IMG/VR virus record: IMGVR_UViG_3300046314_000558
Span: 1 to 64,000 of that record
DNA: 64,000 nucleotides
Reading direction: 5' to 3' (one strand)
Source of the DNA: a virus
Under the pieces are notes generated by a model, which worked only from the letters and a program-made list of their open reading frames with translations, made no database searches and was not told where the DNA came from. The position numbers and the translations under genes are program-made. Below are positions 1-64,000 of the stretch, piece after piece; position 1 is the first letter of the stretch; each line of letters begins with the position of its first letter.

Positions 1-153
1 GGGTGGACGGGGACGATTGTGCTGTGGTATGGCACCGAAAAGGTTGTTGGTTTTTCCTCATATAGGCCGCGTGTGGGTGGGCGCACTGGCATTTGTGAAA
101 ATAAAGGTCTACTAACCGCCCCCGTCTTGCAAACAAAAGTATACATAGGGTAA
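1..153 (+). CDS. C-terminal end of a protein, 5' part outside the window
   Basis: Frame 1 is open from the first base to a TAA at 151-153, giving about 50 residues with a plausible composition (Trp, Tyr, Gly-rich). No family is recognised. The last codons overlap a stretch resembling the hairpin sequence of the repeated intergenic elements downstream, so the tail may be extended by repeat sequence. It could also be a chance open frame. Confidence 0.4.
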   Translation, partial: GWTGTIVLWYGTEKVVGFSSYRPRVGGRTGICENKGLLTAPVLQTKVYIG

Positions 154-180
154 ACACCTAGAAAATAATTCTAAAACTTG

Positions 181-208
181 TTGACCGTGCGGGAATCTGT
201 GATATAAT
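181..208 (+). promoter_or_regulatory. sigma70-like promoter
   Basis: TTGACC (181-186), 16 bp spacer, TATAAT (203-208), placed just before the ATG at 215. Confidence 0.75.
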
Positions 209-214
209 AAACCC

Positions 215-379
215 ATGACAACGAAACAACAAGCCATTGACGCAATCATGGCACATGACCCAAAAGCATACGGCATTGTTCAACATGACGAGAAAAATTT
301 TTCTGCACGCATTGGCTATTGCATTGCTTATTATGTTATAATTGACGGACAGATTAAAGGAGATGTATGGTATGAGTAA
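215..379 (+). CDS. small hypothetical protein, 54 aa
   Basis: ATG lies 7 nt after a TATAAT box, so the leader is very short or absent. The product is 54 aa with no recognised domain. Its last codons overlap the next gene (ATG at 372), which suggests translational coupling. Function unknown. Confidence 0.6.
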   Translation: MTTKQQAIDAIMAHDPKAYGIVQHDEKNFSARIGYCIAYYVIIDGQIKGDVWYE

Positions 380-464
380 ACGAGAATTTTTTGATGCGCT
401 TGGTTTTGCCGCTTGCATTGCCTTGCCTTTTGTGTTATACTTTGCTTTTGTAATGAAACCCTGA
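372..464 (+). CDS. small membrane protein, 30 aa
   Basis: A 30-residue ORF overlaps the previous gene by 8 nt and is preceded by an AAGGAGA-like site inside that gene. Residues about 10-27 form one hydrophobic helix, so a single-pass inner-membrane peptide is likely. Function unknown. Confidence 0.5.
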   Translation: MSKREFFDALGFAACIALPFVLYFAFVMKP

Positions 465-480
465 TTAACTGGAGAAATTG

Positions 481-804
481 ATGACTACCAAGACTGTGAA
501 CTATACCCCTGAGCAAACTGCTCAGATTGTGGCTGACTATCAAGCCGGTGCAACTGTTGAGGCCATTGCTGAAGCATTGGGCAAAACTGTGCGCTCTGTT
601 GTTGCCAAGCTCTCACGCGAGAAGGTTTACAAGGCTAAAACTTATGTTTCTAAAACTGGCGAAGCTGTTGTAAAAAAGGATACTGTTGCTGACTACATTG
701 GCGAGGCATTGGGCTTGGCTGAGGCTGATACGGAATCGCTAACCAAGGCTAACAAAAACGCACTGAAGGCGATCGCTGATTTCATTAAGGCTGAAAAGAC
801 CTGA
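481..804 (+). CDS. small HTH DNA-binding protein, paralog 1
   Basis: About 107 aa. The N-terminal half carries a helix-turn-helix-like module, pattern YTPEQ...Y.AG.TVEAIAEALGKT, followed by VRSVVAKLSREKVY; the C-terminal half is a short helical tail. Start chosen at ATG 481 after the Shine-Dalgarno GGAGA at 471-475. At least five more copies of this module occur in the window (4327, 6539, 8238 minus, 20601, 32673) plus a multi-repeat form at 35805. By family resemblance these are sequence-recognising or nucleoid-type phage proteins; their targets are unknown. Confidence 0.85.
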   Translation: MTTKTVNYTPEQTAQIVADYQAGATVEAIAEALGKTVRSVVAKLSREKVYKAKTYVSKTGEAVVKKDTVADYIGEALGLAEADTESLTKANKNALKAIADFIKAEKT

Positions 805-812
805 TTGATTGT

Positions 813-838
813 AGGGGCTTTGTGCCCCTGCTTTTTTG
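813..838 (+). terminator. rho-independent terminator
   Basis: Stem AGGGGC (813-818) with GCCCCT (824-829) followed by a T run, directly after the stop of the HTH gene. Confidence 0.8.
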
Positions 839-853
839 TGATATAATACACTC

Positions 854-991
854 ATGAACACAACACTTCAAAAACTCTACGCGGCCTGGTCACTGTCTGG
901 TGACTACTATGATGCAATAATGGACGGTATGCCCAACTGGGTTACTGATGACACTATTGATGACTGGTTTTATTCACAATTAGGAATGTAA
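854..991 (+). CDS. small acidic hypothetical protein, 45 aa
   Basis: ATG at 854 sits 7 nt after a TATAAT box (842-847), as for the gene at 215. The product is 45 aa, acidic and rich in Tyr/Trp/Asp. It is followed 1 nt later by the next ATG. No recognised domain. Confidence 0.55.
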   Translation: MNTTLQKLYAAWSLSGDYYDAIMDGMPNWVTDDTIDDWFYSQLGM

Positions 992-992
992 A

Positions 993-1163
993 ATGAGAAT
1001 TAATCCGGACGGAACAGTAAATATTAACTTACGAGAATTAGCCGATATTATCTCAGGACTTGCCTTAGAGGGATTATTAGAGTTGCCTGATAATCTAATG
1101 CAAAAAGCAGATAACGGACAATTATCTGTGATAATTGAAAATAAAGAGATTTGTATTTATTAA
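993..1163 (+). CDS. hypothetical protein, 56 aa
   Basis: ORF begins 1 nt after the previous stop, so it is coupled to it. It encodes a 56-aa mixed alpha/beta protein with no recognised family. It ends just before the first repeated intergenic element. Confidence 0.55.
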   Translation: MRINPDGTVNINLRELADIISGLALEGLLELPDNLMQKADNGQLSVIIENKEICIY

Positions 1164-1170
1164 TACCTGA

Positions 1171-1245
1171 GTTTGCAAACCAAAATGAGTACTTTGGTTT
1201 GCGGGCGCGCCAATATTATACCACATAATATTGGGGCGTGTCAAT
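1171..1245 (-). promoter_or_regulatory. repeated intergenic element R1: minus-strand promoter plus hairpin
   Basis: Read on the minus strand: TTGACA (1244-1239), 18 bp, TATAAT (1220-1215), then GGCGCGCC and a hairpin with 10-bp arms GCAAACCAAA / TTTGGTTTGC (1175-1184 / 1193-1202). A second inverted repeat (1210-1219 / 1225-1234) overlaps the -10 and spacer like an operator. Related elements lie at 2047-2121, 4067-4151 and 5197-5286. Their arms differ by compensating changes. Confidence 0.7.
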
Positions 1246-1312
1246 GGTTTGGTGATTGATTTTTTCAATCGGGGCGATAGATAAATACAATCGAAATAAT
1301 TGTGTAAAGCGT

Positions 1313-1341
1313 GGACAATCGGGGAAAATCCGTGTATAATT
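1313..1341 (+). promoter_or_regulatory. sigma70-like promoter
   Basis: TGGACA, 17 bp, TATAAT upstream of the HAD phosphatase gene. Confidence 0.7.
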
Positions 1342-1370
1342 GACACATCAACACAGAACAGAGGTTCAAA

Positions 1371-1847
1371 ATGGCAAAGATTACTAAAGTTAGCATTTAC
1401 GATATGGATGGTACTATCGTTTGCAGTTTGCACAGATACCGCACAATCGTTGACGATTCGGGCGAACGTATCGACTTGGATTACTGGAGACAAAATGAGT
1501 ATCGTGCTATGGATGATTCATTATTGCCATTAGCCGCACAATATCGCCGTGACTTGCAAGACGAAAACTGTTTTGTGATTATTGCCACTGCCCGTGTTTT
1601 GCGTGATGCTGATAATACATTTATTCGTGATGTATTGGGCGAACCTGATTATATTATTTCACGTTGCGATGGTGATACCACATCAGGCGGTAAATTGAAA
1701 ATTACCGGATTAACTAAGTTTTTTAATCTCAAGCCTTTTCAAAATGCTGAATTTACATTTTATGAAGATAATACCACTTATTTAAAAGCGGTTTGTGATC
1801 GCTTTAATATTCGCGGGGTTTATGTTCCGTCAAAACAAGGCCACTAA
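1371..1847 (+). CDS. HAD-superfamily phosphatase
   Basis: 158 aa. The HAD motif I DMDGT is at residues 11-15, with the nucleophile Asp11 and acid/base Asp13. A motif-II-like IIATAR lies near residue 70 and a late acidic FYEDN near 132. This fits a phage HAD hydrolase of the polynucleotide-kinase 3'-phosphatase/nucleotidase type; the substrate cannot be told. SD GAGG precedes the ATG. It has its own promoter and is followed by an inter-gene palindrome. Confidence 0.8.
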   Translation: MAKITKVSIYDMDGTIVCSLHRYRTIVDDSGERIDLDYWRQNEYRAMDDSLLPLAAQYRRDLQDENCFVIIATARVLRDADNTFIRDVLGEPDYIISRCDGDTTSGGKLKITGLTKFFNLKPFQNAEFTFYEDNTTYLKAVCDRFNIRGVYVPSKQGH

Positions 1848-1850
1848 TAT

Positions 1851-1870
1851 ATAATCCCCTAGGGGATTAT
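1851..1870 (+). other. perfect palindrome between genes
   Basis: ATAATCCCCT followed directly by AGGGGATTAT. It sits between a stop codon and the next Shine-Dalgarno. A similar intergenic hairpin with a TTCG loop lies at 3594-3612. No T run follows, so RNA processing or a translational role is more likely than termination. Confidence 0.6.
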
Positions 1871-1882
1871 CTGGAGAATAAA

Positions 1883-2038
1883 ATGATTAATCGCATTAAA
1901 TTTTGGCTCAATATGTTATTGATTCCAATATACACTATTGTATTTTTTATTGTTGGGCAGAAACATTTATATAATGAATATAAAGGTGAATTAAAGCTGG
2001 CCATTAATGAAACAAAAAGAAAATACAATATAAAATAA
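1883..2038 (+). CDS. small membrane protein, 51 aa
   Basis: SD GGAGA precedes the ATG by 7 nt. Residues about 8-25 form one strongly hydrophobic segment, followed by a basic Lys-rich tail. It is a likely single-pass inner-membrane protein of unknown role. Confidence 0.6.
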   Translation: MINRIKFWLNMLLIPIYTIVFFIVGQKHLYNEYKGELKLAINETKRKYNIK

Positions 2039-2046
2039 CACTTTTG

Positions 2047-2121
2047 TTTGCAAACCAATTGTAATACTTTGGTTTGCAAAACTGCGCCAAAATTATACCA
2101 CATAATTTTGGCCCGTGTCAA
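2047..2121 (-). promoter_or_regulatory. repeated intergenic element R2: minus-strand promoter plus hairpin
   Basis: Minus strand: TTGACA (2121-2116), 18 bp, TATAAT (2097-2092), then a 12-bp hairpin (2047-2058 / 2069-2080). The operator-like repeat CCAAAATTAT / ATAATTTTGG is at 2087-2096 / 2102-2111. In R1 the same arms read CCAATATTAT / ATAATATTGG, a paired change that keeps complementarity. Confidence 0.7.
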
Positions 2122-2188
2122 GCTTTTTTGTATAACTTATTTTTTGTGTGTGTTTAAAACGCAACATTTTTTGTGGTATAATTCTCAC

Positions 2189-2572
2189 ATGGACAAAAAA
2201 GCACTCTTAACCCACATTCAGCGCGAGACTGTAATGATTTGGGATTCACTTTGCGAAATTTATACACCTTTGGTTCACTACAATGAACCCAAAATAGAAC
2301 TTAACCCTTACATTTGGCGTTGTGCGGGACAATGTTTTCAGGACGAAAACCGTATACAAATGGGTTACAAATTTTTCAAATGGAATACTAACTATTTCAA
2401 TACTATGATGGATGTGATTTTACCTCATGAAATTATACATCAAGCCGATTATAATTTATTCGGTGACTCTGAAAAAATTTGTGGTCACGGTGAAAAATGG
2501 CGTGAAATCATGGTAAACTATGGGCTTGAGCCTAACCCATATCACTCAATGGAGATTCCTAAAAATGCTTAA
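2189..2572 (+). CDS. SprT-like zinc metalloprotease
   Basis: 127 aa. The zinc motif HEIIH is at residues 80-84, followed by GHGEKWREIM about 20 residues later, the usual third-ligand context of SprT/SprT-like domains. In this family the domain cleaves DNA-bound proteins in eukaryotes; the phage role is unknown. ATG 2189 is chosen because TATAAT (2178-2183) lies just upstream. The frame is open further upstream only through repeat sequence. Confidence 0.8.
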   Translation: MDKKALLTHIQRETVMIWDSLCEIYTPLVHYNEPKIELNPYIWRCAGQCFQDENRIQMGYKFFKWNTNYFNTMMDVILPHEIIHQADYNLFGDSEKICGHGEKWREIMVNYGLEPNPYHSMEIPKNA

Positions 2573-2780
2573 CGTCTTGTCTTGGTTTGGTACTTTTGTT
2601 TCAATTTTAGGTTCGTTTGCAGTTGCAAGCGCAATGTTTAAAATTGGTTATGTTTTGTTTACTTTTGGTTCACTCTCTTGGCTTATCGTGGCTTGGGTCA
2701 AGCGTGACAAGGCTTTGGGGGTTTTGAACGGCACATTTTTTGCCGCTAACTTGTTGGGAATTTACAACAACTTTTTTTAA
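2565..2780 (+). CDS. small membrane protein, 71 aa
   Basis: It overlaps the SprT-like gene by 8 nt. Two to three hydrophobic helices (about 4-21, 25-43, 50-68) are separated by a short basic turn. An integral inner-membrane protein; family not recognised. Confidence 0.65.
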   Translation: MLNVLSWFGTFVSILGSFAVASAMFKIGYVLFTFGSLSWLIVAWVKRDKALGVLNGTFFAANLLGIYNNFF

Positions 2781-2888
2781 ATTATTTTCGGGTTTTCTGG
2801 TTTTCCCACAAAAACCCTTGTATAATACATTCATACCGCAAAACGGCGGTATCCGCGAATTCCGGCGGTTCCGGTAATTGGATACAAA

Positions 2889-3587
2889 ATGGCTAAAAAA
2901 CAATTCTTTGCAATTCTTGACACTGAAACCACAATCGAAAATACCGTGGCTGATTTTGCGATTATTATCGTTGACCGACAAGGCAAAATTCACAATCAAT
3001 GCGCGGTTTTGATTAACGGCCATTATAATAATTTTGAATTGTTCCACGACAAAAAAGCCAATGATATTTGGGGATATGCGGGTTTGGAAAAACGCAAAGC
3101 CAATTATGTAAAAATGCTTGATAATGGCACGCGTATGCTTGCATCAGTTAATGCCGTTAATAAATGGATTAATCAAGCCATTGGCAAGTATAATCCAACT
3201 CTTACCGCATATAATCTGGCTTTTGATTTGGACAAATGCCAAAATACTGATATTGACCTTTCAGGTTTTAATTCCAAATTTTGTTTGTGGCAAGCCGCTA
3301 TTGGTAATATCTGCAATAGAAAACAATATCGTGATTTTGTTTTGCAAAATCACCTTTTTAATAAGCCTACAGTTAATCACAATATGACTTTTTCAACTAC
3401 GGCAGAATCAGTTTGTGGTTTTATTGACGGCGAATTTAAAATCGAGCCTCATACTGCCCTAGAAGATGCCCGTGATTTTGAATTACCGATTTTGCAAGCC
3501 ATTGTTAATAAGCGCGACTGGCGCGAGAAAATGACCCCTTATAACTGGAAACAGTTTCAGGTAAAAGATCACTTCAAAGCGGCTTAA
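2889..3587 (+). CDS. DEDD-family 3'-5' exonuclease
   Basis: 232 aa. Exo I motif DTET is at residues 11-14, an Exo II-like YNLAFD near residue 115, and an Exo III-like HTALEDARD near residue 194. This is the RNase H-fold DnaQ-like layout of DEDDh exonucleases. It is a stand-alone enzyme, separate from the exonuclease domain of the polymerase at 39.2 kb. Substrate DNA or RNA is not determinable. It has its own -10 box at 2820-2825. Confidence 0.8.
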   Translation: MAKKQFFAILDTETTIENTVADFAIIIVDRQGKIHNQCAVLINGHYNNFELFHDKKANDIWGYAGLEKRKANYVKMLDNGTRMLASVNAVNKWINQAIGKYNPTLTAYNLAFDLDKCQNTDIDLSGFNSKFCLWQAAIGNICNRKQYRDFVLQNHLFNKPTVNHNMTFSTTAESVCGFIDGEFKIEPHTALEDARDFELPILQAIVNKRDWREKMTPYNWKQFQVKDHFKAA

Positions 3588-3593
3588 TATATA

Positions 3594-3612
3594 ATAACCC
3601 TTCGGGGTTATT
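3594..3612 (+). other. intergenic hairpin with TTCG loop
   Basis: AATAACCC, loop TTCG, GGGTTATT between the exonuclease stop and the next SD. The UUCG tetraloop makes it a very stable RNA hairpin; no T run follows. Confidence 0.6.
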
Positions 3613-3624
3613 CAAAGGATTATC

Positions 3625-3873
3625 ATGGAATATATCGGATGGATTGGCTCAATATTATTGGCATTTTGTGGATTACCTCAAGCGTGGGAATCTTATAAAA
3701 CAAAATCGTCAGACGGATTAACTTGGGGATTTTTGATTATGTGGGGCGTGGGTGAATTATTTACAATTGTTTATATTATCCCAAAATGGCATTGGCCACT
3801 GATATTTAATTATACGGCCAACATTATATTTATTTCAATAATCACGTATTATAAAGTCAGGGGTAAAAAATGA
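3625..3873 (+). CDS. PQ-loop (SemiSWEET-like) membrane protein
   Basis: 82 aa with three predicted membrane helices. The PQ motif in GLPQAW falls at residues 17-22 in helix 1, with the following YKTKSSDGL turn typical of PQ-loop/SemiSWEET half-transporters. In bacteria such proteins dimerise to move small sugars. Substrate and function in a phage are inference. SD AAGGA precedes the ATG; the stop overlaps the next ATG. Confidence 0.75.
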   Translation: MEYIGWIGSILLAFCGLPQAWESYKTKSSDGLTWGFLIMWGVGELFTIVYIIPKWHWPLIFNYTANIIFISIITYYKVRGKK

Positions 3874-4034
3874 AAGAATTAACCATTATAATTGGCGAAT
3901 ATATTGAAGATAATAAAAATCAATACGATATATTAACTGTGACTGATTCTCAGGAATGGGCGGAATATATAATTGAAATATATAATCGTGATTATGACAA
4001 TATACGTCAAGAAAAACATTATCTAAACGCTTAA
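3870..4034 (+). CDS. small acidic hypothetical protein, 54 aa
   Basis: Its ATG overlaps the previous stop (ATGA), so it is translationally coupled to the PQ-loop gene. The 54-aa product is rich in Ile, Tyr, Asp and Glu. No family is recognised. Confidence 0.6.
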   Translation: MKELTIIIGEYIEDNKNQYDILTVTDSQEWAEYIIEIYNRDYDNIRQEKHYLNA

Positions 4035-4035
4035 A

Positions 4036-4062
4036 TAAAAAGCCCCACAAGGGGCTTTTTTG
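4036..4062. terminator. bidirectional terminator
   Basis: AGCCCC (4041-4046), loop ACAA, GGGGCT (4051-4056), with A and T runs on both sides. It ends the + operon and, on the minus strand, would end the short RNA from element R3. Confidence 0.85.
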
Positions 4063-4066
4063 CGTT

Positions 4067-4151
4067 CAGAAACAAAAGTACTCACCACCAAAAATGAGTA
4101 CTTTTGTTTCTGGGCGCGCCGATTTTATCATTAAAATTGTGCCCGTGTCAA
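4067..4151 (-). promoter_or_regulatory. repeated intergenic element R3: minus-strand promoter plus 18-bp hairpin
   Basis: Minus strand: TTGACA (4151-4146), 18 bp, TAAAAT (4127-4122), GGCGCGCC, then a perfect 18-bp hairpin (4067-4084 / 4095-4112, 10-nt loop). The bidirectional terminator at 4036-4062 follows immediately. This is the layout of a self-contained small RNA gene of roughly 80 nt. Confidence 0.7.
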
Positions 4152-4326
4152 GTTTTTGGTAATAACTTATTTTTTGTGTGTGTTTAAAACGCAACACCAC
4201 ATTGTGCTATAATTTAGCCTTAGCAGGGAACGAATCAGCAAAGACCCCACAAAAAATAAGTCTTGCAAGACACCAAAAACCTGCTATAATATAGGCTTCA
4301 ACACACAACACACAAAGGAAACCAAA

Positions 4327-4656
4327 ATGTCTGCATCAAAAGCTGTTAACTATACCCCAGAGCAAACCACCAAAATGGTGGCCGATTATGCGGCTGGCGT
4401 GACCGTGGAAACCATCGCCGAATCACTGGGTAAAACTGTTCGTTCAGTTGTGGCCAAATTGTCACGCGAAAAGGTTTACAAAGCTAAAACCTACGTTTCT
4501 AAAACTGGCGCTCCAGTAGTCAAAAAGGATGCGCACGCAGATGCGATTGGCGCGATTTTGAGCATGACTGAATCGGAAATCGAATCGCTTACAAAAGCCA
4601 ATAAAACCGCATTGGAAAAGATTTTTTCAGCATTGGCAAATTCTAAGCCAATGTGA
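4327..4656 (+). CDS. small HTH DNA-binding protein, paralog 2
   Basis: 109 aa, nearly identical in layout to the protein at 481: YTPEQTTKMVADY, the module AESLGKTVRSVVAKLSREKV, then the linker AKTYVSKTGAPVVKKD and a helical tail. SD AAGGA precedes the ATG. Two -10 boxes lie upstream (about 4209 and 4284), the nearer with TTGCAA 16 bp before it. Confidence 0.85.
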   Translation: MSASKAVNYTPEQTTKMVADYAAGVTVETIAESLGKTVRSVVAKLSREKVYKAKTYVSKTGAPVVKKDAHADAIGAILSMTESEIESLTKANKTALEKIFSALANSKPM

Positions 4657-4697
4657 TATAATGGGGGCTTGCCCCCCAATTTTTCAAGGAAACTAAA

Positions 4698-4949
4698 ATG
4701 CTTTTCAATTTGCCCTCATTTGCTGATAAACCCGTTATTTTAACTTTTTTACAATTGGGAATTAATCCCCAAGATTATAATGGCTGGACGTTTGCTAAAA
4801 TCCGTCCAGAATATATTAATATTGCGGCGGATTATTTTCTTGATATGTTTGGCGATCGTGATTATGAAACATTCCAGCATTATGAATGGGAAATTGATTA
4901 TCTGCAAGGATTAATTAAAATTCCACGTTCTGCTATACTGGGGGATTAA
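4698..4949 (+). CDS. hypothetical protein, 83 aa
   Basis: SD AAGGA and ATG at 4698; a TTGGCA/TATAAT promoter (4633-4662) overlaps the end of the preceding HTH gene. Acidic, rich in Tyr/Phe/Ile. No family recognised. Followed 1 nt later by the next gene. Confidence 0.65.
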   Translation: MLFNLPSFADKPVILTFLQLGINPQDYNGWTFAKIRPEYINIAADYFLDMFGDRDYETFQHYEWEIDYLQGLIKIPRSAILGD

Positions 4950-4950
4950 A

Positions 4951-5151
4951 ATGTCAAAATACCGCATTGTAAAAATGAAATACTGCGATGTCAGCCATAA
5001 GGTTCAAAAAAGGATTTTTGGATTATTTTGGGTTGACACATATTGGCAGTATAAATCAATAAGGGATTGTGAATGGTGGATTAAGGATGAGCTAGAAACT
5101 GCGCGACTTAAAAAAGAAAATCCCCGCGATATTGTTGTGAAAACATATTAA
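4951..5151 (+). CDS. hypothetical protein, 66 aa
   Basis: 66 aa, basic and Trp-rich, with a pattern (KMKYCDVSH...WQYKSIRDCEWWI) suggesting a small beta/alpha fold. Coupled to the gene upstream. No family is recognised. Confidence 0.65.
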   Translation: MSKYRIVKMKYCDVSHKVQKRIFGLFWVDTYWQYKSIRDCEWWIKDELETARLKKENPRDIVVKTY

Positions 5152-5154
5152 TAT

Positions 5155-5182
5155 AAACCCGCTATAATGCGGGTTTATTTTT
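5155..5182. terminator. terminator, probably bidirectional
   Basis: AAACCCGC (5155-5162), loop TATAAT, GCGGGTTT (5169-5176) followed by T run. It ends the + unit and faces the minus-strand RNA of R4. Confidence 0.8.
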
Positions 5183-5196
5183 GGCCAAAATAAAAT

Positions 5197-5286
5197 GTAA
5201 TACTTTTGTTTTCAGATAAAATTGCAAACAAAAGTATTACTTTTTGCTGCGCCAAAATTATAGCATAGAATTTTAGCCCTTGTCAA
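5197..5286 (-). promoter_or_regulatory. repeated intergenic element R4: minus-strand promoter plus hairpin
   Basis: Minus strand: TTGACA (5286-5281), 18 bp, TATAAT (5262-5257), then a 15-bp hairpin (5197-5211 / 5226-5240) and the terminator at 5155-5182. Confidence 0.7.
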
Positions 5287-5399
5287 GGGTTTTTGTAAAT
5301 ATATTTTTTGTGTTGTTTTTTTTTTTTTTGCACCTGGCACGATTCTTGCGCCGCAGGCCAAACGCGAATCATTCTCATTTGCATTCGCAATTGCGTGTA

Positions 5400-5664
5400 T
5401 GCGCATATAATTATATACTTATATAAGCCGTTGCTTATATGTGTACTTTAGTACACATGCGCTTTGCGCCAAAGTGGGTAAGTGGAAAAGCTTGCATAAT
5501 GCGCCAAAGTGGAAAAGCTTTTCAAATGCATATTTGTGGAGCTTCTTGCGCCAATATTATATAGTGGAAAAACTTTGCAAGTCAAGTGCAAAATTTTGCA
5601 CTTGCATAGTGCAAACACAAGTGGTATAATTATTTTAATAAGTGCAAAATTTGGAGTACAAAAA
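5400..5664. other. non-coding, repeat-rich region upstream of the endonuclease gene
   Basis: It holds a minus-strand promoter (TTGACT 5585-5580, 18 bp, TATAAT 5561-5556), two direct copies of GCGCCAAAGTGG (about 5466 and 5502), an inverted repeat TGTACTTTAGTACA, and a 22-bp palindrome at about 5583-5604 centred on AAAATTTT. A + promoter TTGCAT/17 bp/TATAAT ends near 5628. No ORF is supported. Confidence 0.55.
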
Positions 5665-6327
5665 TTGAGAAAATACACACAAGAAGATAAAGAAGTGGTA
5701 AAGCTGTTGCTGGAGCAAGGCATGCCGCCACTAGAAGTAAGTGCAGAAACAGACATACCTGTAGGCACTATTAATGGTTGGAAGGGCAAATGGGGTATAC
5801 GCCACAAAAACTCTTATAAAGACTTGTACAAAGGTACAGTTGGTGAGGTACAGCAACGACTTATAAAAATAATGCAAGAAGCTCCCGAAGTTTGCTACAA
5901 CTACTTTAACAGTGCCAACAGCGGAGTACCTCCAGCAACAACTTACCGTAAATATTTTGGTACCTGGACTGCTGCACTTGAGGCTGCAGGAGTAGTTGCC
6001 AAAGAGGCGGGAGGTGGGCGAAACGTTCAAAAAGAAGATAAGGTTACACTGCTGTACTTGGTAGAATTTGAGGACTTTTACAAAATTGGTATTACTCAGC
6101 AAACAGTAGATCAAAGACTGGGCGGAAGATATCCCGCCTATAAAATATTGTGTACCAAAGAGTTCAACACGTTGGCGGAAGCTAAGCGTGAAGAAGCTAG
6201 GCTGCTTACCGAAGTTAAGCACAAGCAGTACATACCAACAAATTTTCCAGCTGAGGGTCGAGGTTTCACCGAATGCTTTAAGATGACAAAATCCGAATTT
6301 GAAGAATTTTTTCAAAAAATGTTATAA
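5665..6327 (+). CDS. putative homing endonuclease (HTH, HNH-associated repeat, GIY-YIG-like)
   Basis: 220 aa if started at TTG 5665, which has SD TTGGAG and a promoter just upstream; the open frame extends further but through repeats. Residues 1-45 look like an HTH (KLLLEQGMPPLEVSAETDI). About 75-112 match the homing-endonuclease-associated repeat (TYRKYFGTWTAALEAAGV). Residues about 130-215 (LLYLVEFEDFYKIGIT onward) resemble T5orf172/GIY-YIG nucleases. By family it is a selfish DNA-cutting element or a repurposed nuclease. Stand-alone between ordinary genes. Confidence 0.75.
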   Translation: MRKYTQEDKEVVKLLLEQGMPPLEVSAETDIPVGTINGWKGKWGIRHKNSYKDLYKGTVGEVQQRLIKIMQEAPEVCYNYFNSANSGVPPATTYRKYFGTWTAALEAAGVVAKEAGGGRNVQKEDKVTLLYLVEFEDFYKIGITQQTVDQRLGGRYPAYKILCTKEFNTLAEAKREEARLLTEVKHKQYIPTNFPAEGRGFTECFKMTKSEFEEFFQKML

Positions 6328-6354
6328 TACATTATTGATTGAAAGGAATACCAC

Positions 6355-6486
6355 ATGACAACAGCCGATTTTTTCGCAGATTTTGCATACCATCAGTACT
6401 CGGAATTTGTGGACCACGAACTTCGCGAAATGTTCCAATGTACCAACCCTCAAGACGAAAATTTTGATCTTGATGTTCCATTCTGA
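6355..6486 (+). CDS. small acidic hypothetical protein, 43 aa
   Basis: SD GAAAGGA precedes the ATG, and TATAAT overlaps the previous stop (6323-6328). 43 aa, rich in Phe/Asp/Glu. The promoter for the next gene overlaps its 3' end. No family recognised. Confidence 0.55.
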   Translation: MTTADFFADFAYHQYSEFVDHELREMFQCTNPQDENFDLDVPF

Positions 6487-6498
6487 TTCCAGTATAAT
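6470..6498 (+). promoter_or_regulatory. sigma70-like promoter
   Basis: TTGATG, 17 bp, TATAAT (6493-6498), overlapping the end of the upstream ORF and driving the third HTH paralog. Confidence 0.7.
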
Positions 6499-6538
6499 AA
6501 TATCTTAAACAGCGCAGAAACCAAACAAAGGACATATG

Positions 6539-6847
6539 ATGACTAAAGCAACCACTCAAAACTACACCCCTGAGCAAACTACCGAACTCGTCGAAGGCTA
6601 CCAAGCGGGCAAAACCGTGGAACAACTCGCCGAGACCCTGGGCAAAACTGTGCGATCAGTAGTCGCCAAGCTCTCACGCGAAGGCGTGTATCAGGCCAAA
6701 ACCGCAACCCGTGGCGTTGCCCGTGTTAAGAAAGCCGAGCTGGTTGACCAACTTGCCCAAGCATGTGGCGTGGCTCCAGAAGTGTTTGAATCACTGGAAA
6801 AAGCCAACCATGACGTCTTGGAAGCACTGGTGGCCAAGCTGGGCTGA
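6539..6847 (+). CDS. small HTH DNA-binding protein, paralog 3
   Basis: 102 aa. The same module as 481 and 4327 (YTPEQTTELVEGYQAG, LGKTVRSVVAKLSREGVYQAK) with a different Ala-rich helical tail. Two ATGs are possible (6536, 6539); 6539 gives the better spacing from AAAGGA. It is the last coding gene before the structured-RNA block. Confidence 0.85.
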   Translation: MTKATTQNYTPEQTTELVEGYQAGKTVEQLAETLGKTVRSVVAKLSREGVYQAKTATRGVARVKKAELVDQLAQACGVAPEVFESLEKANHDVLEALVAKLG

Positions 6848-6878
6848 TGGTGGCGGTTTGGGGTCAAGAAATTTAATC

Positions 6879-6907
6879 TTGAAACACACAGCCAAATCCA
6901 GTATAAT
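6879..6907 (+). promoter_or_regulatory. consensus-like promoter of the 140-nt RNA
   Basis: TTGAAA (6879-6884), 17 bp, TATAAT (6902-6907). The expected start is near 6914. Confidence 0.8.
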
Positions 6908-6913
6908 ATATAC

Positions 6914-7057
6914 TTAGACAGTCGGGAAGGGCTTAATGAATGGCAAACCAGCAATGAGTTGCCGCCCGTTCCGTGACAGCAGCCCACCTCACTACTCAGC
7001 AATTAGATTGCAACTATCTGTGTGGCTAGTCTGTTCACAACGACTGTCAATTTTTTT
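6914..7057 (+). ncRNA. structured small RNA, about 140 nt, unknown family
   Basis: There is no ORF. It lies between a strong promoter and a T7 run. The ends pair perfectly: GACAGTCG (6917-6924) with CGACTGTC (7041-7048), followed by AA and TTTTTTT. Inside, GGAAGGGC pairs with GCCCGTTCC around a GGCAA/TTGCC stem, and a second branch holds GTGACAG/CTGTTCAC around GCAAT-TAG-ATTGC. The closing stem plus T run would also terminate transcription. It does not look like a tRNA or the long single rod of 6S RNA. Confidence 0.7.
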
Positions 7058-7059
7058 AC

Positions 7060-7088
7060 TTGAAACGCTATGTTAAACGGCGTATAAT
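7060..7088 (+). promoter_or_regulatory. consensus-like promoter of the giant RNA
   Basis: TTGAAA (7060-7065), 17 bp, TATAAT (7083-7088), starting 2 nt after the T run of the small RNA. Confidence 0.85.
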
Positions 7089-7094
7089 AGATAT

Positions 7095-8050
7095 ATATAT
7101 TGGGTGACAGCGGTTCCAGCGATATATTACTGCTATGGAATACGTCTTAATTGTGGGGAAAACCGAGCCACAGCCCTTAGCAACCATAAGTAAGAGTTCA
7201 AACAGTGCTAGCCTGATCTGCTGGGTACTTGTGTGTAGATAATCCGACTAGTAGGGTTCGGCCGAACCACGAACGCTGCATGCTGCAACTGTACTTAGCA
7301 GTTTGTTGAACTCTTTCTTATGGGTGTTATGAGTCCTGGTCTCTACTAGGATAACAACTTGATGGTGACCGAATTCTCTAGTCACCGCCCAACCTTTTTA
7401 GCTAATCTGTTTTTAACCCTCTGATGAGCACATGCAAGTTGTGCGAAACTCTAAGTGTCGGGGCAATTGTGCGAACCACTCCCACGGTTCCGATTGCTGC
7501 AACTTAGGGTCAGGACGAAAACCCACCGTGCTTCGGCAATCTAGGTGGAAATGAGTAATTCTAGGGAGCCGTCCCTATATCCCTGGCCGCCTTATCCTGT
7601 ACCGGCGTTAAATGGTCTTAATTTCTAGGATTGTAGCCTATATCTACACGAGCAATGGCAACCCGTAAGGTGGCAACGGTCCTGCACAGACCCTAAACCG
7701 TAGCCGAGCTTGGCCCTCGTGGCTGTAAAGCCGACCCTAAGTCGTTAAAAGCTGTGCGTGGTTTGAACATCCAGCACAAGGTGAGGGAGTGCAGCTTAGT
7801 GCATCCAGGGGTGGAGACCCGAACCAATACTGTTAATGCACGGATACTCCTGGTGTGAACTGGAGCCGAAACGTGCAACCATCCCCCGATCCCAAATACT
7901 CAGAGCTAACCCCTGCTGGTATGATTTGCGCGATTTAGGGTCAGCGGCTGTGGTAGCATAAGTCTGATGTGGATAAAAACTTGTTAGTACCTGGACGCAG
8001 GCATAGTTCAACGGCCCCCAAGATTCGCTATCTTGGGGGCTTTTGTTTTG
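7095..8050 (+). ncRNA. giant structured non-coding RNA, about 950 nt (GOLLD/ROOL-like class suspected)
   Basis: A 950-nt interval with its own promoter and a strong terminator (8014-8050) and no credible ORF. It has many helices: a 17-bp stem with one T-T mismatch (7184-7201 / 7306-7323); hairpins at 7255-7268, 7326-7355, 7364-7386 and 7463-7497; and a GNRA-type loop GGCT-GTAA-AGCC (7721-7732). Two 9-bp long-range complements, 7503-7511 with 7733-7741 and 7689-7697 with 7934-7942, would form a pseudoknot. Size, phage setting and nearby tRNAs fit the known large ornate phage RNAs GOLLD or ROOL, but I cannot align it to either consensus. Confidence 0.75.
8014..8050 (+). terminator. terminator of the giant RNA
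   Basis: GCCCCCAAGAT (8014-8024), 5-nt loop, ATCTTGGGGGC (8030-8040), then TTTTGTTTT. Confidence 0.9.
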
Positions 8051-8084
8051 GGCGAACACTTTGTGCTGCCGCGTATGGCGCCAA

Positions 8085-8114
8085 ATTATACCAGTGCCTA
8101 ACCTATGCTGTCAA
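8085..8114 (-). promoter_or_regulatory. minus-strand promoter facing the giant RNA 3' end
   Basis: Minus strand TTGACA (8114-8109), 18 bp, TATAAT (8090-8085). A transcript would run antisense through the terminator hairpin of the giant RNA. The box lies in a GGCGCC context like elements R1-R4. Confidence 0.6.
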
Positions 8115-8188
8115 GTGTGTTTTCTACGCACTCTGACCCTAAACTGCAGCAAGCCACACAAATTTTGGGTGATTTGTATAGGCGTAAA

Positions 8189-8220
8189 AAAGCCCACTTA
8201 ACCGAAATTAAGTGGGCTTT
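8189..8220. terminator. bidirectional terminator
   Basis: AAAGCCCACTTAA (8189-8201) with TTAAGTGGGCTTT (8208-8220). It ends the minus-strand operon that starts near 9650. Confidence 0.85.
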
Positions 8221-8237
8221 GGCGCATTTGTGTGCGA

Positions 8238-8549
8238 TTATTGTGATTTAGGGTCAGATAACCGCGATTCAATCAATTTAAGTACAACTTTGTTGACCTT
8301 TTCCAGGGATTCCAGCAATTCCAGGTCGCAGTCGAGCAAGGTGGCAATCCGCTCGATGTGTTCCGATTTTTTCACTGGAATTTCACCGCGCTTGTTAACA
8401 TAGGATTTTTTCTGGTAGACTCCAAGGCTTGAGAGCTTGGCAATTATGCTACGAACCGGCACATCCAGCTGGTCAGCTAGCTGTTCAACTGGCACCCCGG
8501 ACTGGTAGTCGTGTACTAGACGGTCACAAATTTCTTTGGTGTATGTCAT
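8238..8549 (-). CDS. small HTH DNA-binding protein, paralog 4
   Basis: 103 aa. Same module in diverged form: MTYTKEICDRLVHDYQSG, then LDVPVRSIIAKLSSLGVYQKK and a leucine-rich helical tail. A GACCCTAAA motif falls in its last codons. It lies 10 nt downstream of the next gene in the same minus-strand operon. Confidence 0.8.
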   Translation of the reverse strand: MTYTKEICDRLVHDYQSGVPVEQLADQLDVPVRSIIAKLSSLGVYQKKSYVNKRGEIPVKKSEHIERIATLLDCDLELLESLEKVNKVVLKLIESRLSDPKSQ

Positions 8550-8559
8550 TGTGCGCTCC

Positions 8560-9351
8560 TTAAACCAACCAAGGTAATTCTAAACCATCGAAACCCGATT
8601 TGTTTGGCTTGGGCAATTTAGGGTCAGGTTGTTTAAAGATTTCTGCACTCACTAGTGGCGGAGGCATTCGGTCCCAGTTGTATGGGTCTAATACCATATA
8701 CTCACTACGCAAGGTTGGGTGTGCTACCCAGATCTGTGCAAGCATTGTTTGTGCTAGTGTAGGAATACTAGCGTAAGGTGTGTCTTTGATGCCTTTTAAG
8801 CACCAGGTTGCTGTAGGCTTCTGTACTTCACCCATTTTAGGGCCGCTTTTAATAGTCAATCCTTGGGTGCGAATTTCAATGACACGATCCGACCCTAAAT
8901 TGTAGAGTTCATCGTCTCGCCACAACATAGCCTCCAGCAAGGCTTCGTCTACTAGTGGGCAAGCTTCTTGTAAGTCCCACTGCATGTAACCGACACCATT
9001 ATACTTCTTTTGTGCACAAAGGATTAGTGGAACCAGTGCTGAATAGTTGGCATATTCCGGACGTGATTGTAGTTTAACTAGACTACCACGTTTAAGTTGA
9101 CAAGCAACACGCCATAGTCCGATTTCCCAAGGCGTCTTGATGTTTTGTTTGGCTGTTAGCATACAGTCGATCTTGTCGTCCCGCCACACAAGCTCCCAAG
9201 TTGCGTAATATGCTACAATTTGGGGTAACATCCACGAACTATAAGCACTTATAAAGTGCTCTTTGGTCAGCTGCTCTAGCTGAGTTTTGTTGAGCTTTTG
9301 GTACTCCTCGAAAGGGTACTCACGAATATCATTGGTTTTTAGTTTTAACAT
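8560..9351 (-). CDS. hypothetical phage protein, 263 aa
   Basis: 263 aa, mostly helical, Trp- and Leu-rich, with a Pro-rich region near residues 210-255 (PDPKLPKPNKSG). No motif is recognised. Two GACCCTAAA sites lie within the gene. First gene after a 300-nt structured leader. Confidence 0.7.
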   Translation of the reverse strand: MLKLKTNDIREYPFEEYQKLNKTQLEQLTKEHFISAYSSWMLPQIVAYYATWELVWRDDKIDCMLTAKQNIKTPWEIGLWRVACQLKRGSLVKLQSRPEYANYSALVPLILCAQKKYNGVGYMQWDLQEACPLVDEALLEAMLWRDDELYNLGSDRVIEIRTQGLTIKSGPKMGEVQKPTATWCLKGIKDTPYASIPTLAQTMLAQIWVAHPTLRSEYMVLDPYNWDRMPPPLVSAEIFKQPDPKLPKPNKSGFDGLELPWLV

Positions 9352-9657
9352 AGTAGTAGTCTAAAGAAAGATTTTGCTATAAGCCAGCAAAAAGCTGTTG
9401 TGACCCTAAATCTTGGCGATCCGGAGTCGGGTGGTGGAAAGTGGGACAAAAGTTTTGGTTCGTGTATTTTTGCACTTGCTTTAAAACACACAAACACAAT
9501 AATCCCAACTTAGCGGGTAACTTGGCTTGACTAACCGAATCAAGAAAAATATCTGCTGCTCACGCCCCTTCGCTCCGGGACTCCGCGGTGGGACTACAGC
9601 AAGAATTTTATCTAATTCGGTTGTCACCAAGTTTATATCATCTAGTAATATAACTAA
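9352..9657 (-). other. 300-nt structured 5' leader of the 8.2-9.4 kb operon
   Basis: It has no supported ORF. Its centre (9519-9633) is closed by a 19-bp interrupted helix: AACTTGG/CCAAGTT, TGAC/GTCA and AACCGAAT/ATTCGGTT. Inside is a GC-rich nested hairpin (about 9556-9600). The promoter is at 9658-9687, so the element would be transcribed as RNA ahead of the 9351 start codon. A cis-regulator or a separate RNA are both possible. Confidence 0.6.
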
Positions 9658-9687
9658 ATTATAGCACATCGGGCAGCATATTGTCAA
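9658..9687 (-). promoter_or_regulatory. minus-strand promoter
   Basis: TTGACA (9687-9682), 18 bp, TATAAT (9663-9658) on the minus strand; drives the leader and genes down to 8238. Confidence 0.8.
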
Positions 9688-9744
9688 TGCCTAGATTTTT
9701 AGTGGAGGTGTGCAATGATTTTTATTGTCAGGCTAGCGCTGGGC

Positions 9745-10002
9745 TTAGCCTTTTAAGAGCGCTTGTGCCTTTTCGAGGATATTGCCCTGGCTTAGGGTCA
9801 GGTCAAGCCAGTTCAGTTCTTCAAGAACCACGAGAATTGCAAGAAAATCTTCTAGTTCACCGATTAATTCTTGTTTGTTGTTGGTTGTGCGATCTGGGTG
9901 GTGGTTAGCTTCGCCAAAGCGGTTGATTTTGCTGACGGCTTGAATTACCTCAGCTGCTTCTTCCTGCAGCTTGCTTGTAAGGTATTGTGTTTTGGTTTGC
10001 AT
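9745..10002 (-). CDS. MazG-like nucleotide pyrophosphohydrolase
   Basis: 85 aa. The helical MazG core is visible: LQEEAAEVIQAVSKI (the metal-binding ExxE pair) at about residues 12-26 and ELIGELEDFLAIL at about 45-57. These enzymes hydrolyse (d)NTPs to monophosphates; phage members may act on ppGpp or non-canonical dNTPs. It sits at the downstream end of a run of overlapping minus-strand genes. Confidence 0.8.
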   Translation of the reverse strand: MQTKTQYLTSKLQEEAAEVIQAVSKINRFGEANHHPDRTTNNKQELIGELEDFLAILVVLEELNWLDLTLSQGNILEKAQALLKG

Positions 10003-10010
10003 AGATTCCT

Positions 10011-10265
10011 TTAATCAAAAGCGTGTACTACATAGTATCCACCGGAGACCTCGGTTTGAGTGCTGGCAACGTAACAGTAGTTGTGTGGCACCACTTCGCC
10101 GGTTAGTGCAATGTAGACCTCATATTCGGTTTGCTGGTCAGTTTCGGTTTCGAGTACCCAGCCATGCAGTTTCCGGTCCTGATACTTGAGCATTACCAGA
10201 CGTGATGTGCCTGGGCTGGGCAGGGTGTTCATGCCTTCATGTAATCTGTATTTAAGCACTCGCAT
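10011..10265 (-). CDS. conserved phage protein (DUF7352-like)
   Basis: 84 aa, beta-rich, beginning MRVLKYRLHEGMNTLPSPG. This resembles a small family common in phages and annotated only as DUF7352. ATG 10265 is chosen; the frame also has a TTG one codon earlier. It overlaps the upstream gene by 14 nt. Function unknown. Confidence 0.65.
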   Translation of the reverse strand: MRVLKYRLHEGMNTLPSPGTSRLVMLKYQDRKLHGWVLETETDQQTEYEVYIALTGEVVPHNYCYVASTQTEVSGGYYVVHAFD

Positions 10266-10572
10266 CAACCGTCTCCAGGAACTTGTATAGTGTCATGTCT
10301 TGTGGGTTGTACTCCGTACCGTCGATAATAAAGCCCATGTTTTGTGTACCGTGGTTAGTTTCATACATCCACCACATCAGCCAATCAAATAGTTCTGGGC
10401 CAAGGAGTTGGGCAACCAGTTCTGTGTACGGACCCTCAACCGCATCAGCCAAACCAAAGACCTGATTGTCGGGGTTAATGCACCTGAGTGCTAGGTCAAC
10501 AGCTTGATCTCGTGCACGTTGTGTTTGCAGTGCCATGCAATAGTCGTAGGCAATTTTGTGTGTGGGTTTCAT
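10252..10572 (-). CDS. hypothetical protein, 106 aa
   Basis: 106 aa, helical with an aromatic segment (LFDWLMWWMYETNHG at about residues 60-74). Its ATG overlaps the stop of the gene upstream (10569). No family is recognised. Confidence 0.65.
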   Translation of the reverse strand: MKPTHKIAYDYCMALQTQRARDQAVDLALRCINPDNQVFGLADAVEGPYTELVAQLLGPELFDWLMWWMYETNHGTQNMGFIIDGTEYNPQDMTLYKFLETVDASA

Positions 10573-10748
10573 AGGTTGTAAATTAGGTAGTTGGTGAGTT
10601 TGTTCCAGAGGACTCCAAATGCACCGCAGCCAAGCATGAACATTGTGTAGTGTGCAAAGTCGTAACTAAGCCAGTACATTGCTTGGATTGTTAACACCAA
10701 CAGCACTAGGCTAACACAGTGTGCAAGTATTTGTTGAGGTTTGCTCAT
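10569..10748 (-). CDS. small membrane protein, 59 aa
   Basis: 59 aa with two hydrophobic helices (about 8-25 and 32-50). Start and stop overlap both neighbours by 4 nt, the tight coupling seen across this operon. Family unknown. Confidence 0.65.
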   Translation of the reverse strand: MSKPQQILAHCVSLVLLVLTIQAMYWLSYDFAHYTMFMLGCGAFGVLWNKLTNYLIYNL

Positions 10749-11059
10749 TGGTTGTATTTCTTGTAGTCTAGGGCAGCTTCACGGGTTGAGAATGAGTGTG
10801 CTACCGGAATGTTGTCGTGTAGGTAGTAGTCTGTGAGGGCTTCTACCTCCTGTACCGTGGTTGACTGTACACCGCCAGTGCTCGAAAACACATAAACTTT
10901 GGTGCCGGGTTCGACACCCACACCGTCACAAGTAATGCCTACAACTTGCGCGTCTAGTAATTGTTGTGCAAAGTGAATCAACTCAGCACGTTGTACGGGG
11001 CCGATGTTGGCCCAAGCACGAAGACGTGGAGTGGCATCTAAGATTTGTTCTAGTGTCAC
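10745..11059 (-). CDS. hypothetical protein, 104 aa
   Basis: 104 aa. An N-terminal helical half is followed by a beta-rich middle (GTKVYVFSSTGGVQSTTVQE) and a C-terminal HSFSTREAALDY segment. No family is recognised. Confidence 0.65.
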   Translation of the reverse strand: MTLEQILDATPRLRAWANIGPVQRAELIHFAQQLLDAQVVGITCDGVGVEPGTKVYVFSSTGGVQSTTVQEVEALTDYYLHDNIPVAHSFSTREAALDYKKYNQ

Positions 11060-11235
11060 GAGTATCGCTCCAAGAGTTGTTGGTGTTGTTGGTCAACTTC
11101 ACGCAAGTGTTGGTCTAGCTTGCGGAGCAACAACTTGCGTTCATCAGGTTTGGCACGGTCAGCCGCATTCCATATCGAAAAGGCTTCGCTGTTCTTGGCA
11201 AGCACATGCTGTTTGTAACGTACAAAGTTGTTCAT
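11056..11235 (-). CDS. small charged helical protein, 59 aa
   Basis: 59 aa, basic, Gln/Leu/Arg-rich C-terminal helix (LRKLDQHLREVDQQHQQL) suggesting a coiled coil. Its 5' part overlaps the upstream frame by 77 nt. The start overlaps in an unusual way, so one of the two frames may be wrong. Confidence 0.55.
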   Translation of the reverse strand: MNNFVRYKQHVLAKNSEAFSIWNAADRAKPDERKLLLRKLDQHLREVDQQHQQLLERYS

Positions 11236-11368
11236 AGTAGTTTTTTAAGTCTTGGGTAGTGGCATCGCTCCAGTGGTACTCACGGTCACCAAACTGGCCA
11301 CGACAGCTGTGCAGTCGTTGTAACACAAGTTGGCCACGCCAGTTTGTGCGAAATTGGTAGTTGTTCAT
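11159..11368 (-). CDS. small hypothetical protein, 69 aa
   Basis: 69 aa from ATG 11368, 1 nt after the upstream stop. Trp/Arg/Gln-rich N-terminal half; the C-terminal third overlaps the next gene. No family is recognised. Confidence 0.5.
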   Translation of the reverse strand: MNNYQFRTNWRGQLVLQRLHSCRGQFGDREYHWSDATTQDLKNYYEQLCTLQTACACQEQRSLFDMECG

Positions 11369-11369
11369 A

Positions 11370-11651
11370 TTACTCCCAAGTCCGGTGATCTTCAGCAACC
11401 CACTCACGGCCGTCGTATTCAGCAATGTGCCACTTGATGTACTTGGGCACTTGGACAATCTTGAGTTTGGCATACCGGCCATTGGCTTGCTCACCTAGTT
11501 GTTTGACCACTTCGACAAGTGTGGGATCGTTGCGTGCAATCTCCCAGTGATATTCAGGAACGGGCTTACCACTTAGTTCTTGGTAAAGTAGCATTGCGGT
11601 TTCACTGAGGCCAAACCCGCCGTGGCACACATTGATTACAATTTGTTGCAT
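11370..11651 (-). CDS. conserved phage protein, 93 aa
   Basis: 93 aa starting MQQIVINVCHGGFGLSETA, a signature I recognise from many phage genomes without an assigned function. The C-terminal half is charged (HIAEYDGREWVAEDHRTW). Confidence 0.7.
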   Translation of the reverse strand: MQQIVINVCHGGFGLSETAMLLYQELSGKPVPEYHWEIARNDPTLVEVVKQLGEQANGRYAKLKIVQVPKYIKWHIAEYDGREWVAEDHRTWE

Positions 11652-11652
11652 G

Positions 11653-11856
11653 TTAGTCCTTGGGATGTGGTGTGTTGCATAGTACCAGCATGGCTTGTAG
11701 TTCGCCGTGTGTTAGCCCAACCAGCTTTTGGCCAATACTAATATCCCAGCCTTCGCCGTTGGCCCACTCACACACATCAATAACCTCATCTGCTTTGGCG
11801 TGGTGGCAGTAATCACGGAGATCGGCGTATACGGCGCGTCGATTATAAAATTTCAT
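11653..11856 (-). CDS. hypothetical protein, 67 aa
   Basis: 67 aa with CEWANGEGWDISIG and LTHGELQAML. Similar small proteins with a WxNGEGxD/LTHGE pattern occur in other phages; no function is known. 4-nt overlap with the upstream gene. Confidence 0.7.
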   Translation of the reverse strand: MKFYNRRAVYADLRDYCHHAKADEVIDVCEWANGEGWDISIGQKLVGLTHGELQAMLVLCNTPHPKD

Positions 11857-12101
11857 TGTGTTTCCAATTCTTTAGTAGTTAGGTCTTGTGGTTCAAAGTC
11901 TTCAAATGGGTACAGCCATTGTTCGCGGCACCCGTTAAACACCAAGCCCATTCGGCCAGCCAGTTCTGGTTGAATCCAGTAAATACGTTGGTCGTCTACT
12001 TTTTTAACTTCGCCAACTACTACAATGTTACCGTTAAACTCACTACCAAGCCTGTTGCTGGGCACGCCACGAATCATACAAAGTGTTCCAGGTTTGATCA
12101 T
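11853..12101 (-). CDS. hypothetical protein, 82 aa
   Basis: ATG 12101 is preceded by an AGAAATT-type weak SD and a promoter at 12123-12151. The 82-aa product is beta-rich (CMIRGVPSNRLGSEFNGNIV). Possibly a small barrel; not recognised. Confidence 0.65.
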   Translation of the reverse strand: MIKPGTLCMIRGVPSNRLGSEFNGNIVVVGEVKKVDDQRIYWIQPELAGRMGLVFNGCREQWLYPFEDFEPQDLTTKELETQ

Positions 12102-12122
12102 AATTTCTCCGTTTAAGTATAT

Positions 12123-12151
12123 ATTATACCCGAAACGGCAAAAAGCCACAA
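12123..12151 (-). promoter_or_regulatory. minus-strand promoter
   Basis: TTGTGG (12151-12146), 17 bp, TATAAT (12128-12123). Confidence 0.7.
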
Positions 12152-12198
12152 GTGCATTTCTGCAATTGTGGCTGGAATTTGTTGCTAAAATGCAACAC

Positions 12199-12363
12199 TC
12201 ATGGTCGGTGGTGTGGAAACGGCCAGTGTGGGTCAATATCTTGTTTGGGCTCTTGCGGCGCTTGATACGGTGGAAATATTTGATCTTGACTGAATATGTA
12301 AGCTATTACAATTCCTATTAGTGCTATAAGGGTAACACACCCTGCAAATATAATTAGTCCCAT
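12199..12363 (-). CDS. small membrane protein with Pro-rich tail, 54 aa
   Basis: 54 aa. Residues 2-24 form one hydrophobic helix; the tail is Pro/His/Gln-rich. ATG overlaps the end of the upstream gene. Single-pass membrane protein, unknown role. Confidence 0.6.
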   Translation of the reverse strand: MGLIIFAGCVTLIALIGIVIAYIFSQDQIFPPYQAPQEPKQDIDPHWPFPHHRP

Positions 12364-13040
12364 AGGTTTTCGTAGTACTTTCCAAAAAGTTTAAATCCAT
12401 TTGTAATACGAGCTTGTTCAACGGCCATAGCATCGTAATCGCAAACATAGGTGTCATTGGGGCCAGTAACCATTTGGTACATAGTAGGCTTGCCATGTTC
12501 GTCCCAAGCACAAGGCTGTGTGCTCCAGTTGTGCTCACCACTAGAATACTTTTCTTGCCATGTACCCACGCGCTTGGCCTCAAAAGCAAAGATCATTTCG
12601 CCCAGTACCCAGTCCCAACGCTTGAAGTGGTTTGCATCTGTGTCCCAGGAATTTTCAGTGGGTGGTGCGCTGGTACTCTTGAGTTCTTCAGGCACATCCT
12701 CATCTGCAACAAAAGGCGCACCGTGCTTGCTGGCTTGCATCTGCTGCAACATTGGTGCAATAATATGTGAGAGCGTGGTGTCCATTGACCAAGTGTCATA
12801 CTTGTCAATTTTGACATAAATTTGACGATGGCGCTTAGATTCAATCCAGTGACAAAACTTGTTGAGAAGGGTACTTGATCCGTCCTTGTTCTCACTTAGC
12901 CAACGGCCAAAGTTGTGAACATAATCAGGCTTGGATTTGATGCCATACTCGTCGGGAGTTTCTGGAGCCCACCAACACAGCAGTTCAGCAATCTGGTATG
13001 GGCCAATCCATGTAGTATATTTACCAATTTTAACGCGCAT
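12354..13040 (-). CDS. conserved phage protein, 228 aa
   Basis: 228 aa. The N-terminus MRVKIGKYTTWIGPYQIAE, the block KIDKYDTWSMDTTLS, and the Trp/aromatic C-terminal half are typical of a family widespread in large phages and still unassigned. 1-nt overlap with the gene upstream. Confidence 0.75.
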   Translation of the reverse strand: MRVKIGKYTTWIGPYQIAELLCWWAPETPDEYGIKSKPDYVHNFGRWLSENKDGSSTLLNKFCHWIESKRHRQIYVKIDKYDTWSMDTTLSHIIAPMLQQMQASKHGAPFVADEDVPEELKSTSAPPTENSWDTDANHFKRWDWVLGEMIFAFEAKRVGTWQEKYSSGEHNWSTQPCAWDEHGKPTMYQMVTGPNDTYVCDYDAMAVEQARITNGFKLFGKYYENLWD

Positions 13041-13354
13041 TAAAATAACTCCAGTTGACTAATGTGTGCGTGCAAGTTTTCACGGGCACGATCATAAACT
13101 TCACAAGGTTCCAGCAACTCAGGCTCTAAGCCCTCAACCGCACAAGCGTATTGCAAGAGTGAATAGTTGATTTCTGTCCACAGTGAATTAGCACCAGCTA
13201 CAAAAGCCTGACGCATCCAGTAGTCACGATTGTCCTTGTTTTGTGGATTACCATAGCCGTACACTTGTGCACGATTTGATCCCATTTCAGGATACTGTTC
13301 GTCAAAAAACCAGTGGTTGAATTCACGAGTAGCGTTGTAAGGTGGTTTCTGCAT
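13040..13354 (-). CDS. hypothetical protein, 104 aa
   Basis: 104 aa, mixed; aromatic N-terminal half (FNHWFFDEQYPEMG) and helical acidic C-terminus. 1-nt overlaps on both sides. Not recognised. Confidence 0.65.
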   Translation of the reverse strand: MQKPPYNATREFNHWFFDEQYPEMGSNRAQVYGYGNPQNKDNRDYWMRQAFVAGANSLWTEINYSLLQYACAVEGLEPELLEPCEVYDRARENLHAHISQLELF

Positions 13355-13560
13355 TAATAGGCTCCTTGGCTGTGATCTACAGCTTTTGTAATATCGTTGT
13401 AAAAGTTCTGCAAGACTACTAGTGCGTCTTTATCATCACCGTGTTTGTAGGCATTGCGAAGTGCTGCGCGCAAGTCGCCTAGCAAGTTGTGCAGGCTGAT
13501 TGCGTTTGCATAGATGTTAACTTCGTCAATGGTATCGCATTGAATTTTAAGTTCTAGCAT
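13354..13560 (-). CDS. hypothetical protein, 68 aa
   Basis: 68 aa, helical (IYANAISLHNLLGDLRAALR). A similar short protein occurs in other phages; function unknown. Overlaps the zinc-ribbon gene upstream by 14 nt. Confidence 0.65.
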   Translation of the reverse strand: MLELKIQCDTIDEVNIYANAISLHNLLGDLRAALRNAYKHGDDKDALVVLQNFYNDITKAVDHSQGAY

Positions 13561-13741
13561 ATTTGTTTAATTGTTTGAGTGTGTTTAGATCAGTTACCGG
13601 CTGGTAGTTAGACTTGGCCATGGGCACAATGCAGTGCTTGAAAGCACGTGCAACCACTTCGCCACAAGGCAAACAGGTGTGTTTGCCAAGTGCCCAACGG
13701 CGTGGGTTTACGTCATCTGAACATTTTACGCAAAAATACAT
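13547..13741 (-). CDS. small zinc-ribbon-like protein, 64 aa
   Basis: 64 aa with CVKC at residues 4-7 and CLPC at 23-26, a treble-clef or zinc-ribbon arrangement, then a basic tail. Nucleic-acid or protein binding is inference. First gene after a promoter at 13768-13796. Confidence 0.7.
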   Translation of the reverse strand: MYFCVKCSDDVNPRRWALGKHTCLPCGEVVARAFKHCIVPMAKSNYQPVTDLNTLKQLNKYART

Positions 13742-13745
13742 TGTT

Positions 13746-13796
13746 GAAGTCTCCTGAATATGTGTTTATTATACACTGTTAAGCCGGAGACTTCAA
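13746..13796 (-). promoter_or_regulatory. promoter embedded in an SD-masking inverted repeat
   Basis: Minus strand: TTGAAG (13796-13791), 17 bp, TATAAT (13773-13768). GAAGTCTCC and GGAGACTTC (13746-13754 / 13786-13794) are complementary. The proximal arm contains the SD AGGAGA of the 13741 gene, so read-through mRNA from upstream could mask the SD while RNA started here could not. Confidence 0.6.
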
Positions 13797-13800
13797 ATCT

Positions 13801-14157
13801 TTATTTTCGCATTGCACGGACAAGCTGATCGGTTAGACCACGAATAACTTGTTTGTAGCTATTAACTGCCTGACGCTGACCAGGCAACCACTCTGGTCTA
13901 AGAGTCATTGCCAGCTCCTCATCATAGGTTATTAGCACCGGTTTTGTAGTGCCATCCTTCCAACGTAGTCGTTCACAGTAGATGGTAACAACTTGCGGTT
14001 GTTTGTAGTCAGGTGGCTCTGTGGATACTGTAAGCCGTGGTGGCTGCATAACAGCCACGCGCACAGCACCCACCCGTTCCATTTGCTCTAGTAACCATAC
14101 CGGAAGATCAATTACGGTAATTGGCTCAAAGTCTTCTGTATAGATTACTACGTTCAT
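13801..14157 (-). CDS. hypothetical protein, 118 aa
   Basis: 118 aa. Begins MNVVIYTEDFEPITVIDLP, a pattern shared with several small phage proteins that follow thyX; C-terminus helical and basic. Function unknown. Confidence 0.65.
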   Translation of the reverse strand: MNVVIYTEDFEPITVIDLPVWLLEQMERVGAVRVAVMQPPRLTVSTEPPDYKQPQVVTIYCERLRWKDGTTKPVLITYDEELAMTLRPEWLPGQRQAVNSYKQVIRGLTDQLVRAMRK

Positions 14158-14158
14158 A

Positions 14159-15085
14159 TTACCACCGTGCTTCGTTTGGAATTAATTTGCGGAACTGAAT
14201 CCAGCCACGTAGGTTGCCTGACCACAAGTCACTGTTAGCACTTACGTGTGTAACACCTGGTTCCCATGTTTCTGGCTCAAACCTGCACATGGCGTCCACG
14301 TTCATAGGTGTAGCCTGATGTTCCACGGGGCTAGCATGAGCAGGTTCTGACTCGATAAGTTGCTGATAAATTTTGAGTGCTTTATCATAGCTATCATCAT
14401 TTTTGCGATAGCTAACCTGAGCGCAACAACTAGCACTAATGATCTTAGCATCTTCAAGGCTAATGCGGTTAAGGTGGTGGTCAAAATACTGTAATTCGCC
14501 AGTGGGTATATAAGTAGCTATTGTAATATAGGGAAGATGCCACTCACCTGGCTTAAGTGCCACTGGTTTACTAGCATTGTATGCTGCGTGCATTTTTCGT
14601 GCAAGCTCAGCAATCTCAGGTTGTGCATCAGCATGATCACGCAACCAAAAGAAGTTTGCCCACTCAGTGCCAGAAATCACAGTTTTCATAATCATCCAAG
14701 GCTCTGTGATGCGATTGGTGATTTGCTTGTGCAAGTTAAGGTCTGCAAACTGTTGTGCATACTCTAGTGCACTATCTCGTGCTTGCTCCCAAATCATGAA
14801 TGCTTCAACTGTGTCTGATGCGTCCAGGGTTTCTTTGGCTTTCATGCCAGGTTGATTAACACCCCACGACACTGGTGTTGCAGTATTAGCACGGATATGC
14901 TCATGCATTGCTTTCACAGGAATAGCCCGCGAACTAGCCGAATTCTTTGACAACATTCGGTGAGTGTTCAACTCAGCAAGAATAAAACGAGGGTACTCAA
15001 TCTCCATGGTAGTCATACGTGTACCACATGGTGCAACTGAGTCAGAAATAATTTTAGCTGTAATAAGGTCTTTAGGAGAGTTCAT
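14159..15085 (-). CDS. thyX: FAD-dependent thymidylate synthase ThyX
   Basis: 308 aa. Converts dUMP to dTMP using methylene-THF, FAD and NADPH. The ThyX motif region is visible as ELNTHRMLSKNSASSRAIP at about residues 38-56, a phage variant of RHRxxSxNxxSxR. The conserved HASPxEH block appears near residue 260 (HASPVEHQATP). Somewhat longer than typical bacterial ThyX, as in phage forms. It supplies dTMP alongside the dUTPase and RNR at 49-51 kb. Confidence 0.9.
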   Translation of the reverse strand: MNSPKDLITAKIISDSVAPCGTRMTTMEIEYPRFILAELNTHRMLSKNSASSRAIPVKAMHEHIRANTATPVSWGVNQPGMKAKETLDASDTVEAFMIWEQARDSALEYAQQFADLNLHKQITNRITEPWMIMKTVISGTEWANFFWLRDHADAQPEIAELARKMHAAYNASKPVALKPGEWHLPYITIATYIPTGELQYFDHHLNRISLEDAKIISASCCAQVSYRKNDDSYDKALKIYQQLIESEPAHASPVEHQATPMNVDAMCRFEPETWEPGVTHVSANSDLWSGNLRGWIQFRKLIPNEARW

Positions 15086-15254
15086 TGATTGTAATAGTTA
15101 GTGGTAGTTGTGAAGTTTCGCCAAACAGGGCAAAGTATTCGTGTGTTTCATCTACGTAGTGTTCCACCCATAAACCATACTTACCAGCAAGTTTATAGTT
15201 GTAGTCTACTAGCAGGCATGTTTTGCGTATTTCATTGTAGCTTTGGTTAGCCAT
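15072..15254 (-). CDS. hypothetical protein, 60 aa
   Basis: 60 aa, beta-rich and aromatic (YGLWVEHYVDETHEYFALFG). Overlaps thyX by 14 nt and the next gene by 8 nt. Not recognised. Confidence 0.65.
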   Translation of the reverse strand: MANQSYNEIRKTCLLVDYNYKLAGKYGLWVEHYVDETHEYFALFGETSQLPLTITINELS

Positions 15255-15414
15255 AACAGTGAAACTCCAGGTAAGCTATAACTTTGTCTTCTGGAGCATC
15301 ACACGGGCACAGGCCCTCAAACGCCATATTTGGGCTATTCCACCAAGCGTTTACAAGTTCTGTGCTGCCAACAAGTGCAAATATCAAACAATTAATATAA
15401 TCTGTGGTAATCAT
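15247..15414 (-). CDS. small protein resembling MbcA/ParS/Xre toxin-binding domains, 55 aa
   Basis: 55 aa. The pattern GSTELVNAWWNSPNMAFEG followed by a short helix and LEFHCYG matches small phage proteins related to the antitoxin C-terminal toxin-binding domain. No toxin partner is next to it. The resemblance is from memory and moderate. Confidence 0.55.
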   Translation of the reverse strand: MITTDYINCLIFALVGSTELVNAWWNSPNMAFEGLCPCDAPEDKVIAYLEFHCYG

Positions 15415-16175
15415 ACCTCAACTACCTTGTGTGGATCAAAGCCGTTGGTTTCTGTTTCGCCTGAACCATAGTAACCGTGTGGGTTACAAACTAGTCGTGT
15501 AGAGCCGCAAAACTTGTCAACAGCGTCATGTGTGTGCCCAAAAAGCCAAGTAACGTTATTGAATGTTTTAATTTTTGACTCCAAGTCATTGGCAAAGTAT
15601 GGGTTCAAGCTAGAGAATCTTGGGTCTCGATACTTATCAGCAACGCAACTGTCTGTGGGTAAAAAGTGTGTTACAACAACACAAGGTTTATCTTGGTGTT
15701 TAAAAGTCTCACTGCTAATAAACTCCCAGTCGTCACTGAACCTTTGCTTAGCATGACTTGTAGTAAAGCCTTTAATGTATTTAAAGTCCGCAATACTACG
15801 TTTAGCGGCGGTTTCTGCAAACCAGTCGTCACGGAAGTTAGTCCACAATGTGGCTCCAATAAATTGAATCCCGTTAATATCAACGCTGTTACCGTTCAAG
15901 TAGTGCACACCATCAAGTTGTGCACACTTGTCTGCAATCTTTTGGTTAAAGTCATCAAAGCTGGTACCATAGTACTCGTGGTTACCTGGCACATACACAA
16001 TATGTGGAAAGCCACAGTCACGGAAGTGACGGATAACGTCCATGGTGTTTGTTGAGCCTGATGCAATATCGCCAGCAAGAACTAAGACGTCTTCGCCACG
16101 ATATTCACTCATGGCATGAGTTTTGTATGGTAGTCGAAACTCTGTGTGTAGGTCTGATAGTAGTCTGATCTTCAT
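15411..16175 (-). CDS. calcineurin-like metallophosphoesterase
   Basis: 254 aa. Metal-binding motifs in order: SDLHTE (residues 7-12), LAGDIA (about 33-38), GNHEYY (about 64-69), VVTHFLP (about 169), and FGHTHD (about 212-217). This is a complete dimetal phosphoesterase; the substrate (nucleotide, RNA cap, or protein) is unknown. Distinct from the SbcD-like enzyme at 44.4 kb. Confidence 0.85.
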   Translation of the reverse strand: MKIRLLSDLHTEFRLPYKTHAMSEYRGEDVLVLAGDIASGSTNTMDVIRHFRDCGFPHIVYVPGNHEYYGTSFDDFNQKIADKCAQLDGVHYLNGNSVDINGIQFIGATLWTNFRDDWFAETAAKRSIADFKYIKGFTTSHAKQRFSDDWEFISSETFKHQDKPCVVVTHFLPTDSCVADKYRDPRFSSLNPYFANDLESKIKTFNNVTWLFGHTHDAVDKFCGSTRLVCNPHGYYGSGETETNGFDPHKVVEV

Positions 16176-16220
16176 AATTTTTTCCTTGTGCCACTATTAT
16201 AGCAGACACAACTCATACTT

Positions 16221-16676
16221 TCAACTGTAAAAAATATGATTTCCAATTACAGCTACTACTTGCTTGCTTCGGTTCCAACGTGGCTTTACTTTGTGGGTGT
16301 GAAAATAAATGGCTTCAAAGTTTGGCAGGCGTACGCCTTGAGTTAATACTGCACGAGCAATAACCATGCTAGCTTGCCAGGCTTTGGAGTCCTTGACCTT
16401 TTTGCGCTTGTCCAGCGTCCACGAAAACTGACGGTGCGCGTGTACAACGCCACACACAGTTGGTTGAAAACGGCCACTACGCACACGATTAACAGTAACC
16501 TGTGCAACAGCAAGCTGACCCTCAAGCGATTCACCTCGGGCTTCGTGATAAATATTACGGGCAAGACAGTCTATGTCTGTGGTGCTGGCCCACTTAGTCA
16601 CAGTTTGCGGGATTGTACTCAAGGCTAGAGTCGCCGGAAGTAGTGCGCAAATTATTCCTAGTTTTAATGTTTTCAT
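16221..16676 (-). CDS. secreted cell-wall hydrolase (SleB/CwlJ-type)
   Basis: 151 aa. The N-terminal signal-peptide-like segment covers about residues 1-20. The hydrolase-2 core follows: CLARNIYHEARGESLEGQLA (catalytic Glu in YHEA), VTVNRVRSG, VCGVV and HRQFSWT. In this family the enzyme cleaves peptidoglycan glycan strands. It lies far from the endolysin/spanin cassette at 59.9-61.2 kb, so a role in early wall remodelling or infection is possible. Confidence 0.85.
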   Translation of the reverse strand: MKTLKLGIICALLPATLALSTIPQTVTKWASTTDIDCLARNIYHEARGESLEGQLAVAQVTVNRVRSGRFQPTVCGVVHAHRQFSWTLDKRKKVKDSKAWQASMVIARAVLTQGVRLPNFEAIYFHTHKVKPRWNRSKQVVAVIGNHIFYS

Positions 16677-16788
16677 TTAATATCTCCATTAGCGCATCAA
16701 AACTACGTTGCTCAAGGTCTGTGCCTTGGCCACTGTCCAAACGCTCAGCTAGATGTTGTAGCAGTATTGATAGTTCGAAGTGTTTCAT
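16594..16788 (-). CDS. small helical protein, 64 aa
   Basis: 64 aa starting MKHFELSILLQHLAERLDSG. It overlaps the hydrolase start by 83 nt and the upstream gene by 44 nt. Not recognised; such long overlaps lower confidence. Confidence 0.5.
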   Translation of the reverse strand: MKHFELSILLQHLAERLDSGQGTDLEQRSFDALMEILNENIKTRNNLRTTSGDSSLEYNPANCD

Positions 16789-16999
16789 ATTGTTGCGCAA
16801 GTTCATTTAGTTGATTTTGCAGGCTGTTGACTACAGCACTAGAATGTTGCAGTTGCTTGTCCATGTGTATGATAACATCAGCTGCTTTAATCATCAGGTG
16901 ATTGGGTGGACGATTTACTTGATAAGGGTCGTTATCCCCATCTTGTACCGTATAACTATCGCCGTGCTTTAGACGTTGTACTAGCAGATTAATATCCAT
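16745..16999 (-). CDS. hypothetical protein with coiled-coil tail, 84 aa
   Basis: ATG 16999 is just downstream of a promoter (17030-17058). The C-terminal half (VVNSLQNQLNELAQQYETLR) is a predicted coiled coil. Not recognised. Confidence 0.6.
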   Translation of the reverse strand: MDINLLVQRLKHGDSYTVQDGDNDPYQVNRPPNHLMIKAADVIIHMDKQLQHSSAVVNSLQNQLNELAQQYETLRTINTATTSS

Positions 17000-17029
17000 A
17001 ATCTCTTTTAATTTTAAAGTTGAATGTAC

Positions 17030-17058
17030 ATTATAACCCAAACGGCTATGCGTGGCAA
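17030..17058 (-). promoter_or_regulatory. minus-strand promoter
   Basis: TTGCCA (17058-17053), 17 bp, TATAAT (17035-17030). Divergent from the + promoter at 17105-17133. Confidence 0.7.
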
Positions 17059-17104
17059 GCATAAATTTTTATAATGGGTTTGACCAGCACAAAAAATTTT
17101 GTTG

Positions 17105-17133
17105 TTGACTTTGAGTGGTGTAACTGATATAAT
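17105..17133 (+). promoter_or_regulatory. plus-strand promoter
   Basis: TTGACT, 17 bp, TATAAT (17128-17133); starts the + operon through 18337. Confidence 0.8.
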
Positions 17134-17162
17134 AACTGATCTGGTACACACGGGCTCTAATT

Positions 17163-17309
17163 ATGACACTCAGCGAGTTTATAAAAACATACGCACTTCA
17201 AGCGTATCTTGACTTTTGCAAGCGCAATAAGCTAACGCCCAAAGTAGACGTTGTACCCGAGCCAGAAACAAAAATATGTGCCCTACTAAAGAAAAAACCA
17301 AATGCCTAA
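17163..17309 (+). CDS. small hypothetical protein, 48 aa
   Basis: 48 aa, N-terminal helix then a Lys/Pro-rich tail. First gene after the promoter; overlaps the next gene by 8 nt. Not recognised. Confidence 0.55.
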   Translation: MTLSEFIKTYALQAYLDFCKRNKLTPKVDVVPEPETKICALLKKKPNA

Positions 17310-17709
17310 AACAGAAGAATTTACCGCAACACTAGAACATCAAACAGTATTTGGAGAGTTTCCGCAGCCAGAAGACAGACCTCCTGCTACTGCAATTAAG
17401 TTTGATACAGACAAACTACCACTACACTTGTTGAGCACAGAAGCCATGAATCAAACAGCGGCTGTGCTGAAATTTGGCGCACAAAAATACGCAGAACACA
17501 ACTGGCGCAATGGCTTCGACTGGAGCCGACCCTTAAGCGCAGCAATGCGGCATATTACAGCATTTAATGATGGTGAAGATAAGGACCCTGAATCGGGCTT
17601 ATCGCACCTGGCTCACGCAGCCTGCTGTATTATGTTCCTCCTAGAATTTGAGAAGACTCACCCACACTTAGATGACCGATACAAGCCCCCAGTACAGAAG
17701 ACTAGTTAA
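17302..17709 (+). CDS. dATP/dGTP diphosphohydrolase-like protein (MazG-related)
   Basis: 135 aa. The core FGAQKYAEHNWRNGFDWSRP followed by MRHITAFNDGEDKDPESG and SHLAHAACCIMFLL is the signature of the phage dATP/dGTP diphosphohydrolase N-terminal family. Members adjust deoxynucleotide pools, in some phages to favour modified bases. No base-modification genes were recognised in this window. Overlaps both neighbours. Confidence 0.8.
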   Translation: MPKTEEFTATLEHQTVFGEFPQPEDRPPATAIKFDTDKLPLHLLSTEAMNQTAAVLKFGAQKYAEHNWRNGFDWSRPLSAAMRHITAFNDGEDKDPESGLSHLAHAACCIMFLLEFEKTHPHLDDRYKPPVQKTS

Positions 17710-17905
17710 ACAACTTGTTGGTACACGTAAAACCCTTACCCAAGCCTGTCGCGATGCTGACATGGACATAGAGGACGTTGATGACTACTACTTGGGCCAA
17801 GTAGTACAGCAATGCTCGCATTGTGATATTTGGGGTACGCAGCACAAACCCGACAGTGATCTTAATCCTGTGTGTGCTCTTTGTTTAAGACTAGTAGGTG
17901 CATAA
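17672..17905 (+). CDS. small Cys-rich putative zinc-binding protein, 77 aa
   Basis: 77 aa. CSHC near residue 48 and CALC near residue 69 form a CxxC...CxxC pair. The N-terminus is helical. Starts inside the preceding gene (38-nt overlap). Function unknown. Confidence 0.65.
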   Translation: MTDTSPQYRRLVKQLVGTRKTLTQACRDADMDIEDVDDYYLGQVVQQCSHCDIWGTQHKPDSDLNPVCALCLRLVGA

Positions 17906-18337
17906 ATGACAGATTTTTTTACAATGATGAGCGCTGGTCGCCAAATTCCAGCAGACCAGCAAGTAAGACTTATTCCCAGCAATCAGGGTGCATACTTGCG
18001 CTGGTTGTTTGTTGACGAAGCAGGAACATTGCGCAGTGCCACAGCAGCCTGGCTTGCAGGGTTTGTAGACATTAATGCACGTGCTGCAGGGTGTGTTCCA
18101 CAACAGGCACTTGTACCACTAACACTGCAGTTAACAACGTGGGCACAAAATATTGTATTCATGGATCAAGAAAGCTACGACACAACCATGGCGCTACTTA
18201 CGCCCTATGAAGGTGACCGTTTAAGTGTGCAAGGCAAGTCTGTGATACTTGACATACCCAATAGCTACTTCTTCCGCCAGCCAGAACTGGTAAGCTTGCT
18301 AAAACAAAAGATTCCAGAGCTAAATCCCGTAGTATAA
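17906..18337 (+). CDS. inactive LMW-phosphatase-like protein
   Basis: 143 aa, clearly paralogous to the protein at 19400 (LRWLFVDEAGTLRSATAA versus PRWLFVCSAGLLRSPTGA). The CX5R loop of low-molecular-weight tyrosine phosphatases is kept in shape, but the nucleophile Cys is Asp at about residue 37, so catalysis by the known mechanism is unlikely. The later block TTWAQNIVFM matches INWAQKIVFV of the paralog. Confidence 0.75.
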   Translation: MTDFFTMMSAGRQIPADQQVRLIPSNQGAYLRWLFVDEAGTLRSATAAWLAGFVDINARAAGCVPQQALVPLTLQLTTWAQNIVFMDQESYDTTMALLTPYEGDRLSVQGKSVILDIPNSYFFRQPELVSLLKQKIPELNPVV

Positions 18338-18345
18338 AAACACAT

Positions 18346-18374
18346 TTGACAAACCGCAACTAATCAGCTATAAT
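18346..18374 (+). promoter_or_regulatory. perfect consensus promoter
   Basis: TTGACA (18346-18351), 17 bp, TATAAT (18369-18374) ahead of uvsE. Confidence 0.85.
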
Positions 18375-18402
18375 AGACGCTTAACTAAATAAAACGCACA
18401 CA

Positions 18403-19395
18403 ATGTTCAATCAAAATATCCCTCGCATCGGCTTTGCTTGTAAAATTCAAACCGATCACGATACAGCACATCCTGACTTGAATACCAAGTCTACTACAAT
18501 CAGCTATCTTGCTCGTCAGACTGAAGACGCGGCACGATCAAAGCTGTGGGGTTTGCTTGACCATAACTTGAATGCGTTTTATCGTCAACTCAAGTGGGTT
18601 GCCAAGCAGCCCGTTGAAAAGCGTATGTTCAGAATCACGTCGGATTTATTGCCAGCATATACTCATGATGACTATATGCCGTTCTACTTTCAACCAGATG
18701 TAGTTGCCAAGATTGAAGCACACCTGAGTATGTGCGGTGACTTTGCCCGCGAGCACGATATTCGACTCAGCTTTCACCCCGGCCAGTTCTGCGTACTTGC
18801 CAGCGATAATCCTGGCATTGTTGAAAATTCCATTATGGAATTTGAGTACCATGCCGACCTGATTCGTTACATGGGCTACGGCAAAACATTCCAAGACTTC
18901 AAGTGCAATGTACACGTAGGCGGCAAGCAAGGCCCGGCAGGTATCAAAGCTGCCATGCGCAGGCTTAGCCCAGAAGCACGCAATTGCCTAACAATCGAAA
19001 ACGCCGAGTTTACATGGGGCATTGATGCCAGCCTAGAGCTGGTAGACACTTGTGCGCTAGTGCTTGACATTCACCACCACTGGATTAACTGTGGCGAGTA
19101 CATCGAACCAACTGACTCTCGCTTCAAGCGTTTGTGTGATAGTTGGCGTGGTGTACGTCCAGTTATTCATTACAGTGTTAGTCGTGAAGATGTGCTAGTT
19201 GACCTTGACCCTACTATTCGCCCTGACTTAGCTCTCTTGCTAGACTGCAACTTTACCAAAGCTAAACTTCGCGCTCACAGTGACTACTACTGGAATCAAT
19301 CATGTAATGATTGGGCCTTGACTTTTAGTCCACATGCAGATATAATGTGTGAATCAAAACAAAAGAACTTGGCACGAGATGCCTTACAGCAATAA
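18403..19395 (+). CDS. uvsE: UV damage endonuclease (UvsE/UVDE)
   Basis: 330 aa TIM-barrel enzyme that nicks DNA 5' to UV photoproducts. The family block IRLSFHPGQFCVLASDNPG (about residues 120-138) is clear, followed by EFEYHADLIRYMGYG and NVHVGGKQGP, LTIENAEFTWG, LVLDIHHHW and PVIHYSVSRE, the metal-ligand positions. It probably protects phage DNA in sunlit water (inference). Own consensus promoter. Confidence 0.9.
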   Translation: MFNQNIPRIGFACKIQTDHDTAHPDLNTKSTTISYLARQTEDAARSKLWGLLDHNLNAFYRQLKWVAKQPVEKRMFRITSDLLPAYTHDDYMPFYFQPDVVAKIEAHLSMCGDFAREHDIRLSFHPGQFCVLASDNPGIVENSIMEFEYHADLIRYMGYGKTFQDFKCNVHVGGKQGPAGIKAAMRRLSPEARNCLTIENAEFTWGIDASLELVDTCALVLDIHHHWINCGEYIEPTDSRFKRLCDSWRGVRPVIHYSVSREDVLVDLDPTIRPDLALLLDCNFTKAKLRAHSDYYWNQSCNDWALTFSPHADIMCESKQKNLARDALQQ

Positions 19396-19399
19396 TATT

Positions 19400-19855
19400 A
19401 TGAACCCCAACAATCCAAACTTACGCGAATTTGCAGATGGCACTAAAAACAGCAGTATTTTTACCACCTCAGCCCCCTACGCAAGCCAGTACCAAGGCCA
19501 AGCTCCTCGCTGGTTATTTGTTTGCAGTGCTGGACTACTTCGCAGCCCTACTGGTGCTGCTCTTGCCATTCAACGTGGCATTAACGCTCGTAGTTGCGGC
19601 AGTAACTTTAACTATGCGCTGATTCCTTGTAGTGCCAACTTGATTAACTGGGCACAAAAGATTGTGTTTGTGAATGGTGAGAACTTGTGGCAGCTAGAGG
19701 ATAACTTCCTTGGTCACCGGGAACTGCTGGAACAGATCGAGCTGAAACAGATTGTGCTAAACATTCCAGACAACTTTGAGTACATGGAACCTCAATTGGT
19801 GCAACTGTTCCATGATGAACTGTTTGTACCATACGGTCCAGTTACTACCAAGTAA
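19400..19855 (+). CDS. low-molecular-weight tyrosine-phosphatase-like protein
   Basis: 151 aa from ATG 19400, 4 nt after uvsE; a GTG further upstream is possible. The CX5R loop FVCSAGLLRSPT has Cys42 and Arg48 intact. The general acid Asp is not obvious. Together with 17906 it forms an active/inactive pair. Target protein unknown; the small size suggests a minimal phage phosphatase. Confidence 0.75.
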   Translation: MNPNNPNLREFADGTKNSSIFTTSAPYASQYQGQAPRWLFVCSAGLLRSPTGAALAIQRGINARSCGSNFNYALIPCSANLINWAQKIVFVNGENLWQLEDNFLGHRELLEQIELKQIVLNIPDNFEYMEPQLVQLFHDELFVPYGPVTTK

Positions 19856-19859
19856 TACT

Positions 19860-19935
19860 TCCGGCCTTAGTATAATGGATAATACAGCGGTCTTCTACAC
19901 CGTGAATATGGGTTCGATTCCTGTAGGCCGGACCA
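19860..19935 (+). tRNA. tRNA-Arg(TCT)
   Basis: Acceptor TCCGGCC/GGCCGGA with encoded CCA. Anticodon arm GCGGT-CTTCTAC-ACCGT. T arm with TTCGATT. First tRNA of the cluster, 5 nt after the phosphatase gene. Confidence 0.9.
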
Positions 19936-19949
19936 AGATAAATATTGAC

Positions 19950-19978
19950 TTGATTAATTGCCTGAATCAGATTATAAT
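19950..19978 (+). promoter_or_regulatory. plus-strand promoter
   Basis: TTGATT, 17 bp, TATAAT (19973-19978). The -10 to SD segment (TATAATATAGTCTGATTTGG) recurs at 20332-20351. Confidence 0.75.
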
Positions 19979-20001
19979 ATAGTCTGATTTGGAGAATTAA
20001 T

Positions 20002-20346
20002 ATGAGTAATTATACACCAGACGTTTGGGTTGTCCTAGAGTTCGACCACCCAGACTTGGAAACACCCACACGCAAAGTTTTTGCAGGTTGGTACGGCGGA
20101 TTTGCTGGATCAAATTCATGGCAGCTTAATTCAGGAATTGAAGCCGTGCGTCGTAGTGGCGACTGGTTTGAGTTTGTGGGTTATTCAGGCAGTGTTTACC
20201 GCTGTGGCATGAGCAACTATCACATGAGTAGCCTTATGCAAGGCGTACTAGCCCTTTGGCTTAAACAAGCTGATCAGCGTGGTGATACCCAAATCCGTAT
20301 TTTGACACTTGATGAAGTTCTTGAAATGCCTTATAATATAGTCTGA
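20002..20346 (+). CDS. hypothetical phage protein, 114 aa
   Basis: 114 aa, beta-rich and aromatic (VFAGWYGGFAGSNSWQLNSG; YHMSSLMQGVLALW). SD GGAGA. Not recognised. A promoter for the next gene lies inside its 3' end (20309-20337). Confidence 0.65.
   Translation: MSNYTPDVWVVLEFDHPDLETPTRKVFAGWYGGFAGSNSWQLNSGIEAVRRSGDWFEFVGYSGSVYRCGMSNYHMSSLMQGVLALWLKQADQRGDTQIRILTLDEVLEMPYNIV
20309..20337 (+). promoter_or_regulatory. promoter inside the 3' end of a gene
   Basis: TTGATG, 17 bp, TATAAT (20332-20337). Confidence 0.65.
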
Positions 20347-20358
20347 TTTGGAGATAAT

Positions 20359-20559
20359 ATGGCAGGCTATTCACGCGACTTTTTAATTGATGCTTTCATG
20401 AGCCGTTATATTCACTGCACGAAACTTACTATCGAGCAGTTGGTACGGCTAGAACAAATGGCAAATGATCTTTATGATCGTGTAGGTCGCGACGGCTTTC
20501 GTAGTTATGCCAGCTTAGATGCTGATGCAATTCGAGCGTATAAAAATAGTGTTGACTGA
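20359..20559 (+). CDS. hypothetical protein, 66 aa
   Basis: 66 aa, helical (LTIEQLVRLEQMANDLYDRVG). SD GGAGA. Not recognised. Confidence 0.65.
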   Translation: MAGYSRDFLIDAFMSRYIHCTKLTIEQLVRLEQMANDLYDRVGRDGFRSYASLDADAIRAYKNSVD

Positions 20560-20580
20560 TCGCGGTCTTTACTGTATAAT
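20552..20580 (+). promoter_or_regulatory. plus-strand promoter
   Basis: TTGACT, 17 bp, TATAAT (20575-20580), overlapping the previous stop. Confidence 0.8.
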
Positions 20581-20600
20581 TTGTTCTTTAAAGGATGATT

Positions 20601-20882
20601 ATGGCAACCAAGTTTACATACACAGAAACCGAAGTGCAGGAGATTGTACAAAAGTATCAAAGTGGTGTGGAACTTGCGGTGCTTGCCACAGACTATGACA
20701 AAAGCGTAGCAAGTGTACGTATGAAGTTGGTAAAGCTGGGTGTATACCAAAAAGCAACCACCACTTCATCAAGTACCAAGTCTGAGACAGCGGCAAAGTC
20801 AGGCGAATTTCCCAAAACTAAGTCAGGCGTACTAGCCTACTATAAAAGCTGCGTTGATGCAGTTGGTTATAGTGAATTTTAA
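20601..20882 (+). CDS. small HTH DNA-binding protein, paralog 5
   Basis: 93 aa from ATG 20601, preceded by AAGGA at the right distance. Module: FTYTETEVQEIVQKYQSGVE, then SVASVRMKLVKLGVYQKA and a Ser/Thr/Lys linker with a short C-terminal helix. More diverged than the 0-7 kb copies, closer to 32673. Confidence 0.8.
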   Translation: MATKFTYTETEVQEIVQKYQSGVELAVLATDYDKSVASVRMKLVKLGVYQKATTTSSSTKSETAAKSGEFPKTKSGVLAYYKSCVDAVGYSEF

Positions 20883-20885
20883 TGA

Positions 20886-21068
20886 GTCCCGCTTATGCTT
20901 ACCCAATACATCCCTAGTATCGGGTAGCAAACTTCGAGCGAGGCGGATGCAAGCTCCGTCACTAAAATAAGCGTGTCGCCGTTGTAGAGACAATGCTTGG
21001 ATATTCTAAGATACAACAGGACTGTCGTCCTGGTTCAAGACTGTATGTGGACACTTTAGGGAGTGTCT
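20886..21068 (+). other. structured non-coding spacer with tRNA-like folds
   Basis: A cloverleaf-like fold closes with CGCTTAT (20891-20897) and ATAAGCG (20967-20973). It holds an ACCC/GGGT-ATAC/GTAT hairpin and a GGCGGA-TGCAAGC-TCCGTC arm. A second part has CAGGAC-TGTC-GTCCTG and GGACACT/AGTGTC stems. No tRNA passes inspection; degenerate or atypical tRNA-like RNAs are possible. Confidence 0.45.
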
Positions 21069-21106
21069 CCATATATTAACATATTTTATAGTGTGTTAAT
21101 ATATGG
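21069..21106 (+). repeat. long hairpin A of the tRNA-cluster family
   Basis: Perfect 13-bp arms CCATATATTAACA (21069-21081) and TGTTAATATATGG (21094-21106), 12-nt loop. Its last two bases are the first two of the tRNA-like gene at 21105. Confidence 0.8.
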
Positions 21107-21270
21107 ATCGGTAGCTTAACATGGTTAAAGCACAAAGCCGGCATACCTCCCCTTCACTTAAACGCTCTCCTCTGCCGCAAGCACGAAGCAAACAGTGGCC
21201 TGAATTCGAATACATGGTTTCGGGAAGGTATAATTTTAGCAAGCAGGTTCGAGTCCTGCCCGATCCACCA
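21105..21270 (+). tRNA. interrupted tRNA-like gene, anticodon not identified
   Basis: Acceptor halves match perfectly (GGATCGG 21105-21111; CCGATCC 21260-21266 plus ACCA). A good D arm (TA-GCTT...AAGC-A) follows the 5' end and a good T arm (GCAGG-TTCGAGT-CCTGC) precedes the 3' end. Between them are 110 nt instead of about 22. The extra part carries ATACCTCCC/GGGAAGGTAT and CGGCA/TGCCG pairings. It could be an intron-like insertion or a decaying tRNA. Confidence 0.5.
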
Positions 21271-21339
21271 TAATTTAACACATTAGTGCGAACAATGGCT
21301 CCTATTGCAGCCTAAGTAGTTTAGTGTGTTAAATTATGG
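21268..21339 (+). repeat. long hairpin B of the tRNA-cluster family
   Basis: 15-bp perfect arms CCATAATTTAACACA (21268-21282) and TGTGTTAAATTATGG (21325-21339), 42-nt interior. The 5' arm begins with the CCA of the preceding tRNA-like gene. Confidence 0.85.
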
Positions 21340-21355
21340 GTTTAAAATTTTACAC

Positions 21356-21384
21356 TTGTGGTAAAATTGCTTTTTTGATATAAT
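21356..21384 (+). promoter_or_regulatory. plus-strand promoter
   Basis: TTGTGG, 17 bp, TATAAT (21379-21384). Confidence 0.7.
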
Positions 21385-21410
21385 ACATACTCTTTGAAAG
21401 AAACACAACC

Positions 21411-21551
21411 ATGCGAGTTTTTACCAAAATAGATGACAAACTAGCTGTGTGGCAGATTGAAGGTAGTGGCTATGCCGATGCCATTAAGCTGGTTCGCGAT
21501 GAACTTGGTGTTGGTCACAAAGCAGTTATCTTGGCCCTTGTAAAATATTGA
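21411..21551 (+). CDS. small hypothetical protein, 46 aa
   Basis: 46 aa. GYADAIKLVRDELGVGHKAV suggests a helix-turn-helix or ribosomal-L7/L12-like helical hairpin; not assigned. Own promoter. Confidence 0.6.
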   Translation: MRVFTKIDDKLAVWQIEGSGYADAIKLVRDELGVGHKAVILALVKY

Positions 21552-21552
21552 C

Positions 21553-21581
21553 TTGATCTTACAGTTATTTTGCTGTATAAT
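21553..21581 (+). promoter_or_regulatory. promoter of the main tRNA operon
   Basis: TTGATC, 17 bp, TATAAT (21576-21581). Confidence 0.7.
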
Positions 21582-21826
21582 TAACACTTATTCAGAGATA
21601 GTTCCGACACTAACATAGGACTTCCTGATAGACCAGAACAATGCAAAATTGTGTTAGCCAATTAGTGGAACGCTGTTAGCGCAGTGGGTACATAGGGTAA
21701 AGCATGGCACTGGTTGGAACCTCAGATCAGCAGCTCTGAGCTATCAAAAAGCTACTAATTTTGGATCTTGCTTCCACCGACAGATCATGATATCGGGGAG
21801 ATTTCGCACTATTCTAAAAAGTGTTA
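21582..21826 (+). other. structured non-coding leader of the tRNA operon
   Basis: No ORF. Local stems include CTCAGA/TCTGAG (21721-21740), AGCT/AGCT and GGTT/AACC, and GTGGAA/TTCCAC spans about 21666-21776. A D-arm-like TTAGCGCAGTGGGTA is present, but no T arm, so no tRNA is called. Confidence 0.4.
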
Positions 21827-21906
21827 TCCGAGTGTGGGAAAGTCTGGTTTAATCCGCCTGCTTTGGGAGCAGGAAATCGAAGGTTCGAATCCTTCCACTC
21901 GGACCA
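21827..21906 (+). tRNA. tRNA-Pro(TGG)
   Basis: Acceptor TCCGAGT/ACTCGGA with CCA. Anticodon arm CCTGC-TTTGGGA-GCAGG. T arm GAAGG-TTCGAAT-CCTTC. Confidence 0.9.
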
Positions 21907-21913
21907 CCGTGAC

Positions 21914-22099
21914 CATATTGTTGTAACTTTTGCTAGATTCCGGTTCAGTCTCGGAGCTTTATAGATGGAAGTGGTTGTACTTTCTAGATAAGTGCAGCCT
22001 ATAGTCTGAGCTTAGTATATAGCTAGAAGTAATTAATCTTTGTAAAACTAAGCCGATGCCTTAGCGGGCATGGTAGTAAACAGAAGTTACAACAATATG
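21914..22099 (+). repeat. long hairpin G of the tRNA-cluster family
   Basis: 16-bp perfect arms CATATTGTTGTAACTT (21914-21929) and AAGTTACAACAATATG (22084-22099). The 154-nt interior has no ORF and is the largest of the family. It sits between tRNA-Pro and tRNA-Leu. Confidence 0.75.
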
Positions 22100-22105
22100 A
22101 ATTAT

Positions 22106-22189
22106 GCGTTGGTGGTGGAATGGTATACACGCTGGTCTTAGAAGCCAGTGCCGCAAGGATTGAGAGTTCGAGTCTCTCTCGACGCACCA
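22106..22189 (+). tRNA. tRNA-Leu(TAG)
   Basis: Class II. Acceptor GCGTTGG/TCGACGC plus ACCA. Anticodon arm CTGGT-CTTAGAA-GCCAG. T arm GAGAG-TTCGAGT-CTCTC. Confidence 0.9.
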
Positions 22190-22195
22190 CAATTT

Positions 22196-22273
22196 GGGGA
22201 ATGGGTCTGCTTGGGGTGGACACCTGCTTTGCACGCAGGACACAGATCGGTTCGAATCCGATATTCTCCACCA
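22196..22273 (+). tRNA. tRNA-Ala(TGC)
   Basis: Acceptor GGGGAAT/ATTCTCC plus ACCA. Anticodon arm CCTGC-TTTGCAC-GCAGG. T arm ATCGG-TTCGAAT-CCGAT. Confidence 0.9.
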
Positions 22274-22289
22274 AATTTTAAAAATTATT

Positions 22290-22415
22290 ATGAAAACACG
22301 AAAACCTAGGAATCACGTAGCCTTAGCTTTGATGAAGCGTGGCGGCAGTGGTTCACATAAAAAATCGCACAAGCAATTGCGCGGAAAACTCAACCGAGAA
22401 GGTTGGGACGGCTAA
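22290..22415 (+). CDS. small very basic protein, 41 aa
   Basis: 41 aa, about one third Lys/Arg/His (MKTRKPRNHVALALMKRG). Short basic proteins of this type are frequent between phage tRNAs; RNA binding is inference. The stop is 1 nt from tRNA-Lys. Confidence 0.6.
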   Translation: MKTRKPRNHVALALMKRGGSGSHKKSHKQLRGKLNREGWDG

Positions 22416-22416
22416 T

Positions 22417-22491
22417 GGACGTATAACTTAACGGCTAAAGTAGTGGGCTTTTAACCTACAAATCAGAGTTCGATTCTCTGTGCGTCTACCA
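22417..22491 (+). tRNA. tRNA-Lys(TTT)
   Basis: Acceptor GGACGTA/TGCGTCT plus ACCA. Anticodon arm GTGGG-CTTTTAA-CCTAC. T arm CAGAG-TTCGATT-CTCTG. Confidence 0.9.
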
Positions 22492-22567
22492 TATAAAAAC
22501 ACATTCCCCTTGGTTAGGGCTGTCCGGACAGGGTGGTTCAATTCCGCTATAGTGTGTTTTTATATGG
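22489..22567 (+). repeat. long hairpin C, with tRNA-like interior
   Basis: 15-bp perfect arms (22489-22503 / 22553-22567) starting at the CCA of tRNA-Lys. Inside are a D-arm-like CCC...GGG, a minimal hairpin CTGT-CCGG-ACAG where an anticodon arm would be, and a T-arm-like GGTGG-TTCAATT-CCGCT. It looks like a miniature tRNA on an extended acceptor stem. Confidence 0.8.
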
Positions 22568-22572
22568 TATTT

Positions 22573-22666
22573 ATGGCTCCATAGTTTAATGGTAGAACAG
22601 CGGATTTATATCCCGTATGCAACAGATAATTGGTTAGTCTGGGTTCGAATCCCGGTGGAGCTACCA
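22573..22666 (+). tRNA. tRNA-Ile(TAT), with long variable region
   Basis: Acceptor GGCTCCA/TGGAGCT plus ACCA. D arm GTTT/GAAC. Anticodon arm GCGGA-TTTATAT-CCCGT (one A-C pair). T arm CTGGG-TTCGAAT-CCCGG. The variable region is about 22 nt, unusual for Ile; no Leu, Ser or Tyr anticodon fits. Isotype is therefore provisional. Confidence 0.6.
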
Positions 22667-22675
22667 AACAAATAT

Positions 22676-22763
22676 GGAATACTGGCCGACCGGTTAAGGC
22701 AACAGATTGCTAATCTGTCATTCAGCAATGGGTGAGTAGGTTCGATTCCTACGTATTCCGCCA
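22676..22763 (+). tRNA. tRNA-Ser(GCT)
   Basis: Class II. Acceptor GGAATAC/GTATTCC plus GCCA. Anticodon arm ACAGA-TTGCTAA-TCTGT. T arm GTAGG-TTCGATT-CCTAC. Confidence 0.9.
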
Positions 22764-22771
22764 AATATGCA

Positions 22772-22843
22772 GCAGGTAGTGTAATGGAAGCACCCGAGTC
22801 TGTGAAACTCGTAGACTGAGATCGAAACTCAACTGTCTGCCCA
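22772..22843 (+). tRNA. tRNA-His(GTG)
   Basis: It has the extra 5' G opposite C73 expected of His. Anticodon arm CGAGT-CTGTGAA-ACTCG. The T loop is ATCGAAA, with A in place of the usual first T. Confidence 0.85.
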
Positions 22844-22844
22844 T

Positions 22845-22920
22845 GCCGATGTAGCTCAGGCGGTAGAGCAGCGGATTGAAAATCCGTGTGTCACTGGTTC
22901 GACCCCAGTCTTCGGCACCA
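22845..22920 (+). tRNA. tRNA-Phe(GAA)
   Basis: Starts 1 nt after tRNA-His. Acceptor GCCGATG paired with its complement before ACCA. Anticodon arm GCGGA-TTGAAAA-TCCGT. T loop TTCGACC. Confidence 0.9.
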
Positions 22921-22936
22921 CCTATAAACAAACAAT

Positions 22937-23011
22937 GCTCCCGTCGTCTACTGGCTAGGACGCTGCCCTTTCAAGGCGGAAAAGACGGATCGAAACCGTT
23001 CGGGAGTACCA
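22937..23011 (+). tRNA. tRNA-Glu(TTC), copy 1
   Basis: Acceptor GCTCCCG/CGGGAGT plus ACCA. Anticodon arm CTGCC-CTTTCAA-GGCGG. Confidence 0.85.
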
Positions 23012-23016
23012 ACTTC

Positions 23017-23092
23017 ATCCTATTCATCTAGAGGCCAAGGATAGCGGGTTTTCATCCCGTTCACATCGGTTCGAATCCGGTATAGGATGCCA
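23017..23092 (+). tRNA. tRNA-Glu(TTC), copy 2
   Basis: Acceptor ATCCTAT/ATAGGAT plus GCCA. Anticodon arm GCGGG-TTTTCAT-CCCGT. T arm ATCGG-TTCGAAT-CCGGT. Differs from copy 1 in body and discriminator base. Confidence 0.85.
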
Positions 23093-23097
23093 AATTT

Positions 23098-23172
23098 ACT
23101 GGGGTAGCTCAGCGGCAGAGCACTCGCTTGATAAGCGATAGGTCGAGGTCTCGGAATCCTCCCTCAGTACCA
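23098..23172 (+). tRNA. tRNA-Ile(GAT), enlarged T loop
   Basis: Acceptor ACTGGGG/CCTCAGT plus ACCA. D arm GCTC/GAGC. Anticodon loop TTGATAA. The T arm GAGG...CCTC encloses 9 nt (TCTCGGAAT) instead of 7. Confidence 0.75.
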
Positions 23173-23272
23173 GATAACTTCTCCCGAAGTTACAGTCTAG
23201 AACACTCGGACTTTAAAGGGTTGTGGGCGTGGGTGTAAGCCCCACATTTTACACAACACACAGGAGACAACA

Positions 23273-23506
23273 ATGTCCAATAAATCACCATTTGAAATTC
23301 GTCTTGAAATTCTCAAGATGACTGCTGAACTTATGCAAGCAGAGTACGAATCTAACGTAGAATTTGCACAAGAAGTCTTTGAAAGTATCAAAGATAAAAC
23401 TGCACTGACCACTGCACAACTAGACAAATTCATGCCAAAGCCTTTTGACTTTGAAGACATGGTAGCTAAAAGCAAGCAGTTCTACGAGTTCGTAAATGCT
23501 AAGTGA
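23273..23506 (+). CDS. conserved phage protein, 77 aa
   Basis: 77 aa. Helical N-terminus (SPFEIRLEILKMTAELMQAE) and C-terminal MPKPFDFEDMVAKSKQFYEFV, a pattern repeated in many T4-like and related phages. Function unknown. SD AGGAG. Confidence 0.75.
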   Translation: MSNKSPFEIRLEILKMTAELMQAEYESNVEFAQEVFESIKDKTALTTAQLDKFMPKPFDFEDMVAKSKQFYEFVNAK

Positions 23507-23510
23507 ACTA

Positions 23511-23651
23511 ATGAAAAAGCTACAAGATGTGTTCCGACCATACACATTTGAAGACTTTATACAAGATCAGAACCCACAAACATGGTCTGAACTAAAAGAA
23601 TTAGAGCGTACTTGGTATCGTGCCAAAAACGACTTTAACAAAATGTTTTAA
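23511..23651 (+). CDS. small hypothetical protein, 46 aa
   Basis: 46 aa, starts 4 nt after the previous stop. Helical, charged and Trp-containing (TWSELKELERTWYRAK). Not recognised. Confidence 0.6.
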   Translation: MKKLQDVFRPYTFEDFIQDQNPQTWSELKELERTWYRAKNDFNKMF

Positions 23652-23655
23652 ATAT

Positions 23656-23724
23656 CGCGGGAAATCAGGTGATAGGCTAGTCTCATAAGCTCGGCCCAGA
23701 GGTTCGAATCCTTACCCGCAACCA
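23656..23724 (+). tRNA. tRNA-fMet-like(CAT), shortened D region
   Basis: The 5' CGCGGG pairs with CCCGC before AACCA, leaving the C1-A72 mismatch typical of initiator tRNA. The anticodon loop is CTCATAA. The T loop is TTCGAAT. At 69 nt it is 8 shorter than usual and the D arm is hard to draw. Confidence 0.65.
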
Positions 23725-24129
23725 AATTAGCCTTCCAGCACTTCTGCAGCCGCTTAGTGAACTGGTAAAGATGGCATTGGCTCGCCACCATATTCTTTGA
23801 CAATAGATACGATTGCTTATCTGAGGTAAAACTCGCCGGTGTATCCCGTCTATGTGTGGATATAAGCACCACGCTACATTGTCAACTGCAGGCTAGTAAT
23901 CACTGTGCACAACAACCTGCATCCGTTGAAGCGAAAACTAGATGGGCTGCTCTCACGGGGTTAAAGTTATCCTGACACAAAAATAACTATGTATCTGTTT
24001 ACTTAAGGCTAAAGACTATGCCCCCTTGTGGAACTGAAACAGCGTCAATGTCTTCAGTGACAACGAAATGTCACGCCGGAGAATGTAACCGGCAACTATT
24101 TATTCGGCCAGAGAAGTTCTCTGGCTTTT
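23725..24129 (+). other. 405-nt non-coding structured region
   Basis: No credible ORF. Hairpins: GTGACA/TGTCAC (24057-24074), GCCGG/CCGGC (24076-24094) and a terminator-like GCCAGAGAA/TTCTCTGGC with TTTTGGTTTT (24104-24134). A longer one joins TGCAGG with CCTGCA. It may be a structured RNA ending at that terminator, or tRNA-precursor spacer. Confidence 0.45.
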
Positions 24130-24204
24130 GGTTTTGTAGCACAGCGGTAGTGCACGGTCTTCATACGGCGTTGGTCGTGAGTTCAAATCCCACCAAAACC
24201 ACCA
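24130..24204 (+). tRNA. tRNA, probably Met(CAT)
   Basis: Acceptor GGTTTTG/CAAAACC plus ACCA. D arm GCAC/GTGC. The anticodon region CGGTC-TTCATAC-GGCGT reads CAT if the loop is 7 nt, but the stem has mismatches and TCA cannot be excluded. T arm GTGAG-TTCAAAT-CCCAC has one A-C pair. Confidence 0.65.
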
Positions 24205-24219
24205 AACAAGGATTATAAA

Positions 24220-24402
24220 ATGAGCGATGGCGGAAAAGGCTCAAAGCGCAGACCTCAAGGCATACCAGATGATGTACTTGCAGAAGCCTGGGCACGTATC
24301 TTTGCTAAAAATCCAGATAACACTGGTTTAAGCAAATCAGAATATCCCGAATTGTTAAGCCACGAAAGTGGTTTAACAGAATCCCACGACCCTAGCCAGT
24401 AG
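24220..24402 (+). CDS. conserved small phage protein, 60 aa
   Basis: 60 aa starting MSDGGKGSKRRPQGIPDDVLA; phages often encode short MSxGGKGSxxRP proteins of unknown function. SD AAGGA. Confidence 0.7.
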   Translation: MSDGGKGSKRRPQGIPDDVLAEAWARIFAKNPDNTGLSKSEYPELLSHESGLTESHDPSQ

Positions 24403-24435
24403 TCAGTCTGGTGTTAGAAAAGTGGGGCAACACAT

Positions 24436-24510
24436 ATGTCCCTAGTGTAATTGGCAGCACGTTAGTCTCCAAAACTATTAGTCACGGTTCGAGTCCGTGG
24501 GGGCGTGCCA
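24436..24510 (+). tRNA. tRNA-Trp(CCA)
   Basis: Acceptor ATGTCCC/GGGGCGT plus GCCA. Anticodon arm TTAGT-CTCCAAA-ACTAT. T arm CACGG-TTCGAGT-CCGTG. Confidence 0.9.
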
Positions 24511-24520
24511 AATTTTTGAT

Positions 24521-24549
24521 TTGAATATATTTTCCCAATCGGGTATAAT
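24521..24549 (+). promoter_or_regulatory. plus-strand promoter inside the tRNA cluster
   Basis: TTGAAT, 17 bp, TATAAT (24544-24549); tRNA-Tyr begins 12 nt later. Confidence 0.75.
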
Positions 24550-24561
24550 TATTCTTTAAAC

Positions 24562-24646
24562 GGAGATTCCGCCGCAATGGTGTGGCAGGGGATTGTAAAT
24601 CCTCCGACTTAGGTCATGACAGGTTCGATCCCTGTAGTCTCCACCA
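24562..24646 (+). tRNA. tRNA-Tyr(GTA)
   Basis: Class II. Acceptor GGAGATT/AGTCTCC plus ACCA. Anticodon arm GGGGA-TTGTAAA-TCCTC. T arm ACAGG-TTCGATC-CCTGT. Confidence 0.9.
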
Positions 24647-24717
24647 ATTTTTGCAAACGGCTTTGACGCCTGGCGATAGCTGTTCAGGGGAAGTCTCAGT
24701 TGTTTGCTTTATATTAC

Positions 24718-24802
24718 GCCCCTATGGTGAAATCCTGGTAAACACAAGGCACTTAAAATGCCTCGCTTCGGCTTCCCGGTTCGAGTCCGGGTGGGGGTAC
24801 CA
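24718..24802 (+). tRNA. tRNA-Leu(TAA)
   Basis: Class II. Acceptor GCCCCTA/TGGGGGT plus ACCA. Anticodon arm AGGCA-CTTAAAA-TGCCT. T arm CCCGG-TTCGAGT-CCGGG. The 70-nt spacer before it is bounded by GCAAAC/GTTTGC. Confidence 0.9.
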
Positions 24803-24811
24803 AAAACAAAT

Positions 24812-24891
24812 GGCTAATGGGACTGCTTGGTGTGGTCGCCGCACTGTCACTGCGGATATTCAGGTCGGTTCGATTCCGATATTGGTCGCCA
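24812..24891 (+). tRNA. tRNA-Asp(GTC)
   Basis: Acceptor GGCTAAT/ATTGGTC plus GCCA. Anticodon arm CCGCA-CTGTCAC-TGCGG. T arm GTCGG-TTCGATT-CCGAT. Confidence 0.9.
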
Positions 24892-24966
24892 TAAAAATAG
24901 GTGAAAAGGGTAGCTCCCCCGATACTGCCAACTCAGTATCTAGCCTAATATCTTAGTTGGAAGATT

Positions 24967-25596
24967 ATGCAGACATTAAAAGAAGCAATGCTGGAAGCGT
25001 TCCAGTATTTAGAAAATACTTATAACCCTAAATGGACTTCTGGTAAAGGTTCAAAAGAAAAACTTATAGACGCTTTCTCACAAAACGAGTTACCAAAGCA
25101 CAAATTTTTAGGGTTTGCTGGCTCAGACGGATTACGTCATGCTTTTGGTAGGGCTTTAACAGGCCATAATAAACCCAAAAGCACTAAGTGGGAAATATGG
25201 TTACTTAGAAACATAAACAAGTTTCAGTGCACTAAGTGCAACTTAGTGCATGCTTATAATCATAAATATGATACTAATGTTAATCTATGTAAAGACTGTA
25301 ACAGTATAAAGTGCTCCGATACTAGAGACTCTAAAAGACAATATGTATATGATGTACTGAGTTCAAGCTCTGGTTGTGTAGACTGTGGCGAAAAAGACCC
25401 AATTGTATTAGAATTTGACCATAGAGATCCAAGTACAAAATCCTCTAACATAGGCGATAGTTACGGTAAGTCAATAGAGTACCTAAAAGAAGAAATATTA
25501 AAATGTGATATAGTTTGTGCTAACTGTCACAGAAAACGAACAGCAAAAATGTTTAACTACTATAAGTACGTAAAACAGCTATCAAACCTGCCTTAG
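24967..25596 (+). CDS. HNH endonuclease, putative homing type
   Basis: 209 aa. Two structural zinc pairs are visible: CTKC...CKDC (about residues 88-117) and CVDC...CANC (about 138-180). The HNH core sits between them (LEFDHRDP with the catalytic-type His, ending CANCHRKRT). Stand-alone in the tRNA cluster, as tRNA-linked homing endonucleases often are. More AT-rich than neighbours, consistent with transfer (impression, not measured). Confidence 0.85.
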   Translation: MQTLKEAMLEAFQYLENTYNPKWTSGKGSKEKLIDAFSQNELPKHKFLGFAGSDGLRHAFGRALTGHNKPKSTKWEIWLLRNINKFQCTKCNLVHAYNHKYDTNVNLCKDCNSIKCSDTRDSKRQYVYDVLSSSSGCVDCGEKDPIVLEFDHRDPSTKSSNIGDSYGKSIEYLKEEILKCDIVCANCHRKRTAKMFNYYKYVKQLSNLP

Positions 25597-25672
25597 GTCC
25601 GTGTCGTTCCGGTTAGAGCGTCCGTGACCCATCCGTTGGATACGATAAGTCCAAGCTGGAACCGTAACCAGC
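25597..25672 (+). other. tRNA-like spacer after the HNH gene
   Basis: It has a D-arm-like CGTTCCGGTTAGAGCG and hairpins ATCC-GTT-GGAT and GCTGG/CCAGC, but no T arm or matching acceptor of its own. Possibly a tRNA remnant. Confidence 0.35.
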
Positions 25673-25774
25673 ATATTTAATACTAGCGAGAATGCGCTAT
25701 AGTGTGTAGGTGGTATCCTTCTCTGCCACTGAAGCTCACTCGGGGATTGCGCACCGGGCGCTAGTATTAAATAT
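25673..25774 (+). repeat. long hairpin D of the tRNA-cluster family
   Basis: 16-bp perfect arms ATATTTAATACTAGCG (25673-25688) and CGCTAGTATTAAATAT (25759-25774). The 70-nt interior has TGCGC/GCGCA and AGTG...GTGG/CCAC...CACT nested pairs. It abuts the 5' end of tRNA-Asn. Confidence 0.8.
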
Positions 25775-25853
25775 TCCGTAGAATCCGAGCTAGGTGCACG
25801 GACTTGACTGTTAATCAATGACTAGACTGGTTCGAATCCAGTATACGGAGCCA
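25775..25853 (+). tRNA. tRNA-Asn(GTT)
   Basis: Acceptor TCCGTAG/ATACGGA (last pair mismatched) plus GCCA. D stem TCC/GGA. Anticodon loop CTGTTAA on a TTGA/TCAA stem. T arm ACTGG-TTCGAAT-CCAGT. Confidence 0.8.
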
Positions 25854-25859
25854 CATTGT

Positions 25860-25933
25860 TGGGGGTTAGTGAAATGGTATCACACGGGATTTTGATTCCC
25901 TTGTCACAGGTTCGATTCCTGTACCCTCTGCCA
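25860..25933 (+). tRNA. tRNA-Gln(TTG)
   Basis: Acceptor TGGGGGT/ACCCTCT plus GCCA, with the weak first pair usual in Gln. Anticodon arm CGGGA-TTTTGAT-TCCCT. T arm ACAGG-TTCGATT-CCTGT. Confidence 0.9.
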
Positions 25934-25935
25934 AC

Positions 25936-26012
25936 GGGTCTATAGCACAACTGGATAATGCACCGGTTTACGAAGCCGTGAAGTGAGAGTTCAAATCTTT
26001 CTAGACCCACCA
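25936..26012 (+). tRNA. tRNA-Arg(ACG)
   Basis: Acceptor GGGTCTA/TAGACCC plus ACCA. Anticodon loop TTACGAA. T loop TTCAAAT. Separated from tRNA-Gln by 2 nt. Confidence 0.85.
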
Positions 26013-26024
26013 ACAAAGACTACT

Positions 26025-26495
26025 ATGCGTCAATTTAACATCAACGAAGTAAAAGACTATATTCGTAATTCTAGTCCAGAAACTAAGATTTATCTTGGTG
26101 CGGATTCGGAGCGTGTTAAAATTGGCGACAAATGGTATGCAGACTATACCCTGGCTGTTGTAGTACACATTGACGGCAATCATGGTTGCAAGATTTTTGG
26201 TGATGTACAGCGCGAACGCGACTGGGATCAAAAAGCCAATAAGCCCTCAATGCGACTAATGCAAGAAGTCTACAAAGTCAGTGACCTGTTTCACGAATTG
26301 AGTGATGTGCTAGAAGATCGACACGTTGAAGTCCACTTGGACATTAATCCCAGTGAGCGATATAAGAGTTCAGCAGTTGTACAACAAGCTGTTGGATATA
26401 TAAAAGGCACCTGTAACATTGACGCACAAGTCAAACCCCGAGCTTTTGCAGCAAGCTATGCTGCTGATCGTTTAAAATTTGTACTGGCTAACTAA
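26025..26495 (+). CDS. RNase H-like protein, YkuK/DUF458 family
   Basis: 156 aa from ATG 26025. IYLGADSE (about residue 22), YTLAVVVHI, MRLMQEVYKVSDL, VEVHLDINP and VVQQAVGYIKG in this order match the predicted RNase H-fold family of Bacillus YkuK. Acidic residues D26, D110-type and the C-terminal SYAADRL could form a metal site. Activity is not established for the family. Confidence 0.75.
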   Translation: MRQFNINEVKDYIRNSSPETKIYLGADSERVKIGDKWYADYTLAVVVHIDGNHGCKIFGDVQRERDWDQKANKPSMRLMQEVYKVSDLFHELSDVLEDRHVEVHLDINPSERYKSSAVVQQAVGYIKGTCNIDAQVKPRAFAASYAADRLKFVLAN

Positions 26496-26496
26496 A

Positions 26497-26700
26497 ATGA
26501 CTGACCGATTCGACCTAGAACAAAACATCATGCAATGCTGGAATGTTTGTGATGACATTCAGCTGTACTTAGACATGCACGACAACATGGACGAAGATCA
26601 GCGCATGAACTACTTGATTGGACTCAAGCAAATGTATCAGTTGAAATTTGAGCGTTGCTGGGGTACTTTTGAGACAGTAGTACGTACTCGTCAAATTTAA
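26497..26700 (+). CDS. conserved phage protein, 67 aa
   Basis: 67 aa. MTDRFDLEQNIMQCWNVCDD is a hallmark of a small phage family found in many large phages; function unknown. Starts 1 nt after the previous gene; tRNA-Cys follows 1 nt after its stop. Confidence 0.7.
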   Translation: MTDRFDLEQNIMQCWNVCDDIQLYLDMHDNMDEDQRMNYLIGLKQMYQLKFERCWGTFETVVRTRQI

Positions 26701-26701
26701 T

Positions 26702-26778
26702 GTCGGTGTGTAGCCGAATGGCTAGGCCACGGATTGCAAATCCGTTTTATGCAGGTTCGAGTCCTGTCACCGACTCCA
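26702..26778 (+). tRNA. tRNA-Cys(GCA)
   Basis: Acceptor GTCGGTG/CACCGAC plus TCCA. Anticodon arm ACGGA-TTGCAAA-TCCGT. T arm GCAGG-TTCGAGT-CCTGT. Confidence 0.9.
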
Positions 26779-26858
26779 GTTTAGCCAAATTCCCTGATGG
26801 TCAAAAATACGGGCTGCTCAAGGGCCAACGCCAAGAGCATAAGGTTACAGTTGGAAAA

Positions 26859-26932
26859 GCCCTTGTAGTATATTGGTATTACAGTTGCCTTGTAAGCATC
26901 AAAAGAAGGTTCGATTCCTTACTGGGGCACCA
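26859..26932 (+). tRNA. tRNA-Thr(TGT)
   Basis: Acceptor GCCCTTG/CTGGGGC (one mismatch) plus ACCA. Anticodon arm GTTGC-CTTGTAA-GCATC. T loop TTCGATT. Confidence 0.85.
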
Positions 26933-27019
26933 TATTTTAGCACTTTAGAAGCCCAACACCAGTGCACTGGTACGCGAAGTGTGGTTACGACGCTTGTCCG
27001 TTAGAGTGCTAAAATATGG
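26930..27019 (+). repeat. long hairpin E of the tRNA-cluster family
   Basis: 15-bp perfect arms CCATATTTTAGCACT (26930-26944) and AGTGCTAAAATATGG (27005-27019). The 60-nt interior includes CCAG-TGCA-CTGG. It begins with the CCA of tRNA-Thr and ends where the tmRNA acceptor piece begins. Confidence 0.85.
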
Positions 27020-27079
27020 TTGTATGAAGCAGACCCAAAAGAGTTCGACACGCGGGGGCAGTGCCCGCCAGGTCCACCA
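27020..27079 (+). ncRNA. ssrA: tmRNA, 3' (acceptor) piece of a circularly permuted gene
   Basis: It ends CAGGTCC-A-CCA (27069-27079). T arm GCGGG-GGCAGTG-CCCGC (27052-27068), with the GGCAGT-type loop I associate with two-piece tmRNAs. Its acceptor strand pairs perfectly with GGGCCTG at 27233-27239 downstream. Exact 5' end not determinable; probably after hairpin E. Confidence 0.8.
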
Positions 27080-27091
27080 TTAGGAGATTTA

Positions 27092-27274
27092 ATGAATTTA
27101 TTGTGCGGATACCATGCAAAGTCAACAGAGACTTGTCAGTGGGTAATAGAAAACTACGATCGTCCAACTGATAATATCACGGTTAGAGATTGGGTAGCTG
27201 CGTGCAAAGAATACTTAAAGTCTGTTAATGATGGGCCTGACACAGGATCGACCGGGCTAAGAGTAGCAAAGTAG
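27092..27274 (+). CDS. ORF within the intervening segment of the permuted tmRNA, 60 aa
   Basis: ATG 27092 has a good SD (AGGAGA, 27082-27087). The 60-aa product (MNLLCGYHAKSTETCQWVIE...) looks like a real protein in its first 45 residues. The last 14 codons run into the tmRNA 5' piece and encode low-information sequence. Processing of the tmRNA precursor would cut through this message. Confidence 0.55.
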   Translation: MNLLCGYHAKSTETCQWVIENYDRPTDNITVRDWVAACKEYLKSVNDGPDTGSTGLRVAK

Positions 27275-27420
27275 ACAACTCGGCAATGTGAAAGCCGTAG
27301 GATTGGGGATTCCCGGTCGTAGCAACAAAACAAAAATAAACGCAAACGATACACAGTTCGCATTAGCAGCCTAAACGCCGCTTAGGGTTATGCCAGTTCC
27401 TCGTAACAGAATACTGGCAC
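27233..27420 (+). ncRNA. ssrA: tmRNA, 5' (coding) piece with tag ANDTQFALAA
   Basis: GGGCCTG starts the tRNA-like domain, followed by ACACAGGATCGACCGGG, the conserved D-loop-like region of tmRNA. A pseudoknot-like CGGC/GCCG stem follows. The resume codon and tag frame are 27342-27374: GCA AAC GAT ACA CAG TTC GCA TTA GCA GCC TAA. After the stop comes a hairpin GCCAGT/ACTGGC. The 3' end is uncertain. Confidence 0.85.
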
Positions 27421-27511
27421 TATATTTTAATACTCTGGTCAGCACTGTGAGAAGCGCAGATCGACAAGACTAGAACGTGGTTTGAATCCAAACTAGAGTA
27501 TTAAAATATAG
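27420..27511 (+). repeat. long hairpin F, with T-arm-like interior
   Basis: 17-bp perfect arms CTATATTTTAATACTCT (27420-27436) and AGAGTATTAAAATATAG (27495-27511). The interior ends in a T-arm-like GTGG-TTTGAAT-CCAAAC. It lies directly before the SD of the ClpP-like gene. Confidence 0.8.
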
Positions 27512-27522
27512 TAAAGGAACTT

Positions 27523-28122
27523 ATGCGCTCTAACCTTCTCGACCCTAAATTGTTTCAATCTGACAAATTTACTAACAGCTTTTCAAAGCCAGTTGCACAA
27601 GTTCATGAGTTTTATCTAACCGGCGCTATTGAAGATGCCGAGAACTACATTGAGTGGTTTGACACAATTCGCAACGCTTCAGCTGTAGATACCATTCGTA
27701 TTTACATTAACAGCCCTGGTGGTGACCTATTTACCACACTACAATTCTTGCGTGTAATGGCCGAAAGCGAAGCCAACATTGTTACCAGTGTTGAAGGTGC
27801 TTGCATGAGTGCAGCAACCATGATCTTCTTGCACGGTCATCAGCAAGAAGTTACACCACACAGCTTATTTATGTTTCACGACTATTCGTCAGGAACATTT
27901 GGCAAGGGTGGTGAGCAGTACGATCAGATTCAGTTTGAACGTGGTTGGTCGCGCAAGTTCATGAGTGAAGTATACGCAGACTTTTTAACCCCTGCTGAAA
28001 TCGAAAGCATGATGCACAACAAAGACATTTGGATGGGGTCGGAAGAAGTTGTAGAACGCTTAACTGCACTGCAAGCCAAGCGCGAAGCTGAAGTAGCAGC
28101 CCAAGAAGACGCACAAGAATAA
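27523..28122 (+). CDS. ClpP-like serine protease
   Basis: 199 aa. The ClpP fold is recognisable: IRIYINSPGGDLFTTL (oxyanion glycine region, about residues 58-73), nucleophile Ser96 in GACMSAATM, His119 in MFHDYS, and acidic Asp168 in NKDIWMGSEE. All three catalytic positions are present. Stand-alone, inside the tRNA cluster; by analogy to other phage ClpPs it may partner with a host ClpX/A or act in virion processing (inference). Confidence 0.85.
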   Translation: MRSNLLDPKLFQSDKFTNSFSKPVAQVHEFYLTGAIEDAENYIEWFDTIRNASAVDTIRIYINSPGGDLFTTLQFLRVMAESEANIVTSVEGACMSAATMIFLHGHQQEVTPHSLFMFHDYSSGTFGKGGEQYDQIQFERGWSRKFMSEVYADFLTPAEIESMMHNKDIWMGSEEVVERLTALQAKREAEVAAQEDAQE

Positions 28123-28127
28123 AACGT

Positions 28128-28219
28128 GGGTGGTAATGCAGCGGGGTTGGTCCTGCGACTGGCCTTGAAAACCAGGTTCTCGGAAACGGGATGGGGTTCG
28201 ACTCCTCTGCCACCCGCCA
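28128..28219 (+). tRNA. tRNA-Ser(TGA)
   Basis: Class II, 92 nt. Acceptor GGGTGGT/GCCACCC plus GCCA. Anticodon loop CTTGAAA. Long variable arm. T loop TTCGACT. Confidence 0.85.
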
Positions 28220-28298
28220 TAAGTAAACCTACTCAGTGAGGCACATCCTTTAAACCAAGCTGGTTTGAGTCCGGCGGCTAAAAGTAGGCTTTCTTATG
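28217..28298 (+). repeat. long hairpin H, imperfect, with T-arm-like interior
   Basis: From the CCA of tRNA-Ser, CCATAAG...AAA...CCTACT pairs with AGTAGG...TTT...CTTATGG (one mismatch, one bulge). The interior has GCTGG-TTTGAGT-CCGGC, close to the T-arm-like sequence in hairpin F. Confidence 0.65.
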
Positions 28299-28307
28299 GG
28301 GTTCAAC

Positions 28308-28481
28308 ATGGAAACACTAGTTTACAGATTACGCAAACGCGCAGAAATACGCCGACAAATTCCCGGCAGAAAGTCTGTTCAAGAAAACAAACCAGATCGT
28401 ATAGCAGACTTATTAGAAGAAGCTGCTGCCAGACTTGAACAGTTTGAGGCACAGCAACTTCAAGCCAAGCAACCCACATGA
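28308..28481 (+). CDS. small helical protein, 57 aa
   Basis: ATG 28308 is chosen for GGGG 7 nt upstream. 57 aa, charged; C-terminal LLEEAAARLEQFEAQQLQAK is a strong coiled coil. Not recognised. Confidence 0.6.
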   Translation: METLVYRLRKRAEIRRQIPGRKSVQENKPDRIADLLEEAAARLEQFEAQQLQAKQPT

Positions 28482-28636
28482 AAAAGTTGTGGAGATTGTG
28501 GGCAAATGCCCTCGGCGCCAAAGCCGGAAAAACTAACAGCGAAGCAGACATGGTAGCCATTATTCGAACACTGATAGTACTCAGCTACATAGGCACTAAC
28601 TGCTTTATTGTTGCAGGTGTGTGGAGACATTGGTAA
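28478..28636 (+). CDS. small membrane protein, 52 aa
   Basis: 52 aa, ATGA overlap with the gene before. Basic N-terminus and one hydrophobic helix (about residues 30-49). Unknown role. Confidence 0.6.
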   Translation: MKKLWRLWANALGAKAGKTNSEADMVAIIRTLIVLSYIGTNCFIVAGVWRHW

Positions 28637-28944
28637 TGGCTATTGGATTCTCAAAGTTACGTTCACCGCTACTAGACCTAACAGACAAGATCACAGTAGG
28701 CAAGCTAAGTGGCTGCAGAGTATGTGATGTAGTAGAAGACCACTACGAATACTTGATCTGGGCTGAAAAAACCGGATTGTTTAAGTTTACAAAAATAGTC
28801 ACAGAAACCATACAAGAACACGCTGGGTATAAGGCTCAGCAACGATTCATCGAAGAAGAAATTAAGCCTTGGCTAGAAGATGATTTAGTCAAACGCGAAC
28901 GCGAAATGATTCGCAGTATCTTGGATGAAGACGTACCTTTTTAA
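28636..28944 (+). CDS. protein with ExoX C-terminal-like domain, 102 aa
   Basis: 102 aa. The segment ITVGKLSGCRVCDVVEDHYE followed by YLIWAEKTGLF resembles the small domain found at the C-terminus of exodeoxyribonuclease X and in stand-alone phage proteins. No nuclease motifs are present. The stop abuts tRNA-Gly. Confidence 0.6.
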   Translation: MAIGFSKLRSPLLDLTDKITVGKLSGCRVCDVVEDHYEYLIWAEKTGLFKFTKIVTETIQEHAGYKAQQRFIEEEIKPWLEDDLVKREREMIRSILDEDVPF

Positions 28945-29019
28945 GCAGGATTAATTCAGTGGTAGAATGTCTCGTTGCCAACGAGAATGTCAGGAGTTCG
29001 ACCCTCCTATCCTGCTCCA
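28945..29019 (+). tRNA. tRNA-Gly(GCC)
   Basis: Acceptor GCAGGAT/ATCCTGC plus TCCA. Anticodon arm TCTCG-TTGCCAA-CGAGA. T arm AGGAG-TTCGACC-CTCCT. Starts immediately after a stop codon. Confidence 0.9.
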
Positions 29020-29025
29020 ACTTAT

Positions 29026-29253
29026 ATGTATAAAGTAATAGACAACGAAGGTTTCTTAAGAGGCCGATCAGAAGATTTAGCCGTAGCCCTAGAAATGGCC
29101 AAGTATGTAGATGAGTTTGTAGTTATCACAAACGGTACTATAGAAATTGTAGGTATATTTGGTGTAGATTCCGTGGAAAATGGAACGTGCCCAGATGGTA
29201 TTGCCTACGACTGGAACAAAGCATCACGAATTGGTGCCGAAAAACGAAAATAA
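29026..29253 (+). CDS. hypothetical protein, 75 aa
   Basis: ATG 29026, 6 nt after the tRNA, with no clear SD. 75 aa, mixed alpha/beta (MYKVIDNEGFLRGRSEDLAV). Translation would depend on tRNA processing or an unprocessed precursor. Not recognised. Confidence 0.55.
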   Translation: MYKVIDNEGFLRGRSEDLAVALEMAKYVDEFVVITNGTIEIVGIFGVDSVENGTCPDGIAYDWNKASRIGAEKRK

Positions 29254-29257
29254 TAGT

Positions 29258-29331
29258 GCGGGGTTAGTTTAGTGGCAAAACGCTATCCTTCCAAGTTAGA
29301 GTTGCGAGTTCGATTCTCGCACCCCGCTCCA
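29258..29331 (+). tRNA. tRNA-Gly(TCC)
   Basis: Acceptor GCGGGGT/ACCCCGC plus TCCA. Anticodon arm CTATC-CTTCCAA-GTTAG (one mismatch). T arm GCGAG-TTCGATT-CTCGC. Confidence 0.9.
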
Positions 29332-29344
29332 TTAAAGGTTATTT

Positions 29345-29650
29345 ATGACAAATAAAACACAACAGTATATTCAAGCCCTTGATAGTATAATCAAGGCAGC
29401 AAAAAATATCAAACGTGGCGATAGCGTTAGCTGGAATTCCAGTGGCGGTACTGCACGTGGAAAAGTAACCAAAATTATTACCTCGGGCAGTGAAGCTGTA
29501 CCTGGTAGTAGTTTTACTATTAGTGGTACAGCAGATGATCCTGGCGCACTAATCCGTTTATATAGACCCAATTCAGATGGCAAGTACGAAGCCACAGATA
29601 CCATTGTTGGTCACAAAACAAGTACACTAAAAAAGATAGATCCATTATAA
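29345..29650 (+). CDS. Tudor-like (DUF2945) protein, 101 aa
   Basis: 101 aa. IKRGDSVSWNSSGGTARGKV followed by a beta-rich body and VGHKTSTLKKI at the end matches the small HVA1/DUF2945 Tudor-like fold. Role in phages unknown. Confidence 0.7.
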   Translation: MTNKTQQYIQALDSIIKAAKNIKRGDSVSWNSSGGTARGKVTKIITSGSEAVPGSSFTISGTADDPGALIRLYRPNSDGKYEATDTIVGHKTSTLKKIDPL

Positions 29651-29651
29651 T

Positions 29652-29726
29652 GCCTTGTTAACTCAGCGGTAGAGTGCCTCCTTTACACGGAGTAGGTCGG
29701 CGGTTCGATCCCGTCACAAGGTACCA
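29652..29726 (+). tRNA. tRNA-Val(TAC)
   Basis: Acceptor GCCTTGT/ACAAGGT plus ACCA. Anticodon arm CCTCC-TTTACAC-GGAGT. T arm GGCGG-TTCGATC-CCGTC. Confidence 0.9.
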
Positions 29727-29736
29727 AATTTTAAAC

Positions 29737-29781
29737 TTGAAACTAATCCCCGAATACAGTATAATAAGTACTGTTTCGGGG
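29737..29781 (+). promoter_or_regulatory. promoter with a palindromic operator-like site
   Basis: TTGAAA (29737-29742), 17 bp, TATAAT (29760-29765). A palindrome centred on the -10 has arms CCCCGAA (29748-29754) / TTCGGGG (29775-29781) and ACAGTA (29756-29761) / TACTGT (29769-29774). It drives the rubrerythrin-rubredoxin operon. Confidence 0.7.
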
Positions 29782-29803
29782 ATTATTTATTTATGGGAAA
29801 ACA

Positions 29804-30256
29804 ATGTCAATAACAATAAAAAACCTAGAGAGTGCCTTAGCCGGTGAGTCTATGGCATACACAAAGTATATGTACTTTGCACGTATTGCACGAGAAGACG
29901 GCTTTGAAGATGTAGCTCAACATTTTGAGCACACAGCAGCACAAGAGTTAAAACACGCTTGGGGACACCTAGAACTCCTTATCGGACGTCCTAGTACTAA
30001 AGTTTGCCTAGAAAAAGCTATCGAAGGCGAAACATACGAATACACAGAAATGTACCCTCAGTTTGAGCGTCAGGCTAAAGCCGAAACAAATATTGAAGCT
30101 GTTAAAGAGTTCAATGAACAAGGCCGTGAAAGCCTTGAGCATGCTCAACAGTTCAAAGCTGTACTAGACAAAGCTGCCAAGCGTTTTGCTGCACTAAAGC
30201 GTGTTGAACAGCGTCATGCAGAAGCATATCAACAAGTTTGGGAGACAGTAAAATGA
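29804..30256 (+). CDS. rubrerythrin-like diiron protein
   Basis: 150 aa four-helix bundle. Glu/His iron-ligand motifs are in place: ALAGESMAYTKY (about residue 15), AAQELKHAWGHL (ExxH, about 46), AIEGETYEYTE (about 68) and GRESLEHAQQF (ExxH, about 107). It lacks the C-terminal rubredoxin domain, which is a separate gene just downstream. Family role: peroxide reduction with iron; in the phage, protection against oxidative stress is inference. Confidence 0.85.
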   Translation: MSITIKNLESALAGESMAYTKYMYFARIAREDGFEDVAQHFEHTAAQELKHAWGHLELLIGRPSTKVCLEKAIEGETYEYTEMYPQFERQAKAETNIEAVKEFNEQGRESLEHAQQFKAVLDKAAKRFAALKRVEQRHAEAYQQVWETVK

Positions 30257-30387
30257 CACACATTTGCATCGTATGTGACCACGTTCACGATCCAGAAACT
30301 GAGGGCGCATGGGATACACTTCCAGATGACTTTGAGTGTCCAGAGTGCGGCGTCGGCAAAGAAGATTATGTAGAATTCGAGGACTAA
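30253..30387 (+). CDS. rubredoxin
   Basis: 44 aa. Two Cys pairs, CIVC (residues 5-8) and CPEC-G (29-32), with the WDTLPDDFECPECGV signature of rubredoxins, an FeS4 electron carrier. Its ATGA overlaps the rubrerythrin stop, so the two are translationally coupled and likely act as donor and acceptor. Confidence 0.9.
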   Translation: MTHICIVCDHVHDPETEGAWDTLPDDFECPECGVGKEDYVEFED

Positions 30388-30780
30388 ATGTTAGAGTGTT
30401 TAATCATTGGTGATTCAATTGCTGTTGGCATTGCACAACATCGCCGCGAGTGTGTTAGTTACGCACAAGTAGGTATAACAAGTGCTGCTTGGAACAACAA
30501 GTTTCTAGGCAAGAACTTGGAAAGTCGCACGACTACCATTAGTCTTGGAACCAATGACTACTCTACATTTAAAACTTTTGAAGAACTACTAGCGCTACGT
30601 CAAAACTTAACCGGCAGAGTTCAGTGGGTTTTACCTGCTAATGGCACAGACCGCCAAGCCCCAGTAGTGCGTGTAGCAAAAATGTTCGGAGATACCACAT
30701 TCTTGATTCCAGAACTCAGCAAAGATAAGATACATCCAACTACTCGTGCTTATCGAGAACTTGCACAGGATAGTCGATAA
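30388..30780 (+). CDS. SGNH/GDSL-like hydrolase
   Basis: 130 aa. Block I GDSIAVG (Ser nucleophile, about residue 10), block III-like LGTNDYS (about 53), and block V DKIHPT with catalytic His (about 115). Small phage SGNH proteins de-acetylate or hydrolyse esters on glycans; substrate unknown. It starts directly after the rubredoxin stop. Confidence 0.75.
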   Translation: MLECLIIGDSIAVGIAQHRRECVSYAQVGITSAAWNNKFLGKNLESRTTTISLGTNDYSTFKTFEELLALRQNLTGRVQWVLPANGTDRQAPVVRVAKMFGDTTFLIPELSKDKIHPTTRAYRELAQDSR

Positions 30781-30935
30781 TGTCTGACAAGATAGAATCG
30801 CCCTGCAAGCAAAAGTGTAATCTTGACCCTCAATCGCAGCAATGCCGCGTTTGTAGACGAACACTAGAGCAGATCGCAGAATGGCGTTATTACACGCCAG
30901 AAGAACGACAAAAAATAATGGAAGATTTGCGCTGA
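30780..30935 (+). CDS. DUF1289 protein, 51 aa
   Basis: 51 aa. SPCKQKCNLDPQSQQCRVCR with four Cys, then RTLEQIAEWRYYTPEERQKI, is the complete DUF1289 signature of small bacterial Cys proteins. Its last two codons lie inside the tRNA-Met gene. Confidence 0.85.
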   Translation: MSDKIESPCKQKCNLDPQSQQCRVCRRTLEQIAEWRYYTPEERQKIMEDLR

Positions 30936-31005
30936 TAGCTCAGTTGGTTAGAGCAGTGAACTCATAATTCATTGGTCACAGGTTCAAGTCCTGTTCGGCG
31001 TACCA
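30929..31005 (+). tRNA. tRNA-Met(CAT), elongator
   Basis: Acceptor GCGCTGA/TCGGCGT plus ACCA. Anticodon arm GTGAA-CTCATAA-TTCAT. T arm ACAGG-TTCAAGT-CCTGT. Its first 7 nt are shared with the stop region of the DUF1289 gene. Confidence 0.9.
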
Positions 31006-31016
31006 CTACCACACCA

Positions 31017-31042
31017 AACCCACCGTCAAGGTGGGTTTTTTG
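31017..31042 (+). terminator. terminator of the tRNA cluster
   Basis: AACCCACC (31017-31024), loop GTCAA, GGTGGGTT (31030-31037), then TTTTTG. Confidence 0.85.
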
Positions 31043-31059
31043 TTTGTGGAAATATTCAC

Positions 31060-31088
31060 TTGAAATCTTTATTACTTTAGAGTATAAT
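31060..31088 (+). promoter_or_regulatory. plus-strand promoter
   Basis: TTGAAA, 17 bp, TATAAT (31083-31088). Confidence 0.8.
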
Positions 31089-31124
31089 TATTCTTTAACA
31101 ACGCAACCCAACCATTACACTAAC

Positions 31125-31484
31125 ATGAAAATTAATTTTGCACAAGTTCCAGCCGCTGATGTTGACACTTTTGGTGATGAAGGTCTGTTCGGCCCTGACG
31201 AGTCTGGCGACTTTTACTACAACTATGTAGAGTACGGCACAAACCCAGGCGGTACAGAAGAAGTTGCTATTCACGATGGTTGCAATCGCTTTATGCCTAT
31301 TGCAGTAGAAAACATCCCTGACTTGATCGCAGCACTTGATGAGTGCTATAAAATCTCCCAATCACTGCGTATGGCTGAAAAAACTGAAGCCTACGTTACC
31401 AGCGACACCCAAGCCTATGTTACACAAACAGCAATTGAGTACGAACCCCTTCAAAATACTACTAGCTGGCCTTTCCACAACTGA
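31125..31484 (+). CDS. hypothetical protein, 119 aa
   Basis: ATG 31125 follows a promoter with a 36-nt leader. 119 aa, acidic, with a beta-rich N-terminal half and helical middle (IPDLIAALDECYKISQSL). Not recognised. Confidence 0.65.
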   Translation: MKINFAQVPAADVDTFGDEGLFGPDESGDFYYNYVEYGTNPGGTEEVAIHDGCNRFMPIAVENIPDLIAALDECYKISQSLRMAEKTEAYVTSDTQAYVTQTAIEYEPLQNTTSWPFHN

Positions 31485-31491
31485 ACCACAG

Positions 31492-31662
31492 ATGGTTACC
31501 CTGGAGTTTTTATCTTGGGTATCCAAAACTATTAACGAACCTGGTATGATAGTTCAAACTTATGGCGAAGCTTTCCAAGTACTAGAATTCTTGGCAAATG
31601 CTCGTGCTGTTGAACTAACCAAAATCCCAGGCACTGAAGTATATACAATTAAAAGATTATAA
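31492..31662 (+). CDS. small hypothetical protein, 56 aa
   Basis: 56 aa, probably a compact alpha/beta winged-helix-like unit (EAFQVLEFLANARAVELTKI). 1-nt overlap with the next gene. Not recognised. Confidence 0.6.
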   Translation: MVTLEFLSWVSKTINEPGMIVQTYGEAFQVLEFLANARAVELTKIPGTEVYTIKRL

Positions 31663-32048
31663 TGGCAACAAAATCAAAAGCAGCAGCTCCAACAGCAGCA
31701 GTACCCCAAGGCGTAGCACGTACACAAGCCAATCGTAAACGCAAACTAGAGCAAACACTTAAAGCTCAGCCAAACAATACTCAAGTGCAGGATGCCCTAG
31801 GAACTCCTGGTCGTCAGCGTAAAGCCCCAGTTACACCTCAGTGGTCACATACCGCAATTCGTTTGGCAAAGTTGTTCAAAGAGTTTACTGGACGTGCCCC
31901 AAAAGAACTGTTTAGTTCTAACCCTAAAGTGGTGCAAGCGGCAATGACCATGCCAAACACAAAACAGTTCTTTAACCTGCCACAAGGCAAGGTAGACTTC
32001 TCCATTGGTGCACGTGCCTTTATGCGTGAGAATAAGACATGGAATTGA
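31662..32048 (+). CDS. basic hypothetical protein, 128 aa
   Basis: 128 aa. Lys/Ala-rich disordered N-terminus (residues 1-60) then a folded helical part (SHTAIRLAKLFKEFTG). Nucleic-acid binding is plausible from charge only. Confidence 0.6.
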   Translation: MATKSKAAAPTAAVPQGVARTQANRKRKLEQTLKAQPNNTQVQDALGTPGRQRKAPVTPQWSHTAIRLAKLFKEFTGRAPKELFSSNPKVVQAAMTMPNTKQFFNLPQGKVDFSIGARAFMRENKTWN

Positions 32049-32314
32049 TTGCGTACTACTTGCTATTTGCATTTACTACCTCAATTACTGCTTGCATTTT
32101 TTGGTTCTGGCCACTCGTGCAAGAAGCACGACAGCTAGAAGTAGTCAATAGTTTTACACAGTATCCAAAAGTCAGCGCTGTTATTTATATTTTTGTAAGT
32201 GCAGTGGTAGCCCCAATGCTAATACCACCAATGTTTAGTCAAAACATGGCTGACCGCTTTTCACGAGGCTTGAGGTCAGAGATCTTTAAATCAGATTTAG
32301 AAAATCAGTCTTGA
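32039..32314 (+). CDS. membrane protein, 91 aa
   Basis: 91 aa with two membrane helices (about 5-25 and 45-65). Overlaps the gene before by 10 nt. A promoter for the next gene overlaps its last codons. Unknown. Confidence 0.65.
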   Translation: MELIAYYLLFAFTTSITACIFWFWPLVQEARQLEVVNSFTQYPKVSAVIYIFVSAVVAPMLIPPMFSQNMADRFSRGLRSEIFKSDLENQS

Positions 32315-32339
32315 ACGCATAGTTCGATCGCTGTATAAT
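32311..32339 (+). promoter_or_regulatory. plus-strand promoter
   Basis: TTGAAC, 17 bp, TATAAT (32334-32339). Confidence 0.75.
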
Positions 32340-32371
32340 AGTGGCTTAGATTGATACAAACAGGACACACA

Positions 32372-32644
32372 ATGAAAATCAAAGAATTTACATATACAAA
32401 ACCCAATGGCGAAGTATCTCAGCGCACAGTTGTTGAGTTGGTTAGCCCAACAGAACACATCGAAGGCATTGACGTTACTGAACTAGATATGGATTCCTAT
32501 GCTGACTTTGTAACACAGTTGCGTGAACTTGAGTCCAATCTTTACGCACAACGTATGGCGCTGTATGCACAGTTTGATCTCAAACACAACTACCGACGCT
32601 TTTTGCCATCACGCATGACAAATATCACAACAGAATTCGCTTAA
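32372..32644 (+). CDS. conserved phage protein, 90 aa
   Basis: ATG 32372. 90 aa; N-terminal beta segment FTYTKPNGEVSQRTVVELV resembles the entry strands of WYL-like phage proteins, then helical. Function unknown. Confidence 0.6.
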   Translation: MKIKEFTYTKPNGEVSQRTVVELVSPTEHIEGIDVTELDMDSYADFVTQLRELESNLYAQRMALYAQFDLKHNYRRFLPSRMTNITTEFA

Positions 32645-32672
32645 TTTAAAAATCACAGAAAGAAAATATATC

Positions 32673-33038
32673 ATGGCAGCTACCTGGACAGACGAACTCA
32701 AATCCGAAGTTATTGCAAAATACGAAGCCGCAGGCCCAACACCTGAGAATTCAACTGAAATCATCAAAGACATTGCCGAAGAATTCGAGCAATCTCCTAA
32801 CGGCGTACGCATGGTACTAGTGCAAGCTGGCGTTTATGTTAAAAAAGACCCAAGCGCTCCTAGCACAAGCAAAACCAAAACCGCAGCTACTGGCGACAAG
32901 CCTGCTCGCGTTAGCAAAGAGTCGGCTATTAACGACCTGCGTCAAGCACTGACTGATGCAAACAAACCAGTTGACGAAGACATTCTCAGCAAACTCACCG
33001 GCAAAGCCGCAGTTTACTTCCTGAGTGTATTGAAGTAA
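32673..33038 (+). CDS. small HTH DNA-binding protein, paralog 6
   Basis: 121 aa. WTDELKSEVIAKYEAAG, then IIKDIAEEFEQSPNGVRMVL and VQAGVYVKKD is the diverged form of the module at 481. It is followed by a Ser/Thr/Lys linker and a helical tail. Confidence 0.75.
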   Translation: MAATWTDELKSEVIAKYEAAGPTPENSTEIIKDIAEEFEQSPNGVRMVLVQAGVYVKKDPSAPSTSKTKTAATGDKPARVSKESAINDLRQALTDANKPVDEDILSKLTGKAAVYFLSVLK

Positions 33039-33041
33039 TTC

Positions 33042-33066
33042 AAGGCGGCCCTGTGCCGCCTTCTTA
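33042..33066 (+). terminator. hairpin, probable terminator
   Basis: AAGGCGGC (33042-33049), loop CCTGT, GCCGCCTT (33055-33062), weak T run. Confidence 0.6.
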
Positions 33067-33080
33067 GTTTAAGGAATAAT

Positions 33081-33707
33081 ATGGCAACGAAAAAACGAAG
33101 CGAATTGGAAACCGAATTGATGACCCCGGCTAACATTAGCCGAGTTATTCGTTTACTTGAACCAACTGAAGAAGGTGCTAAGCCGATTACTAAAAAAGAT
33201 GCTTGCCAGATTCTTGGCATGGCATATAATACTACGCGTCTTGGTACTATTCTTGAAGATTTTAAGAAGGCACAGGCTCGCGATGCAAAACGTCGTGCTG
33301 AACTTCGTGGCAAGCCTGCCAGTCGTGAGGACGTGGTTTATATTATCAGTGAGTACTTGAGTGGCGAAACTGTAGACGCTATTTCAAAAATGACTTATCG
33401 TAGTCCAACATTCATCAAGCGTATTCTAGAAGATAACGCTGTGCCTATTCGTGTGCCAGGGTCAAGCTACTTTAACCCTGAAATGATTCCTGATGGTGCT
33501 CAGCGTGATCGTTTCCGTGTTGGCGAAGTTGTGTACTCAACCAAGTACGACTCAACTGCTGTAATTGAATCAGAAAAGCTCACTGAAAAGTACGGTTATA
33601 TCTATCGCATCTTCCTGTTAAGCGACAAGTGGTTGCAGTCCGCGTGGCAAGAGCACTATGAGCTGGCCAGCCTGCAACATCTTCGTGAACTAGGAGTACG
33701 AATCTAA
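33081..33707 (+). CDS. HTH-containing phage protein, 208 aa
   Basis: 208 aa. Two helical HTH-like segments: ITKKDACQILGMAYNTTRL (about 36-54) and YLSGETVDAISKMTYRSPTF (about 92-111). They are followed by a beta-rich domain (FRVGEVVYSTKYDSTAVIE). Seen near replication genes in other large phages; function unassigned. Confidence 0.7.
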   Translation: MATKKRSELETELMTPANISRVIRLLEPTEEGAKPITKKDACQILGMAYNTTRLGTILEDFKKAQARDAKRRAELRGKPASREDVVYIISEYLSGETVDAISKMTYRSPTFIKRILEDNAVPIRVPGSSYFNPEMIPDGAQRDRFRVGEVVYSTKYDSTAVIESEKLTEKYGYIYRIFLLSDKWLQSAWQEHYELASLQHLRELGVRI

Positions 33708-33986
33708 ATGGATGAAAATATACAGTTTAGCAAAATCATTGATGAAAACATGGATAAAGGTTTTCAGATCAGACTAGCCGTTAATGATTTTCGTGACACT
33801 ACCTACATTCAGCTTCGTAAGTTCTTTTTAAGCTACGAAGGTGAATGGGTTCCTAGTCGTGAAGGCGTATCAATACCTGCAAGCACTGAAAATATATATG
33901 CTATACTAGACGGACTTTTTGAAATTTGCAGTGTGGCTGAAGGCGAAGAAATTATAAAACGCTACTCAGACCGGCTAAAATCCTAA
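33708..33986 (+). CDS. PC4-like ssDNA-binding protein
   Basis: 92 aa. RLAVNDFRDTTYIQLRKFFL and GEWVPSREGVSIP match the PC4/p15 fold (FRG.xYVDIRKYY...PTKKGISL), a dimeric ssDNA binder. Phage PC4 proteins act in replication or recombination. Starts immediately after the previous stop. Confidence 0.75.
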   Translation: MDENIQFSKIIDENMDKGFQIRLAVNDFRDTTYIQLRKFFLSYEGEWVPSREGVSIPASTENIYAILDGLFEICSVAEGEEIIKRYSDRLKS

Positions 33987-33987
33987 C

Positions 33988-34016
33988 TTGTTTCTGTGAC
34001 CCTAAACTGTTATAAT
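33988..34016 (+). promoter_or_regulatory. promoter with a GACCCTAAA motif in its spacer
   Basis: TTGTTT (33988-33993), 17 bp, TATAAT (34011-34016). The motif occupies 33998-34006, between -35 and -10, so a binding protein would control the ligase. Confidence 0.65.
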
Positions 34017-34023
34017 AGTCTTT

Positions 34024-34974
34024 ATGAACAAAATTACACAATATTTAGACTCAGCATCAGCCGCGTATTATGCTGGTAGTCCCTTTATTACTGATGCACA
34101 GTTCGATCAATTGGCTGAGTCAGTTGGTTATAATGCTGTGGGCGCTAAGCAAAATTCCAAAACCGAGCGTCATTTGTTTCAAATGTACTCACTACAAAAG
34201 TATTACGAAGATGAAGGTACCAGACCACTCCAAGATGTTAGATCGGTTGCTACAAGCATTAAGCTGGACGGGGCAGCTCTTAGCCTACTTTATGTTGATG
34301 GTAATCTTGTTCGAGTTCTTACCCGTGGGGATGGTGTAGAAGGTCAAATTGTAACTGACAAGTTCCTTGGCAATCCCATTGTTCCACAAAACGTACCGTT
34401 TCAAGGTGTTTATCAGATCACTGGCGAGATTGTGGCTCCAATCAATATTGAAAATGCTCGCAACTATGCAGCAGGCGCTCTTAACTTAAAAGATGTAGCC
34501 GAGTTTCAACAACGAGCACTCAGTTTCTTTGCATATGGAATTCAACCCAGCTTGTGTGAAACTTTTAATCAAGACTTGAGTGCCTTAGCACAAGCTGGTT
34601 TTGGTGTAATCAATGAGCCAGACTTGGACAAAATATTCCCTTGTGATGGCGTTGTATTCCGTGTTAATGATAATGCCCTATTCTACGAAATGGGTTACAC
34701 AGCCAAACATCCCAGAGGTGCTTATGCTAAAAAAGAACGTGCTGAACACGTAGAAACAAAACTACTCAATGTCGAATGGCAAGTCGGTAAGTCTGGCAAG
34801 GTTACTCCTGTTGCTATTCTTGAGCCTGTTCTTGTTGGTGATGCCTTGGTATCTAGGGCTACCCTTAATAATCCTGGCTTTATCGAAATGCTAGACTTGC
34901 GAATTGGTGACACAGTGGCGGTTATCCGTGCTGGAGAAATCATTCCGTGCATCTTGCATAAAGTTGATGCTTGA
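34024..34974 (+). CDS. ligA: NAD+-dependent DNA ligase, N-terminal subunit (adenylation and OB domains)
   Basis: 316 aa. A Ia-like N-terminus (AYYAGSPFITDAQFDQL) leads to the adenylation motif SIKLDGAAL (Lys about residue 80), GDGVEGQIVT, ITGEIVAP, PCDGVVFRVN and an OB fold (GDTVAVIRAGEIIP). It stops where LigA would continue into the zinc finger, which is encoded by the next gene. LigA is normally about 670 aa in one chain. Confidence 0.85.
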   Translation: MNKITQYLDSASAAYYAGSPFITDAQFDQLAESVGYNAVGAKQNSKTERHLFQMYSLQKYYEDEGTRPLQDVRSVATSIKLDGAALSLLYVDGNLVRVLTRGDGVEGQIVTDKFLGNPIVPQNVPFQGVYQITGEIVAPINIENARNYAAGALNLKDVAEFQQRALSFFAYGIQPSLCETFNQDLSALAQAGFGVINEPDLDKIFPCDGVVFRVNDNALFYEMGYTAKHPRGAYAKKERAEHVETKLLNVEWQVGKSGKVTPVAILEPVLVGDALVSRATLNNPGFIEMLDLRIGDTVAVIRAGEIIPCILHKVDA

Positions 34975-34991
34975 GCAGTAAAAATTTACAC

Positions 34992-35020
34992 TTGTCAACA
35001 CAACCCCAATCAGATATAAT
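34992..35020 (+). promoter_or_regulatory. promoter between the ligase halves
   Basis: TTGTCA, 17 bp, TATAAT (35015-35020). Confidence 0.75.
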
Positions 35021-35044
35021 ATAGTCTACAAAGCAATAAACAAC

Positions 35045-35812
35045 ATGAAGATAGAAATCCCCACAACCTGCCCCTGCTGTGATTACAAACTCGAATTGGT
35101 CAACGATCAATTGTTTTGTCGCAACACGGCTTGCGGTGCTCAGCTTGGTAAAAAAGTTGAACACTTCTGCAAGACACTAGGCATCAAAGGCATGGGGCCT
35201 AAGAGTGTTGAAAAACTAAACTTGCAAGACTTAACTGAGTTATTTTACTTAGACCTAGATTCAGTAATCGAAGCACTTGGCAGTGAAAAAACTGCCAACA
35301 AGTTGCTGGATGAAATCAATCGTGCTAAGAGTGCTGACTTGGCAACTGTGCTGGCCAGTTTTAGTATTCCACTTGTTGGCAACACAGCTTCACAAAAGAT
35401 TTGTAGCGTTGTAGACCATATCAGCCAAATCAACCACGAGACTTGCAAACAAGCAGGCCTAGGTGACAAAGTCACTGAAAACTTAGTTGGCTGGCTACAA
35501 ACAGATTTCCCTGACTTACAAGAGTTTTTGCCGTTCTCTTTTAAGTCCAACCGCAATTCCACATCAAACAGTAATAATAATTCCAAGACTGTTTGTATCA
35601 CTGGAAAGTTATCTTCTTATAAAACCAAAGCAGAAGCCTACAAAGCACTAGAAGAGGCGGGCTTTAAAGTTACAGAAACAGTAACCAAAGCCACTGACAT
35701 TTTAGTTGATGAAGAAGATAAAGCTAGTACAAAACGCAAAAAAGCCGAATCCCTTGGCATCCAAATCATAACAAACCTAAATACTTTCTTGAAAGAAAAT
35801 ACAAATGACTGA
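35045..35812 (+). CDS. NAD+-dependent DNA ligase, C-terminal subunit (Zn finger, HhH, BRCT)
   Basis: 255 aa. A four-Cys zinc finger CPCC...CRNTAC (residues 9-30) is followed by helix-hairpin-helix repeats (LGIKGMGPKSVEKL; ASFSIPLVGNTASQKI). A Ser/Asn linker (about 170-182) leads to a BRCT domain (KTVCITGKLSSYKTKAEAY). It supplies exactly the domains missing from 34024. Confidence 0.85.
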   Translation: MKIEIPTTCPCCDYKLELVNDQLFCRNTACGAQLGKKVEHFCKTLGIKGMGPKSVEKLNLQDLTELFYLDLDSVIEALGSEKTANKLLDEINRAKSADLATVLASFSIPLVGNTASQKICSVVDHISQINHETCKQAGLGDKVTENLVGWLQTDFPDLQEFLPFSFKSNRNSTSNSNNNSKTVCITGKLSSYKTKAEAYKALEEAGFKVTETVTKATDILVDEEDKASTKRKKAESLGIQIITNLNTFLKENTND

Positions 35813-36554
35813 AAAAACAACTAAAAACTGGTCTGACGAAGCTGTTGACCAACTGATGAACATCGTTGGAAACGAAAGCCCTGTTAGCGTTGAAAGCGTT
35901 GAGCGTGCTGCTGAACAACTGGGTAAAACCACTCGTAGCATTGCATCTAAACTGCGTCAACTAGACCGTGAAGTTGCTAGTCTTGCAAAAGAAAAAACCA
36001 GCGCATTTACTGAAGCAGAAGGCACTGATCTTGCCGACTTCGTTCACGCTAACGCCGGTAACTTGACATACAAAGATATTGCTGAAAACTTTGCTGGCGG
36101 TAAATTCACTGCCAAACAAATTCAAGGCAAACTGTTGGCCTTGGAATTGACTGGTTCAGTTAAGCCAGCCGAAAAAGTTGAAGTTGCACGTACATACACA
36201 GAAGCCGAAGAAATGACTTTTGTGAAAATGGCTGATGCAGGTAGCTACATTGAAGAAATCGCTGCTAAACTCAACAAGACAGTTGCATCAGTTCGTGGTA
36301 AAGCACTGAGCTTGACTCGCAAAGGTCAAATTGCCAAAATTCCAGCACAAAAAGAATCTCATGCCAAAGAGTCCGTTGACCAAGTAAGCGCATTGGGTGC
36401 AGCTATTGCAACAATGACCGTAGCAGAAATTGCTGCTAAGGTTGACAAAACAGAGCGTGGTCTGCGTACATTGCTGACTCGCCGTGGTATCAAAGTTGCT
36501 GACTATGACGGTGCAGCTAAAAAAGCCAAAGCAGAAGCCAAAGCTGCTGCTTAA
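35805..36554 (+). CDS. multi-module HTH/Myb-like DNA-binding protein
   Basis: 249 aa with about four modules related to the small HTH paralogs: near 8-50 (EQLGKTTRSIASKLRQL), 66-112, 126-175 (AAKLNKTVASVRGKALSLTR) and 195-232 (AAKVDKTERGLRTLLTRRG), then an Ala/Lys tail. Its even module spacing suggests it lies along DNA. Conserved in large phages, function unknown. Overlaps the ligase gene by 8 nt. Confidence 0.75.
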   Translation: MTEKTTKNWSDEAVDQLMNIVGNESPVSVESVERAAEQLGKTTRSIASKLRQLDREVASLAKEKTSAFTEAEGTDLADFVHANAGNLTYKDIAENFAGGKFTAKQIQGKLLALELTGSVKPAEKVEVARTYTEAEEMTFVKMADAGSYIEEIAAKLNKTVASVRGKALSLTRKGQIAKIPAQKESHAKESVDQVSALGAAIATMTVAEIAAKVDKTERGLRTLLTRRGIKVADYDGAAKKAKAEAKAAA

Positions 36555-36570
36555 TTTGGTTTAAACCAGT

Positions 36571-36605
36571 AGCCCGGGAGTTCCATAAAGCTCCCGGGCT
36601 TTTTC
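36571..36605 (+). terminator. strong terminator
   Basis: AGCCCGGGAG (36571-36580), 10-nt loop, CTCCCGGGCT (36591-36600), TTTTT. Confidence 0.9.
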
Positions 36606-36624
36606 TGTTTAGGAGGTTCATAGT

Positions 36625-36924
36625 ATGCGTGTAACAATTACATACCATGACAACGAGTCGTTTACAATGGAAGAAGTTGTAAAGCAGGCCGTACATAATT
36701 ATGGAAAAGCAGCCCAAGTAGAAATCAAACCAGAATCTACCATGGCATATGACCACATCTATTTTGGTTTACAGCAGTTGATAACTCACGAACAATTGAG
36801 TTTGCTGTATGATAGTGGTGCAACTTATCAGCAAGATTTAAAAAAGCTACGAGAGCAAGTAATGTACAAAGTTACTGAAATCGTGGATCAAGTTATTATT
36901 GACAATGAAGCGAAAGTAGGGTAA
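36625..36924 (+). CDS. hypothetical protein ahead of the helicase, 99 aa
   Basis: 99 aa, SD AGGAGG. Acidic alpha/beta (ITYHDNESFTMEEVVKQA), C-terminal helices. Position before the helicase suggests a replication accessory; not recognised. Confidence 0.6.
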   Translation: MRVTITYHDNESFTMEEVVKQAVHNYGKAAQVEIKPESTMAYDHIYFGLQQLITHEQLSLLYDSGATYQQDLKKLREQVMYKVTEIVDQVIIDNEAKVG

Positions 36925-36926
36925 TC

Positions 36927-38315
36927 TTGGATACTAGTGCAGTAGTCTTAAACAAATTATTAACTGAGCGTAACCTAGATATCTGGGCTAAACTCAAGTT
37001 GGTATTTTTAGACCCTGCGTATTCTTCCTTGTACAGCGTAGTAAACAAATACTACGAAAAGTACAGCGCAATTCCGTCTTTTGACGATCTTGAGCTAACC
37101 TTAAGGGAGGGTCCGGCGTCTAAAACACTGGCAACTCTCCGGTTAACCGAGGTACCAGACGTTTCCGCAGAAGTAGCACTGGACGCACTAATCGACCAGT
37201 ATACTCAGAACGAAACGGTAAAACTATTAGATAAATTCGTAGACAAATTACCCCTCTACGATACAAATGAAATTAAAGAAAGCTTAGCCTCGATTGCACT
37301 AACAATCGAGGAAAAGACGCATACGAGCGAAAAAGTATTTACAATGGCTGACATGATGATGTTTAGCCATCCAGAAGATTTGGAGAAAGAGCGTGTTTAC
37401 CTTGGTCTTAATAACGGCTTTGACAGTGTGCTTGGTGGCGTTGCTCGCCAAGAACTCATACTCATTGGGGGTAAACGGGGCTCTGGCAAATCTATTGCTA
37501 GTAGCAATCTGTTTGTTAATCAATATGAGTCTGGTAACAGTAGTATTTATTTCAGTATTGAAATGACCGCTAAAGAGACTATGGAGCGTAACCTATCTAT
37601 CTTAGCTAACGTAAACCTGCAGAACCTAAAACAACACAAACTAACAGACGACGAACTATTGCGAGTAGTAAAAGCTCGTGCTGAAATGTTTGTTGACAGC
37701 GGTGACCTAGTAAGCGAGTTTTTACGTCATCGTGACCGCTTTAAGTTTGAAGAAAAATTAGTGCGTAACTGTGTGCTAAAAGCAGATAATCAAATGATTA
37801 TTGTTGATGACCGTGATCTGACCCTAAGTAGTATCGACTTGCACATTGGTAAAGCCAAAGCAAAGTTCGGTGACAAACTCAAGCTGGTGGTAGTTGACTA
37901 CCTTAACCAAATTGTCCTAGAAGGAAACGATCAGTATGATTGGAAACCACAAATCGAAGTCAGCAAGAAACTTAAGAATCTCGCACGAAAGTACGAAATT
38001 GTCATGGTTAGTCCATATCAGATCGACAAAGACGGGGAAGCTCGTTTTGCGAAAGGAATTCTTGACGCAGCGGATATTGCTCTTACCATGGAAGCTCACG
38101 ATAAAGAGACCAACGCGATCTCGTTTGAAACGACCAAGATTCGTGGCGGCAAAGAAATGGCGTTTACAAGTCCAATTGACTGGGATACCTTACGTATCTC
38201 GCCACAGAGTGTGGATAAGCCTACAGCTAAAGAACCGATTAAAAAAGTAAAGAAAGGCCAAGAAGAAGCAGCACCTGTTAGCGATAGCGGAGCAGACTTA
38301 CCTTGGAACGCATAA
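36927..38315 (+). CDS. replicative DNA helicase (DnaB-like RecA fold)
   Basis: 462 aa from TTG 36927 (a TTG start just after the previous stop; AGGG upstream). N-terminal helical domain about 1-150. ATPase: Walker A GGKRGSGKS (about residues 183-191), catalytic Glu in IEMTAKET, Walker B LVVVDYLNQI (about 313-322) and the H4-like QIDKDGEARFAKGILDAADI. Acts with the primase encoded next to it. Confidence 0.85.
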   Translation: MDTSAVVLNKLLTERNLDIWAKLKLVFLDPAYSSLYSVVNKYYEKYSAIPSFDDLELTLREGPASKTLATLRLTEVPDVSAEVALDALIDQYTQNETVKLLDKFVDKLPLYDTNEIKESLASIALTIEEKTHTSEKVFTMADMMMFSHPEDLEKERVYLGLNNGFDSVLGGVARQELILIGGKRGSGKSIASSNLFVNQYESGNSSIYFSIEMTAKETMERNLSILANVNLQNLKQHKLTDDELLRVVKARAEMFVDSGDLVSEFLRHRDRFKFEEKLVRNCVLKADNQMIIVDDRDLTLSSIDLHIGKAKAKFGDKLKLVVVDYLNQIVLEGNDQYDWKPQIEVSKKLKNLARKYEIVMVSPYQIDKDGEARFAKGILDAADIALTMEAHDKETNAISFETTKIRGGKEMAFTSPIDWDTLRISPQSVDKPTAKEPIKKVKKGQEEAAPVSDSGADLPWNA

Positions 38316-39170
38316 ATGTCAGACCCAGTACTAGAACTAATACAGAAGAACGATCTCCAGTTTACAGTATCTGGGCGCGACTACTTAATAAAATGCCTGA
38401 ACCCAGACCACAGTGACTCAAACCCTAGCTTTCGTGTAGACAAAGTTAGTGGTGTGGCTCACTGCTTTGCGTGTGGGTTCAAAACTAATCTTTTTAAGTT
38501 TTACGGGGTTTTCACAAACCCAGTACCTATTAAGATTATGGCACTAAAAGAAAAGTTGAACATATTAAAACGGTTTGGTCAAGAACTGGAACTTCCACAA
38601 GGCTACACTCCTTGGACAAAACAATTCCGTGGTGTAAGTCCACAAACACTAAAGCAGTTTGGTGCTTTTTACACCAATCAAGTTGAAAAGCTACAAGATC
38701 GAATTGTATTCCCAGTAAAAGATATTACTGGTAAAAATGTGGTATTCATTGCTCGTCATACTATGTCGCAGGGAAATCCTCGTTATGTTAACTATCCACA
38801 AGGTGTTAAGATTCCAGTGTTTCCATCACACTTACCAAGCGGCTACAGTTCAATGGTGATTGTAGAAGGCATGTTTGATATGCTTAACCTATACGACAAA
38901 GGCTGTGAAAACGTGGTATGTGCATTTGGCACTAATACCTTACAAAATGAAACAAAGTCTAAATTATTGCCATTTAAAGCACAAGGTATTACACACGTAT
39001 ACCTGCTGTTTGACGGTGATGAAGCAGGACGCAAAGCTGCCAAATTAATGAAGCCCATTATCGAAGAAGAAGGCTTTATTGTTGAAATTATAGATTTACC
39101 TGATGGAACTGACCCAGGTGAACTAGACACAGAGAATGTACGAAGCATTGCCGAGTACGTTAATAAATAA
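38316..39170 (+). CDS. DNA primase (DnaG-type, zinc finger plus Toprim)
   Basis: 284 aa, starts immediately after the helicase stop. Zinc-binding CLNPDH...CFACG at about residues 27-53. Toprim core: VIVEGMFD (about 186-193) and LLFDGDEAGRKAA (about 229-241), with the acidic metal triad. Shorter than bacterial DnaG because no helicase-binding domain is attached. It synthesises RNA primers on the lagging strand. Confidence 0.85.
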   Translation: MSDPVLELIQKNDLQFTVSGRDYLIKCLNPDHSDSNPSFRVDKVSGVAHCFACGFKTNLFKFYGVFTNPVPIKIMALKEKLNILKRFGQELELPQGYTPWTKQFRGVSPQTLKQFGAFYTNQVEKLQDRIVFPVKDITGKNVVFIARHTMSQGNPRYVNYPQGVKIPVFPSHLPSGYSSMVIVEGMFDMLNLYDKGCENVVCAFGTNTLQNETKSKLLPFKAQGITHVYLLFDGDEAGRKAAKLMKPIIEEEGFIVEIIDLPDGTDPGELDTENVRSIAEYVNK

Positions 39171-39173
39171 ACT

Positions 39174-39202
39174 TGAAATGTTAGCCAAGATACGCTATAA
39201 TA
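39174..39202 (+). promoter_or_regulatory. plus-strand promoter
   Basis: TTGAAA, 17 bp, TATAAT (39197-39202), ahead of the polymerase gene. Confidence 0.8.
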
Positions 39203-39223
39203 AAGTATCAAAGGAAATTATAA

Positions 39224-41503
39224 ATGAAAATTGCCATTATTGACAAAGCACCCAATCGAACACGCTATAGTGACTATTTTGAGTTCGAGTACGATCAGTT
39301 TCACATGAGTTCTGTGCCAATCACCAAGCTACTGAAAAAAGATGTAGATTTGGTAGTGGACTTGGAGCCGTATGATTTTGTGATCTTGGTTGGAGCAGAG
39401 GCTGCCAAAGAGTATGCAAAAATTACATCAGTAACCAACATGGCTGGTCAACTGGTGCAAGACAAATTCATTGCTATTTCAAACCCAGCAATGTTGAGCT
39501 TTAAACCAGAAGGCAAGCCTGACTTTCAGCGTGCAGTTGATCGTATTCACAAGTACGTTAAGGGTCAGCTAAAGCCCGCAGTACAAGGTGACTTTGCTGG
39601 AATTGATGACACTAACGAAGCCAAGCGATTCTTGCGTGAAGTGCTAGACAATGCTCAAGGCTATGTTGCATGGGACACGGAAACAACTTGCCTTTATCCA
39701 CGAGACGGATATGTGCTTGGCGTGTCTATGAGCTACAAGAGCAAGCACGGCAGATATATCTTAACAGATTGCTTGGACGATGTTTGCCTAGACTTAATGC
39801 GTAAAATTGCCCGTGAGTTTTACACAGTATTTCATAACATGAAGTTTGACTTTAAGATGATTAAGTATCACCTTGATATCGACTTTCCTCGTAAGCGGGT
39901 GCATGACACTATGGTTATGCACTATGTTCTTGATGAAACTGACTCACACGGCTTGAAACCACTAGCCCTAAAGTACACCGATTACGGTGACTATGATTCA
40001 GAACTTGATGACTTTAAAAAGGCATACTGTGCAGCACATGGCTTGTTGCAAGATGACTTTACATATGACCTTATTCCCTTTGATACAATTAGTCGTTATG
40101 CTTCTATTGACACAGCCGTTACATACGACCTTTTCCACAAGTTCTGGCCGATTGTCCAAACCAATGATAAACTGCGTAAAGTTTACGAAGAAATCTTGAT
40201 TCCTGGTACACTGTTCCTAATGGACATGGAAGAAGTAGGTATTCCTATGAGTACTGAACGCATGGCCGCAGCTAGCAAGTACTTGGATTATGAGATTGAA
40301 GAAGCTAAAAAAGTTGTTTACAGCTTTGATGCAGTAAAGCAGTATGAAAAAGATAGTGGAAAGATCTTTAACCCTAATTCAGTTATGCAGCTTCGCGTTG
40401 TGTTATTCGACTATTTGGGTCTTAACCCAACTGGTAAAAAGACTGCAACTGGTGCTGTTTCTACTGATGCTGAAGTTCTTGGTGAGTTATCTGATGAGCA
40501 TCCACTACCTGCCGCAATTTTAAAAGTGCGTCAGCTTGGCAAGATTCAGAATACTTATATTCAAAAGATTCTGCCAGAAATTGATCGTGACGGTCGTATT
40601 CGTACTAACTTCAACTTGATCTTTACTACCAGCGGACGTCTTAGCTCTAGTGGCAAGTTTAACGCTCAACAGATTCCTCGCGATGACCCTATTATCAAAG
40701 GCTGTATCGAAGCTCCAGCTGGCTACAAGATTGTATCACAAGACTTGACCACAGCCGAAATGTATTATGCAGCTGTGCTAAGTGGTGACAAGAACTTGCA
40801 AGAAGTATTCTCTAGTGGCGGCGACTTTCACTCAACAATTGCTAAAATGGTATTTTCATTGCCATGTGCAGTTGAAGATGTTAAAAAGCTATTTGGCTCA
40901 ATGCGTCAATCAGCTAAGGCTATTTCTTTTGGTATTTTGTATGGTTCGGGTGCTAATAAAGTATCTCAGACTGTATCAAAAGCTACTGGCGAGAATTACC
41001 CAGTTGAGCAAGCCCGTGACGATATTAAACAATACTTTACTAAGTTCAGTCGCCTTAAAAAGTGGCTGGAAGACCGCAAAAACTTTATTCAAACAAATGG
41101 TTACACATACTCATTTTTTGGGCGTAAACGCAGATTACCTAATGTATTTAGCGCAGATAAAGGTATTGCAGCTCACGAAGTCCGTTCAGGAATTAACGCC
41201 GAAGTACAAAGCCTTGCCAGTGATGTTAACTTACTTGGCGCTATGCGAACAGCGGAAGAGATTGCAGCAAAAGGGCTAGATGCTAAAATCTTTATGCTGG
41301 TTCATGACTCAATTGTTGCGCTCGTAAAAGACGAAGATGTGGTGGAATACTGCGAGATCCTAAAGCGTAACACGCAACACCAATGGGGATGTGAGATTCC
41401 AAATGCCCCAATCGGTGTAGATCAAGATATCGGCGAGGATTATAGTTTTGGACATTTCTCAGAAACATACAAGTTTGTTGGAGATACGCTGGCCCGTATT
41501 TAA
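39224..41503 (+). CDS. family A DNA polymerase with 3'-5' exonuclease
   Basis: 759 aa. Exonuclease: DTET (residues 151-154), later NMKFDFKM and YASIDTAVTYDL. Polymerase motif A begins at Asp507 (DLTTAEMYYAAVLSGD), motif B RQSAKAISFGILYG, and motif C HDS at 694-696. Canonical family A motif C is HDE, so the second acidic position is Ser here. No 5'-nuclease domain; that activity is separate at 48263. N-terminal 140 residues unlike PolA. Confidence 0.9.
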   Translation: MKIAIIDKAPNRTRYSDYFEFEYDQFHMSSVPITKLLKKDVDLVVDLEPYDFVILVGAEAAKEYAKITSVTNMAGQLVQDKFIAISNPAMLSFKPEGKPDFQRAVDRIHKYVKGQLKPAVQGDFAGIDDTNEAKRFLREVLDNAQGYVAWDTETTCLYPRDGYVLGVSMSYKSKHGRYILTDCLDDVCLDLMRKIAREFYTVFHNMKFDFKMIKYHLDIDFPRKRVHDTMVMHYVLDETDSHGLKPLALKYTDYGDYDSELDDFKKAYCAAHGLLQDDFTYDLIPFDTISRYASIDTAVTYDLFHKFWPIVQTNDKLRKVYEEILIPGTLFLMDMEEVGIPMSTERMAAASKYLDYEIEEAKKVVYSFDAVKQYEKDSGKIFNPNSVMQLRVVLFDYLGLNPTGKKTATGAVSTDAEVLGELSDEHPLPAAILKVRQLGKIQNTYIQKILPEIDRDGRIRTNFNLIFTTSGRLSSSGKFNAQQIPRDDPIIKGCIEAPAGYKIVSQDLTTAEMYYAAVLSGDKNLQEVFSSGGDFHSTIAKMVFSLPCAVEDVKKLFGSMRQSAKAISFGILYGSGANKVSQTVSKATGENYPVEQARDDIKQYFTKFSRLKKWLEDRKNFIQTNGYTYSFFGRKRRLPNVFSADKGIAAHEVRSGINAEVQSLASDVNLLGAMRTAEEIAAKGLDAKIFMLVHDSIVALVKDEDVVEYCEILKRNTQHQWGCEIPNAPIGVDQDIGEDYSFGHFSETYKFVGDTLARI

Positions 41504-41999
41504 GTTAGGTGATAAGAAACCAACCCAGCAAGATGGGCTGGTATTCTATCATACACACTACGTAGATGAAAACAACTGTGAGACTTATAGCGTTAGAATG
41601 GTTGATGATAAAACTCTACCACAAAAGACGCTTGGTCTCCGACGTCTAGCAATGAAAGCACTAAAGGTTGAGCTGTTCCCAATCCGCACAGCTATCTACT
41701 TTTTAGCAGACTTGGTTAAACTTGCAAAAGCAACCACTTGGTTTGTTGACAGCAGTGGCAGAGTATTTCAGTACGAAAAAACCACACGCGCCAAACTCAC
41801 AACAAAGAAACTAAAAAATGTTTTACCTGCAGAGGGGCTAGGGTGTGTGTTTGAATTAGTGGGAGTACCTAACCGATTTAAAGCAATGCGTCACCCTGAT
41901 ACTACAGAACAGTATGCCAGAGTATTGCAGTTGGGTATGGCATTTATTTTTTATGGTTTTTGTAGTGAGCACAAGCCTGATAGTTGGAGAATGGTTTAA
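41448..41999 (+). CDS. hypothetical protein downstream of the polymerase, 183 aa
   Basis: Open from TTG 41448 (GAGGA 9 nt upstream, overlapping the polymerase by 56 nt); an alternative TTG is at 41478. Basic, about 170-183 aa (LRRLAMKALKVELFPI; TTKKLKNVLPAEGLGC). Not recognised. Confidence 0.65.
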   Translation: MDISQKHTSLLEIRWPVFKLGDKKPTQQDGLVFYHTHYVDENNCETYSVRMVDDKTLPQKTLGLRRLAMKALKVELFPIRTAIYFLADLVKLAKATTWFVDSSGRVFQYEKTTRAKLTTKKLKNVLPAEGLGCVFELVGVPNRFKAMRHPDTTEQYARVLQLGMAFIFYGFCSEHKPDSWRMV

Positions 42000-43295
42000 A
42001 TGCCTAAAGCAGTAATATCAAATCGTATTTACATGGATAATCCTGGTGTAGAACACACAAAAAAGATTATCGGTGCACTTACCTACAAAATCAAAAAAGA
42101 CACTGGTTCAAAGCGTTTTGCTACAGTAGAAACTATCAAGAATTATAAGGTGCTGCCCAAAGGTATTCTATCAATTCCCCAAGGTCGCCTAGACTTAATT
42201 CCCGAAGACTATGAAATCATTGATAAACGATTGCTTGAGGATGTACCTTTCCCAACGCCTAAATATCCTCTACGACCCGAACAGCAAGTGGTTTATGACC
42301 CAATCGACGACACGTGCTTTATCAATGCCCTTGTGGGATGGGGAAAGACTTTTACAGCCTTACACCTTGCTCACAAGTTCGGACAAAAAACTCTTGTTAT
42401 CACCCACACAGCTGCACTCCGAGACCAGTGGTGCGAAGAAATTGAAGTCCTATTCGGGACGCAGTGCGGAGTTATTGGTGGTGGACGAGTTGACCACGCC
42501 GACCACTTTATCACAGTGGCCAATATACAGACGCTCAGCAAGTGTGCTGGTGACTTGGCTAAGGAGTTTGGGACTATTATCTTGGACGAAGCCCACCACT
42601 GTCCTGCCACTACATTTGCACAAACAGTGGACGTATTCCATGCCCGCTACCGAATTGCTCTTAGTGGCACAATGATTCGCAAAGACGGCAAACACATCTT
42701 GTTTGGTGACTATTTTGGCCCTCTAGTATACAAGCCACCACAGTCGAATACACTGACTCCAACAGTGCACATTGTTAAGTCGGGTATTACACTAAAGCCA
42801 GGTGTACCTTGGGTTGAAAAAGTCACAGAACTACTAGAATCAGAAAAGTACAGGCAATTTATTGCAACCATTGCACTAATGCATATGCAAGAGGGTCACT
42901 CAGTGTTGGTAATTGCTGACCGAGTGGAGTTTTTACACAAAGTGAAAGAATACATTGGCGAAGATTGCGCGGTTGTTACAGGCGACACAGATTACGAAGA
43001 ACGACAGTACGTCAAACAAGAAGTCCTCTCAGGAAACAAAAAAGCCATATGCGGAAGCAGGCAAATATTCTCAGAAGGCATATCTATTAACACACTCAGC
43101 TGTGTTATCCTTGCAGCCCCAATGAGTAACGATAGTCTGCTAGAACAAATTGTGGGTCGCGTTCAACGATTGCATGAAGGTAAACTTGACCCACTAGTTG
43201 TGGACATTAACTTTGCTGGTTATGCGGATAAAAAACAAAACAACGATAGACTAGCCTTGTATTTACGTAAAGGCTGGCAGGTAATAACAGCATGA
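42000..43295 (+). CDS. superfamily 2 DNA helicase (UvsW/SSL2-like)
   Basis: 431 aa. RPEQQVVYD (Q-like), Walker A ALVGWGKTFTA (about residue 108), motif II LDEAHH (about 195), motif III ALSGTMIR, motif V IFSEGISI and motif VI QIVGRVQRLHEG. The order fits branch-migration/strand-switching helicases such as T4 UvsW. Starts right after the previous stop. Confidence 0.85.
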   Translation: MPKAVISNRIYMDNPGVEHTKKIIGALTYKIKKDTGSKRFATVETIKNYKVLPKGILSIPQGRLDLIPEDYEIIDKRLLEDVPFPTPKYPLRPEQQVVYDPIDDTCFINALVGWGKTFTALHLAHKFGQKTLVITHTAALRDQWCEEIEVLFGTQCGVIGGGRVDHADHFITVANIQTLSKCAGDLAKEFGTIILDEAHHCPATTFAQTVDVFHARYRIALSGTMIRKDGKHILFGDYFGPLVYKPPQSNTLTPTVHIVKSGITLKPGVPWVEKVTELLESEKYRQFIATIALMHMQEGHSVLVIADRVEFLHKVKEYIGEDCAVVTGDTDYEERQYVKQEVLSGNKKAICGSRQIFSEGISINTLSCVILAAPMSNDSLLEQIVGRVQRLHEGKLDPLVVDINFAGYADKKQNNDRLALYLRKGWQVITA

Positions 43296-43307
43296 TAAAA
43301 TTTACAC

Positions 43308-43336
43308 TTGCAGTAGCTTCGCTATTATGCTATAAT
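43308..43336 (+). promoter_or_regulatory. plus-strand promoter
   Basis: TTGCAG, 17 bp, TATAAT (43331-43336). Confidence 0.7.
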
Positions 43337-43355
43337 ATAGTCTAAGTTAAGGATT

Positions 43356-43733
43356 ATGGCACTCTTTTTTAACCTGGATTTATTAGAAACAGAAACACAT
43401 TGTGACCCTAAATTAATGTTAAGTATGCTGGAAAGGCATTTTAGCAAAAAGCCAATACCGAAAAACCACCGTGAACTAAATAGTTTCAAAAACTTGTCGG
43501 GTCACAGCTTTTTGTTAAATGCCCAACCTCTTTTCCAAGAAACTTGTGATATTGCACACAAAGCGCAATATATCAGACTTGCAGGAAGGCGTGATTATAG
43601 CTTATATAAACTTTATCGTGTAGTCTACCTAGACTTAACCTATTTCAAAGATCTTGACTTAGACGCACTAAAACACAACCCACTGCTTACAATAACAGAC
43701 AACAAAATTTACTTCAAATACGAAAATAACTAA
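43356..43733 (+). CDS. hypothetical phage protein, 125 aa
   Basis: 125 aa, basic alpha/beta (MLSMLERHFSKKPIPKNHRE). Begins with a GACCCTAAA site in codons near 43404. Precedes the SSB gene by 2 nt. Not recognised. Confidence 0.65.
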   Translation: MALFFNLDLLETETHCDPKLMLSMLERHFSKKPIPKNHRELNSFKNLSGHSFLLNAQPLFQETCDIAHKAQYIRLAGRRDYSLYKLYRVVYLDLTYFKDLDLDALKHNPLLTITDNKIYFKYENN

Positions 43734-43735
43734 TT

Positions 43736-44377
43736 ATGGCAATTTCATTTAAAAACACCAAAGGCAAAGCTCAATCAAACAAAGTTGAGGCTTACGAGTA
43801 CAAAGACGGCGAAAACACAGTTCGACTAGTAGGCGGCGTTCTTCCACGCTATATTTACTGGATCAAGGGCAGCAACAACAAGGATATTCCTGTTGAATGT
43901 TTGGCTTTCAGCCGCGACAAAGAAAAATTCGATAACATCGAAAAAGATCATGTCCCACAGTTCTACCCAGAGCTGAAGTGCTCATGGAGTTATACAGTTA
44001 ACTGTATTGACCCAAAAGACGGCAAAGTCAAAGCTCTGAACTTGAAAAAGAAACTGTTTGAGCAAATTGTAAGTGCAGCAGAAGACTTGGGCGATCCAAC
44101 AGATTTTGATACTGGTTGGGACGTTGTGTTCAAGCGCACTAAGACTGGGCCTCTAGCCTTTAATATCAGCTACGATCTCTCAGTACTACGTTGCAAGCCA
44201 CGTAAGCTAACTGATGAAGAACGTGCAGCTGCTGAAGCAGCCAAGTCAATTGATGAAAAATATCCTCGCCCAACAGAAGCCGAAGTGCTAGCCCTGTTGG
44301 AAAAAGTTACCTCTAACACAGATGACGGCGATGCAGGCGATGACTCTGCTCAAGAAGCTGTTAAAGAACTAGGTTGA
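43736..44377 (+). CDS. single-stranded DNA-binding protein (gp32-like)
   Basis: 213 aa. Beta-rich OB-type core (ENTVRLVGGVLPRYIYWIKG ... VECLAFSRDKEKFDN) and acidic C-terminal tail (DDGDAGDDSAQEAVKEL) typical of phage SSBs that recruit partners. No zinc ligands as in T4 gp32 are obvious. Context in the replication module supports the call. Confidence 0.75.
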   Translation: MAISFKNTKGKAQSNKVEAYEYKDGENTVRLVGGVLPRYIYWIKGSNNKDIPVECLAFSRDKEKFDNIEKDHVPQFYPELKCSWSYTVNCIDPKDGKVKALNLKKKLFEQIVSAAEDLGDPTDFDTGWDVVFKRTKTGPLAFNISYDLSVLRCKPRKLTDEERAAAEAAKSIDEKYPRPTEAEVLALLEKVTSNTDDGDAGDDSAQEAVKELG

Positions 44378-44384
44378 TATATGT

Positions 44385-44417
44385 AGCCCGCAATCCTGAA
44401 AAGCTTGCGGGCTATTT
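44385..44417 (+). terminator. terminator after the SSB gene
   Basis: AGCCCGCAA (44385-44393) pairs with TTGCGGGCT (44405-44413), then ATTTTG. Confidence 0.8.
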
Positions 44418-44432
44418 TGTCTGATAAACACA

Positions 44433-45392
44433 ATGAAAATACTATTTACAGCAGACGTACATATTAAACTAGGTCAAAAGAATGTGCCAGTTGAGTGGTC
44501 ACGAAACCGATTTCACCTATTTTGCAAGCAGTTTAGTGAAATGCAGCATGAAGCAGACTTGGTGATTGTGGGTGGCGATGTATTTGATCGACTACCTACA
44601 ATGGATGAAGTTGAGCTTTACTTTGACTTTGTGGAAAGCTTTCACAAACCAACACTAATCTATCCTGGCAATCATGAAATGTTGAAAAAAGACTCAACAT
44701 TCTTGACTAACCTTAAAAAGTCTACACATCGACTAAATTCATTGGTAACTATTATAGATGAATACTACTCGAACGATACAGTAGATATTATACCTTACAA
44801 CAAACTGAAAGATTACGAAAAGCACGGATATAGTTTTAGCAACCGTATCTTGTGCACACACGTTCGTGGAGAGATTCCACCGCACGTTAAGCCAGAAGTA
44901 GACTTGGACTTATTTAATCGCTGGAACTTGGTACTAGCAGGCGACCTGCATTCATATGAAAATTGTCAGCGCAATATTCTTTATCCTGGCAGCCCTTATA
45001 CTACTAGTTTTCACCGCTCCCGAGTCGATACTGGCGCTATTATCCTTGATGTTGATACTCTCAGTCATGAGTGGCGGAAGTTCAACTTACCACAGCTCAT
45101 CAAGAAAACAATCACTGCCGAAGAGGCCTCCACCTCCGCCAATGCCACCGACTTTGACCACACAATCTATGAAGTGCAAGGTGATATGCAAGAACTCGGA
45201 GAATTGCAAGATTCAGAGCTGATTGCCACCAAAGTCCTAAAACGCGATACCGACTCAGCACTAATGCTAGACGCAGAAATGTCCTTGGATCAAGAAGTAC
45301 GCGAGTACGTAACCTATATCTTAGAACTACCAGAACCCACGGTAGATAAGGTTTTAAAAGAAATGCAAAATCATGCAGAAAAATTCACCTAA
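44433..45392 (+). CDS. SbcD/Mre11-like nuclease subunit (gp47-like)
   Basis: 319 aa. Phosphoesterase motifs: TADVHIKLG (residues 6-14), GGDVFDRLP (about 49-57), YPGNHEM (about 77-83), CTHVRGE (about 146) and AGDLHSYE (about 170). C-terminal domain for the SbcC partner, encoded at 45614. The pair makes ends for recombination-dependent replication. Confidence 0.85.
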   Translation: MKILFTADVHIKLGQKNVPVEWSRNRFHLFCKQFSEMQHEADLVIVGGDVFDRLPTMDEVELYFDFVESFHKPTLIYPGNHEMLKKDSTFLTNLKKSTHRLNSLVTIIDEYYSNDTVDIIPYNKLKDYEKHGYSFSNRILCTHVRGEIPPHVKPEVDLDLFNRWNLVLAGDLHSYENCQRNILYPGSPYTTSFHRSRVDTGAIILDVDTLSHEWRKFNLPQLIKKTITAEEASTSANATDFDHTIYEVQGDMQELGELQDSELIATKVLKRDTDSALMLDAEMSLDQEVREYVTYILELPEPTVDKVLKEMQNHAEKFT

Positions 45393-45645
45393 AATAGCCG
45401 AAGTATGGTCACAAACTAACTGCCCAGCTTGTACTGAAGCCAAGCGGTTACTGGAAACTCACGGAACGCATATTGTAGAAAAAATGCTTGGCATTAACGG
45501 CTATACCAAAAAAGATTTAATTGAAGTAGTTCCCAATGCTCGCAGTGTGCCACAAATCTTTTTAGATGGTGAGTACATTGGTGGATTGCAGGAACTTAAA
45601 AGAAAACTAGCAAATGATAACAATAAAAACACTAGCATGGTCTAA
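45373..45645 (+). CDS. glutaredoxin-like protein
   Basis: 90 aa. Redox motif CPAC at residues 17-20, cis-Pro in SVPQIFLDGEYIGG at about 57-70. A dithiol glutaredoxin; possible electron donor for the class II RNR at 49.6 kb (inference). It overlaps both flanking genes by 20 and 32 nt. Confidence 0.85.
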   Translation: MQKNSPKIAEVWSQTNCPACTEAKRLLETHGTHIVEKMLGINGYTKKDLIEVVPNARSVPQIFLDGEYIGGLQELKRKLANDNNKNTSMV

Positions 45646-47452
45646 TGCTTTTAGTTACGGATTAGATAATAAAATTGATTTTGTGGCCGCCCCACTCACA
45701 CAGCTTGTGGGTAAGAACGGTCACGGCAAGAGTTCTATTGCACTAGTACTTGAAGAAGTGCTGTTCAATAAGAACTCAAAAGGCATTAAAAAAGCAGATA
45801 TTCTTAATCGTTATGTAAAAGACAAACACTATGCAATCGAACTAGTATTTGATCGTGATGGTACCGAGTACAAGATTGAAACTCGTCGTGGTACGTCACA
45901 AACAGTTAAGCTATACAAAGACGGTGTTGATATTAGTGCACACACAGCTACTGCTACTTATAAGATTGTAGAAGAAGTAATTGGCATTGACCATAAAACT
46001 TTTAGTCAAATTGTTTATCAGTCAAATGCATCTAGCTTGGAGTTTTTAACTGCTGCAGATACTGCACGTAAAAAGTTCTTAATTGAAATCCTAAACTTGG
46101 GCAAGTATACTCAGGCACAGGATGTTTTCAAAGAAGTAGCTCAAGACTTAAGCAAAGATATTGCTGCAACTCAGTCACAAGTTAACACAGTCGTTGCTTG
46201 GCTAGACAAATACTCAAAAACGGATTTGAGTCCCAAGCAAGCTGTGGTTGTTCCAGAGCTTGACTCAGAAGTATTACAAGAAGCGGCTAAACTAGAGTTG
46301 TCTATTCAAAGTGTGGAGTCCACCAACCGTAAGATTTCGCAGAATAACACTTACAAGCAGCTACAGACAAAAATCAGTCTTGTGCCACTACCGCCTAAAC
46401 CTGATGATGACGTTAGTCAAGCTCAGCTAGAAGCAAAGAAATTGAACACAGAGACTATTGAGCTACAAAAAACGGTAAAAGACTCTGAGGCATTTGTTCA
46501 AAAGATGAATAAATTGCATGGTAACTGCCCAACGTGCTTACAGGCTATTGACACAGATAAAATATCTGAGCTTGTTAAAGAGCAGGTAGATATCCAGCTA
46601 AATGCTGAAAGTAAAAGCACACAGCTACGTTCACGCCTTGAGCAAATAAACGCAGACTATCGAGCATACACAGCTAAAAAGCTGGCCTGGGAAGCTGCAC
46701 AGAAGTCTCAAGAAGAATGGGAAAAGTATCATCAGCTTATTGATACTGAACTACCTGATACAATGCTAGATAAAGCGGCGCTGCAAAATAGCTTGGCCGA
46801 TCTTGAAACCAGTATCAAAGCTACGCGTGATAAGATTGCAGCAGCTGAAAAAACCAATCAAACTGTTAGTGCACATAATTCCAAAGTAGAAACAATCAGT
46901 AAGCAGTTAGCTGAAATGAGTGAAGAACTGGAAGTGTACAGTGAAAAACTTCATGAGCTATCGGAGCGCATGAGTATTGTAAATGTCTTAACTAAAACTT
47001 TCTCTACAACTGGCCTAGTTGCCTACAAGATTGAGTGCTTGGTAAAAGACCTAGAAGAAATTACGAACAATTACTTGGTTGACCTAAGTGATGGTAGATT
47101 TCAAATTAGTTTCAAAATTTCTGCTAGTGATAAACTAAATGTTGTTATCACTGATAACGGCAGAGACATTGAAATGTTGGCATTGAGTGGCGGTGAGCGT
47201 GCGCGAGTAAATGTAGCAACGCTATTAGCTATTCGCAAACTAATGCAGACCCTAAGTTCGAGCAGAATTAACTTGCTGATCTTAGATGAAACCGTTGAAG
47301 CACTCGACGTAGACGGTAAAGAAAAACTGGTAGAAGTCTTGTTAAAAGAAGAACACCTAAACACCTTTTTAGTATCGCACGGATTCTCACATCCACTACT
47401 AGAAAAAGTCAACGTTGTTAAACGCAACAACATATCTCATATAGAGGCATAA
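45614..47452 (+). CDS. SbcC/Rad50-like ATPase subunit (gp46-like)
   Basis: 612 aa. Walker A GKNGHGKSS (about residues 33-41); two long coiled-coil arms around a zinc-hook CPTC (about 310); ABC signature ALSGGERARVN (about 523) and Walker B LLILDET. Fully consistent with the Rad50-type partner of 44433. Confidence 0.9.
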   Translation: MITIKTLAWSNAFSYGLDNKIDFVAAPLTQLVGKNGHGKSSIALVLEEVLFNKNSKGIKKADILNRYVKDKHYAIELVFDRDGTEYKIETRRGTSQTVKLYKDGVDISAHTATATYKIVEEVIGIDHKTFSQIVYQSNASSLEFLTAADTARKKFLIEILNLGKYTQAQDVFKEVAQDLSKDIAATQSQVNTVVAWLDKYSKTDLSPKQAVVVPELDSEVLQEAAKLELSIQSVESTNRKISQNNTYKQLQTKISLVPLPPKPDDDVSQAQLEAKKLNTETIELQKTVKDSEAFVQKMNKLHGNCPTCLQAIDTDKISELVKEQVDIQLNAESKSTQLRSRLEQINADYRAYTAKKLAWEAAQKSQEEWEKYHQLIDTELPDTMLDKAALQNSLADLETSIKATRDKIAAAEKTNQTVSAHNSKVETISKQLAEMSEELEVYSEKLHELSERMSIVNVLTKTFSTTGLVAYKIECLVKDLEEITNNYLVDLSDGRFQISFKISASDKLNVVITDNGRDIEMLALSGGERARVNVATLLAIRKLMQTLSSSRINLLILDETVEALDVDGKEKLVEVLLKEEHLNTFLVSHGFSHPLLEKVNVVKRNNISHIEA

Positions 47453-47453
47453 A

Positions 47454-47753
47454 ATGATTAAAATTGAACGAATTACGGCTACCCAACCAACCCTTCTACG
47501 CAATGGAGTACGTCAACCTGTTACACAAAACATGACAGTAACTGCCCAAGAGCTGGAAACGATTGAAGCAGCTGACGGTACTATCCTCTACTCCGTGGAC
47601 GAAATGGAAGTAAAAACTATCACATTTCAGGCAAAACCAGTTGCCCCAGCACCAGCAGCTAAGCCAGTTGCAAAACCAGTTATCAAGCAACCACAACCCA
47701 AGGTTGCCGAGCCTGTCGTGGAACCTACAAGTGAAGAAAACGCGCCTGAGTAA
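47454..47753 (+). CDS. small protein with Ala/Pro-rich tail, 99 aa
   Basis: 99 aa. Beta-rich N-terminal 60 residues; C-terminal Pro/Ala/Lys/Val repeats (APAAKPVAKPVIKQPQPK) look disordered. 1-nt overlap with the next gene. Unknown role. Confidence 0.65.
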   Translation: MIKIERITATQPTLLRNGVRQPVTQNMTVTAQELETIEAADGTILYSVDEMEVKTITFQAKPVAPAPAAKPVAKPVIKQPQPKVAEPVVEPTSEENAPE

Positions 47754-48211
47754 TGGTCGTAGACGCTAGAGCCAAGGGAGCACGTACTGAAACCACAGTA
47801 CGTGATCTCTTGCGTAAACATACCGGTTTAGGGTGGGAACGTATTCCTGGTAGCGGAGCCCTTGACCCTAAACACCTGCTAAAAGGTGATTTGTATGTGC
47901 CTGGGCGAACTAACCTTTGGTGTGTAGAAGTAAAAGGCTACGCAGAAGATCATGTTACATCACACTTGCTGACTTCAAAATCACCACAACTTGTGGAATT
48001 TTGGGAACAAACAATTCGTCAAGGCAAGCAGGTTGAAAAGAAACCGCTGCTAATCTTTAAGTTTGACCGAAGCAAGGTATTTGTGGCTTTTGATGAAATG
48101 CCTAACTCGCAAAATTATCGGTGCATCTACTACAATCACGAAACCCACGAATTTTATGTTGCCTTACTAGAAGATTGGTTGAAGTATGAGCAACCACAAT
48201 TTGTGACTTGA
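47753..48211 (+). CDS. PD-(D/E)XK / Holliday-junction-resolvase-like nuclease
   Basis: 152 aa. RAKGARTETTVRDLLRKHTG (helix with catalytic Glu), RIPGSGAL, KGDLYV (Asp) and VEVKGY (ExK) in order form a PD-(D/E)XK site, arranged as in archaeal Hjc-type resolvases. Likely trims replication or recombination junctions before packaging. Confidence 0.8.
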   Translation: MVVDARAKGARTETTVRDLLRKHTGLGWERIPGSGALDPKHLLKGDLYVPGRTNLWCVEVKGYAEDHVTSHLLTSKSPQLVEFWEQTIRQGKQVEKKPLLIFKFDRSKVFVAFDEMPNSQNYRCIYYNHETHEFYVALLEDWLKYEQPQFVT

Positions 48212-48236
48212 ACAAAAGTGGTTAATAGTGTATAAT
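48208..48236 (+). promoter_or_regulatory. plus-strand promoter
   Basis: TTGAAC, 17 bp, TATAAT (48231-48236). Confidence 0.8.
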
Positions 48237-48262
48237 ATACCCTTAACCACAAAGAATACAAC

Positions 48263-49108
48263 ATGAGTATTACATTTAAAAAAGCCACAGAATCAAATAA
48301 CACACTGTTGATTGTAGACGCACTAAACTTGGCATTTCGCTATAAACATAGCGGAGCCACAGATTTTGCCACAGACTACATTCGCACAGTTGACAGCCTA
48401 AAGAAAAGTTATAAAGCGTCTCACGTTATCATTGCTTGTGACCAAGGCAGTTCTAGCTATCGTAAAGCATTAAGCCCAGAATACAAACAAAATCGCAAAG
48501 ACAAGCAAGAACAACAAACTGACGCAGAGCGTGCAGCTTTTGAATTGTTCTTTGAAGACTTCCTGCAAACTATTGCCACTATTGAAACCACTACCAGCTA
48601 CCCTGTGTTGCGTTTTCAAGGTGTAGAAGCCGATGATATTGCTGCATACATTGTATCACAAAAGTCTAAACTGAGCACAGACGATATTTGGCTGATTTCT
48701 AGTGATCGTGACTGGGACTTGCTTGTACAGCCCGGCGTTAGTCGTTTCAGTTACGTTACACGCAAAGAAGTTACACTAGACAACTGGAACGACCATTATG
48801 ATTTTAACCCTGAAGATTATATTAGCATTAAGTGCCTTACAGGTGATACTGGCGACAATGTGGCTGGTGTCCCCGGCATTGGCCCTAAACGTGCTGTGGC
48901 TCTTGTTAACGAATGGGGCAGCACTTATGACATTATCGCTAGTATCCCTATTGCAGGCAAGTACAAATATATTCAAGAGCTCAACAAGTGCAAAGACACA
49001 CTAATGCTCAACTATCAGCTAATGGACTTGGTAACACACTGTCAGGAAGCCATTGGTAGCGAGAACATTGCCACAATTGACGAAACCCTACAACTTTACT
49101 TAAAATGA
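48263..49108 (+). CDS. 5'-3' exonuclease / flap endonuclease (T4 RNase H-like)
   Basis: 281 aa. FEN acidic residues: LIVDALNLAFR (about 14), IIACDQGSSSYRKAL (about 57), GVEADDIAAYI (about 119) and SSDRDWDLLV (about 145). The H3TH region is CLTGDTGDNVAGVPGIGPKRA (written here split: CLTGDTGDNVAG, VPGIGPKRA; about 190). Removes RNA primers, complementing the polymerase that lacks this domain. Confidence 0.9.
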   Translation: MSITFKKATESNNTLLIVDALNLAFRYKHSGATDFATDYIRTVDSLKKSYKASHVIIACDQGSSSYRKALSPEYKQNRKDKQEQQTDAERAAFELFFEDFLQTIATIETTTSYPVLRFQGVEADDIAAYIVSQKSKLSTDDIWLISSDRDWDLLVQPGVSRFSYVTRKEVTLDNWNDHYDFNPEDYISIKCLTGDTGDNVAGVPGIGPKRAVALVNEWGSTYDIIASIPIAGKYKYIQELNKCKDTLMLNYQLMDLVTHCQEAIGSENIATIDETLQLYLK

Positions 49109-49581
49109 GCCATTTTTTAAATATTAACCGAGATTACGACCACAGTCGTGGTGTACCAATCAAACAAGAGCTTGAGTGTCAAGTACAGCCTGGAGCACAG
49201 CTTCCAAAACGTGCACACCGCACAGATGCTGGAGCAGACTTGTTTAGCTATGAAGAACACGAAATCTATCCCGGCGAACAAAAACTTGTTGATACGGGTA
49301 CAGCGATAAAAATTCCAGAAGGCTATGGAGGCTTTATTTTCAATCGCAGCTCGCAAGGGAAAAAAGGCATTACAATCCCACATTCTGTTGGAGTCATTGA
49401 TTCCGATTATCGTGGAAATTTAAAAGTTTTGCTAAAAAATATTTCAGAAGACCCTTATAAAATCGAGGTTGGCGACCGAATTGCTCAGCTGGTTATTATG
49501 CCAGTGCTGCTGCCGGAATTTAAAGATATTTGGAATGACACACAACGCGGTACTGGCGGCTTCGGCAGTACCGGACAATAA
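49105..49581 (+). CDS. dut: dUTPase (trimeric)
   Basis: 158 aa. All five motifs: DAGADLFS (about 40), FNRSSQGKKG (about 77), GVIDSDYRG (about 94), DRIAQLV (about 122) and RGTGGFGSTG at the C-terminus. Hydrolyses dUTP to dUMP, the ThyX substrate. Motif 2 has NRSSQ rather than the common RSSL/SG. 4-nt overlap with the exonuclease gene. Confidence 0.9.
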   Translation: MSHFLNINRDYDHSRGVPIKQELECQVQPGAQLPKRAHRTDAGADLFSYEEHEIYPGEQKLVDTGTAIKIPEGYGGFIFNRSSQGKKGITIPHSVGVIDSDYRGNLKVLLKNISEDPYKIEVGDRIAQLVIMPVLLPEFKDIWNDTQRGTGGFGSTGQ

Positions 49582-49595
49582 ATTAGAAAGAATAA

Positions 49596-51563
49596 ATGAA
49601 CTTACCATCAACACGAGCACAGGTAATTACACGTCGTACCTATAATCGCCCTACTAGCGACGACGGAAAAGAGTTTGAAACATGGCAAGAAACAGTTGCC
49701 AGAGTTATTGACCACCAAGAGTGGTTGTGGGCACGAGCAGTTGGTCGCGATTTAAATGACCTGGAATACGCGGAGCTTTATGATCTTGAGCAACTGATGC
49801 TAGATCGCAAGGTGCTAATGAGTGGTCGTACACTTTGGTTGGGCGGCACTAACGTAGCTAAAACACGTGAAGCGTCTCAATTTAACTGTAGTTTCACACA
49901 CGTTGAAACAATCTATGACGTTGTTGACGTCTTATGGTTACTGCTACAAGGTTGTGGCGTTGGATTTAAGCCAATTGTGGGTACGCTAAACGGCTTTTCA
50001 AAGCCAATTAAAAATATTCGAGTAGTACGTAGTACTCGTACTACCAAGGGTGGTAATGAGCACAATACAGAAACATTTGACGCAGAAACTAAAACTTGGA
50101 CTATTCAGGTCGGAGACAGTGCAGAAGCTTGGGCAAAGTCTGTTGGTAAGCTGCTTGCGGGTAAGTACCCTGCTGATACTCTTGTACTTGATTTTAGTCA
50201 ATTACGACCTGCTGGTGAAAGGTTAAAAGGTTATGGCTGGATTTCTTCAGGTGATGCTGCAATTAGTACTGCTTATACTGCTATCGCCAATATTCTTAAT
50301 GGTCGTGCTGATAGTCTACTCACTCGGATGGATATTCTGGACATTGTTAACCATCTTGGTACTATTCTATCCAGTCGTCGCAGTGCTGAAATCGCACTTT
50401 TCGATTACGGTCAACCGGAGTGGGAAGAGTTTGCTGTAGCCAAGAAAGACTGGTGGTTGCATAACAATGCACACCGCACACAGTCAAACAACAGTTTAGT
50501 ATTTAAAGAAAAACCGCTTAAGTCTGATCTAGAGAAAATCTTTGGCATGATGATTGAAGCTGGCGGTAGTGAACCAGGATTTATCAATGAAGTCGAAGCC
50601 CTCAGACGTGCTCCTTGGTTTAAGGGAGCCAATCCATGCGTTGAAATCTTACTCGGTAATAAGGCTTTCTGTAACCTTACCGAAACTGACATTGCCAAGT
50701 TCAAAGGCGACACAGCTGGATTACACAACGCTATACGACTGGCAGCTCGTGCCAACTACAGACAAACGTGTGTTAACCTTCAGGACGGCATACTTCAAGA
50801 GTCTTGGCACCTTAACAACTATTTCTTACGACTTTGCGGTGTAGGCCTAACCGGTATCGCAATGCGTCCAGATATGGGAAGCTATGACTACGAATACTTG
50901 AAGCGTACTGCTACTAGTGCTGCTGTTGGTATGAGTCAAGAACTTGGACTGCCTGCTCCTAAAAATGTAACTTGTATTAAGCCGTCAGGTACACTGAGCA
51001 AAATCATGGATACTACCGAAGGCGTACACAAACCACTAGGAAAGTATATTTTCAACAATGTACAATTTAGCAAACATGACCCGGTGGTTGAGAAACTACG
51101 TGAAGCGAATTACCGTGTTATTAATCATCCTGTTGATGATTCTGGAGTGCTTGTTACGTTTCCGGTAATGTGGGACGGAGTTCCGTTTGATAAAGTTGAT
51201 GGTAAAGAAGTTAACATTGAGTCAGCTATTATTCAACTAGAGCGTTACAAGTTGTTGCAGACTAGCTGGAATCAACAAAATACGTCGGTAACTATCAGTT
51301 ACGATCCAACCGAAGTACCTGGAATCATTGATTGGTTGCTAGATAACTGGGATTGTTATGTTGGCGTGAGTTTTATCTACCGCACAGATCCAACTAAAAC
51401 TGCCAAAGACTTGGGTTATTTGTACCTTCCACAAGAAGTAACCACAGAGCATGACTACCATGAGTATGTTAAAACCCTAAGCCCTGTTGATCTTAATAAC
51501 ACCAACAGTTTTGATGAAATCACCGATGCCGAATGTGCAACTGGTGCTTGCCCAATTAAATAA
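49596..51563 (+). CDS. nrdJ: adenosylcobalamin-dependent ribonucleotide reductase (class II)
   Basis: 655 aa, the size of monomeric class II enzymes. SGRTLWLGGTNV, FNCSFTHV (first active-site Cys), LLQGCGVGFKP, NPCVEI (NxCxE catalytic motif), IKPSGTLSKI and C-terminal ATGACPIK (redox Cys pair with the preceding Cys). Makes dNTPs using B12, independent of oxygen, so the phage depends on host cobalamin. Confidence 0.9.
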   Translation: MNLPSTRAQVITRRTYNRPTSDDGKEFETWQETVARVIDHQEWLWARAVGRDLNDLEYAELYDLEQLMLDRKVLMSGRTLWLGGTNVAKTREASQFNCSFTHVETIYDVVDVLWLLLQGCGVGFKPIVGTLNGFSKPIKNIRVVRSTRTTKGGNEHNTETFDAETKTWTIQVGDSAEAWAKSVGKLLAGKYPADTLVLDFSQLRPAGERLKGYGWISSGDAAISTAYTAIANILNGRADSLLTRMDILDIVNHLGTILSSRRSAEIALFDYGQPEWEEFAVAKKDWWLHNNAHRTQSNNSLVFKEKPLKSDLEKIFGMMIEAGGSEPGFINEVEALRRAPWFKGANPCVEILLGNKAFCNLTETDIAKFKGDTAGLHNAIRLAARANYRQTCVNLQDGILQESWHLNNYFLRLCGVGLTGIAMRPDMGSYDYEYLKRTATSAAVGMSQELGLPAPKNVTCIKPSGTLSKIMDTTEGVHKPLGKYIFNNVQFSKHDPVVEKLREANYRVINHPVDDSGVLVTFPVMWDGVPFDKVDGKEVNIESAIIQLERYKLLQTSWNQQNTSVTISYDPTEVPGIIDWLLDNWDCYVGVSFIYRTDPTKTAKDLGYLYLPQEVTTEHDYHEYVKTLSPVDLNNTNSFDEITDAECATGACPIK

Positions 51564-51565
51564 TT

Positions 51566-51727
51566 ATGATCTCAAACAACACTGAACTAACCTTTAAAGT
51601 TAGTATTGAAGAAGCTAATCACATTTTAGCGGGCTTACAAGAGTTGCCTGCTAAAATCTGTAATCCGCTGTCGGTAAAACTACAAGCTCAAGCAAAAGAA
51701 CAATTGCCTGAGCCAGCAGCAGAATAA
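51566..51727 (+). CDS. conserved small phage protein, 53 aa
   Basis: 53 aa. FKVSIEEANHILAGLQELPA matches a very common small phage protein of the pattern T.xEANxILxxLxxxP. Function unknown. Follows RNR by 2 nt. Confidence 0.7.
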   Translation: MISNNTELTFKVSIEEANHILAGLQELPAKICNPLSVKLQAQAKEQLPEPAAE

Positions 51728-51738
51728 TCAGCCAAACA

Positions 51739-51775
51739 AAAAGCCCCCGCGTTGCAAAACTCGGGGGCTTTTTTG
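51739..51775 (+). terminator. strong terminator of the replication/dNTP operon
   Basis: AAGCCCCCG (51741-51749) with CGGGGGCTT (51762-51770) and T run. Confidence 0.9.
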
Positions 51776-51876
51776 TCGTCAAAATTTCGTAGGGTGCGCC
51801 AATGCACTTGCCCAAAAATATCCTGCATAATTTCTTATTACCGTGCATTTTTGCTCCTGGAACCCTAAAAGTTGGG

Positions 51877-51905
51877 TTGCAGTACATACCATTTTGTTGT
51901 ATAAT
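51877..51905 (+). promoter_or_regulatory. plus-strand promoter with structured leader
   Basis: TTGCAG, 17 bp, TATAAT (51900-51905). Two hairpins follow: AGTTCTTAAA...TTTAGGAACT (51911-51932) and CTGCG/CGCAG just after. Confidence 0.7.
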
Positions 51906-51983
51906 TATATCAGTTCTTAAATTTTTAGGAACTGCGCGGTGATACGCAGTATCAAATCTAACCACAAACGAAAGATATATTGT

Positions 51984-52904
51984 ATGGTTGATACAACGAC
52001 TAGCGTACCAGTTTCTTCGGAAGCAACTGAAGAAGCAATGGATGCGCTTAAAAAACAAGCTAGTTTTGCTGAAGATTATTATAAGCAACTGGCATCTCAA
52101 GTTAAAGAAACCTTAAAGGAAAATAAAATGGCAGAAATTATGACACCAAGTATGATTATGGGTGGCGGCGGAGACGGTGGTCTTGGCTTTGGTAGTGGCG
52201 GCGGCCTTATTGGCGGTCTTATCTTAGGTAGTTTACTACGTAATGGTAATGGCGGTTTATTTGGCGGTGAAGGTAACGGTGCAGCTCTAGGCGCAACGCT
52301 ACGTAACCCACCAGAACAAAATCAAGCTAACATGGACTTAATGGCAGCTATTGGTGCAGTTGATAAAGCAACAGCAGTAAGCACAGCAGCTATGGAAGCC
52401 TCACAAGCTACACAAACTCTAGGTATTACAACTCAACTAAACAACGTAGCCAGCTCTCTAGCTGCTCGTACAGACAACCTAAAAGATATTGTTAATACAA
52501 ATGCAGTAGCTTTAATGCAAGGTCAAGCTGCTATTCAGCAAAACATCATGGAAAACCGTTATGAACTATCTAAAGATATTTCTAGCGACGGTGAAAAGAC
52601 ACGTGCACTAATTACACAACAGTACGAGCTAAATCTACAGCGTCAACTAGCTGATGCAAACGCAGCAATTATCGAACTACGTAGTCGTGAATACAGTGGC
52701 GCAGCAGCTCGCGGTGTTGAAGTTACTACAACAAACAACATCAACCAGATGCAACAACAACAGCAACAACAAGCTCAGTACGGTCAATTGGCCAATCTGA
52801 TCTGGAGCTTAGGTCAAAGCATTCGCAGCGAAAACGCAGCAATCAACGTTGGTAGCGGTACACAAACTGCTAACCCAAGCAACACAAATACTAACATTCG
52901 TTAA
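51984..52904 (+). CDS. Gly/Ala/Gln-rich protein, 306 aa
   Basis: ATG 51984. Helical N-terminus (about 1-55), a glycine-rich hydrophobic stretch (GGGLIGGLILGSLL, about 80-100), then long Ala/Gln/Asn-rich helices and a poly-Gln run near 255. Possibly an abundant virion or scaffold protein, as it has its own promoter and terminator; no family is recognised. Confidence 0.7.
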   Translation: MVDTTTSVPVSSEATEEAMDALKKQASFAEDYYKQLASQVKETLKENKMAEIMTPSMIMGGGGDGGLGFGSGGGLIGGLILGSLLRNGNGGLFGGEGNGAALGATLRNPPEQNQANMDLMAAIGAVDKATAVSTAAMEASQATQTLGITTQLNNVASSLAARTDNLKDIVNTNAVALMQGQAAIQQNIMENRYELSKDISSDGEKTRALITQQYELNLQRQLADANAAIIELRSREYSGAAARGVEVTTTNNINQMQQQQQQQAQYGQLANLIWSLGQSIRSENAAINVGSGTQTANPSNTNTNIR

Positions 52905-52917
52905 TATTTAGGTTACT

Positions 52918-52953
52918 AAGCCCCCAAGACCACAAGTCGTGGGGGCTTTTTAA
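52918..52953 (+). terminator. strong terminator
   Basis: AAGCCCCCA (52918-52926) with TGGGGGCTT (52940-52948) and T run. Confidence 0.9.
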
Positions 52954-52965
52954 TTGGAGAGTATA

Positions 52966-53553
52966 ATGCAACAACAATTTATGCCGTTTGGTTGGCCTAT
53001 GCCAGCCTACTTACCACTACCACCTATAATAGAAGACAATGATTTATTTATAAACAGTGTAGTTAATGGTAGTTCAACACCAGGGCCTCAAGGCGAACCA
53101 GGGCCACAAGGCGAACCAGGGCCACAAGGCGAAGCTGGTGTTAGTGTAGTTAGTGCAGAAGTATCACCAAATCCCGGTGACCTAATGCTAACACTCAGCA
53201 ACGGTGAAATAATAAATGCTGGCAGTGTAATAGGGCCTGAGGGACCACCTGGACCAAGTGAAAGTTGTGGTTGCAATACTACAACTATTACAGAAGACTA
53301 CTACGCCACTGAAAAGGATTGCTATATTGGGGCGCAACTAAAAGATAAGGCAAGTGTTATGCTACCTAGTAACGTAAAGCCTGGTACTAAATACTCTATA
53401 AAACTAGAATTTGGTGCCCCTGTAGGCAACAGGAAACTAACAATACAACCAGAATCGCCAGCGCTAATAAACGGAGTTACGGCAATTACGATGACTACTC
53501 CTTATGAGAGTATTAATGTAATTTTTAATAATGGCAATTGGTGGACTATATAA
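52966..53553 (+). CDS. collagen-like virion protein, 195 aa
   Basis: ATG 52966 after GGAGA. The N-terminal FMPFGWPMPAYLPLPP is a likely virion anchor. Two collagen-like stretches follow: GPQGEP repeats (about 40-54, nearly identical at DNA level) and GPEGPPGPS (about 88-96). The C-terminal beta domain may trimerise. Typical of phage tail fibres or decoration proteins. Confidence 0.75.
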   Translation: MQQQFMPFGWPMPAYLPLPPIIEDNDLFINSVVNGSSTPGPQGEPGPQGEPGPQGEAGVSVVSAEVSPNPGDLMLTLSNGEIINAGSVIGPEGPPGPSESCGCNTTTITEDYYATEKDCYIGAQLKDKASVMLPSNVKPGTKYSIKLEFGAPVGNRKLTIQPESPALINGVTAITMTTPYESINVIFNNGNWWTI

Positions 53554-53561
53554 GGAATAAA

Positions 53562-53999
53562 ATGGAAGAACTAAAACTGGCGCTTAAACGCGCTTTTGCA
53601 ACAACTTATGCGTTCTTGGTGAAATCAGAAAACTTTCACTGGAACGTAACAGGCCCAAACTTTGTGCAACATCACGAACTGTTTGGTAAAATTTATGACG
53701 AGGTAGATGATGAGCTGGATGACTTTGCTGAGCGCGTGCGCGCTTTACGTTGCTTTGTGCCTGCTAGTTTCTCGCAACTTAGTGAAAATTCGCAAATTTT
53801 GGATACGCTGGAAATACTACCACCGACCGAAATGGTACGTACACTATACGTTGACAACGGCAAAGTACACACGGCGCTAATGGAAGCCTATGCACTTGCT
53901 GAAACTGAAGGTGAGCACGGACTAAGTGCGTTTTTAAGTGAACGCATTGACGCACACCGCAAACATGGTTGGATGTTGTATTCAACAATGCAACCATAA
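53562..53999 (+). CDS. dps: Dps-like ferritin
   Basis: 145 aa. Signature ENFHWNVTGPNFVQHHELFG then YDEVDDELDDFAERVRAL carries the Dps inter-subunit ferroxidase ligands (His, His, Asp/Glu). In bacteria Dps cages store iron, detoxify peroxide and compact DNA. Unusual phage cargo; with rubrerythrin and rubredoxin it makes a second iron/oxidative-stress function. Confidence 0.85.
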   Translation: MEELKLALKRAFATTYAFLVKSENFHWNVTGPNFVQHHELFGKIYDEVDDELDDFAERVRALRCFVPASFSQLSENSQILDTLEILPPTEMVRTLYVDNGKVHTALMEAYALAETEGEHGLSAFLSERIDAHRKHGWMLYSTMQP

Positions 54000-54001
54000 C
54001 A

Positions 54002-54036
54002 AAAAGCCCCGCACTATTGCTAGTGCGGGGCTTTTC
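54002..54036. terminator. bidirectional terminator between convergent operons
   Basis: AAAAGCCCCGCACTA (54002-54016), loop TTGC, TAGTGCGGGGCTTTT (54021-54035). Confidence 0.9.
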
Positions 54037-54038
54037 TT

Positions 54039-54419
54039 TTAACCGTCAGATGAGGATAAGAACAGTGCTGCAAATTCCAGTGCTTTGGCGTCGTCACGTT
54101 CTCGCATGATTTGATCACGCTTTTCACGACTCCAACTGAATCCACCGTCACCGCCCCACAAATCCCAAGCTACTCGGCCTTTGCTTGGAAAACCTTCTTC
54201 GCCGCTGTTGAATCCAGTAGCTTTTTTATCTACTTCGTGGCGACTGAAAAAGCTGTACATGCGTAGTACGGTTGTGCCGGTTAGCGGGTCTCGATCCTTT
54301 AGCTGATTAGCACGTGCAAGTCCAACTAGTGTACCTCCTGGCTTACCTTCGTCTTTCCATTTTAATGCACGTTTGGCAGCGCTTGCCATACCTTCTGTGG
54401 GTTTATATGTTTCTGCCAT
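54039..54419 (-). CDS. conserved phage protein, 126 aa
   Basis: 126 aa. YKPTEGMASAAKRALKWKDE then MYSFFSRHEVDKK and DLWGGDGGFSW are recognisable from many phages, often fused to or near head genes. DNA-binding or structural; not established. Confidence 0.7.
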   Translation of the reverse strand: MAETYKPTEGMASAAKRALKWKDEGKPGGTLVGLARANQLKDRDPLTGTTVLRMYSFFSRHEVDKKATGFNSGEEGFPSKGRVAWDLWGGDGGFSWSREKRDQIMRERDDAKALEFAALFLSSSDG

Positions 54420-54854
54420 TTATTCCTCGTTTTCATCTGGGCTCACAAACAATACATTTGCATTGTCTGGATCGGTTGCTGGATCTTCCCAGTCATCACA
54501 TGTACGTAACGCACTGCAAGTAATAGACCACAATGTACAAACTGCGCTAGGCATTCCGGCAATGTCGGCCCACTTTGGTGTAACTGGTAGTTCACTTGCT
54601 TTTAGCTGAGCACCTGGACTAGCAGGTAACGCAGCCATAATTTCTGGACTATTGTTGTAGTGAGCACAATTCATGCATAGTCGGGTACGGGCAACACCTT
54701 CTGGTACGCCCCATAATTCCATTTTATCGCCCCAGTATAAAACACTGGGTTGTCGCGGATCTGCTGGACCTAACTTTGCACGCTCAATACAAACAAGGTG
54801 ATTTGATAAGTTTAAATCTTTGTAGCGTAGTGCTACTGGTAATACTTCTGACAT
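54420..54854 (-). CDS. Cys-containing phage protein, 144 aa
   Basis: 144 aa. CMNCAHYNNSPE and CTLWSITCSALRTCDDW suggest a metal-binding or disulphide-linked domain. Paired with 54039 (abutting), as in other phages. Function unknown. Confidence 0.65.
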   Translation of the reverse strand: MSEVLPVALRYKDLNLSNHLVCIERAKLGPADPRQPSVLYWGDKMELWGVPEGVARTRLCMNCAHYNNSPEIMAALPASPGAQLKASELPVTPKWADIAGMPSAVCTLWSITCSALRTCDDWEDPATDPDNANVLFVSPDENEE

Positions 54855-54856
54855 AT

Positions 54857-55615
54857 TTAGTTCCTATAAGCCATAATAATTTGCTTACACATTTTTGATC
54901 TGACAATGTCTTCATCAAGGAATTCAATAACCTCAATACCTTCAATGCCCTCTAAACGATCCACAGCGTCTTCCAATCCACTATCAGGAATATCCGACTG
55001 CTCAGTGTCACCGCTAAAAATCATCTTGCAATTTTTGCCAATTCGCGATAACAGCATTTTCATTTCTTCACGAGTACAGTTTTGTGCCTCATCTACTAAC
55101 ACAATGCAATTGTCAAAAGTAGTACCGCGTAGGAATCCCAGAGGAGTTGGATCAATGTCCTTGGCTTTTAAACAGTATTCATAAAAACCTTTGCCTAGGG
55201 CTTTGGTAAAAATAGCATCAAAAGGCAATAAATACGGAGCGTACTTTTCTTCTAGAGTACCTGGTAAGAATCCTAAGCCACGACCTGTTTCAATATTGGG
55301 TCGGGTTAGGATAACTTTATCAACTCGTTTGTGAAACAGCTCCGATGCTGCATAACTGGCTGCAATAAATGTTTTACCTGTACCAGCACTGCCAATACCA
55401 AATATTACATCATTGTGTTTGATAGCGTCTAGGTACTCACCTTGTACGAAGTTTAGTGGCTGGACTTCTTTGAAAGTATAATTACGCTGAGGTTGAGGCT
55501 CGCTGATACCAGCATGTTTTTCACTACGCAGTCTAGATTTTTCCTCCTGTGATGGACGGTTACTAGACTTTTTTGCTGGAAAGGTGCGATGGGTTTTACC
55601 ACTATTTCTTGCCAT
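54857..55615 (-). CDS. phoH: PhoH-like ATPase
   Basis: 252 aa from ATG 55615 (SD AAGGAAA). Basic disordered N-terminus (about 1-45), then Walker A GSAGTGKTFIA (about 83), TRPNIETGRGLGFLPG (about 110), and Walker B IVLVDEAQN (about 178). PhoH is a phosphate-starvation marker common in aquatic phages; biochemical role unsettled. Confidence 0.9.
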   Translation of the reverse strand: MARNSGKTHRTFPAKKSSNRPSQEEKSRLRSEKHAGISEPQPQRNYTFKEVQPLNFVQGEYLDAIKHNDVIFGIGSAGTGKTFIAASYAASELFHKRVDKVILTRPNIETGRGLGFLPGTLEEKYAPYLLPFDAIFTKALGKGFYEYCLKAKDIDPTPLGFLRGTTFDNCIVLVDEAQNCTREEMKMLLSRIGKNCKMIFSGDTEQSDIPDSGLEDAVDRLEGIEGIEVIEFLDEDIVRSKMCKQIIMAYRN

Positions 55616-55656
55616 GAATTTCCTTGTTGGTTTATATAAATCTCGTGGAAGCAATA

Positions 55657-55685
55657 ATTTTACCACAAGATTAAACTGCTGTCAA
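55657..55685 (-). promoter_or_regulatory. minus-strand promoter
   Basis: TTGACA (55685-55680), 17 bp, TAAAAT (55662-55657). Confidence 0.75.
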
Positions 55686-55693
55686 ATATAAAT

Positions 55694-55897
55694 TTACTTT
55701 GGGGCTTTTGGTGGCACAAGCGTACCTTCCAATTTTTTGTGCACTTTTACTTCTTTGCACACTTGTTTTGGTTTCTTGGTCTTGGCATCTGTTTGTTCAA
55801 CACATACCTTTTTAGTTTCGGCAGCAAATGCCGGATTGTTGTAGGAAACTGAAAAGATTCCTGCAACCATTAGTGTAGCCCAAATTACTTTTTTCAT
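55694..55897 (-). CDS. small periplasmic protein, 67 aa
   Basis: 67 aa. A clear signal peptide ending AFA-A at about residue 25; the mature part is Lys/Val-rich with two Cys (CVEQ, QVCKE) that could form a disulphide. Unknown role, within the lysis/surface operon. Confidence 0.7.
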   Translation of the reverse strand: MKKVIWATLMVAGIFSVSYNNPAFAAETKKVCVEQTDAKTKKPKQVCKEVKVHKKLEGTLVPPKAPK

Positions 55898-56350
55898 TTA
55901 AATCTCCGGTTGAGGTGCCTGTTGAGGCGCTGGCTTGCCATTAATCATACGAATCTCTGCGATTGCAGTGCCGTTGAATCCAGCTGTGGTACTAAGTCCT
56001 GGTGAGAAACTTGGTTCTTGGCGCGGTACATACGAAGTTTTAGCAGCTTGTGCTGCGTTTTCTTGTGCTTGTTTCATTAGTGCTAAACTAGCATCAACTT
56101 CTTCTTTTGACCCGCCTGCTAACATAATTCCCGATAGTGTACCAGTTAAAAATGTAGCAATTGGCACAATTAACTCAAAGAATTTTTGGTCAATTGGTGA
56201 GATAGCGTTTAGTGGCTGTGTTACAAAAATCAAGCTGTAAAGCACCACAAACACAATACCTGTTAGTGTTAGCGCCAAACACACTCCAATAAAAAACTTT
56301 AGGCGAGCCATTAGTTGCTCATCGGTGTATAAAAACGTGTTACTTTGCAC
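55898..56350 (-). CDS. two-helix membrane protein, 150 aa
   Basis: 150 aa. Membrane helices at about 17-42 and 62-80, then a helical Ala/Gln-rich and Pro-rich cytoplasmic tail. Holin is possible from position but not supported by motif. Confidence 0.65.
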   Translation of the reverse strand: MQSNTFLYTDEQLMARLKFFIGVCLALTLTGIVFVVLYSLIFVTQPLNAISPIDQKFFELIVPIATFLTGTLSGIMLAGGSKEEVDASLALMKQAQENAAQAAKTSYVPRQEPSFSPGLSTTAGFNGTAIAEIRMINGKPAPQQAPQPEI

Positions 56351-56609
56351 AGGTGACTCCTGAGGTGGTTGGTGTTGGGGTTTGAGCTGGCGTTGCCTGA
56401 GGGTCTAGTCTTGGGTCGCGCTGCCCTTTGAAAATATGGTCAGGACAAGTACGTGTTACGTCGCAAATTGGTCGCTTACATTGTGGCGAGTCCCAATTAT
56501 CCGGGTTTTGGCACGGATAGCGAAAACGATCTCCACCAAAAAACGCTAGTGCAACTGGCAGCACAATCAGCACTCCTAGCCATTTAAATAATTTTAAGTC
56601 GGTGTTCAT
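56340..56609 (-). CDS. single-pass membrane protein with Cys-rich periplasmic part, 89 aa
   Basis: 89 aa. N-terminal helix (about 8-25), then CQNPDNWDSPQCKRPICDVT with four Cys in all and a Thr/Pro tail. A membrane-anchored envelope protein. Overlaps the next gene by 11 nt. Confidence 0.65.
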   Translation of the reverse strand: MNTDLKLFKWLGVLIVLPVALAFFGGDRFRYPCQNPDNWDSPQCKRPICDVTRTCPDHIFKGQRDPRLDPQATPAQTPTPTTSGVTCAK

Positions 56610-56612
56610 TGC

Positions 56613-57170
56613 TTATTTTCCTGCTAGCGGATTATCAATTGCCGCTTTAATTTTATTATCTACATCACGACTTACACGCTCTAGCCTATTTTCAGTATCA
56701 CGCTTTAGCTTATCCATATCGTCTTTTGTACGATCAAGGCTATTTCGTAGATCTTTTTGCACAGACTTTAAGTCTTGGTCAGTCTCACGCTGAGCTTGCT
56801 TAACGCTACGCTCAATCTGCTCTGTTACGGTTTCGTTACGACGTAAATCTTGTTTTAAGTCATTTTTAATATCACGAGTGTAGTCAGAAGTCTTTTGAGA
56901 ATTTTCCTCAATTACTGATAGTCGTTTGTCAAAATTGCTTAAGTCAGGTGTTACATACTCAGCAATTTTCTTTTTCATACCCATATAGTCTTTGTATATT
57001 TCAAAAGTGCCATAAAGACCGCCCAGCGCACTACTTGCAATTGTAAAAGCAACCATAAGTTTGGCTGGAGTAAACTCGTATCCACCAATACTAATAACGG
57101 TGTCTTTTGAGGCATATTTTTTAGCTGCAGCTTCTAGCTCGTCAACTTTTTTGTTTAAGTCTTCTGCCAT
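56613..57170 (-). CDS. membrane protein with long coiled coil, 185 aa
   Basis: 185 aa. Short coiled coil (1-20), membrane segment about 35-58, then about 110 residues of charged coiled coil (DIKNDLKQDLRRNETVTEQI). Architecture resembles envelope-spanning phage proteins; candidate component of disruption or exclusion machinery. Confidence 0.7.
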   Translation of the reverse strand: MAEDLNKKVDELEAAAKKYASKDTVISIGGYEFTPAKLMVAFTIASSALGGLYGTFEIYKDYMGMKKKIAEYVTPDLSNFDKRLSVIEENSQKTSDYTRDIKNDLKQDLRRNETVTEQIERSVKQAQRETDQDLKSVQKDLRNSLDRTKDDMDKLKRDTENRLERVSRDVDNKIKAAIDNPLAGK

Positions 57171-57178
57171 AATAACTC

Positions 57179-58867
57179 CTATTTATATTGTGAATTTACT
57201 AAGTCTTGATGCTTTTGATCCGACCCTAAACCGCGTAAAACTCGTACATTGTCTACAACCTTTTGATTTTTGTAAACTTCCCGTGGCTCATAAAAACTTG
57301 CGTCACGTAACACAAAGTTTGTGTAGCCCGCATATCCTTGTGGAACCGTTGCCAGCTGCGCTACACTAACGCCTGTGGCCAGCTCGTTGGTGGCAGTTTG
57401 GCTACGCTGTGTTTGTGGTGCGCTGGGTGCCTCGGTTTGTGTAACCTGCTGTGCATCTAAAATTTGTTTTAGTGGACTGGTTACATCAGCTAAAAAGTTT
57501 GTGGTCTGTGCAACAGCTTCTGGCTCTTGATAGCGTGTTTGTTGTGTGGCAAAACTACCAGAGGTTTGTGTGGTTTGAGATTGCTCCACACTTGTTGGTG
57601 CCAACAATTGTTGCTGAAAATTTTGCTGCTGAGTGCTTGCGGCACTAAACACCTGCATGGCTTGTAACACGCCAGTTGTTTGTTGCTGTTGTGCGGCAAC
57701 TGACATAACTGTAGCGCGGCTAGTGCCCACTGAGGTTTGTGCAACACTGTTACCCGAACTGGTTTCTGCGCTTGCAACGCTGGACGCAACTGCTGCGGTT
57801 GTGGCGGCCGTGGCCACTTGTTGTGCGCGATCACTGCTTGCTTGTGCCACTGTTTCTGCGGCAGCAACCACCTGTTGTGCTACAGCTTTTTCACGTTCTG
57901 AGTTCTTGGCTATTAAACTAAGTGCAAAACTTAGGTTAACCGGCCCACTGCTGGATTTTTCCTGAGTGCTGGCTGCTGCACTTGTGGCGGCCGGAGCCTG
58001 TGGCTGAGATTGTTGTAGTGGAGGACTTCCGGGCTGTGGTGGGCTTCCGGGCGGTGGTGGTGGTCCTGGTGGTTGGGCGCCAGGCGGTGGCGGTTGATTG
58101 TTTGTGGGTGGTGCACCTGGCGGAGGCTCGCCGGTTTCGGGTGGCGGTGGTGGCGGAGCATAGGCGACCGTTTCGGTTTGCCCAGGTTTAGGTGCCAGTT
58201 TGGCCAGTGCATCAAAGTATCCCGTACACGTAGTACTATAAAAGGTGTTTGTAGCGCAAGGATCAACCGAGTACTTTAGTGAAAAACTAACGTCCATGAC
58301 TTCAGGCCCATATGGGCCCTGCCAGTAGTTATTATCTCGCCCAACAAGACCGTACCTGACATTGGTTAGCTCAGGCACGGCATATGGGCTAGCAAAAGTT
58401 TCTGAGAAATCGAACCGTTTCCAGTTATATTGCTGGTTGGTATAAGCCGTATAGTCGTACTCGGCTGCGGTGGCACCAGTTTTGTTATAAAACTTTACGT
58501 ATGCGCTTAAATAGTCTTGTTGACCGTTATCCCAGCCATTGCCATTTTTAGCAGTAAAAACAAAGTTAAATCCACTAACTTGTAATCCCTTGCCTGAGTT
58601 GGGTAGCACACTGGCAATTGAACGTAGCTGATACAAGTCAGTGGTACCGTAAGAGAAGTTTATGTTACCACCTGGGCTAACTATTGGTAGTGGCCCACAG
58701 TATCCTGGATCTCCTTGTGCCCAACAAGTTAGATTGCCTTGGTAAACCGCATTGTTCCATGCCCCATTATTCACCAAATTACCAGTTGTGTCGACTTGTG
58801 CGTTAGAATAGCTTGTGAACCAAAAAGCCCAGCACAGCACCAAGGCCAATCTTCTTATATACGTCAT
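57179..58867 (-). CDS. large secreted protein with Pro-rich linker, 562 aa
   Basis: 562 aa. Signal peptide (about 1-23), an N-terminal beta-sandwich-like domain of about 190 residues rich in aromatic and Gly (WDNGQQDYLSAYVKFYN), a Pro/Gly linker (about 240-295), and a long Ala/Gln/Thr/Val-rich helical region with repeats of ATAA/QQQ type. No family recognised. It overlaps the N-rich gene by 65 nt. Confidence 0.7.
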   Translation of the reverse strand: MTYIRRLALVLCWAFWFTSYSNAQVDTTGNLVNNGAWNNAVYQGNLTCWAQGDPGYCGPLPIVSPGGNINFSYGTTDLYQLRSIASVLPNSGKGLQVSGFNFVFTAKNGNGWDNGQQDYLSAYVKFYNKTGATAAEYDYTAYTNQQYNWKRFDFSETFASPYAVPELTNVRYGLVGRDNNYWQGPYGPEVMDVSFSLKYSVDPCATNTFYSTTCTGYFDALAKLAPKPGQTETVAYAPPPPPPETGEPPPGAPPTNNQPPPPGAQPPGPPPPPGSPPQPGSPPLQQSQPQAPAATSAAASTQEKSSSGPVNLSFALSLIAKNSEREKAVAQQVVAAAETVAQASSDRAQQVATAATTAAVASSVASAETSSGNSVAQTSVGTSRATVMSVAAQQQQTTGVLQAMQVFSAASTQQQNFQQQLLAPTSVEQSQTTQTSGSFATQQTRYQEPEAVAQTTNFLADVTSPLKQILDAQQVTQTEAPSAPQTQRSQTATNELATGVSVAQLATVPQGYAGYTNFVLRDASFYEPREVYKNQKVVDNVRVLRGLGSDQKHQDLVNSQYK

Positions 58868-59918
58868 CTGTTTTTACCTCATCCAGTTTTGGAATCTTGT
58901 CTGGGTTAGCATCCCACTGCGCTTTGGCTTGAGCACCGATTTGTCCTTCGTATGGGCAAGGTGTTCCTGCCTGCAACATAGCATCAAATACGCGGCGATC
59001 TTGGCACATGGTAGCAACTGCAGCTACTTTCATACCCATGTCGTATAGGGTTTTTGACAACTTTAAACGCTCGCAGTTCATGTCTCTGACAGTGCCACCA
59101 CTGCTAACACCAAATACTTGTGTTTGTACGCTTCCTGAGTTACCGGTTGAACACAGGTCAGCGTTACCGCCACTCATCATTGCGGGAGCCACTGCTGTTG
59201 GAGGTGGCTGAATTACGCGCTGAGTTATGTTGGACTCATTAATATTCCGGTTGGTTAGCTCACCTGAGTTAATATTTTGATTAATGTTGGTGTTGGCGCT
59301 GGTATTTTGATTAACGTTGGTGTTGGAGGAAACCGCAGAGCTAGTACTTTGGTTAATGTTGGTCATTGAACCACTTTGAACGTTATTGTTGGTGCTAACA
59401 GAAGTGCTGGAGTTGATATTACGATTAGTCATATCACCAGTATTAATATTATTATTTGTTGCTGTTGAAGTACTAGTATTCGTATTATTGTTGTTATACG
59501 TCATTGTACCACTATTAATATTATTGTTTGTGTTAACACTTGTACTCGCATTATTATTATTGTAAGTCATTGTTCCCGAATTAACATTATTGTTATTGTA
59601 GGTAACAGTTCCACTCATAGCATTGTTGTTATTATTGGTAACTGTACCCGACTGAATGTTGTTATTGGTATTTGTACTAGTTGACGTACTTGTATTATTG
59701 TTGTTGTTTGTGTTAGTCGAAAGACTATTAACAGTGCTCAAACTTGTTGAGTTTGAGTTACTGATAGTATTCGAATTTGAATTAACGGTGCTAGTAGAAA
59801 CCGAAGTTGAGTTAGTATCTACTAGACTTTTGGAATCGTAAGTACCTTGATTAATGAGCGTTTGAGCACCCACACTGCTTGCTGCAAACAACAAACCTGC
59901 TAAAACTATTTTAATCAT
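58803..59918 (-). CDS. secreted Asn/Ser/Thr repeat protein, 371 aa
   Basis: 371 aa. Signal peptide (1-18). Residues about 35-235 are tandem repeats rich in Asn, Ser and Thr (units such as NNNNVNSGTMTY). The C-terminal domain has four Cys and a terminal hydrophobic helix (GLGAVLGFLVHKLF). The repeat part could form a beta-solenoid or amyloid-like stack. Located between endolysin and the 562-aa secreted protein. Confidence 0.7.
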   Translation of the reverse strand: MIKIVLAGLLFAASSVGAQTLINQGTYDSKSLVDTNSTSVSTSTVNSNSNTISNSNSTSLSTVNSLSTNTNNNNNTSTSTSTNTNNNIQSGTVTNNNNNAMSGTVTYNNNNVNSGTMTYNNNNASTSVNTNNNINSGTMTYNNNNTNTSTSTATNNNINTGDMTNRNINSSTSVSTNNNVQSGSMTNINQSTSSAVSSNTNVNQNTSANTNINQNINSGELTNRNINESNITQRVIQPPPTAVAPAMMSGGNADLCSTGNSGSVQTQVFGVSSGGTVRDMNCERLKLSKTLYDMGMKVAAVATMCQDRRVFDAMLQAGTPCPYEGQIGAQAKAQWDANPDKIPKLDEVKTDDVYKKIGLGAVLGFLVHKLF

Positions 59919-59919
59919 G

Positions 59920-60543
59920 TTACGCTCCTAGTACGTGTAGTGCATGTTGGTAATGCTTAATGCGATCTTCTAAGCCAATAGTACCGCCATTAATGCGTTT
60001 TGTTAATGTAAGAATATCACCAGCGTCTGCCCACTGATTAAGTTTATTAGTTTCCCAAAACCAACAAGCACTTTGAGCCGCACCTTCAAATGTTTCCAAG
60101 TATTCAGCAGCTTCTTCAACACCGATACCTAAGCTAGCAGCAAACCAAGTGTAGTTGTCTTTGCCAGTTAGCTGAATAAGACCCTTGCCACTATAACGAT
60201 AGCCGTCGCCAGATTCTACCGGCCCGTTGCCCATGCGGTTGGCATACACAAGGTTGGCAATTGCTTGCTGCTTGTTTGGCATCGCTGCATACTGCTGTGC
60301 CAACTCATCTGTGGGAAAGTACTTGGGAAATATCTTGCGTAGTGTAACTGCACGATAATTTAAGTTTTCACGCAGTGCTGTAAAGCCGCCTGACTCGTGC
60401 GCACACTGTGCAACAAAAGCTGCAATGCGTTGTGGCGTATTGATTTTGTAGTCTGGTAACAGCTGAGCTAGTGCCACATGCCATTGCTTAACATATGGAT
60501 TACGAGGAATCAGCTGTTGTAGCTGTTCGAGAGTTAAATTCAT
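59920..60543 (-). CDS. endolysin, GH19 chitinase-like
   Basis: 207 aa. AAFVAQCAHESGGFTALREN (catalytic Glu) , RKIFPKYFPTDE, YANRMGNGP, YRYSGKGLIQLTGKDNYTWF (split here by commas in the family pattern: GKGLIQLTG) and RINGGTIGLEDR are GH19 hallmarks. No signal peptide, so it needs a holin. Cleaves peptidoglycan at lysis. Confidence 0.9.
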   Translation of the reverse strand: MNLTLEQLQQLIPRNPYVKQWHVALAQLLPDYKINTPQRIAAFVAQCAHESGGFTALRENLNYRAVTLRKIFPKYFPTDELAQQYAAMPNKQQAIANLVYANRMGNGPVESGDGYRYSGKGLIQLTGKDNYTWFAASLGIGVEEAAEYLETFEGAAQSACWFWETNKLNQWADAGDILTLTKRINGGTIGLEDRIKHYQHALHVLGA

Positions 60544-60806
60544 TACTTTAGTCCTTCATGAATAAGTTTTTGTTTTTGGTACCACTCTTGCCAAGCTTCC
60601 AATTTGACCAAACAGCTGTAGTATTCGTTATAGTTAACGCTTACAGTTTTAGCAACACCGCTAAGAGTTGTGGTTGGGTCCAGCTTTTGTAGTGGTGGGC
60701 AGGCCTGCATGCTTTGCAAGCCTGGGGCCTCTGGCCACCGTTGCGTGACTGGCACGACTGTGGAGCAACCACTTAATAGTGCTAGTGATAGTAGTAGTGC
60801 TTTCAT
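60543..60806 (-). CDS. outer-membrane spanin lipoprotein (o-spanin)
   Basis: 87 aa. Lipobox LLSGC with Cys at residue 14; Pro-rich then helical mature part. Overlaps the endolysin start by 1 nt and the i-spanin gene by 4 nt. The pair bridges inner and outer membranes at lysis. Confidence 0.8.
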   Translation of the reverse strand: MKALLLSLALLSGCSTVVPVTQRWPEAPGLQSMQACPPLQKLDPTTTLSGVAKTVSVNYNEYYSCLVKLEAWQEWYQKQKLIHEGLK

Positions 60807-61222
60807 TTAGGTTGCTCCGCTGCACGATTGTGTGCGTCTACAAATTCTTTGGGTATAGCACAAGTGTTGTCGTATTTGACTACTTCACGGTCAATATACT
60901 GGATATTATCTGCACCGCGTTTTGTAATCACCTGTGTTTTGTATACTACTTTTTCTTTGATAACTTCGTTGGTGGCCGCACTTGCCACTTCAGCTTGTGC
61001 AACTTTGGCCTCCAACTCTTGTGCCGCAGCTTTCCATGTGTTATCGCAGTACAGCATTCCCATAATGAAAATTGTTGCGGCTACGAGGATAGGGCTCACA
61101 ATTTTAATAATGAACTCGTACGGTTTTAGCAGTTTTAAATGGCTTAAAAAATAGCCAGATAATCCGGCTATTAATAACAGCCACCAAAACCAGTCTGGAA
61201 TGATTTTGAAAATTAAAAACAT
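60803..61222 (-). CDS. inner-membrane spanin (i-spanin)
   Basis: 139 aa. Two membrane helices (about 8-28 and 38-58), then a coiled-coil ectodomain with Ala/Glu/Val (AAAQELEAKVAQAEVASAAT) and a C-terminal tail. Most i-spanins have one helix; two is unusual but seen in larger phages. Confidence 0.75.
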   Translation of the reverse strand: MFLIFKIIPDWFWWLLLIAGLSGYFLSHLKLLKPYEFIIKIVSPILVAATIFIMGMLYCDNTWKAAAQELEAKVAQAEVASAATNEVIKEKVVYKTQVITKRGADNIQYIDREVVKYDNTCAIPKEFVDAHNRAAEQPK

Positions 61223-61228
61223 AAAATT

Positions 61229-61399
61229 TTATAAAACCTGGTAGGCTCCACTGGGGTCTGCTACTGTTGGGTCTATTAGCGAGTCAGTGGCGACTTCAAG
61301 CAGCTTGGTTGCAGACGCACTTAGGTTGCTTTGTATTGACTGAAGTGAGCCCCACAACGTAAGATCAATTGTTTGAATTTGGTTGGTAAGATCGGCCAT
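61229..61399 (-). CDS. small hypothetical protein, 56 aa
   Basis: 56 aa, acidic, with a helical part (LWGSLQSIQSNLSASATKLL). Between spanin and appendage genes. Not recognised. Confidence 0.6.
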   Translation of the reverse strand: MADLTNQIQTIDLTLWGSLQSIQSNLSASATKLLEVATDSLIDPTVADPSGAYQVL

Positions 61400-61406
61400 A
61401 TTATCC

Positions 61407-62462
61407 TTAACTTGTTTGCATAATTACACCAAAACCATTGCCACAATTAAAGAACGTATAAGTTTCTCCGTTTACATTAACAGAATCACCAGTAGTACCC
61501 ATATTAGGGCGAGTCCAATAAATAGGAACAACTCCAGTTACAAACTGTGTTGGGTATCCCAACTCTCCAATCTGGAAATAAACAGGGCTAATTTGGTATC
61601 TTGGTGCCCCTGCTGCATTGATTGAGTTATTACGATAAGTTGAACTTGCTTGTAATAAGTTACCCAAGTTAGCAGTACCTGCTTCAGAAGGATCATACGT
61701 ACCGTAATAAGTACCAGTGTTTACGTTAGTAACTCCAATAGCGGCAACCATTATTCCAGGAGTCTGTGTTATTGTATAGTTAGTTGGAACAGTAGTATTA
61801 ATTCTTGCAGTTGCACTACTAGTAGCATGGCAGTATTGCATAACAGGTGGTCTATTATAAAAATCATTTACATCGGTATTTGTTGCCTCCCATACTGCAC
61901 TTAAGCCAGCAATTGACCCTTCAACAATAATTGTAATATGACGAGGTGTAGCAATAACGTGCAATATAAAATTGGCAGCAGTACAGATAGCTAGAGAGTT
62001 TGTTTCACCGATACCTCTTGCGGCTGCAGCAAAAGGTCGTGGGCCTTCATTTGTTGCAACACCAAGAGCAGTGACGCTTTGAGCAGAAGTTAAAGCAAAA
62101 GAATAGCCGCTAGACGAAGAGCCACGCCAAACAATACTCATCAAAGCATACTTTAAACGTGAAGGCTGATTTAAACATGGTGCAGAAAATGCTAGATTAT
62201 AGTGCGTATCATTTGTATAACCATAAGGGGCTGTTGTAGCTGCAGCAGAGTCTACTGCAGCAATCGTTGGTTGATCGGCAGCGCTAACACCGCCTACATA
62301 CGTCCAACCTGCGGGAGTAGGATCAACTATAATTGAGGAACTTTTATTAAATGCTGTAATTAAATCAAGGCTTGGAGCGTCAGAGGTAATCAGTCGGCCA
62401 ATGTCGCGCATTGCACGAACTGCGCTAATAATTGAGGGGCCTACAACTAATTTTGCGTACAT
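61407..62462 (-). CDS. putative virion surface/appendage protein, 351 aa
   Basis: 351 aa, Ala/Ser/Thr/Asn-rich, predicted mostly beta, no signal peptide. Composition and position next to 62669 and the YadA-like gene fit a baseplate or tail surface protein. 1-nt overlap with the gene before. No motif. Confidence 0.65.
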   Translation of the reverse strand: MYAKLVVGPSIISAVRAMRDIGRLITSDAPSLDLITAFNKSSSIIVDPTPAGWTYVGGVSAADQPTIAAVDSAAATTAPYGYTNDTHYNLAFSAPCLNQPSRLKYALMSIVWRGSSSSGYSFALTSAQSVTALGVATNEGPRPFAAAARGIGETNSLAICTAANFILHVIATPRHITIIVEGSIAGLSAVWEATNTDVNDFYNRPPVMQYCHATSSATARINTTVPTNYTITQTPGIMVAAIGVTNVNTGTYYGTYDPSEAGTANLGNLLQASSTYRNNSINAAGAPRYQISPVYFQIGELGYPTQFVTGVVPIYWTRPNMGTTGDSVNVNGETYTFFNCGNGFGVIMQTS

Positions 62463-62665
62463 TAAACTACTCCTTGGTGAAATACCGTTATGTTAGGGTT
62501 GTTAATAGCTGAATCAGCTTTAAAGTAAACTACATCGCTAACTACAATATAATTGTAGCTAATATTATTGGCGTTGTGTAGTTCTTGCAATTGAGCGGCT
62601 GTTCCAGTAAATGTGTAAACAGTATTAGTTGAGCCAAAATAATCAATAATTTTTTCTGGTGTCAT
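62462..62665 (-). CDS. small hypothetical protein, 67 aa
   Basis: 67 aa alpha/beta (IIDYFGSTNTVYTFTGTAAQ). Probably a chaperone or structural accessory of the neighbours; inference from position. Confidence 0.55.
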   Translation of the reverse strand: MTPEKIIDYFGSTNTVYTFTGTAAQLQELHNANNISYNYIVVSDVVYFKADSAINNPNITVFHQGVV

Positions 62666-62668
62666 GGT

Positions 62669-63139
62669 TTAGTTTCCATAATAGTTAACGCTTATGCTAA
62701 GACCTGCACCTGCAAGTGAAAGAGTTGTCCCAGCAGCTACAATATCTACGTATATATAGTTGCCTGCAGGTACTGTAGTATTTAAAGTAAAGTTAAAATT
62801 AGGAGTTTTAGCAGCTACAACAACATTATCTAATATAACGGTTGCGGTTGAATAAGACTGCCCCATTTTAAATCTCAGTATATTTGAACCGCCTGAAGGA
62901 ACTCTTGTGAATTTTAGAGTTCCTGAGGTTACTAAACTATCGGTTGGAAAATAAAAACCCACATTACTGAGATTTTTGGTTGGCCGTACTTGAGTAGCAG
63001 CACTAGTAGTAATGCTTTTTGTTAGCAATTTAGTACCTGCAATTAGGTTGGCGGGTCCAGCTGTGAAAACACTCTTTACATTGGTAAAAACTTTACCAAG
63101 CGTATTATCAATTAAAAAATTTCTTGTTCTTGTTGCCAT
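62669..63139 (-). CDS. putative virion surface protein, 156 aa
   Basis: 156 aa, predicted all-beta (LKFTRVPSGGSNILRFKMGQ; NFNFTLNTTVPAGNYIYVDI), like small phage decoration or fibre-head domains. No family recognised. Confidence 0.6.
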   Translation of the reverse strand: MATRTRNFLIDNTLGKVFTNVKSVFTAGPANLIAGTKLLTKSITTSAATQVRPTKNLSNVGFYFPTDSLVTSGTLKFTRVPSGGSNILRFKMGQSYSTATVILDNVVVAAKTPNFNFTLNTTVPAGNYIYVDIVAAGTTLSLAGAGLSISVNYYGN

Positions 63140-63140
63140 A

Positions 63141-64000
63141 TTACATCTCCAGAGTAGTTACTGCTGCTTTCCACTGTAGAGAAACTCCTGATAAACCGGT
63201 TACGTATAAATTAATACTATTATTTACATCATCTGCTCTAACGTCAACAGTAATATTAGGGGAGCTTCTGGTAACTACAATTTCGTAGACGTTACCTACG
63301 TCAGATACCACGTTGGCCTTGTTTGACACAACGCTTTTTAGCGTAAAAGCAGCATAGTTACTACCGTCATTTGATTCTGTACATACAACATCAACTGTAT
63401 AATAAGTATTTGTACCCGTAGTAGTAGGAATCCTACTGTCTGGAATACCGCCAACAAATAATTCAGTTTCTACAGCAGTTGTAGTATACCCAACCATTAA
63501 ATATTGGTTAGTGTAAGGTGAGGATGCTATAGAACCGTAAAAAACTTCTTTTGTACTTGCGTCGTATTGTAGAACACCAAACGAGGTTTGTCCACTAAAA
63601 CTGCTGCGTATAGGGTTAATGTATAAGCCAGCGGCGCTAGAACTTAGGCTACTATACGCATCAGTATTTATAACTATAGATCCTGCTGCTGATGCGGTAG
63701 TACTAGGTCCTAGAGCAATGGCTCCGGCTGTTGCTATGGCATTAGTACCAATGGCTATAGCATAGGAATCAGCAGTAGAAGCACCAGATCCAATAGCTAT
63801 CTCATTACTACCATTATTATATGTACCGTAACCTATAGCAATACTATTGGAAAGCATGCTACCCGGACCAGGGCTACCAGAGTGCGAATTATTACCAATA
63901 GCAATACAATTACTGGCAGAAGTAACATTGTTACCAATACCAATACTACTTCCACCGCCTACTACGTCCTCATTGTTGTTTCCAATCATTATGGAAGGTG
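63141..64000 (-). CDS. YadA-head-like repeat protein, 5' end outside the window
   Basis: At least 286 aa, open past the window end. Residues about 1-110 are YadA head/Hia-type repeats (SIAIGYGTYNNGSNEIAIGS; SYAIAIGTNAIATAGAIALG), which fold as a left-handed beta-roll. The C-terminal half is a beta domain. Likely a trimeric adhesion fibre of the virion. Confidence 0.75.
   Translation of the reverse strand, partial: PSIMIGNNNEDVVGGGSSIGIGNNVTSASNCIAIGNNSHSGSPGPGSMLSNSIAIGYGTYNNGSNEIAIGSGASTADSYAIAIGTNAIATAGAIALGPSTTASAAGSIVINTDAYSSLSSSAAGLYINPIRSSFSGQTSFGVLQYDASTKEVFYGSIASSPYTNQYLMVGYTTTAVETELFVGGIPDSRIPTTTGTNTYYTVDVVCTESNDGSNYAAFTLKSVVSNKANVVSDVGNVYEIVVTRSSPNITVDVRADDVNNSINLYVTGLSGVSLQWKAAVTTLEM

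Follow-up and report, generated by a model that had tools for sequence, protein, structure and literature searches.

Locus and gene organization

The DNA analysed (the window) comprises 64,000 nucleotides, positions 1-64,000 of the 99,859-base IMG/VR virus record IMGVR_UViG_3300046314_000558. From the ORFs, we take its replication genes to be T5-like, and the phage DNA polymerase is 48% identical to polymerases of T5-like Vibrio and Pantoea phages, phages of 110-130 kb. A permuted (two-piece) tmRNA is encoded on the phage genome at 27018-27374 (97.8 bits), and ARAGORN identified 25 tRNA genes in the window. The features at and around the RNA locus are:

478-804, 4327-4656 and 6536-6847 (plus strand) and 8238-8549 (minus strand), four small helix-turn-helix-like proteins that resemble one another in sequence
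6879-7057, second, smaller predicted non-coding RNA gene directly upstream of the giant RNA gene, with TTGAAA (6879-6884), 17 bp and TATAAT (6902-6907)
7060-7088, plus strand, predicted sigma70-type promoter, TTGAAA (7060-7065), 17-bp spacer and TATAAT (7083-7088)
7095-8048, plus strand, predicted giant non-coding RNA gene, ~954 nt, with no conserved ORF, relatives in IMG/VR and no Rfam match
7102-7176, plus strand, 5′ core three-way junction, P0 (7102-7105/7173-7176), P1 (7114-7140) and P2 (7152-7156/7168-7172)
7185-7322, plus strand, P3 module, a 17-bp helix (7185-7201/7306-7322) and an internal domain, identified by covariation and folding
7256-7267, plus strand, self-complementary loop GUUCGGCCGAAC inside the P3 module, candidate homodimer contact
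7389-7414, plus strand, tRNA slot, holding tRNA-Glu(UUC) in about a quarter of the relatives and only a short U-rich stretch in the window
7414-7518, plus strand, type I hammerhead ribozyme, with stems, core and cleavage site predicted by comparison
7519-8010, plus strand, modular 3′ domain, with CGAC-loop-GUCG-UUAAAAG hairpins (e.g. 7732-7744) and one sense UUUAGGGUC (7934-7942)
8014-8048, plus strand, intrinsic terminator, hairpin 8014-8024/8030-8040 (GCCCCCAAGAU/AUCUUGGGGGC), then UUUUGUUUU
8085-8114, minus strand, consensus promoter TTGACA-18-TATAAT, just beyond the giant RNA terminator and directed back at the giant RNA (antisense)

The first-pass annotation assigned the giant RNA gene its own promoter and terminator, and both the TTGAAA-17-TATAAT promoter and a strong hairpin terminator are present in the sequence, the hairpin being followed by TTTTGTTTT. 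A similar TTGA..TATAAT arrangement precedes the RNA in most relatives, and full-length relatives end in a GC-rich hairpin plus CTTTTGTTT or a near variant. The description of the region as ~950 nt without an ORF also holds. The longest ORFs within 7095-8048 encode 40-41 aa on the plus strand and 61 and 87 aa on the minus strand, and stop-to-stop translations match the relatives just as short fragments, on both strands simultaneously, so the conservation is at the DNA level. Coding potential was rejected on these grounds; an ORF conserved across homologues, named in the annotation as contrary to its reading, was not found.

The whole RNA folds mildly better than shuffled sequences (z of -2.1, 20 shuffles) and the 149-nt helix domain (P3) has a z of -4.0. 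Covariation backs three parts of the structure, the 5′ three-way junction (7102-7176), the helix 7185-7201/7306-7322 and the hammerhead (7414-7518). As the aligned relatives share ancestry and are not independent, the covariation cell counts given below exceed the number of independent events, but several distinct pair types are present per position in the tested helices despite this kinship. Taken with the absence of a conserved ORF, this covariation supports the annotation of 7095-8048 as a giant structured non-coding RNA gene and, judged by its length and extensive covarying structure, the predicted RNA conforms to the large ornate phage RNA kind.

The smaller predicted non-coding RNA encoded upstream is ~150 nt, with closing arms GACAGTCG (6917-6924) and CGACTGTC (7041-7048) followed by a T run. 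It is kept whole or in part in >30 relatives and has a fold z of -2.8; an Rfam match to 6879-7057 is absent.

Relatives and distribution

Patterns from the 5′ core identified 63 IMG/VR stretches, and hammerhead and covariance searches added relatives to give a total of ~70 IMG/VR contigs. When contigs of at least 78 kb were picked via the DNA polymerase (G004, G005, G006, G010-G013), six of the seven were found to carry the RNA. Two patterns searched against ~85,000 bacterial and archaeal genomes returned no relatives, and blastn of isolated phages with three family members gave nothing above chance. The family appears to belong to a group of uncultured T5-like phages. One relative (L044) has a tmRNA of betaproteobacterial type at 7674-8028, hinting at a betaproteobacterial host.

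The RNAs of the relatives are ~450-1400 nt in length, with ~390-1360 nt between the 5′ motif and the terminator. Their comparison reveals an architecture with a conserved 5′ junction, optional modules (P3 and tRNA-Glu), a central hammerhead and a modular 3′ domain, kept in parts across the relatives, that ends in the terminator.

The 5′ core and the P3 module

Alignment of 37 sequences over 7102-7176 and folding with RNAalifold resulted in a three-way junction in which 5 of 17 pairs are compensatory. P0 is GGGY/GCCC, P2 is UGUGG/CCACA and P1 is a variable hairpin with arms that co-change in most sequences. The unpaired stretches (GACAGCGG, CGUCUUAAU and CCGAG) are near-invariant. A covariance model of the 5′ core (R2), with E-values, as for the hammerhead model (R1) below, from a shortened calibration, detects the core in contigs picked by DNA polymerase.

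Many relatives are without the entire P3 module. In the 14 that were aligned, 99.6% of the cells in helix 7185-7201/7306-7322 are paired and 13 of its 17 pairs have changed on both sides; for the whole tested P3 structure, 98.8% of the cells are paired, 18 of 23 pairs have changed on both sides, and the covariation score is 0.585 versus ≤0.123 in slid controls. The long helix of the first-pass annotation, given there as 7184-7201/7306-7323, is thus real, and is placed here at 7185-7201/7306-7322.

The loop GUUCGGCCGAAC is confined to relatives that have the P3 module. Its arms covary. Eleven of the 14 relatives have GGCC at the centre of the loop and the other 3 have UGCA, and the loop is palindromic in all of them; the GGCC/UGCA switch is seen across at least two module types in these 14 sequences. 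For OLE and GOLLD, Kretsch and colleagues (PMC12286853) argued for intermolecular loops from neighbouring bases that covary although they could not pair with each other in a single chain. By the same reasoning, the palindrome switch is suggestive, but only suggestive, of a homodimer contact. In OLE, the dimer-contact loop likewise has a GGCC centre that switches to other palindromes, although OLE is a bacterial, protein-binding RNA, unrelated in sequence and structure (PMC12286853).

A type I hammerhead within the RNA

Positions 7414-7518 read AACCCU-CUGAUGA-GCACA..UGUGC-GAAA-CUCUAAGU..ACUUAGGG-UC, then AGGA. This folds as stem I (7417-7420/7512-7515), the core CUGAUGA (7421-7427), stem II (7428-7432/7440-7444), GAAA (7445-7448) and stem III (7449-7456/7502-7509) with a long extended hairpin, followed by U16.1 (7510) and C17 (7511), and cleavage is predicted between 7511 and 7512. 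The core CUGANGA...GAAA...UH at a three-way junction, with three covarying stems and the open end at stem I, is that of a type I hammerhead. In 34 aligned hammerheads, C3, U4, G5, A6, G8, A9, G12, A13, A14, A15.1 and U16.1 are all invariant, and the core varies only at N7 (U or C) and at the cleavage nucleotide, which is C in all sequences but one, where it is A; L064, from outside this alignment, has A at position 7. Position 7 and the cleavage nucleotide are places where hammerheads tolerate change. All three stems covary, with 19 of 25 pairs changed on both sides, and the score of 0.457 versus ≤0.148 in slid controls was obtained with a structure that we drew, a bias in its favour. RNAalifold, unprompted, recovers the same junction, including A15.1-U16.1.

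Of 50 distinct relatives, 35 match a strict hammerhead pattern, which had 0 matches in 2000 dinucleotide shuffles of the giant RNA. The 15 misses are four losses at contig ends, five variants (L012, L015, L032, L040 and L064) in which stem II is long and a U is added, all recovered by the covariance model (28-66 bits), and six true absences. As these six relatives (L023, L027, L041, L058, L045 and L065) lack the hammerhead yet keep the 5′ core, cleavage is not indispensable. R1 gives 28-66 bits in six relatives left out of its build, and matches in two contigs picked by DNA polymerase alone with E-values, from the shortened calibration, of 3e-25 and 5e-22.

R1 also detects short stand-alone hammerheads, at 33-57 bits and with up to 8 per contig, in phages without the giant RNA. 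Examples are the type I hammerheads at L181 5203-11950 and at other loci in L172-L200. They have the same stem II loop, AUGNAANUU, which was required by the pattern used to fetch them, and the same stem I, 3-4 bp followed by a C.A mismatch, so a short stem I is a normal design among phages. Type I phage hammerheads have been documented between phage genes, often several per genome (PMC3088659), and the hammerhead in the giant RNA is like them in its core and GUC site, in the order of its stems, and in its stem II loop and short stem I. It differs in being embedded in a structured RNA, with one copy per genome, and in its long stem III. Rfam scores it below the cut-off, with 11.7 bits for the window (RF02275) and 21.8 and 23.5 bits for two relatives (RF00008). 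This cut-off is, however, a detection threshold and not a defining property of the family and, as none of the stand-alone hammerheads at the ten loci scanned attains it, the weak scores at 7414-7518 do not discriminate. Rfam under-detects phage hammerheads.

The sequence evidence thus argues that the giant RNA contains a type I hammerhead with an intact core, predicted to be self-cleaving. The alternative that survives best, although we judge it improbable, is that the fold is a structural or protein-binding joint, non-cutting or only ligating, in an RNA that works as an intact piece. Stem I has just 3-4 pairs in most members, and some relatives have the extra U at stem II or no hammerhead, as such a joint might allow, but the stand-alone phage hammerheads are built alike in stem I and loop II, the invariant residues include those outside Watson-Crick pairs, and variation in the core is limited to the two tolerated positions.

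An embedded tRNA-Glu

The sole tRNA found inside the RNA, by ARAGORN or by sequence signature, is tRNA-Glu(UUC), present in about a quarter of the relatives. In L006, L007/L019, L008, L011, L026, L036 and L046, 5-7 nt separate the end of its CCA from CUGAUGA; elsewhere among the relatives, the tRNA is 80-270 nt away from the hammerhead. Most relatives have the hammerhead and no tRNA. There is a precedent for a self-cleaving ribozyme right after a phage tRNA in the theta (HDV-like) ribozymes, which sit at the 3′ ends of phage tRNAs and were proposed to separate the tRNA from its trailer (PMC10879173). Theta ribozymes, however, belong to a different ribozyme class and cut at the tRNA 3′ end, whereas the hammerhead in the giant RNA is predicted to cut ~95 nt past the CCA.

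That the ribozyme serves mainly to free tRNA-Glu from a trailer, theta-like, with the window having lost the tRNA and kept a relic, is a reading to which we give a little less credence again. The theta precedent and the short CCA-to-CUGAUGA spacing in the relatives listed above fit such a release, but the type I cut would fall far from the CCA, the tRNA is distant from the hammerhead in other relatives, and most members would retain a ribozyme with no tRNA to release.

Relation to known giant RNAs

The first-pass annotation considered that the RNA could be GOLLD, ROOL or a new class. A search with Rfam models, including GOLLD and ROOL, at the cut-off and with E up to 10, gave no large-RNA match in the window or in 14 relatives; the check that the annotation had proposed, the GOLLD and ROOL covariance models against the window, was therefore negative. 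With neither model matching, the giant RNA is presumably neither of these, and of the choices offered it is the new class that stands.

There are, nevertheless, clear likenesses. GOLLD, a giant ornate RNA of phages that often exceeds 800 nt, lies near tRNA islands, sometimes has tRNAs in its linker, and has symmetric palindromic kissing loops, recognized by adjacent-base covariation; ROOL, likewise large, ornate and from phages, also lies near tRNAs and has a linker that varies (PMC12286853). The giant RNA resembles these two in size, tRNA context, tRNA-Glu insert and palindrome. It differs from GOLLD in that the conserved part of GOLLD is the 3′ end (PMC12286853) and that of the giant RNA the 5′ end, in the unmatched model, and in having a hammerhead; from ROOL, it differs in the unmatched model, in having no recognized element in common and, again, in the hammerhead. 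No hammerhead in GOLLD or ROOL was reported in the literature searched, which also held no known giant RNA with a hammerhead; an earlier description outside that literature is possible. A divergent GOLLD or ROOL could have this size range, phage origin, tRNA-rich genomic setting, linker tRNAs (GOLLD) and palindromic loops (PMC12286853), but we regard such an identity as very improbable given the failure of both models with 14 diverse relatives, the opposite location of the conserved end and the ribozyme. The comparisons support a separate family of the GOLLD and ROOL kind, with a ribozyme that those RNAs are not known to have.

Proposed processing and function

The best reading of these data is of a new class of giant ornate phage RNA that would split itself into two domains. 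We consider it likely that a T5-like phage produces a ~950-nt RNA from its own promoter and that the RNA is split by its own hammerhead; in a weaker part of this reading, the halves might provide a self-pairing scaffold that serves translation. One structured RNA would be transcribed and, as we infer with fair confidence, the hammerhead would cleave it co-transcriptionally at 7511/7512. Two separate RNAs would result, a 5′ RNA of ~417 nt that ends in a 2′,3′-cyclic phosphate and retains the hammerhead (together with the tRNA in those relatives that have one), and a 3′ RNA of ~537 nt with a 5′-OH. More tentatively, the folded halves might form an RNA scaffold that pairs with its own copies through the palindromic and other loops, as in GOLLD, ROOL and OLE. 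Equally tentatively, this scaffold might act on or near the translation apparatus during infection, a role suggested because the phages also carry tRNAs and a tmRNA.

In its most far-reaching form, which we think doubtful but worth stating, this would be a self-assembling giant phage RNA, split by an internal hammerhead into two subunits, one with a built-in tRNA in some members. It would then constitute an RNA-only particle of self-processed parts, a kind absent from the literature searched.

To our knowledge, few classes of giant ornate RNA have been described, what GOLLD and ROOL are for is not known, and the functions of phage hammerheads are still unexplained. That T5-like phages have a separate class sharing these hallmarks suggests that such RNAs have originated repeatedly, an argument for a shared function. 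The hammerhead would also provide a handle that the other classes lack, as its cleavage could be assayed in vitro and the cut ends traced in existing metatranscriptomes, and the giant RNA may be a natural example of a long non-coding RNA that houses a hammerhead.

A dispersed motif and the proposed pseudoknots

The 8-mer TTAGGGTC/GACCCTAA is present in 17 copies in the window, versus 1.3 expected, mostly outside the giant RNA. Copies of TTAGGGTC(AG) are located at 7504, 7689, 7733, 7935, 8135, 8248, 8618, 8891, 9402 and 9792, with seven more up to 57229. In relatives, the context of the motif extends to TTGCTGCRRYTTAGGGTCAG (20 nt), which matches the cleaved strand of the hammerhead, itself one copy of the motif. 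Many copies in relatives are 17-21 bp upstream of TTGAC promoter boxes and, as they occur in both orientations, the motif is probably bound by a DNA-binding protein of the phage.

This dispersal bears on two long-range pairings, 7503-7511/7733-7741 and 7689-7697/7934-7942, from which the first-pass annotation deduced a pseudoknot, with each 9-mer exclusive to its proper partner. All four 9-mers share the 8-mer, and so are copies of one motif and not two exclusive pairs. The first pairing was rejected. Positions 7503-7511 covary with 7449-7455 as hammerhead stem III and the cleavage site, the 5′ arm becomes CUGUGGGUC, CUGAGGGUC or CUGGGGGUA in relatives and the proposed partner does not follow, and 7733-7741 sits in its own small hairpin, CGAC-CCUAA-GUCG. 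The second pairing, 7689-7697/7934-7942, is possible; its core overlaps the dispersed motif and never varies, so covariation is uninformative. Towards the 3′ end, nearly all hammerhead-bearing relatives have one sense copy of the motif, and they also have one or more antisense copies; the exceptions are L044, with neither, and L039 and L061, with the antisense copy only.

That the RNA acts in trans, with the dispersed TTAGGGTCAG, identical to the cleaved strand, marking phage transcripts for pairing or cutting, is the least probable of the alternatives, as the abundance of the motif and the match of its TTGCTGCRRYTTAGGGTCAG context to the cleaved strand, which led us to consider it, are set against copies in both orientations, their spacing from TTGAC boxes, which disfavours trans-cleavage of motif-bearing transcripts, and a hammerhead arm that changes compensatorily in relatives and is not kept matched to the motif.

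The antisense promoter at 8085-8114 is conserved among relatives, where the dispersed motif precedes it. The first three of the small helix-turn-helix-like proteins (478-804, 4327-4656 and 6536-6847) match the D5-like regulator family, and two of the four flank the RNA genes and are candidate binders of TTAGGGTC(AG).
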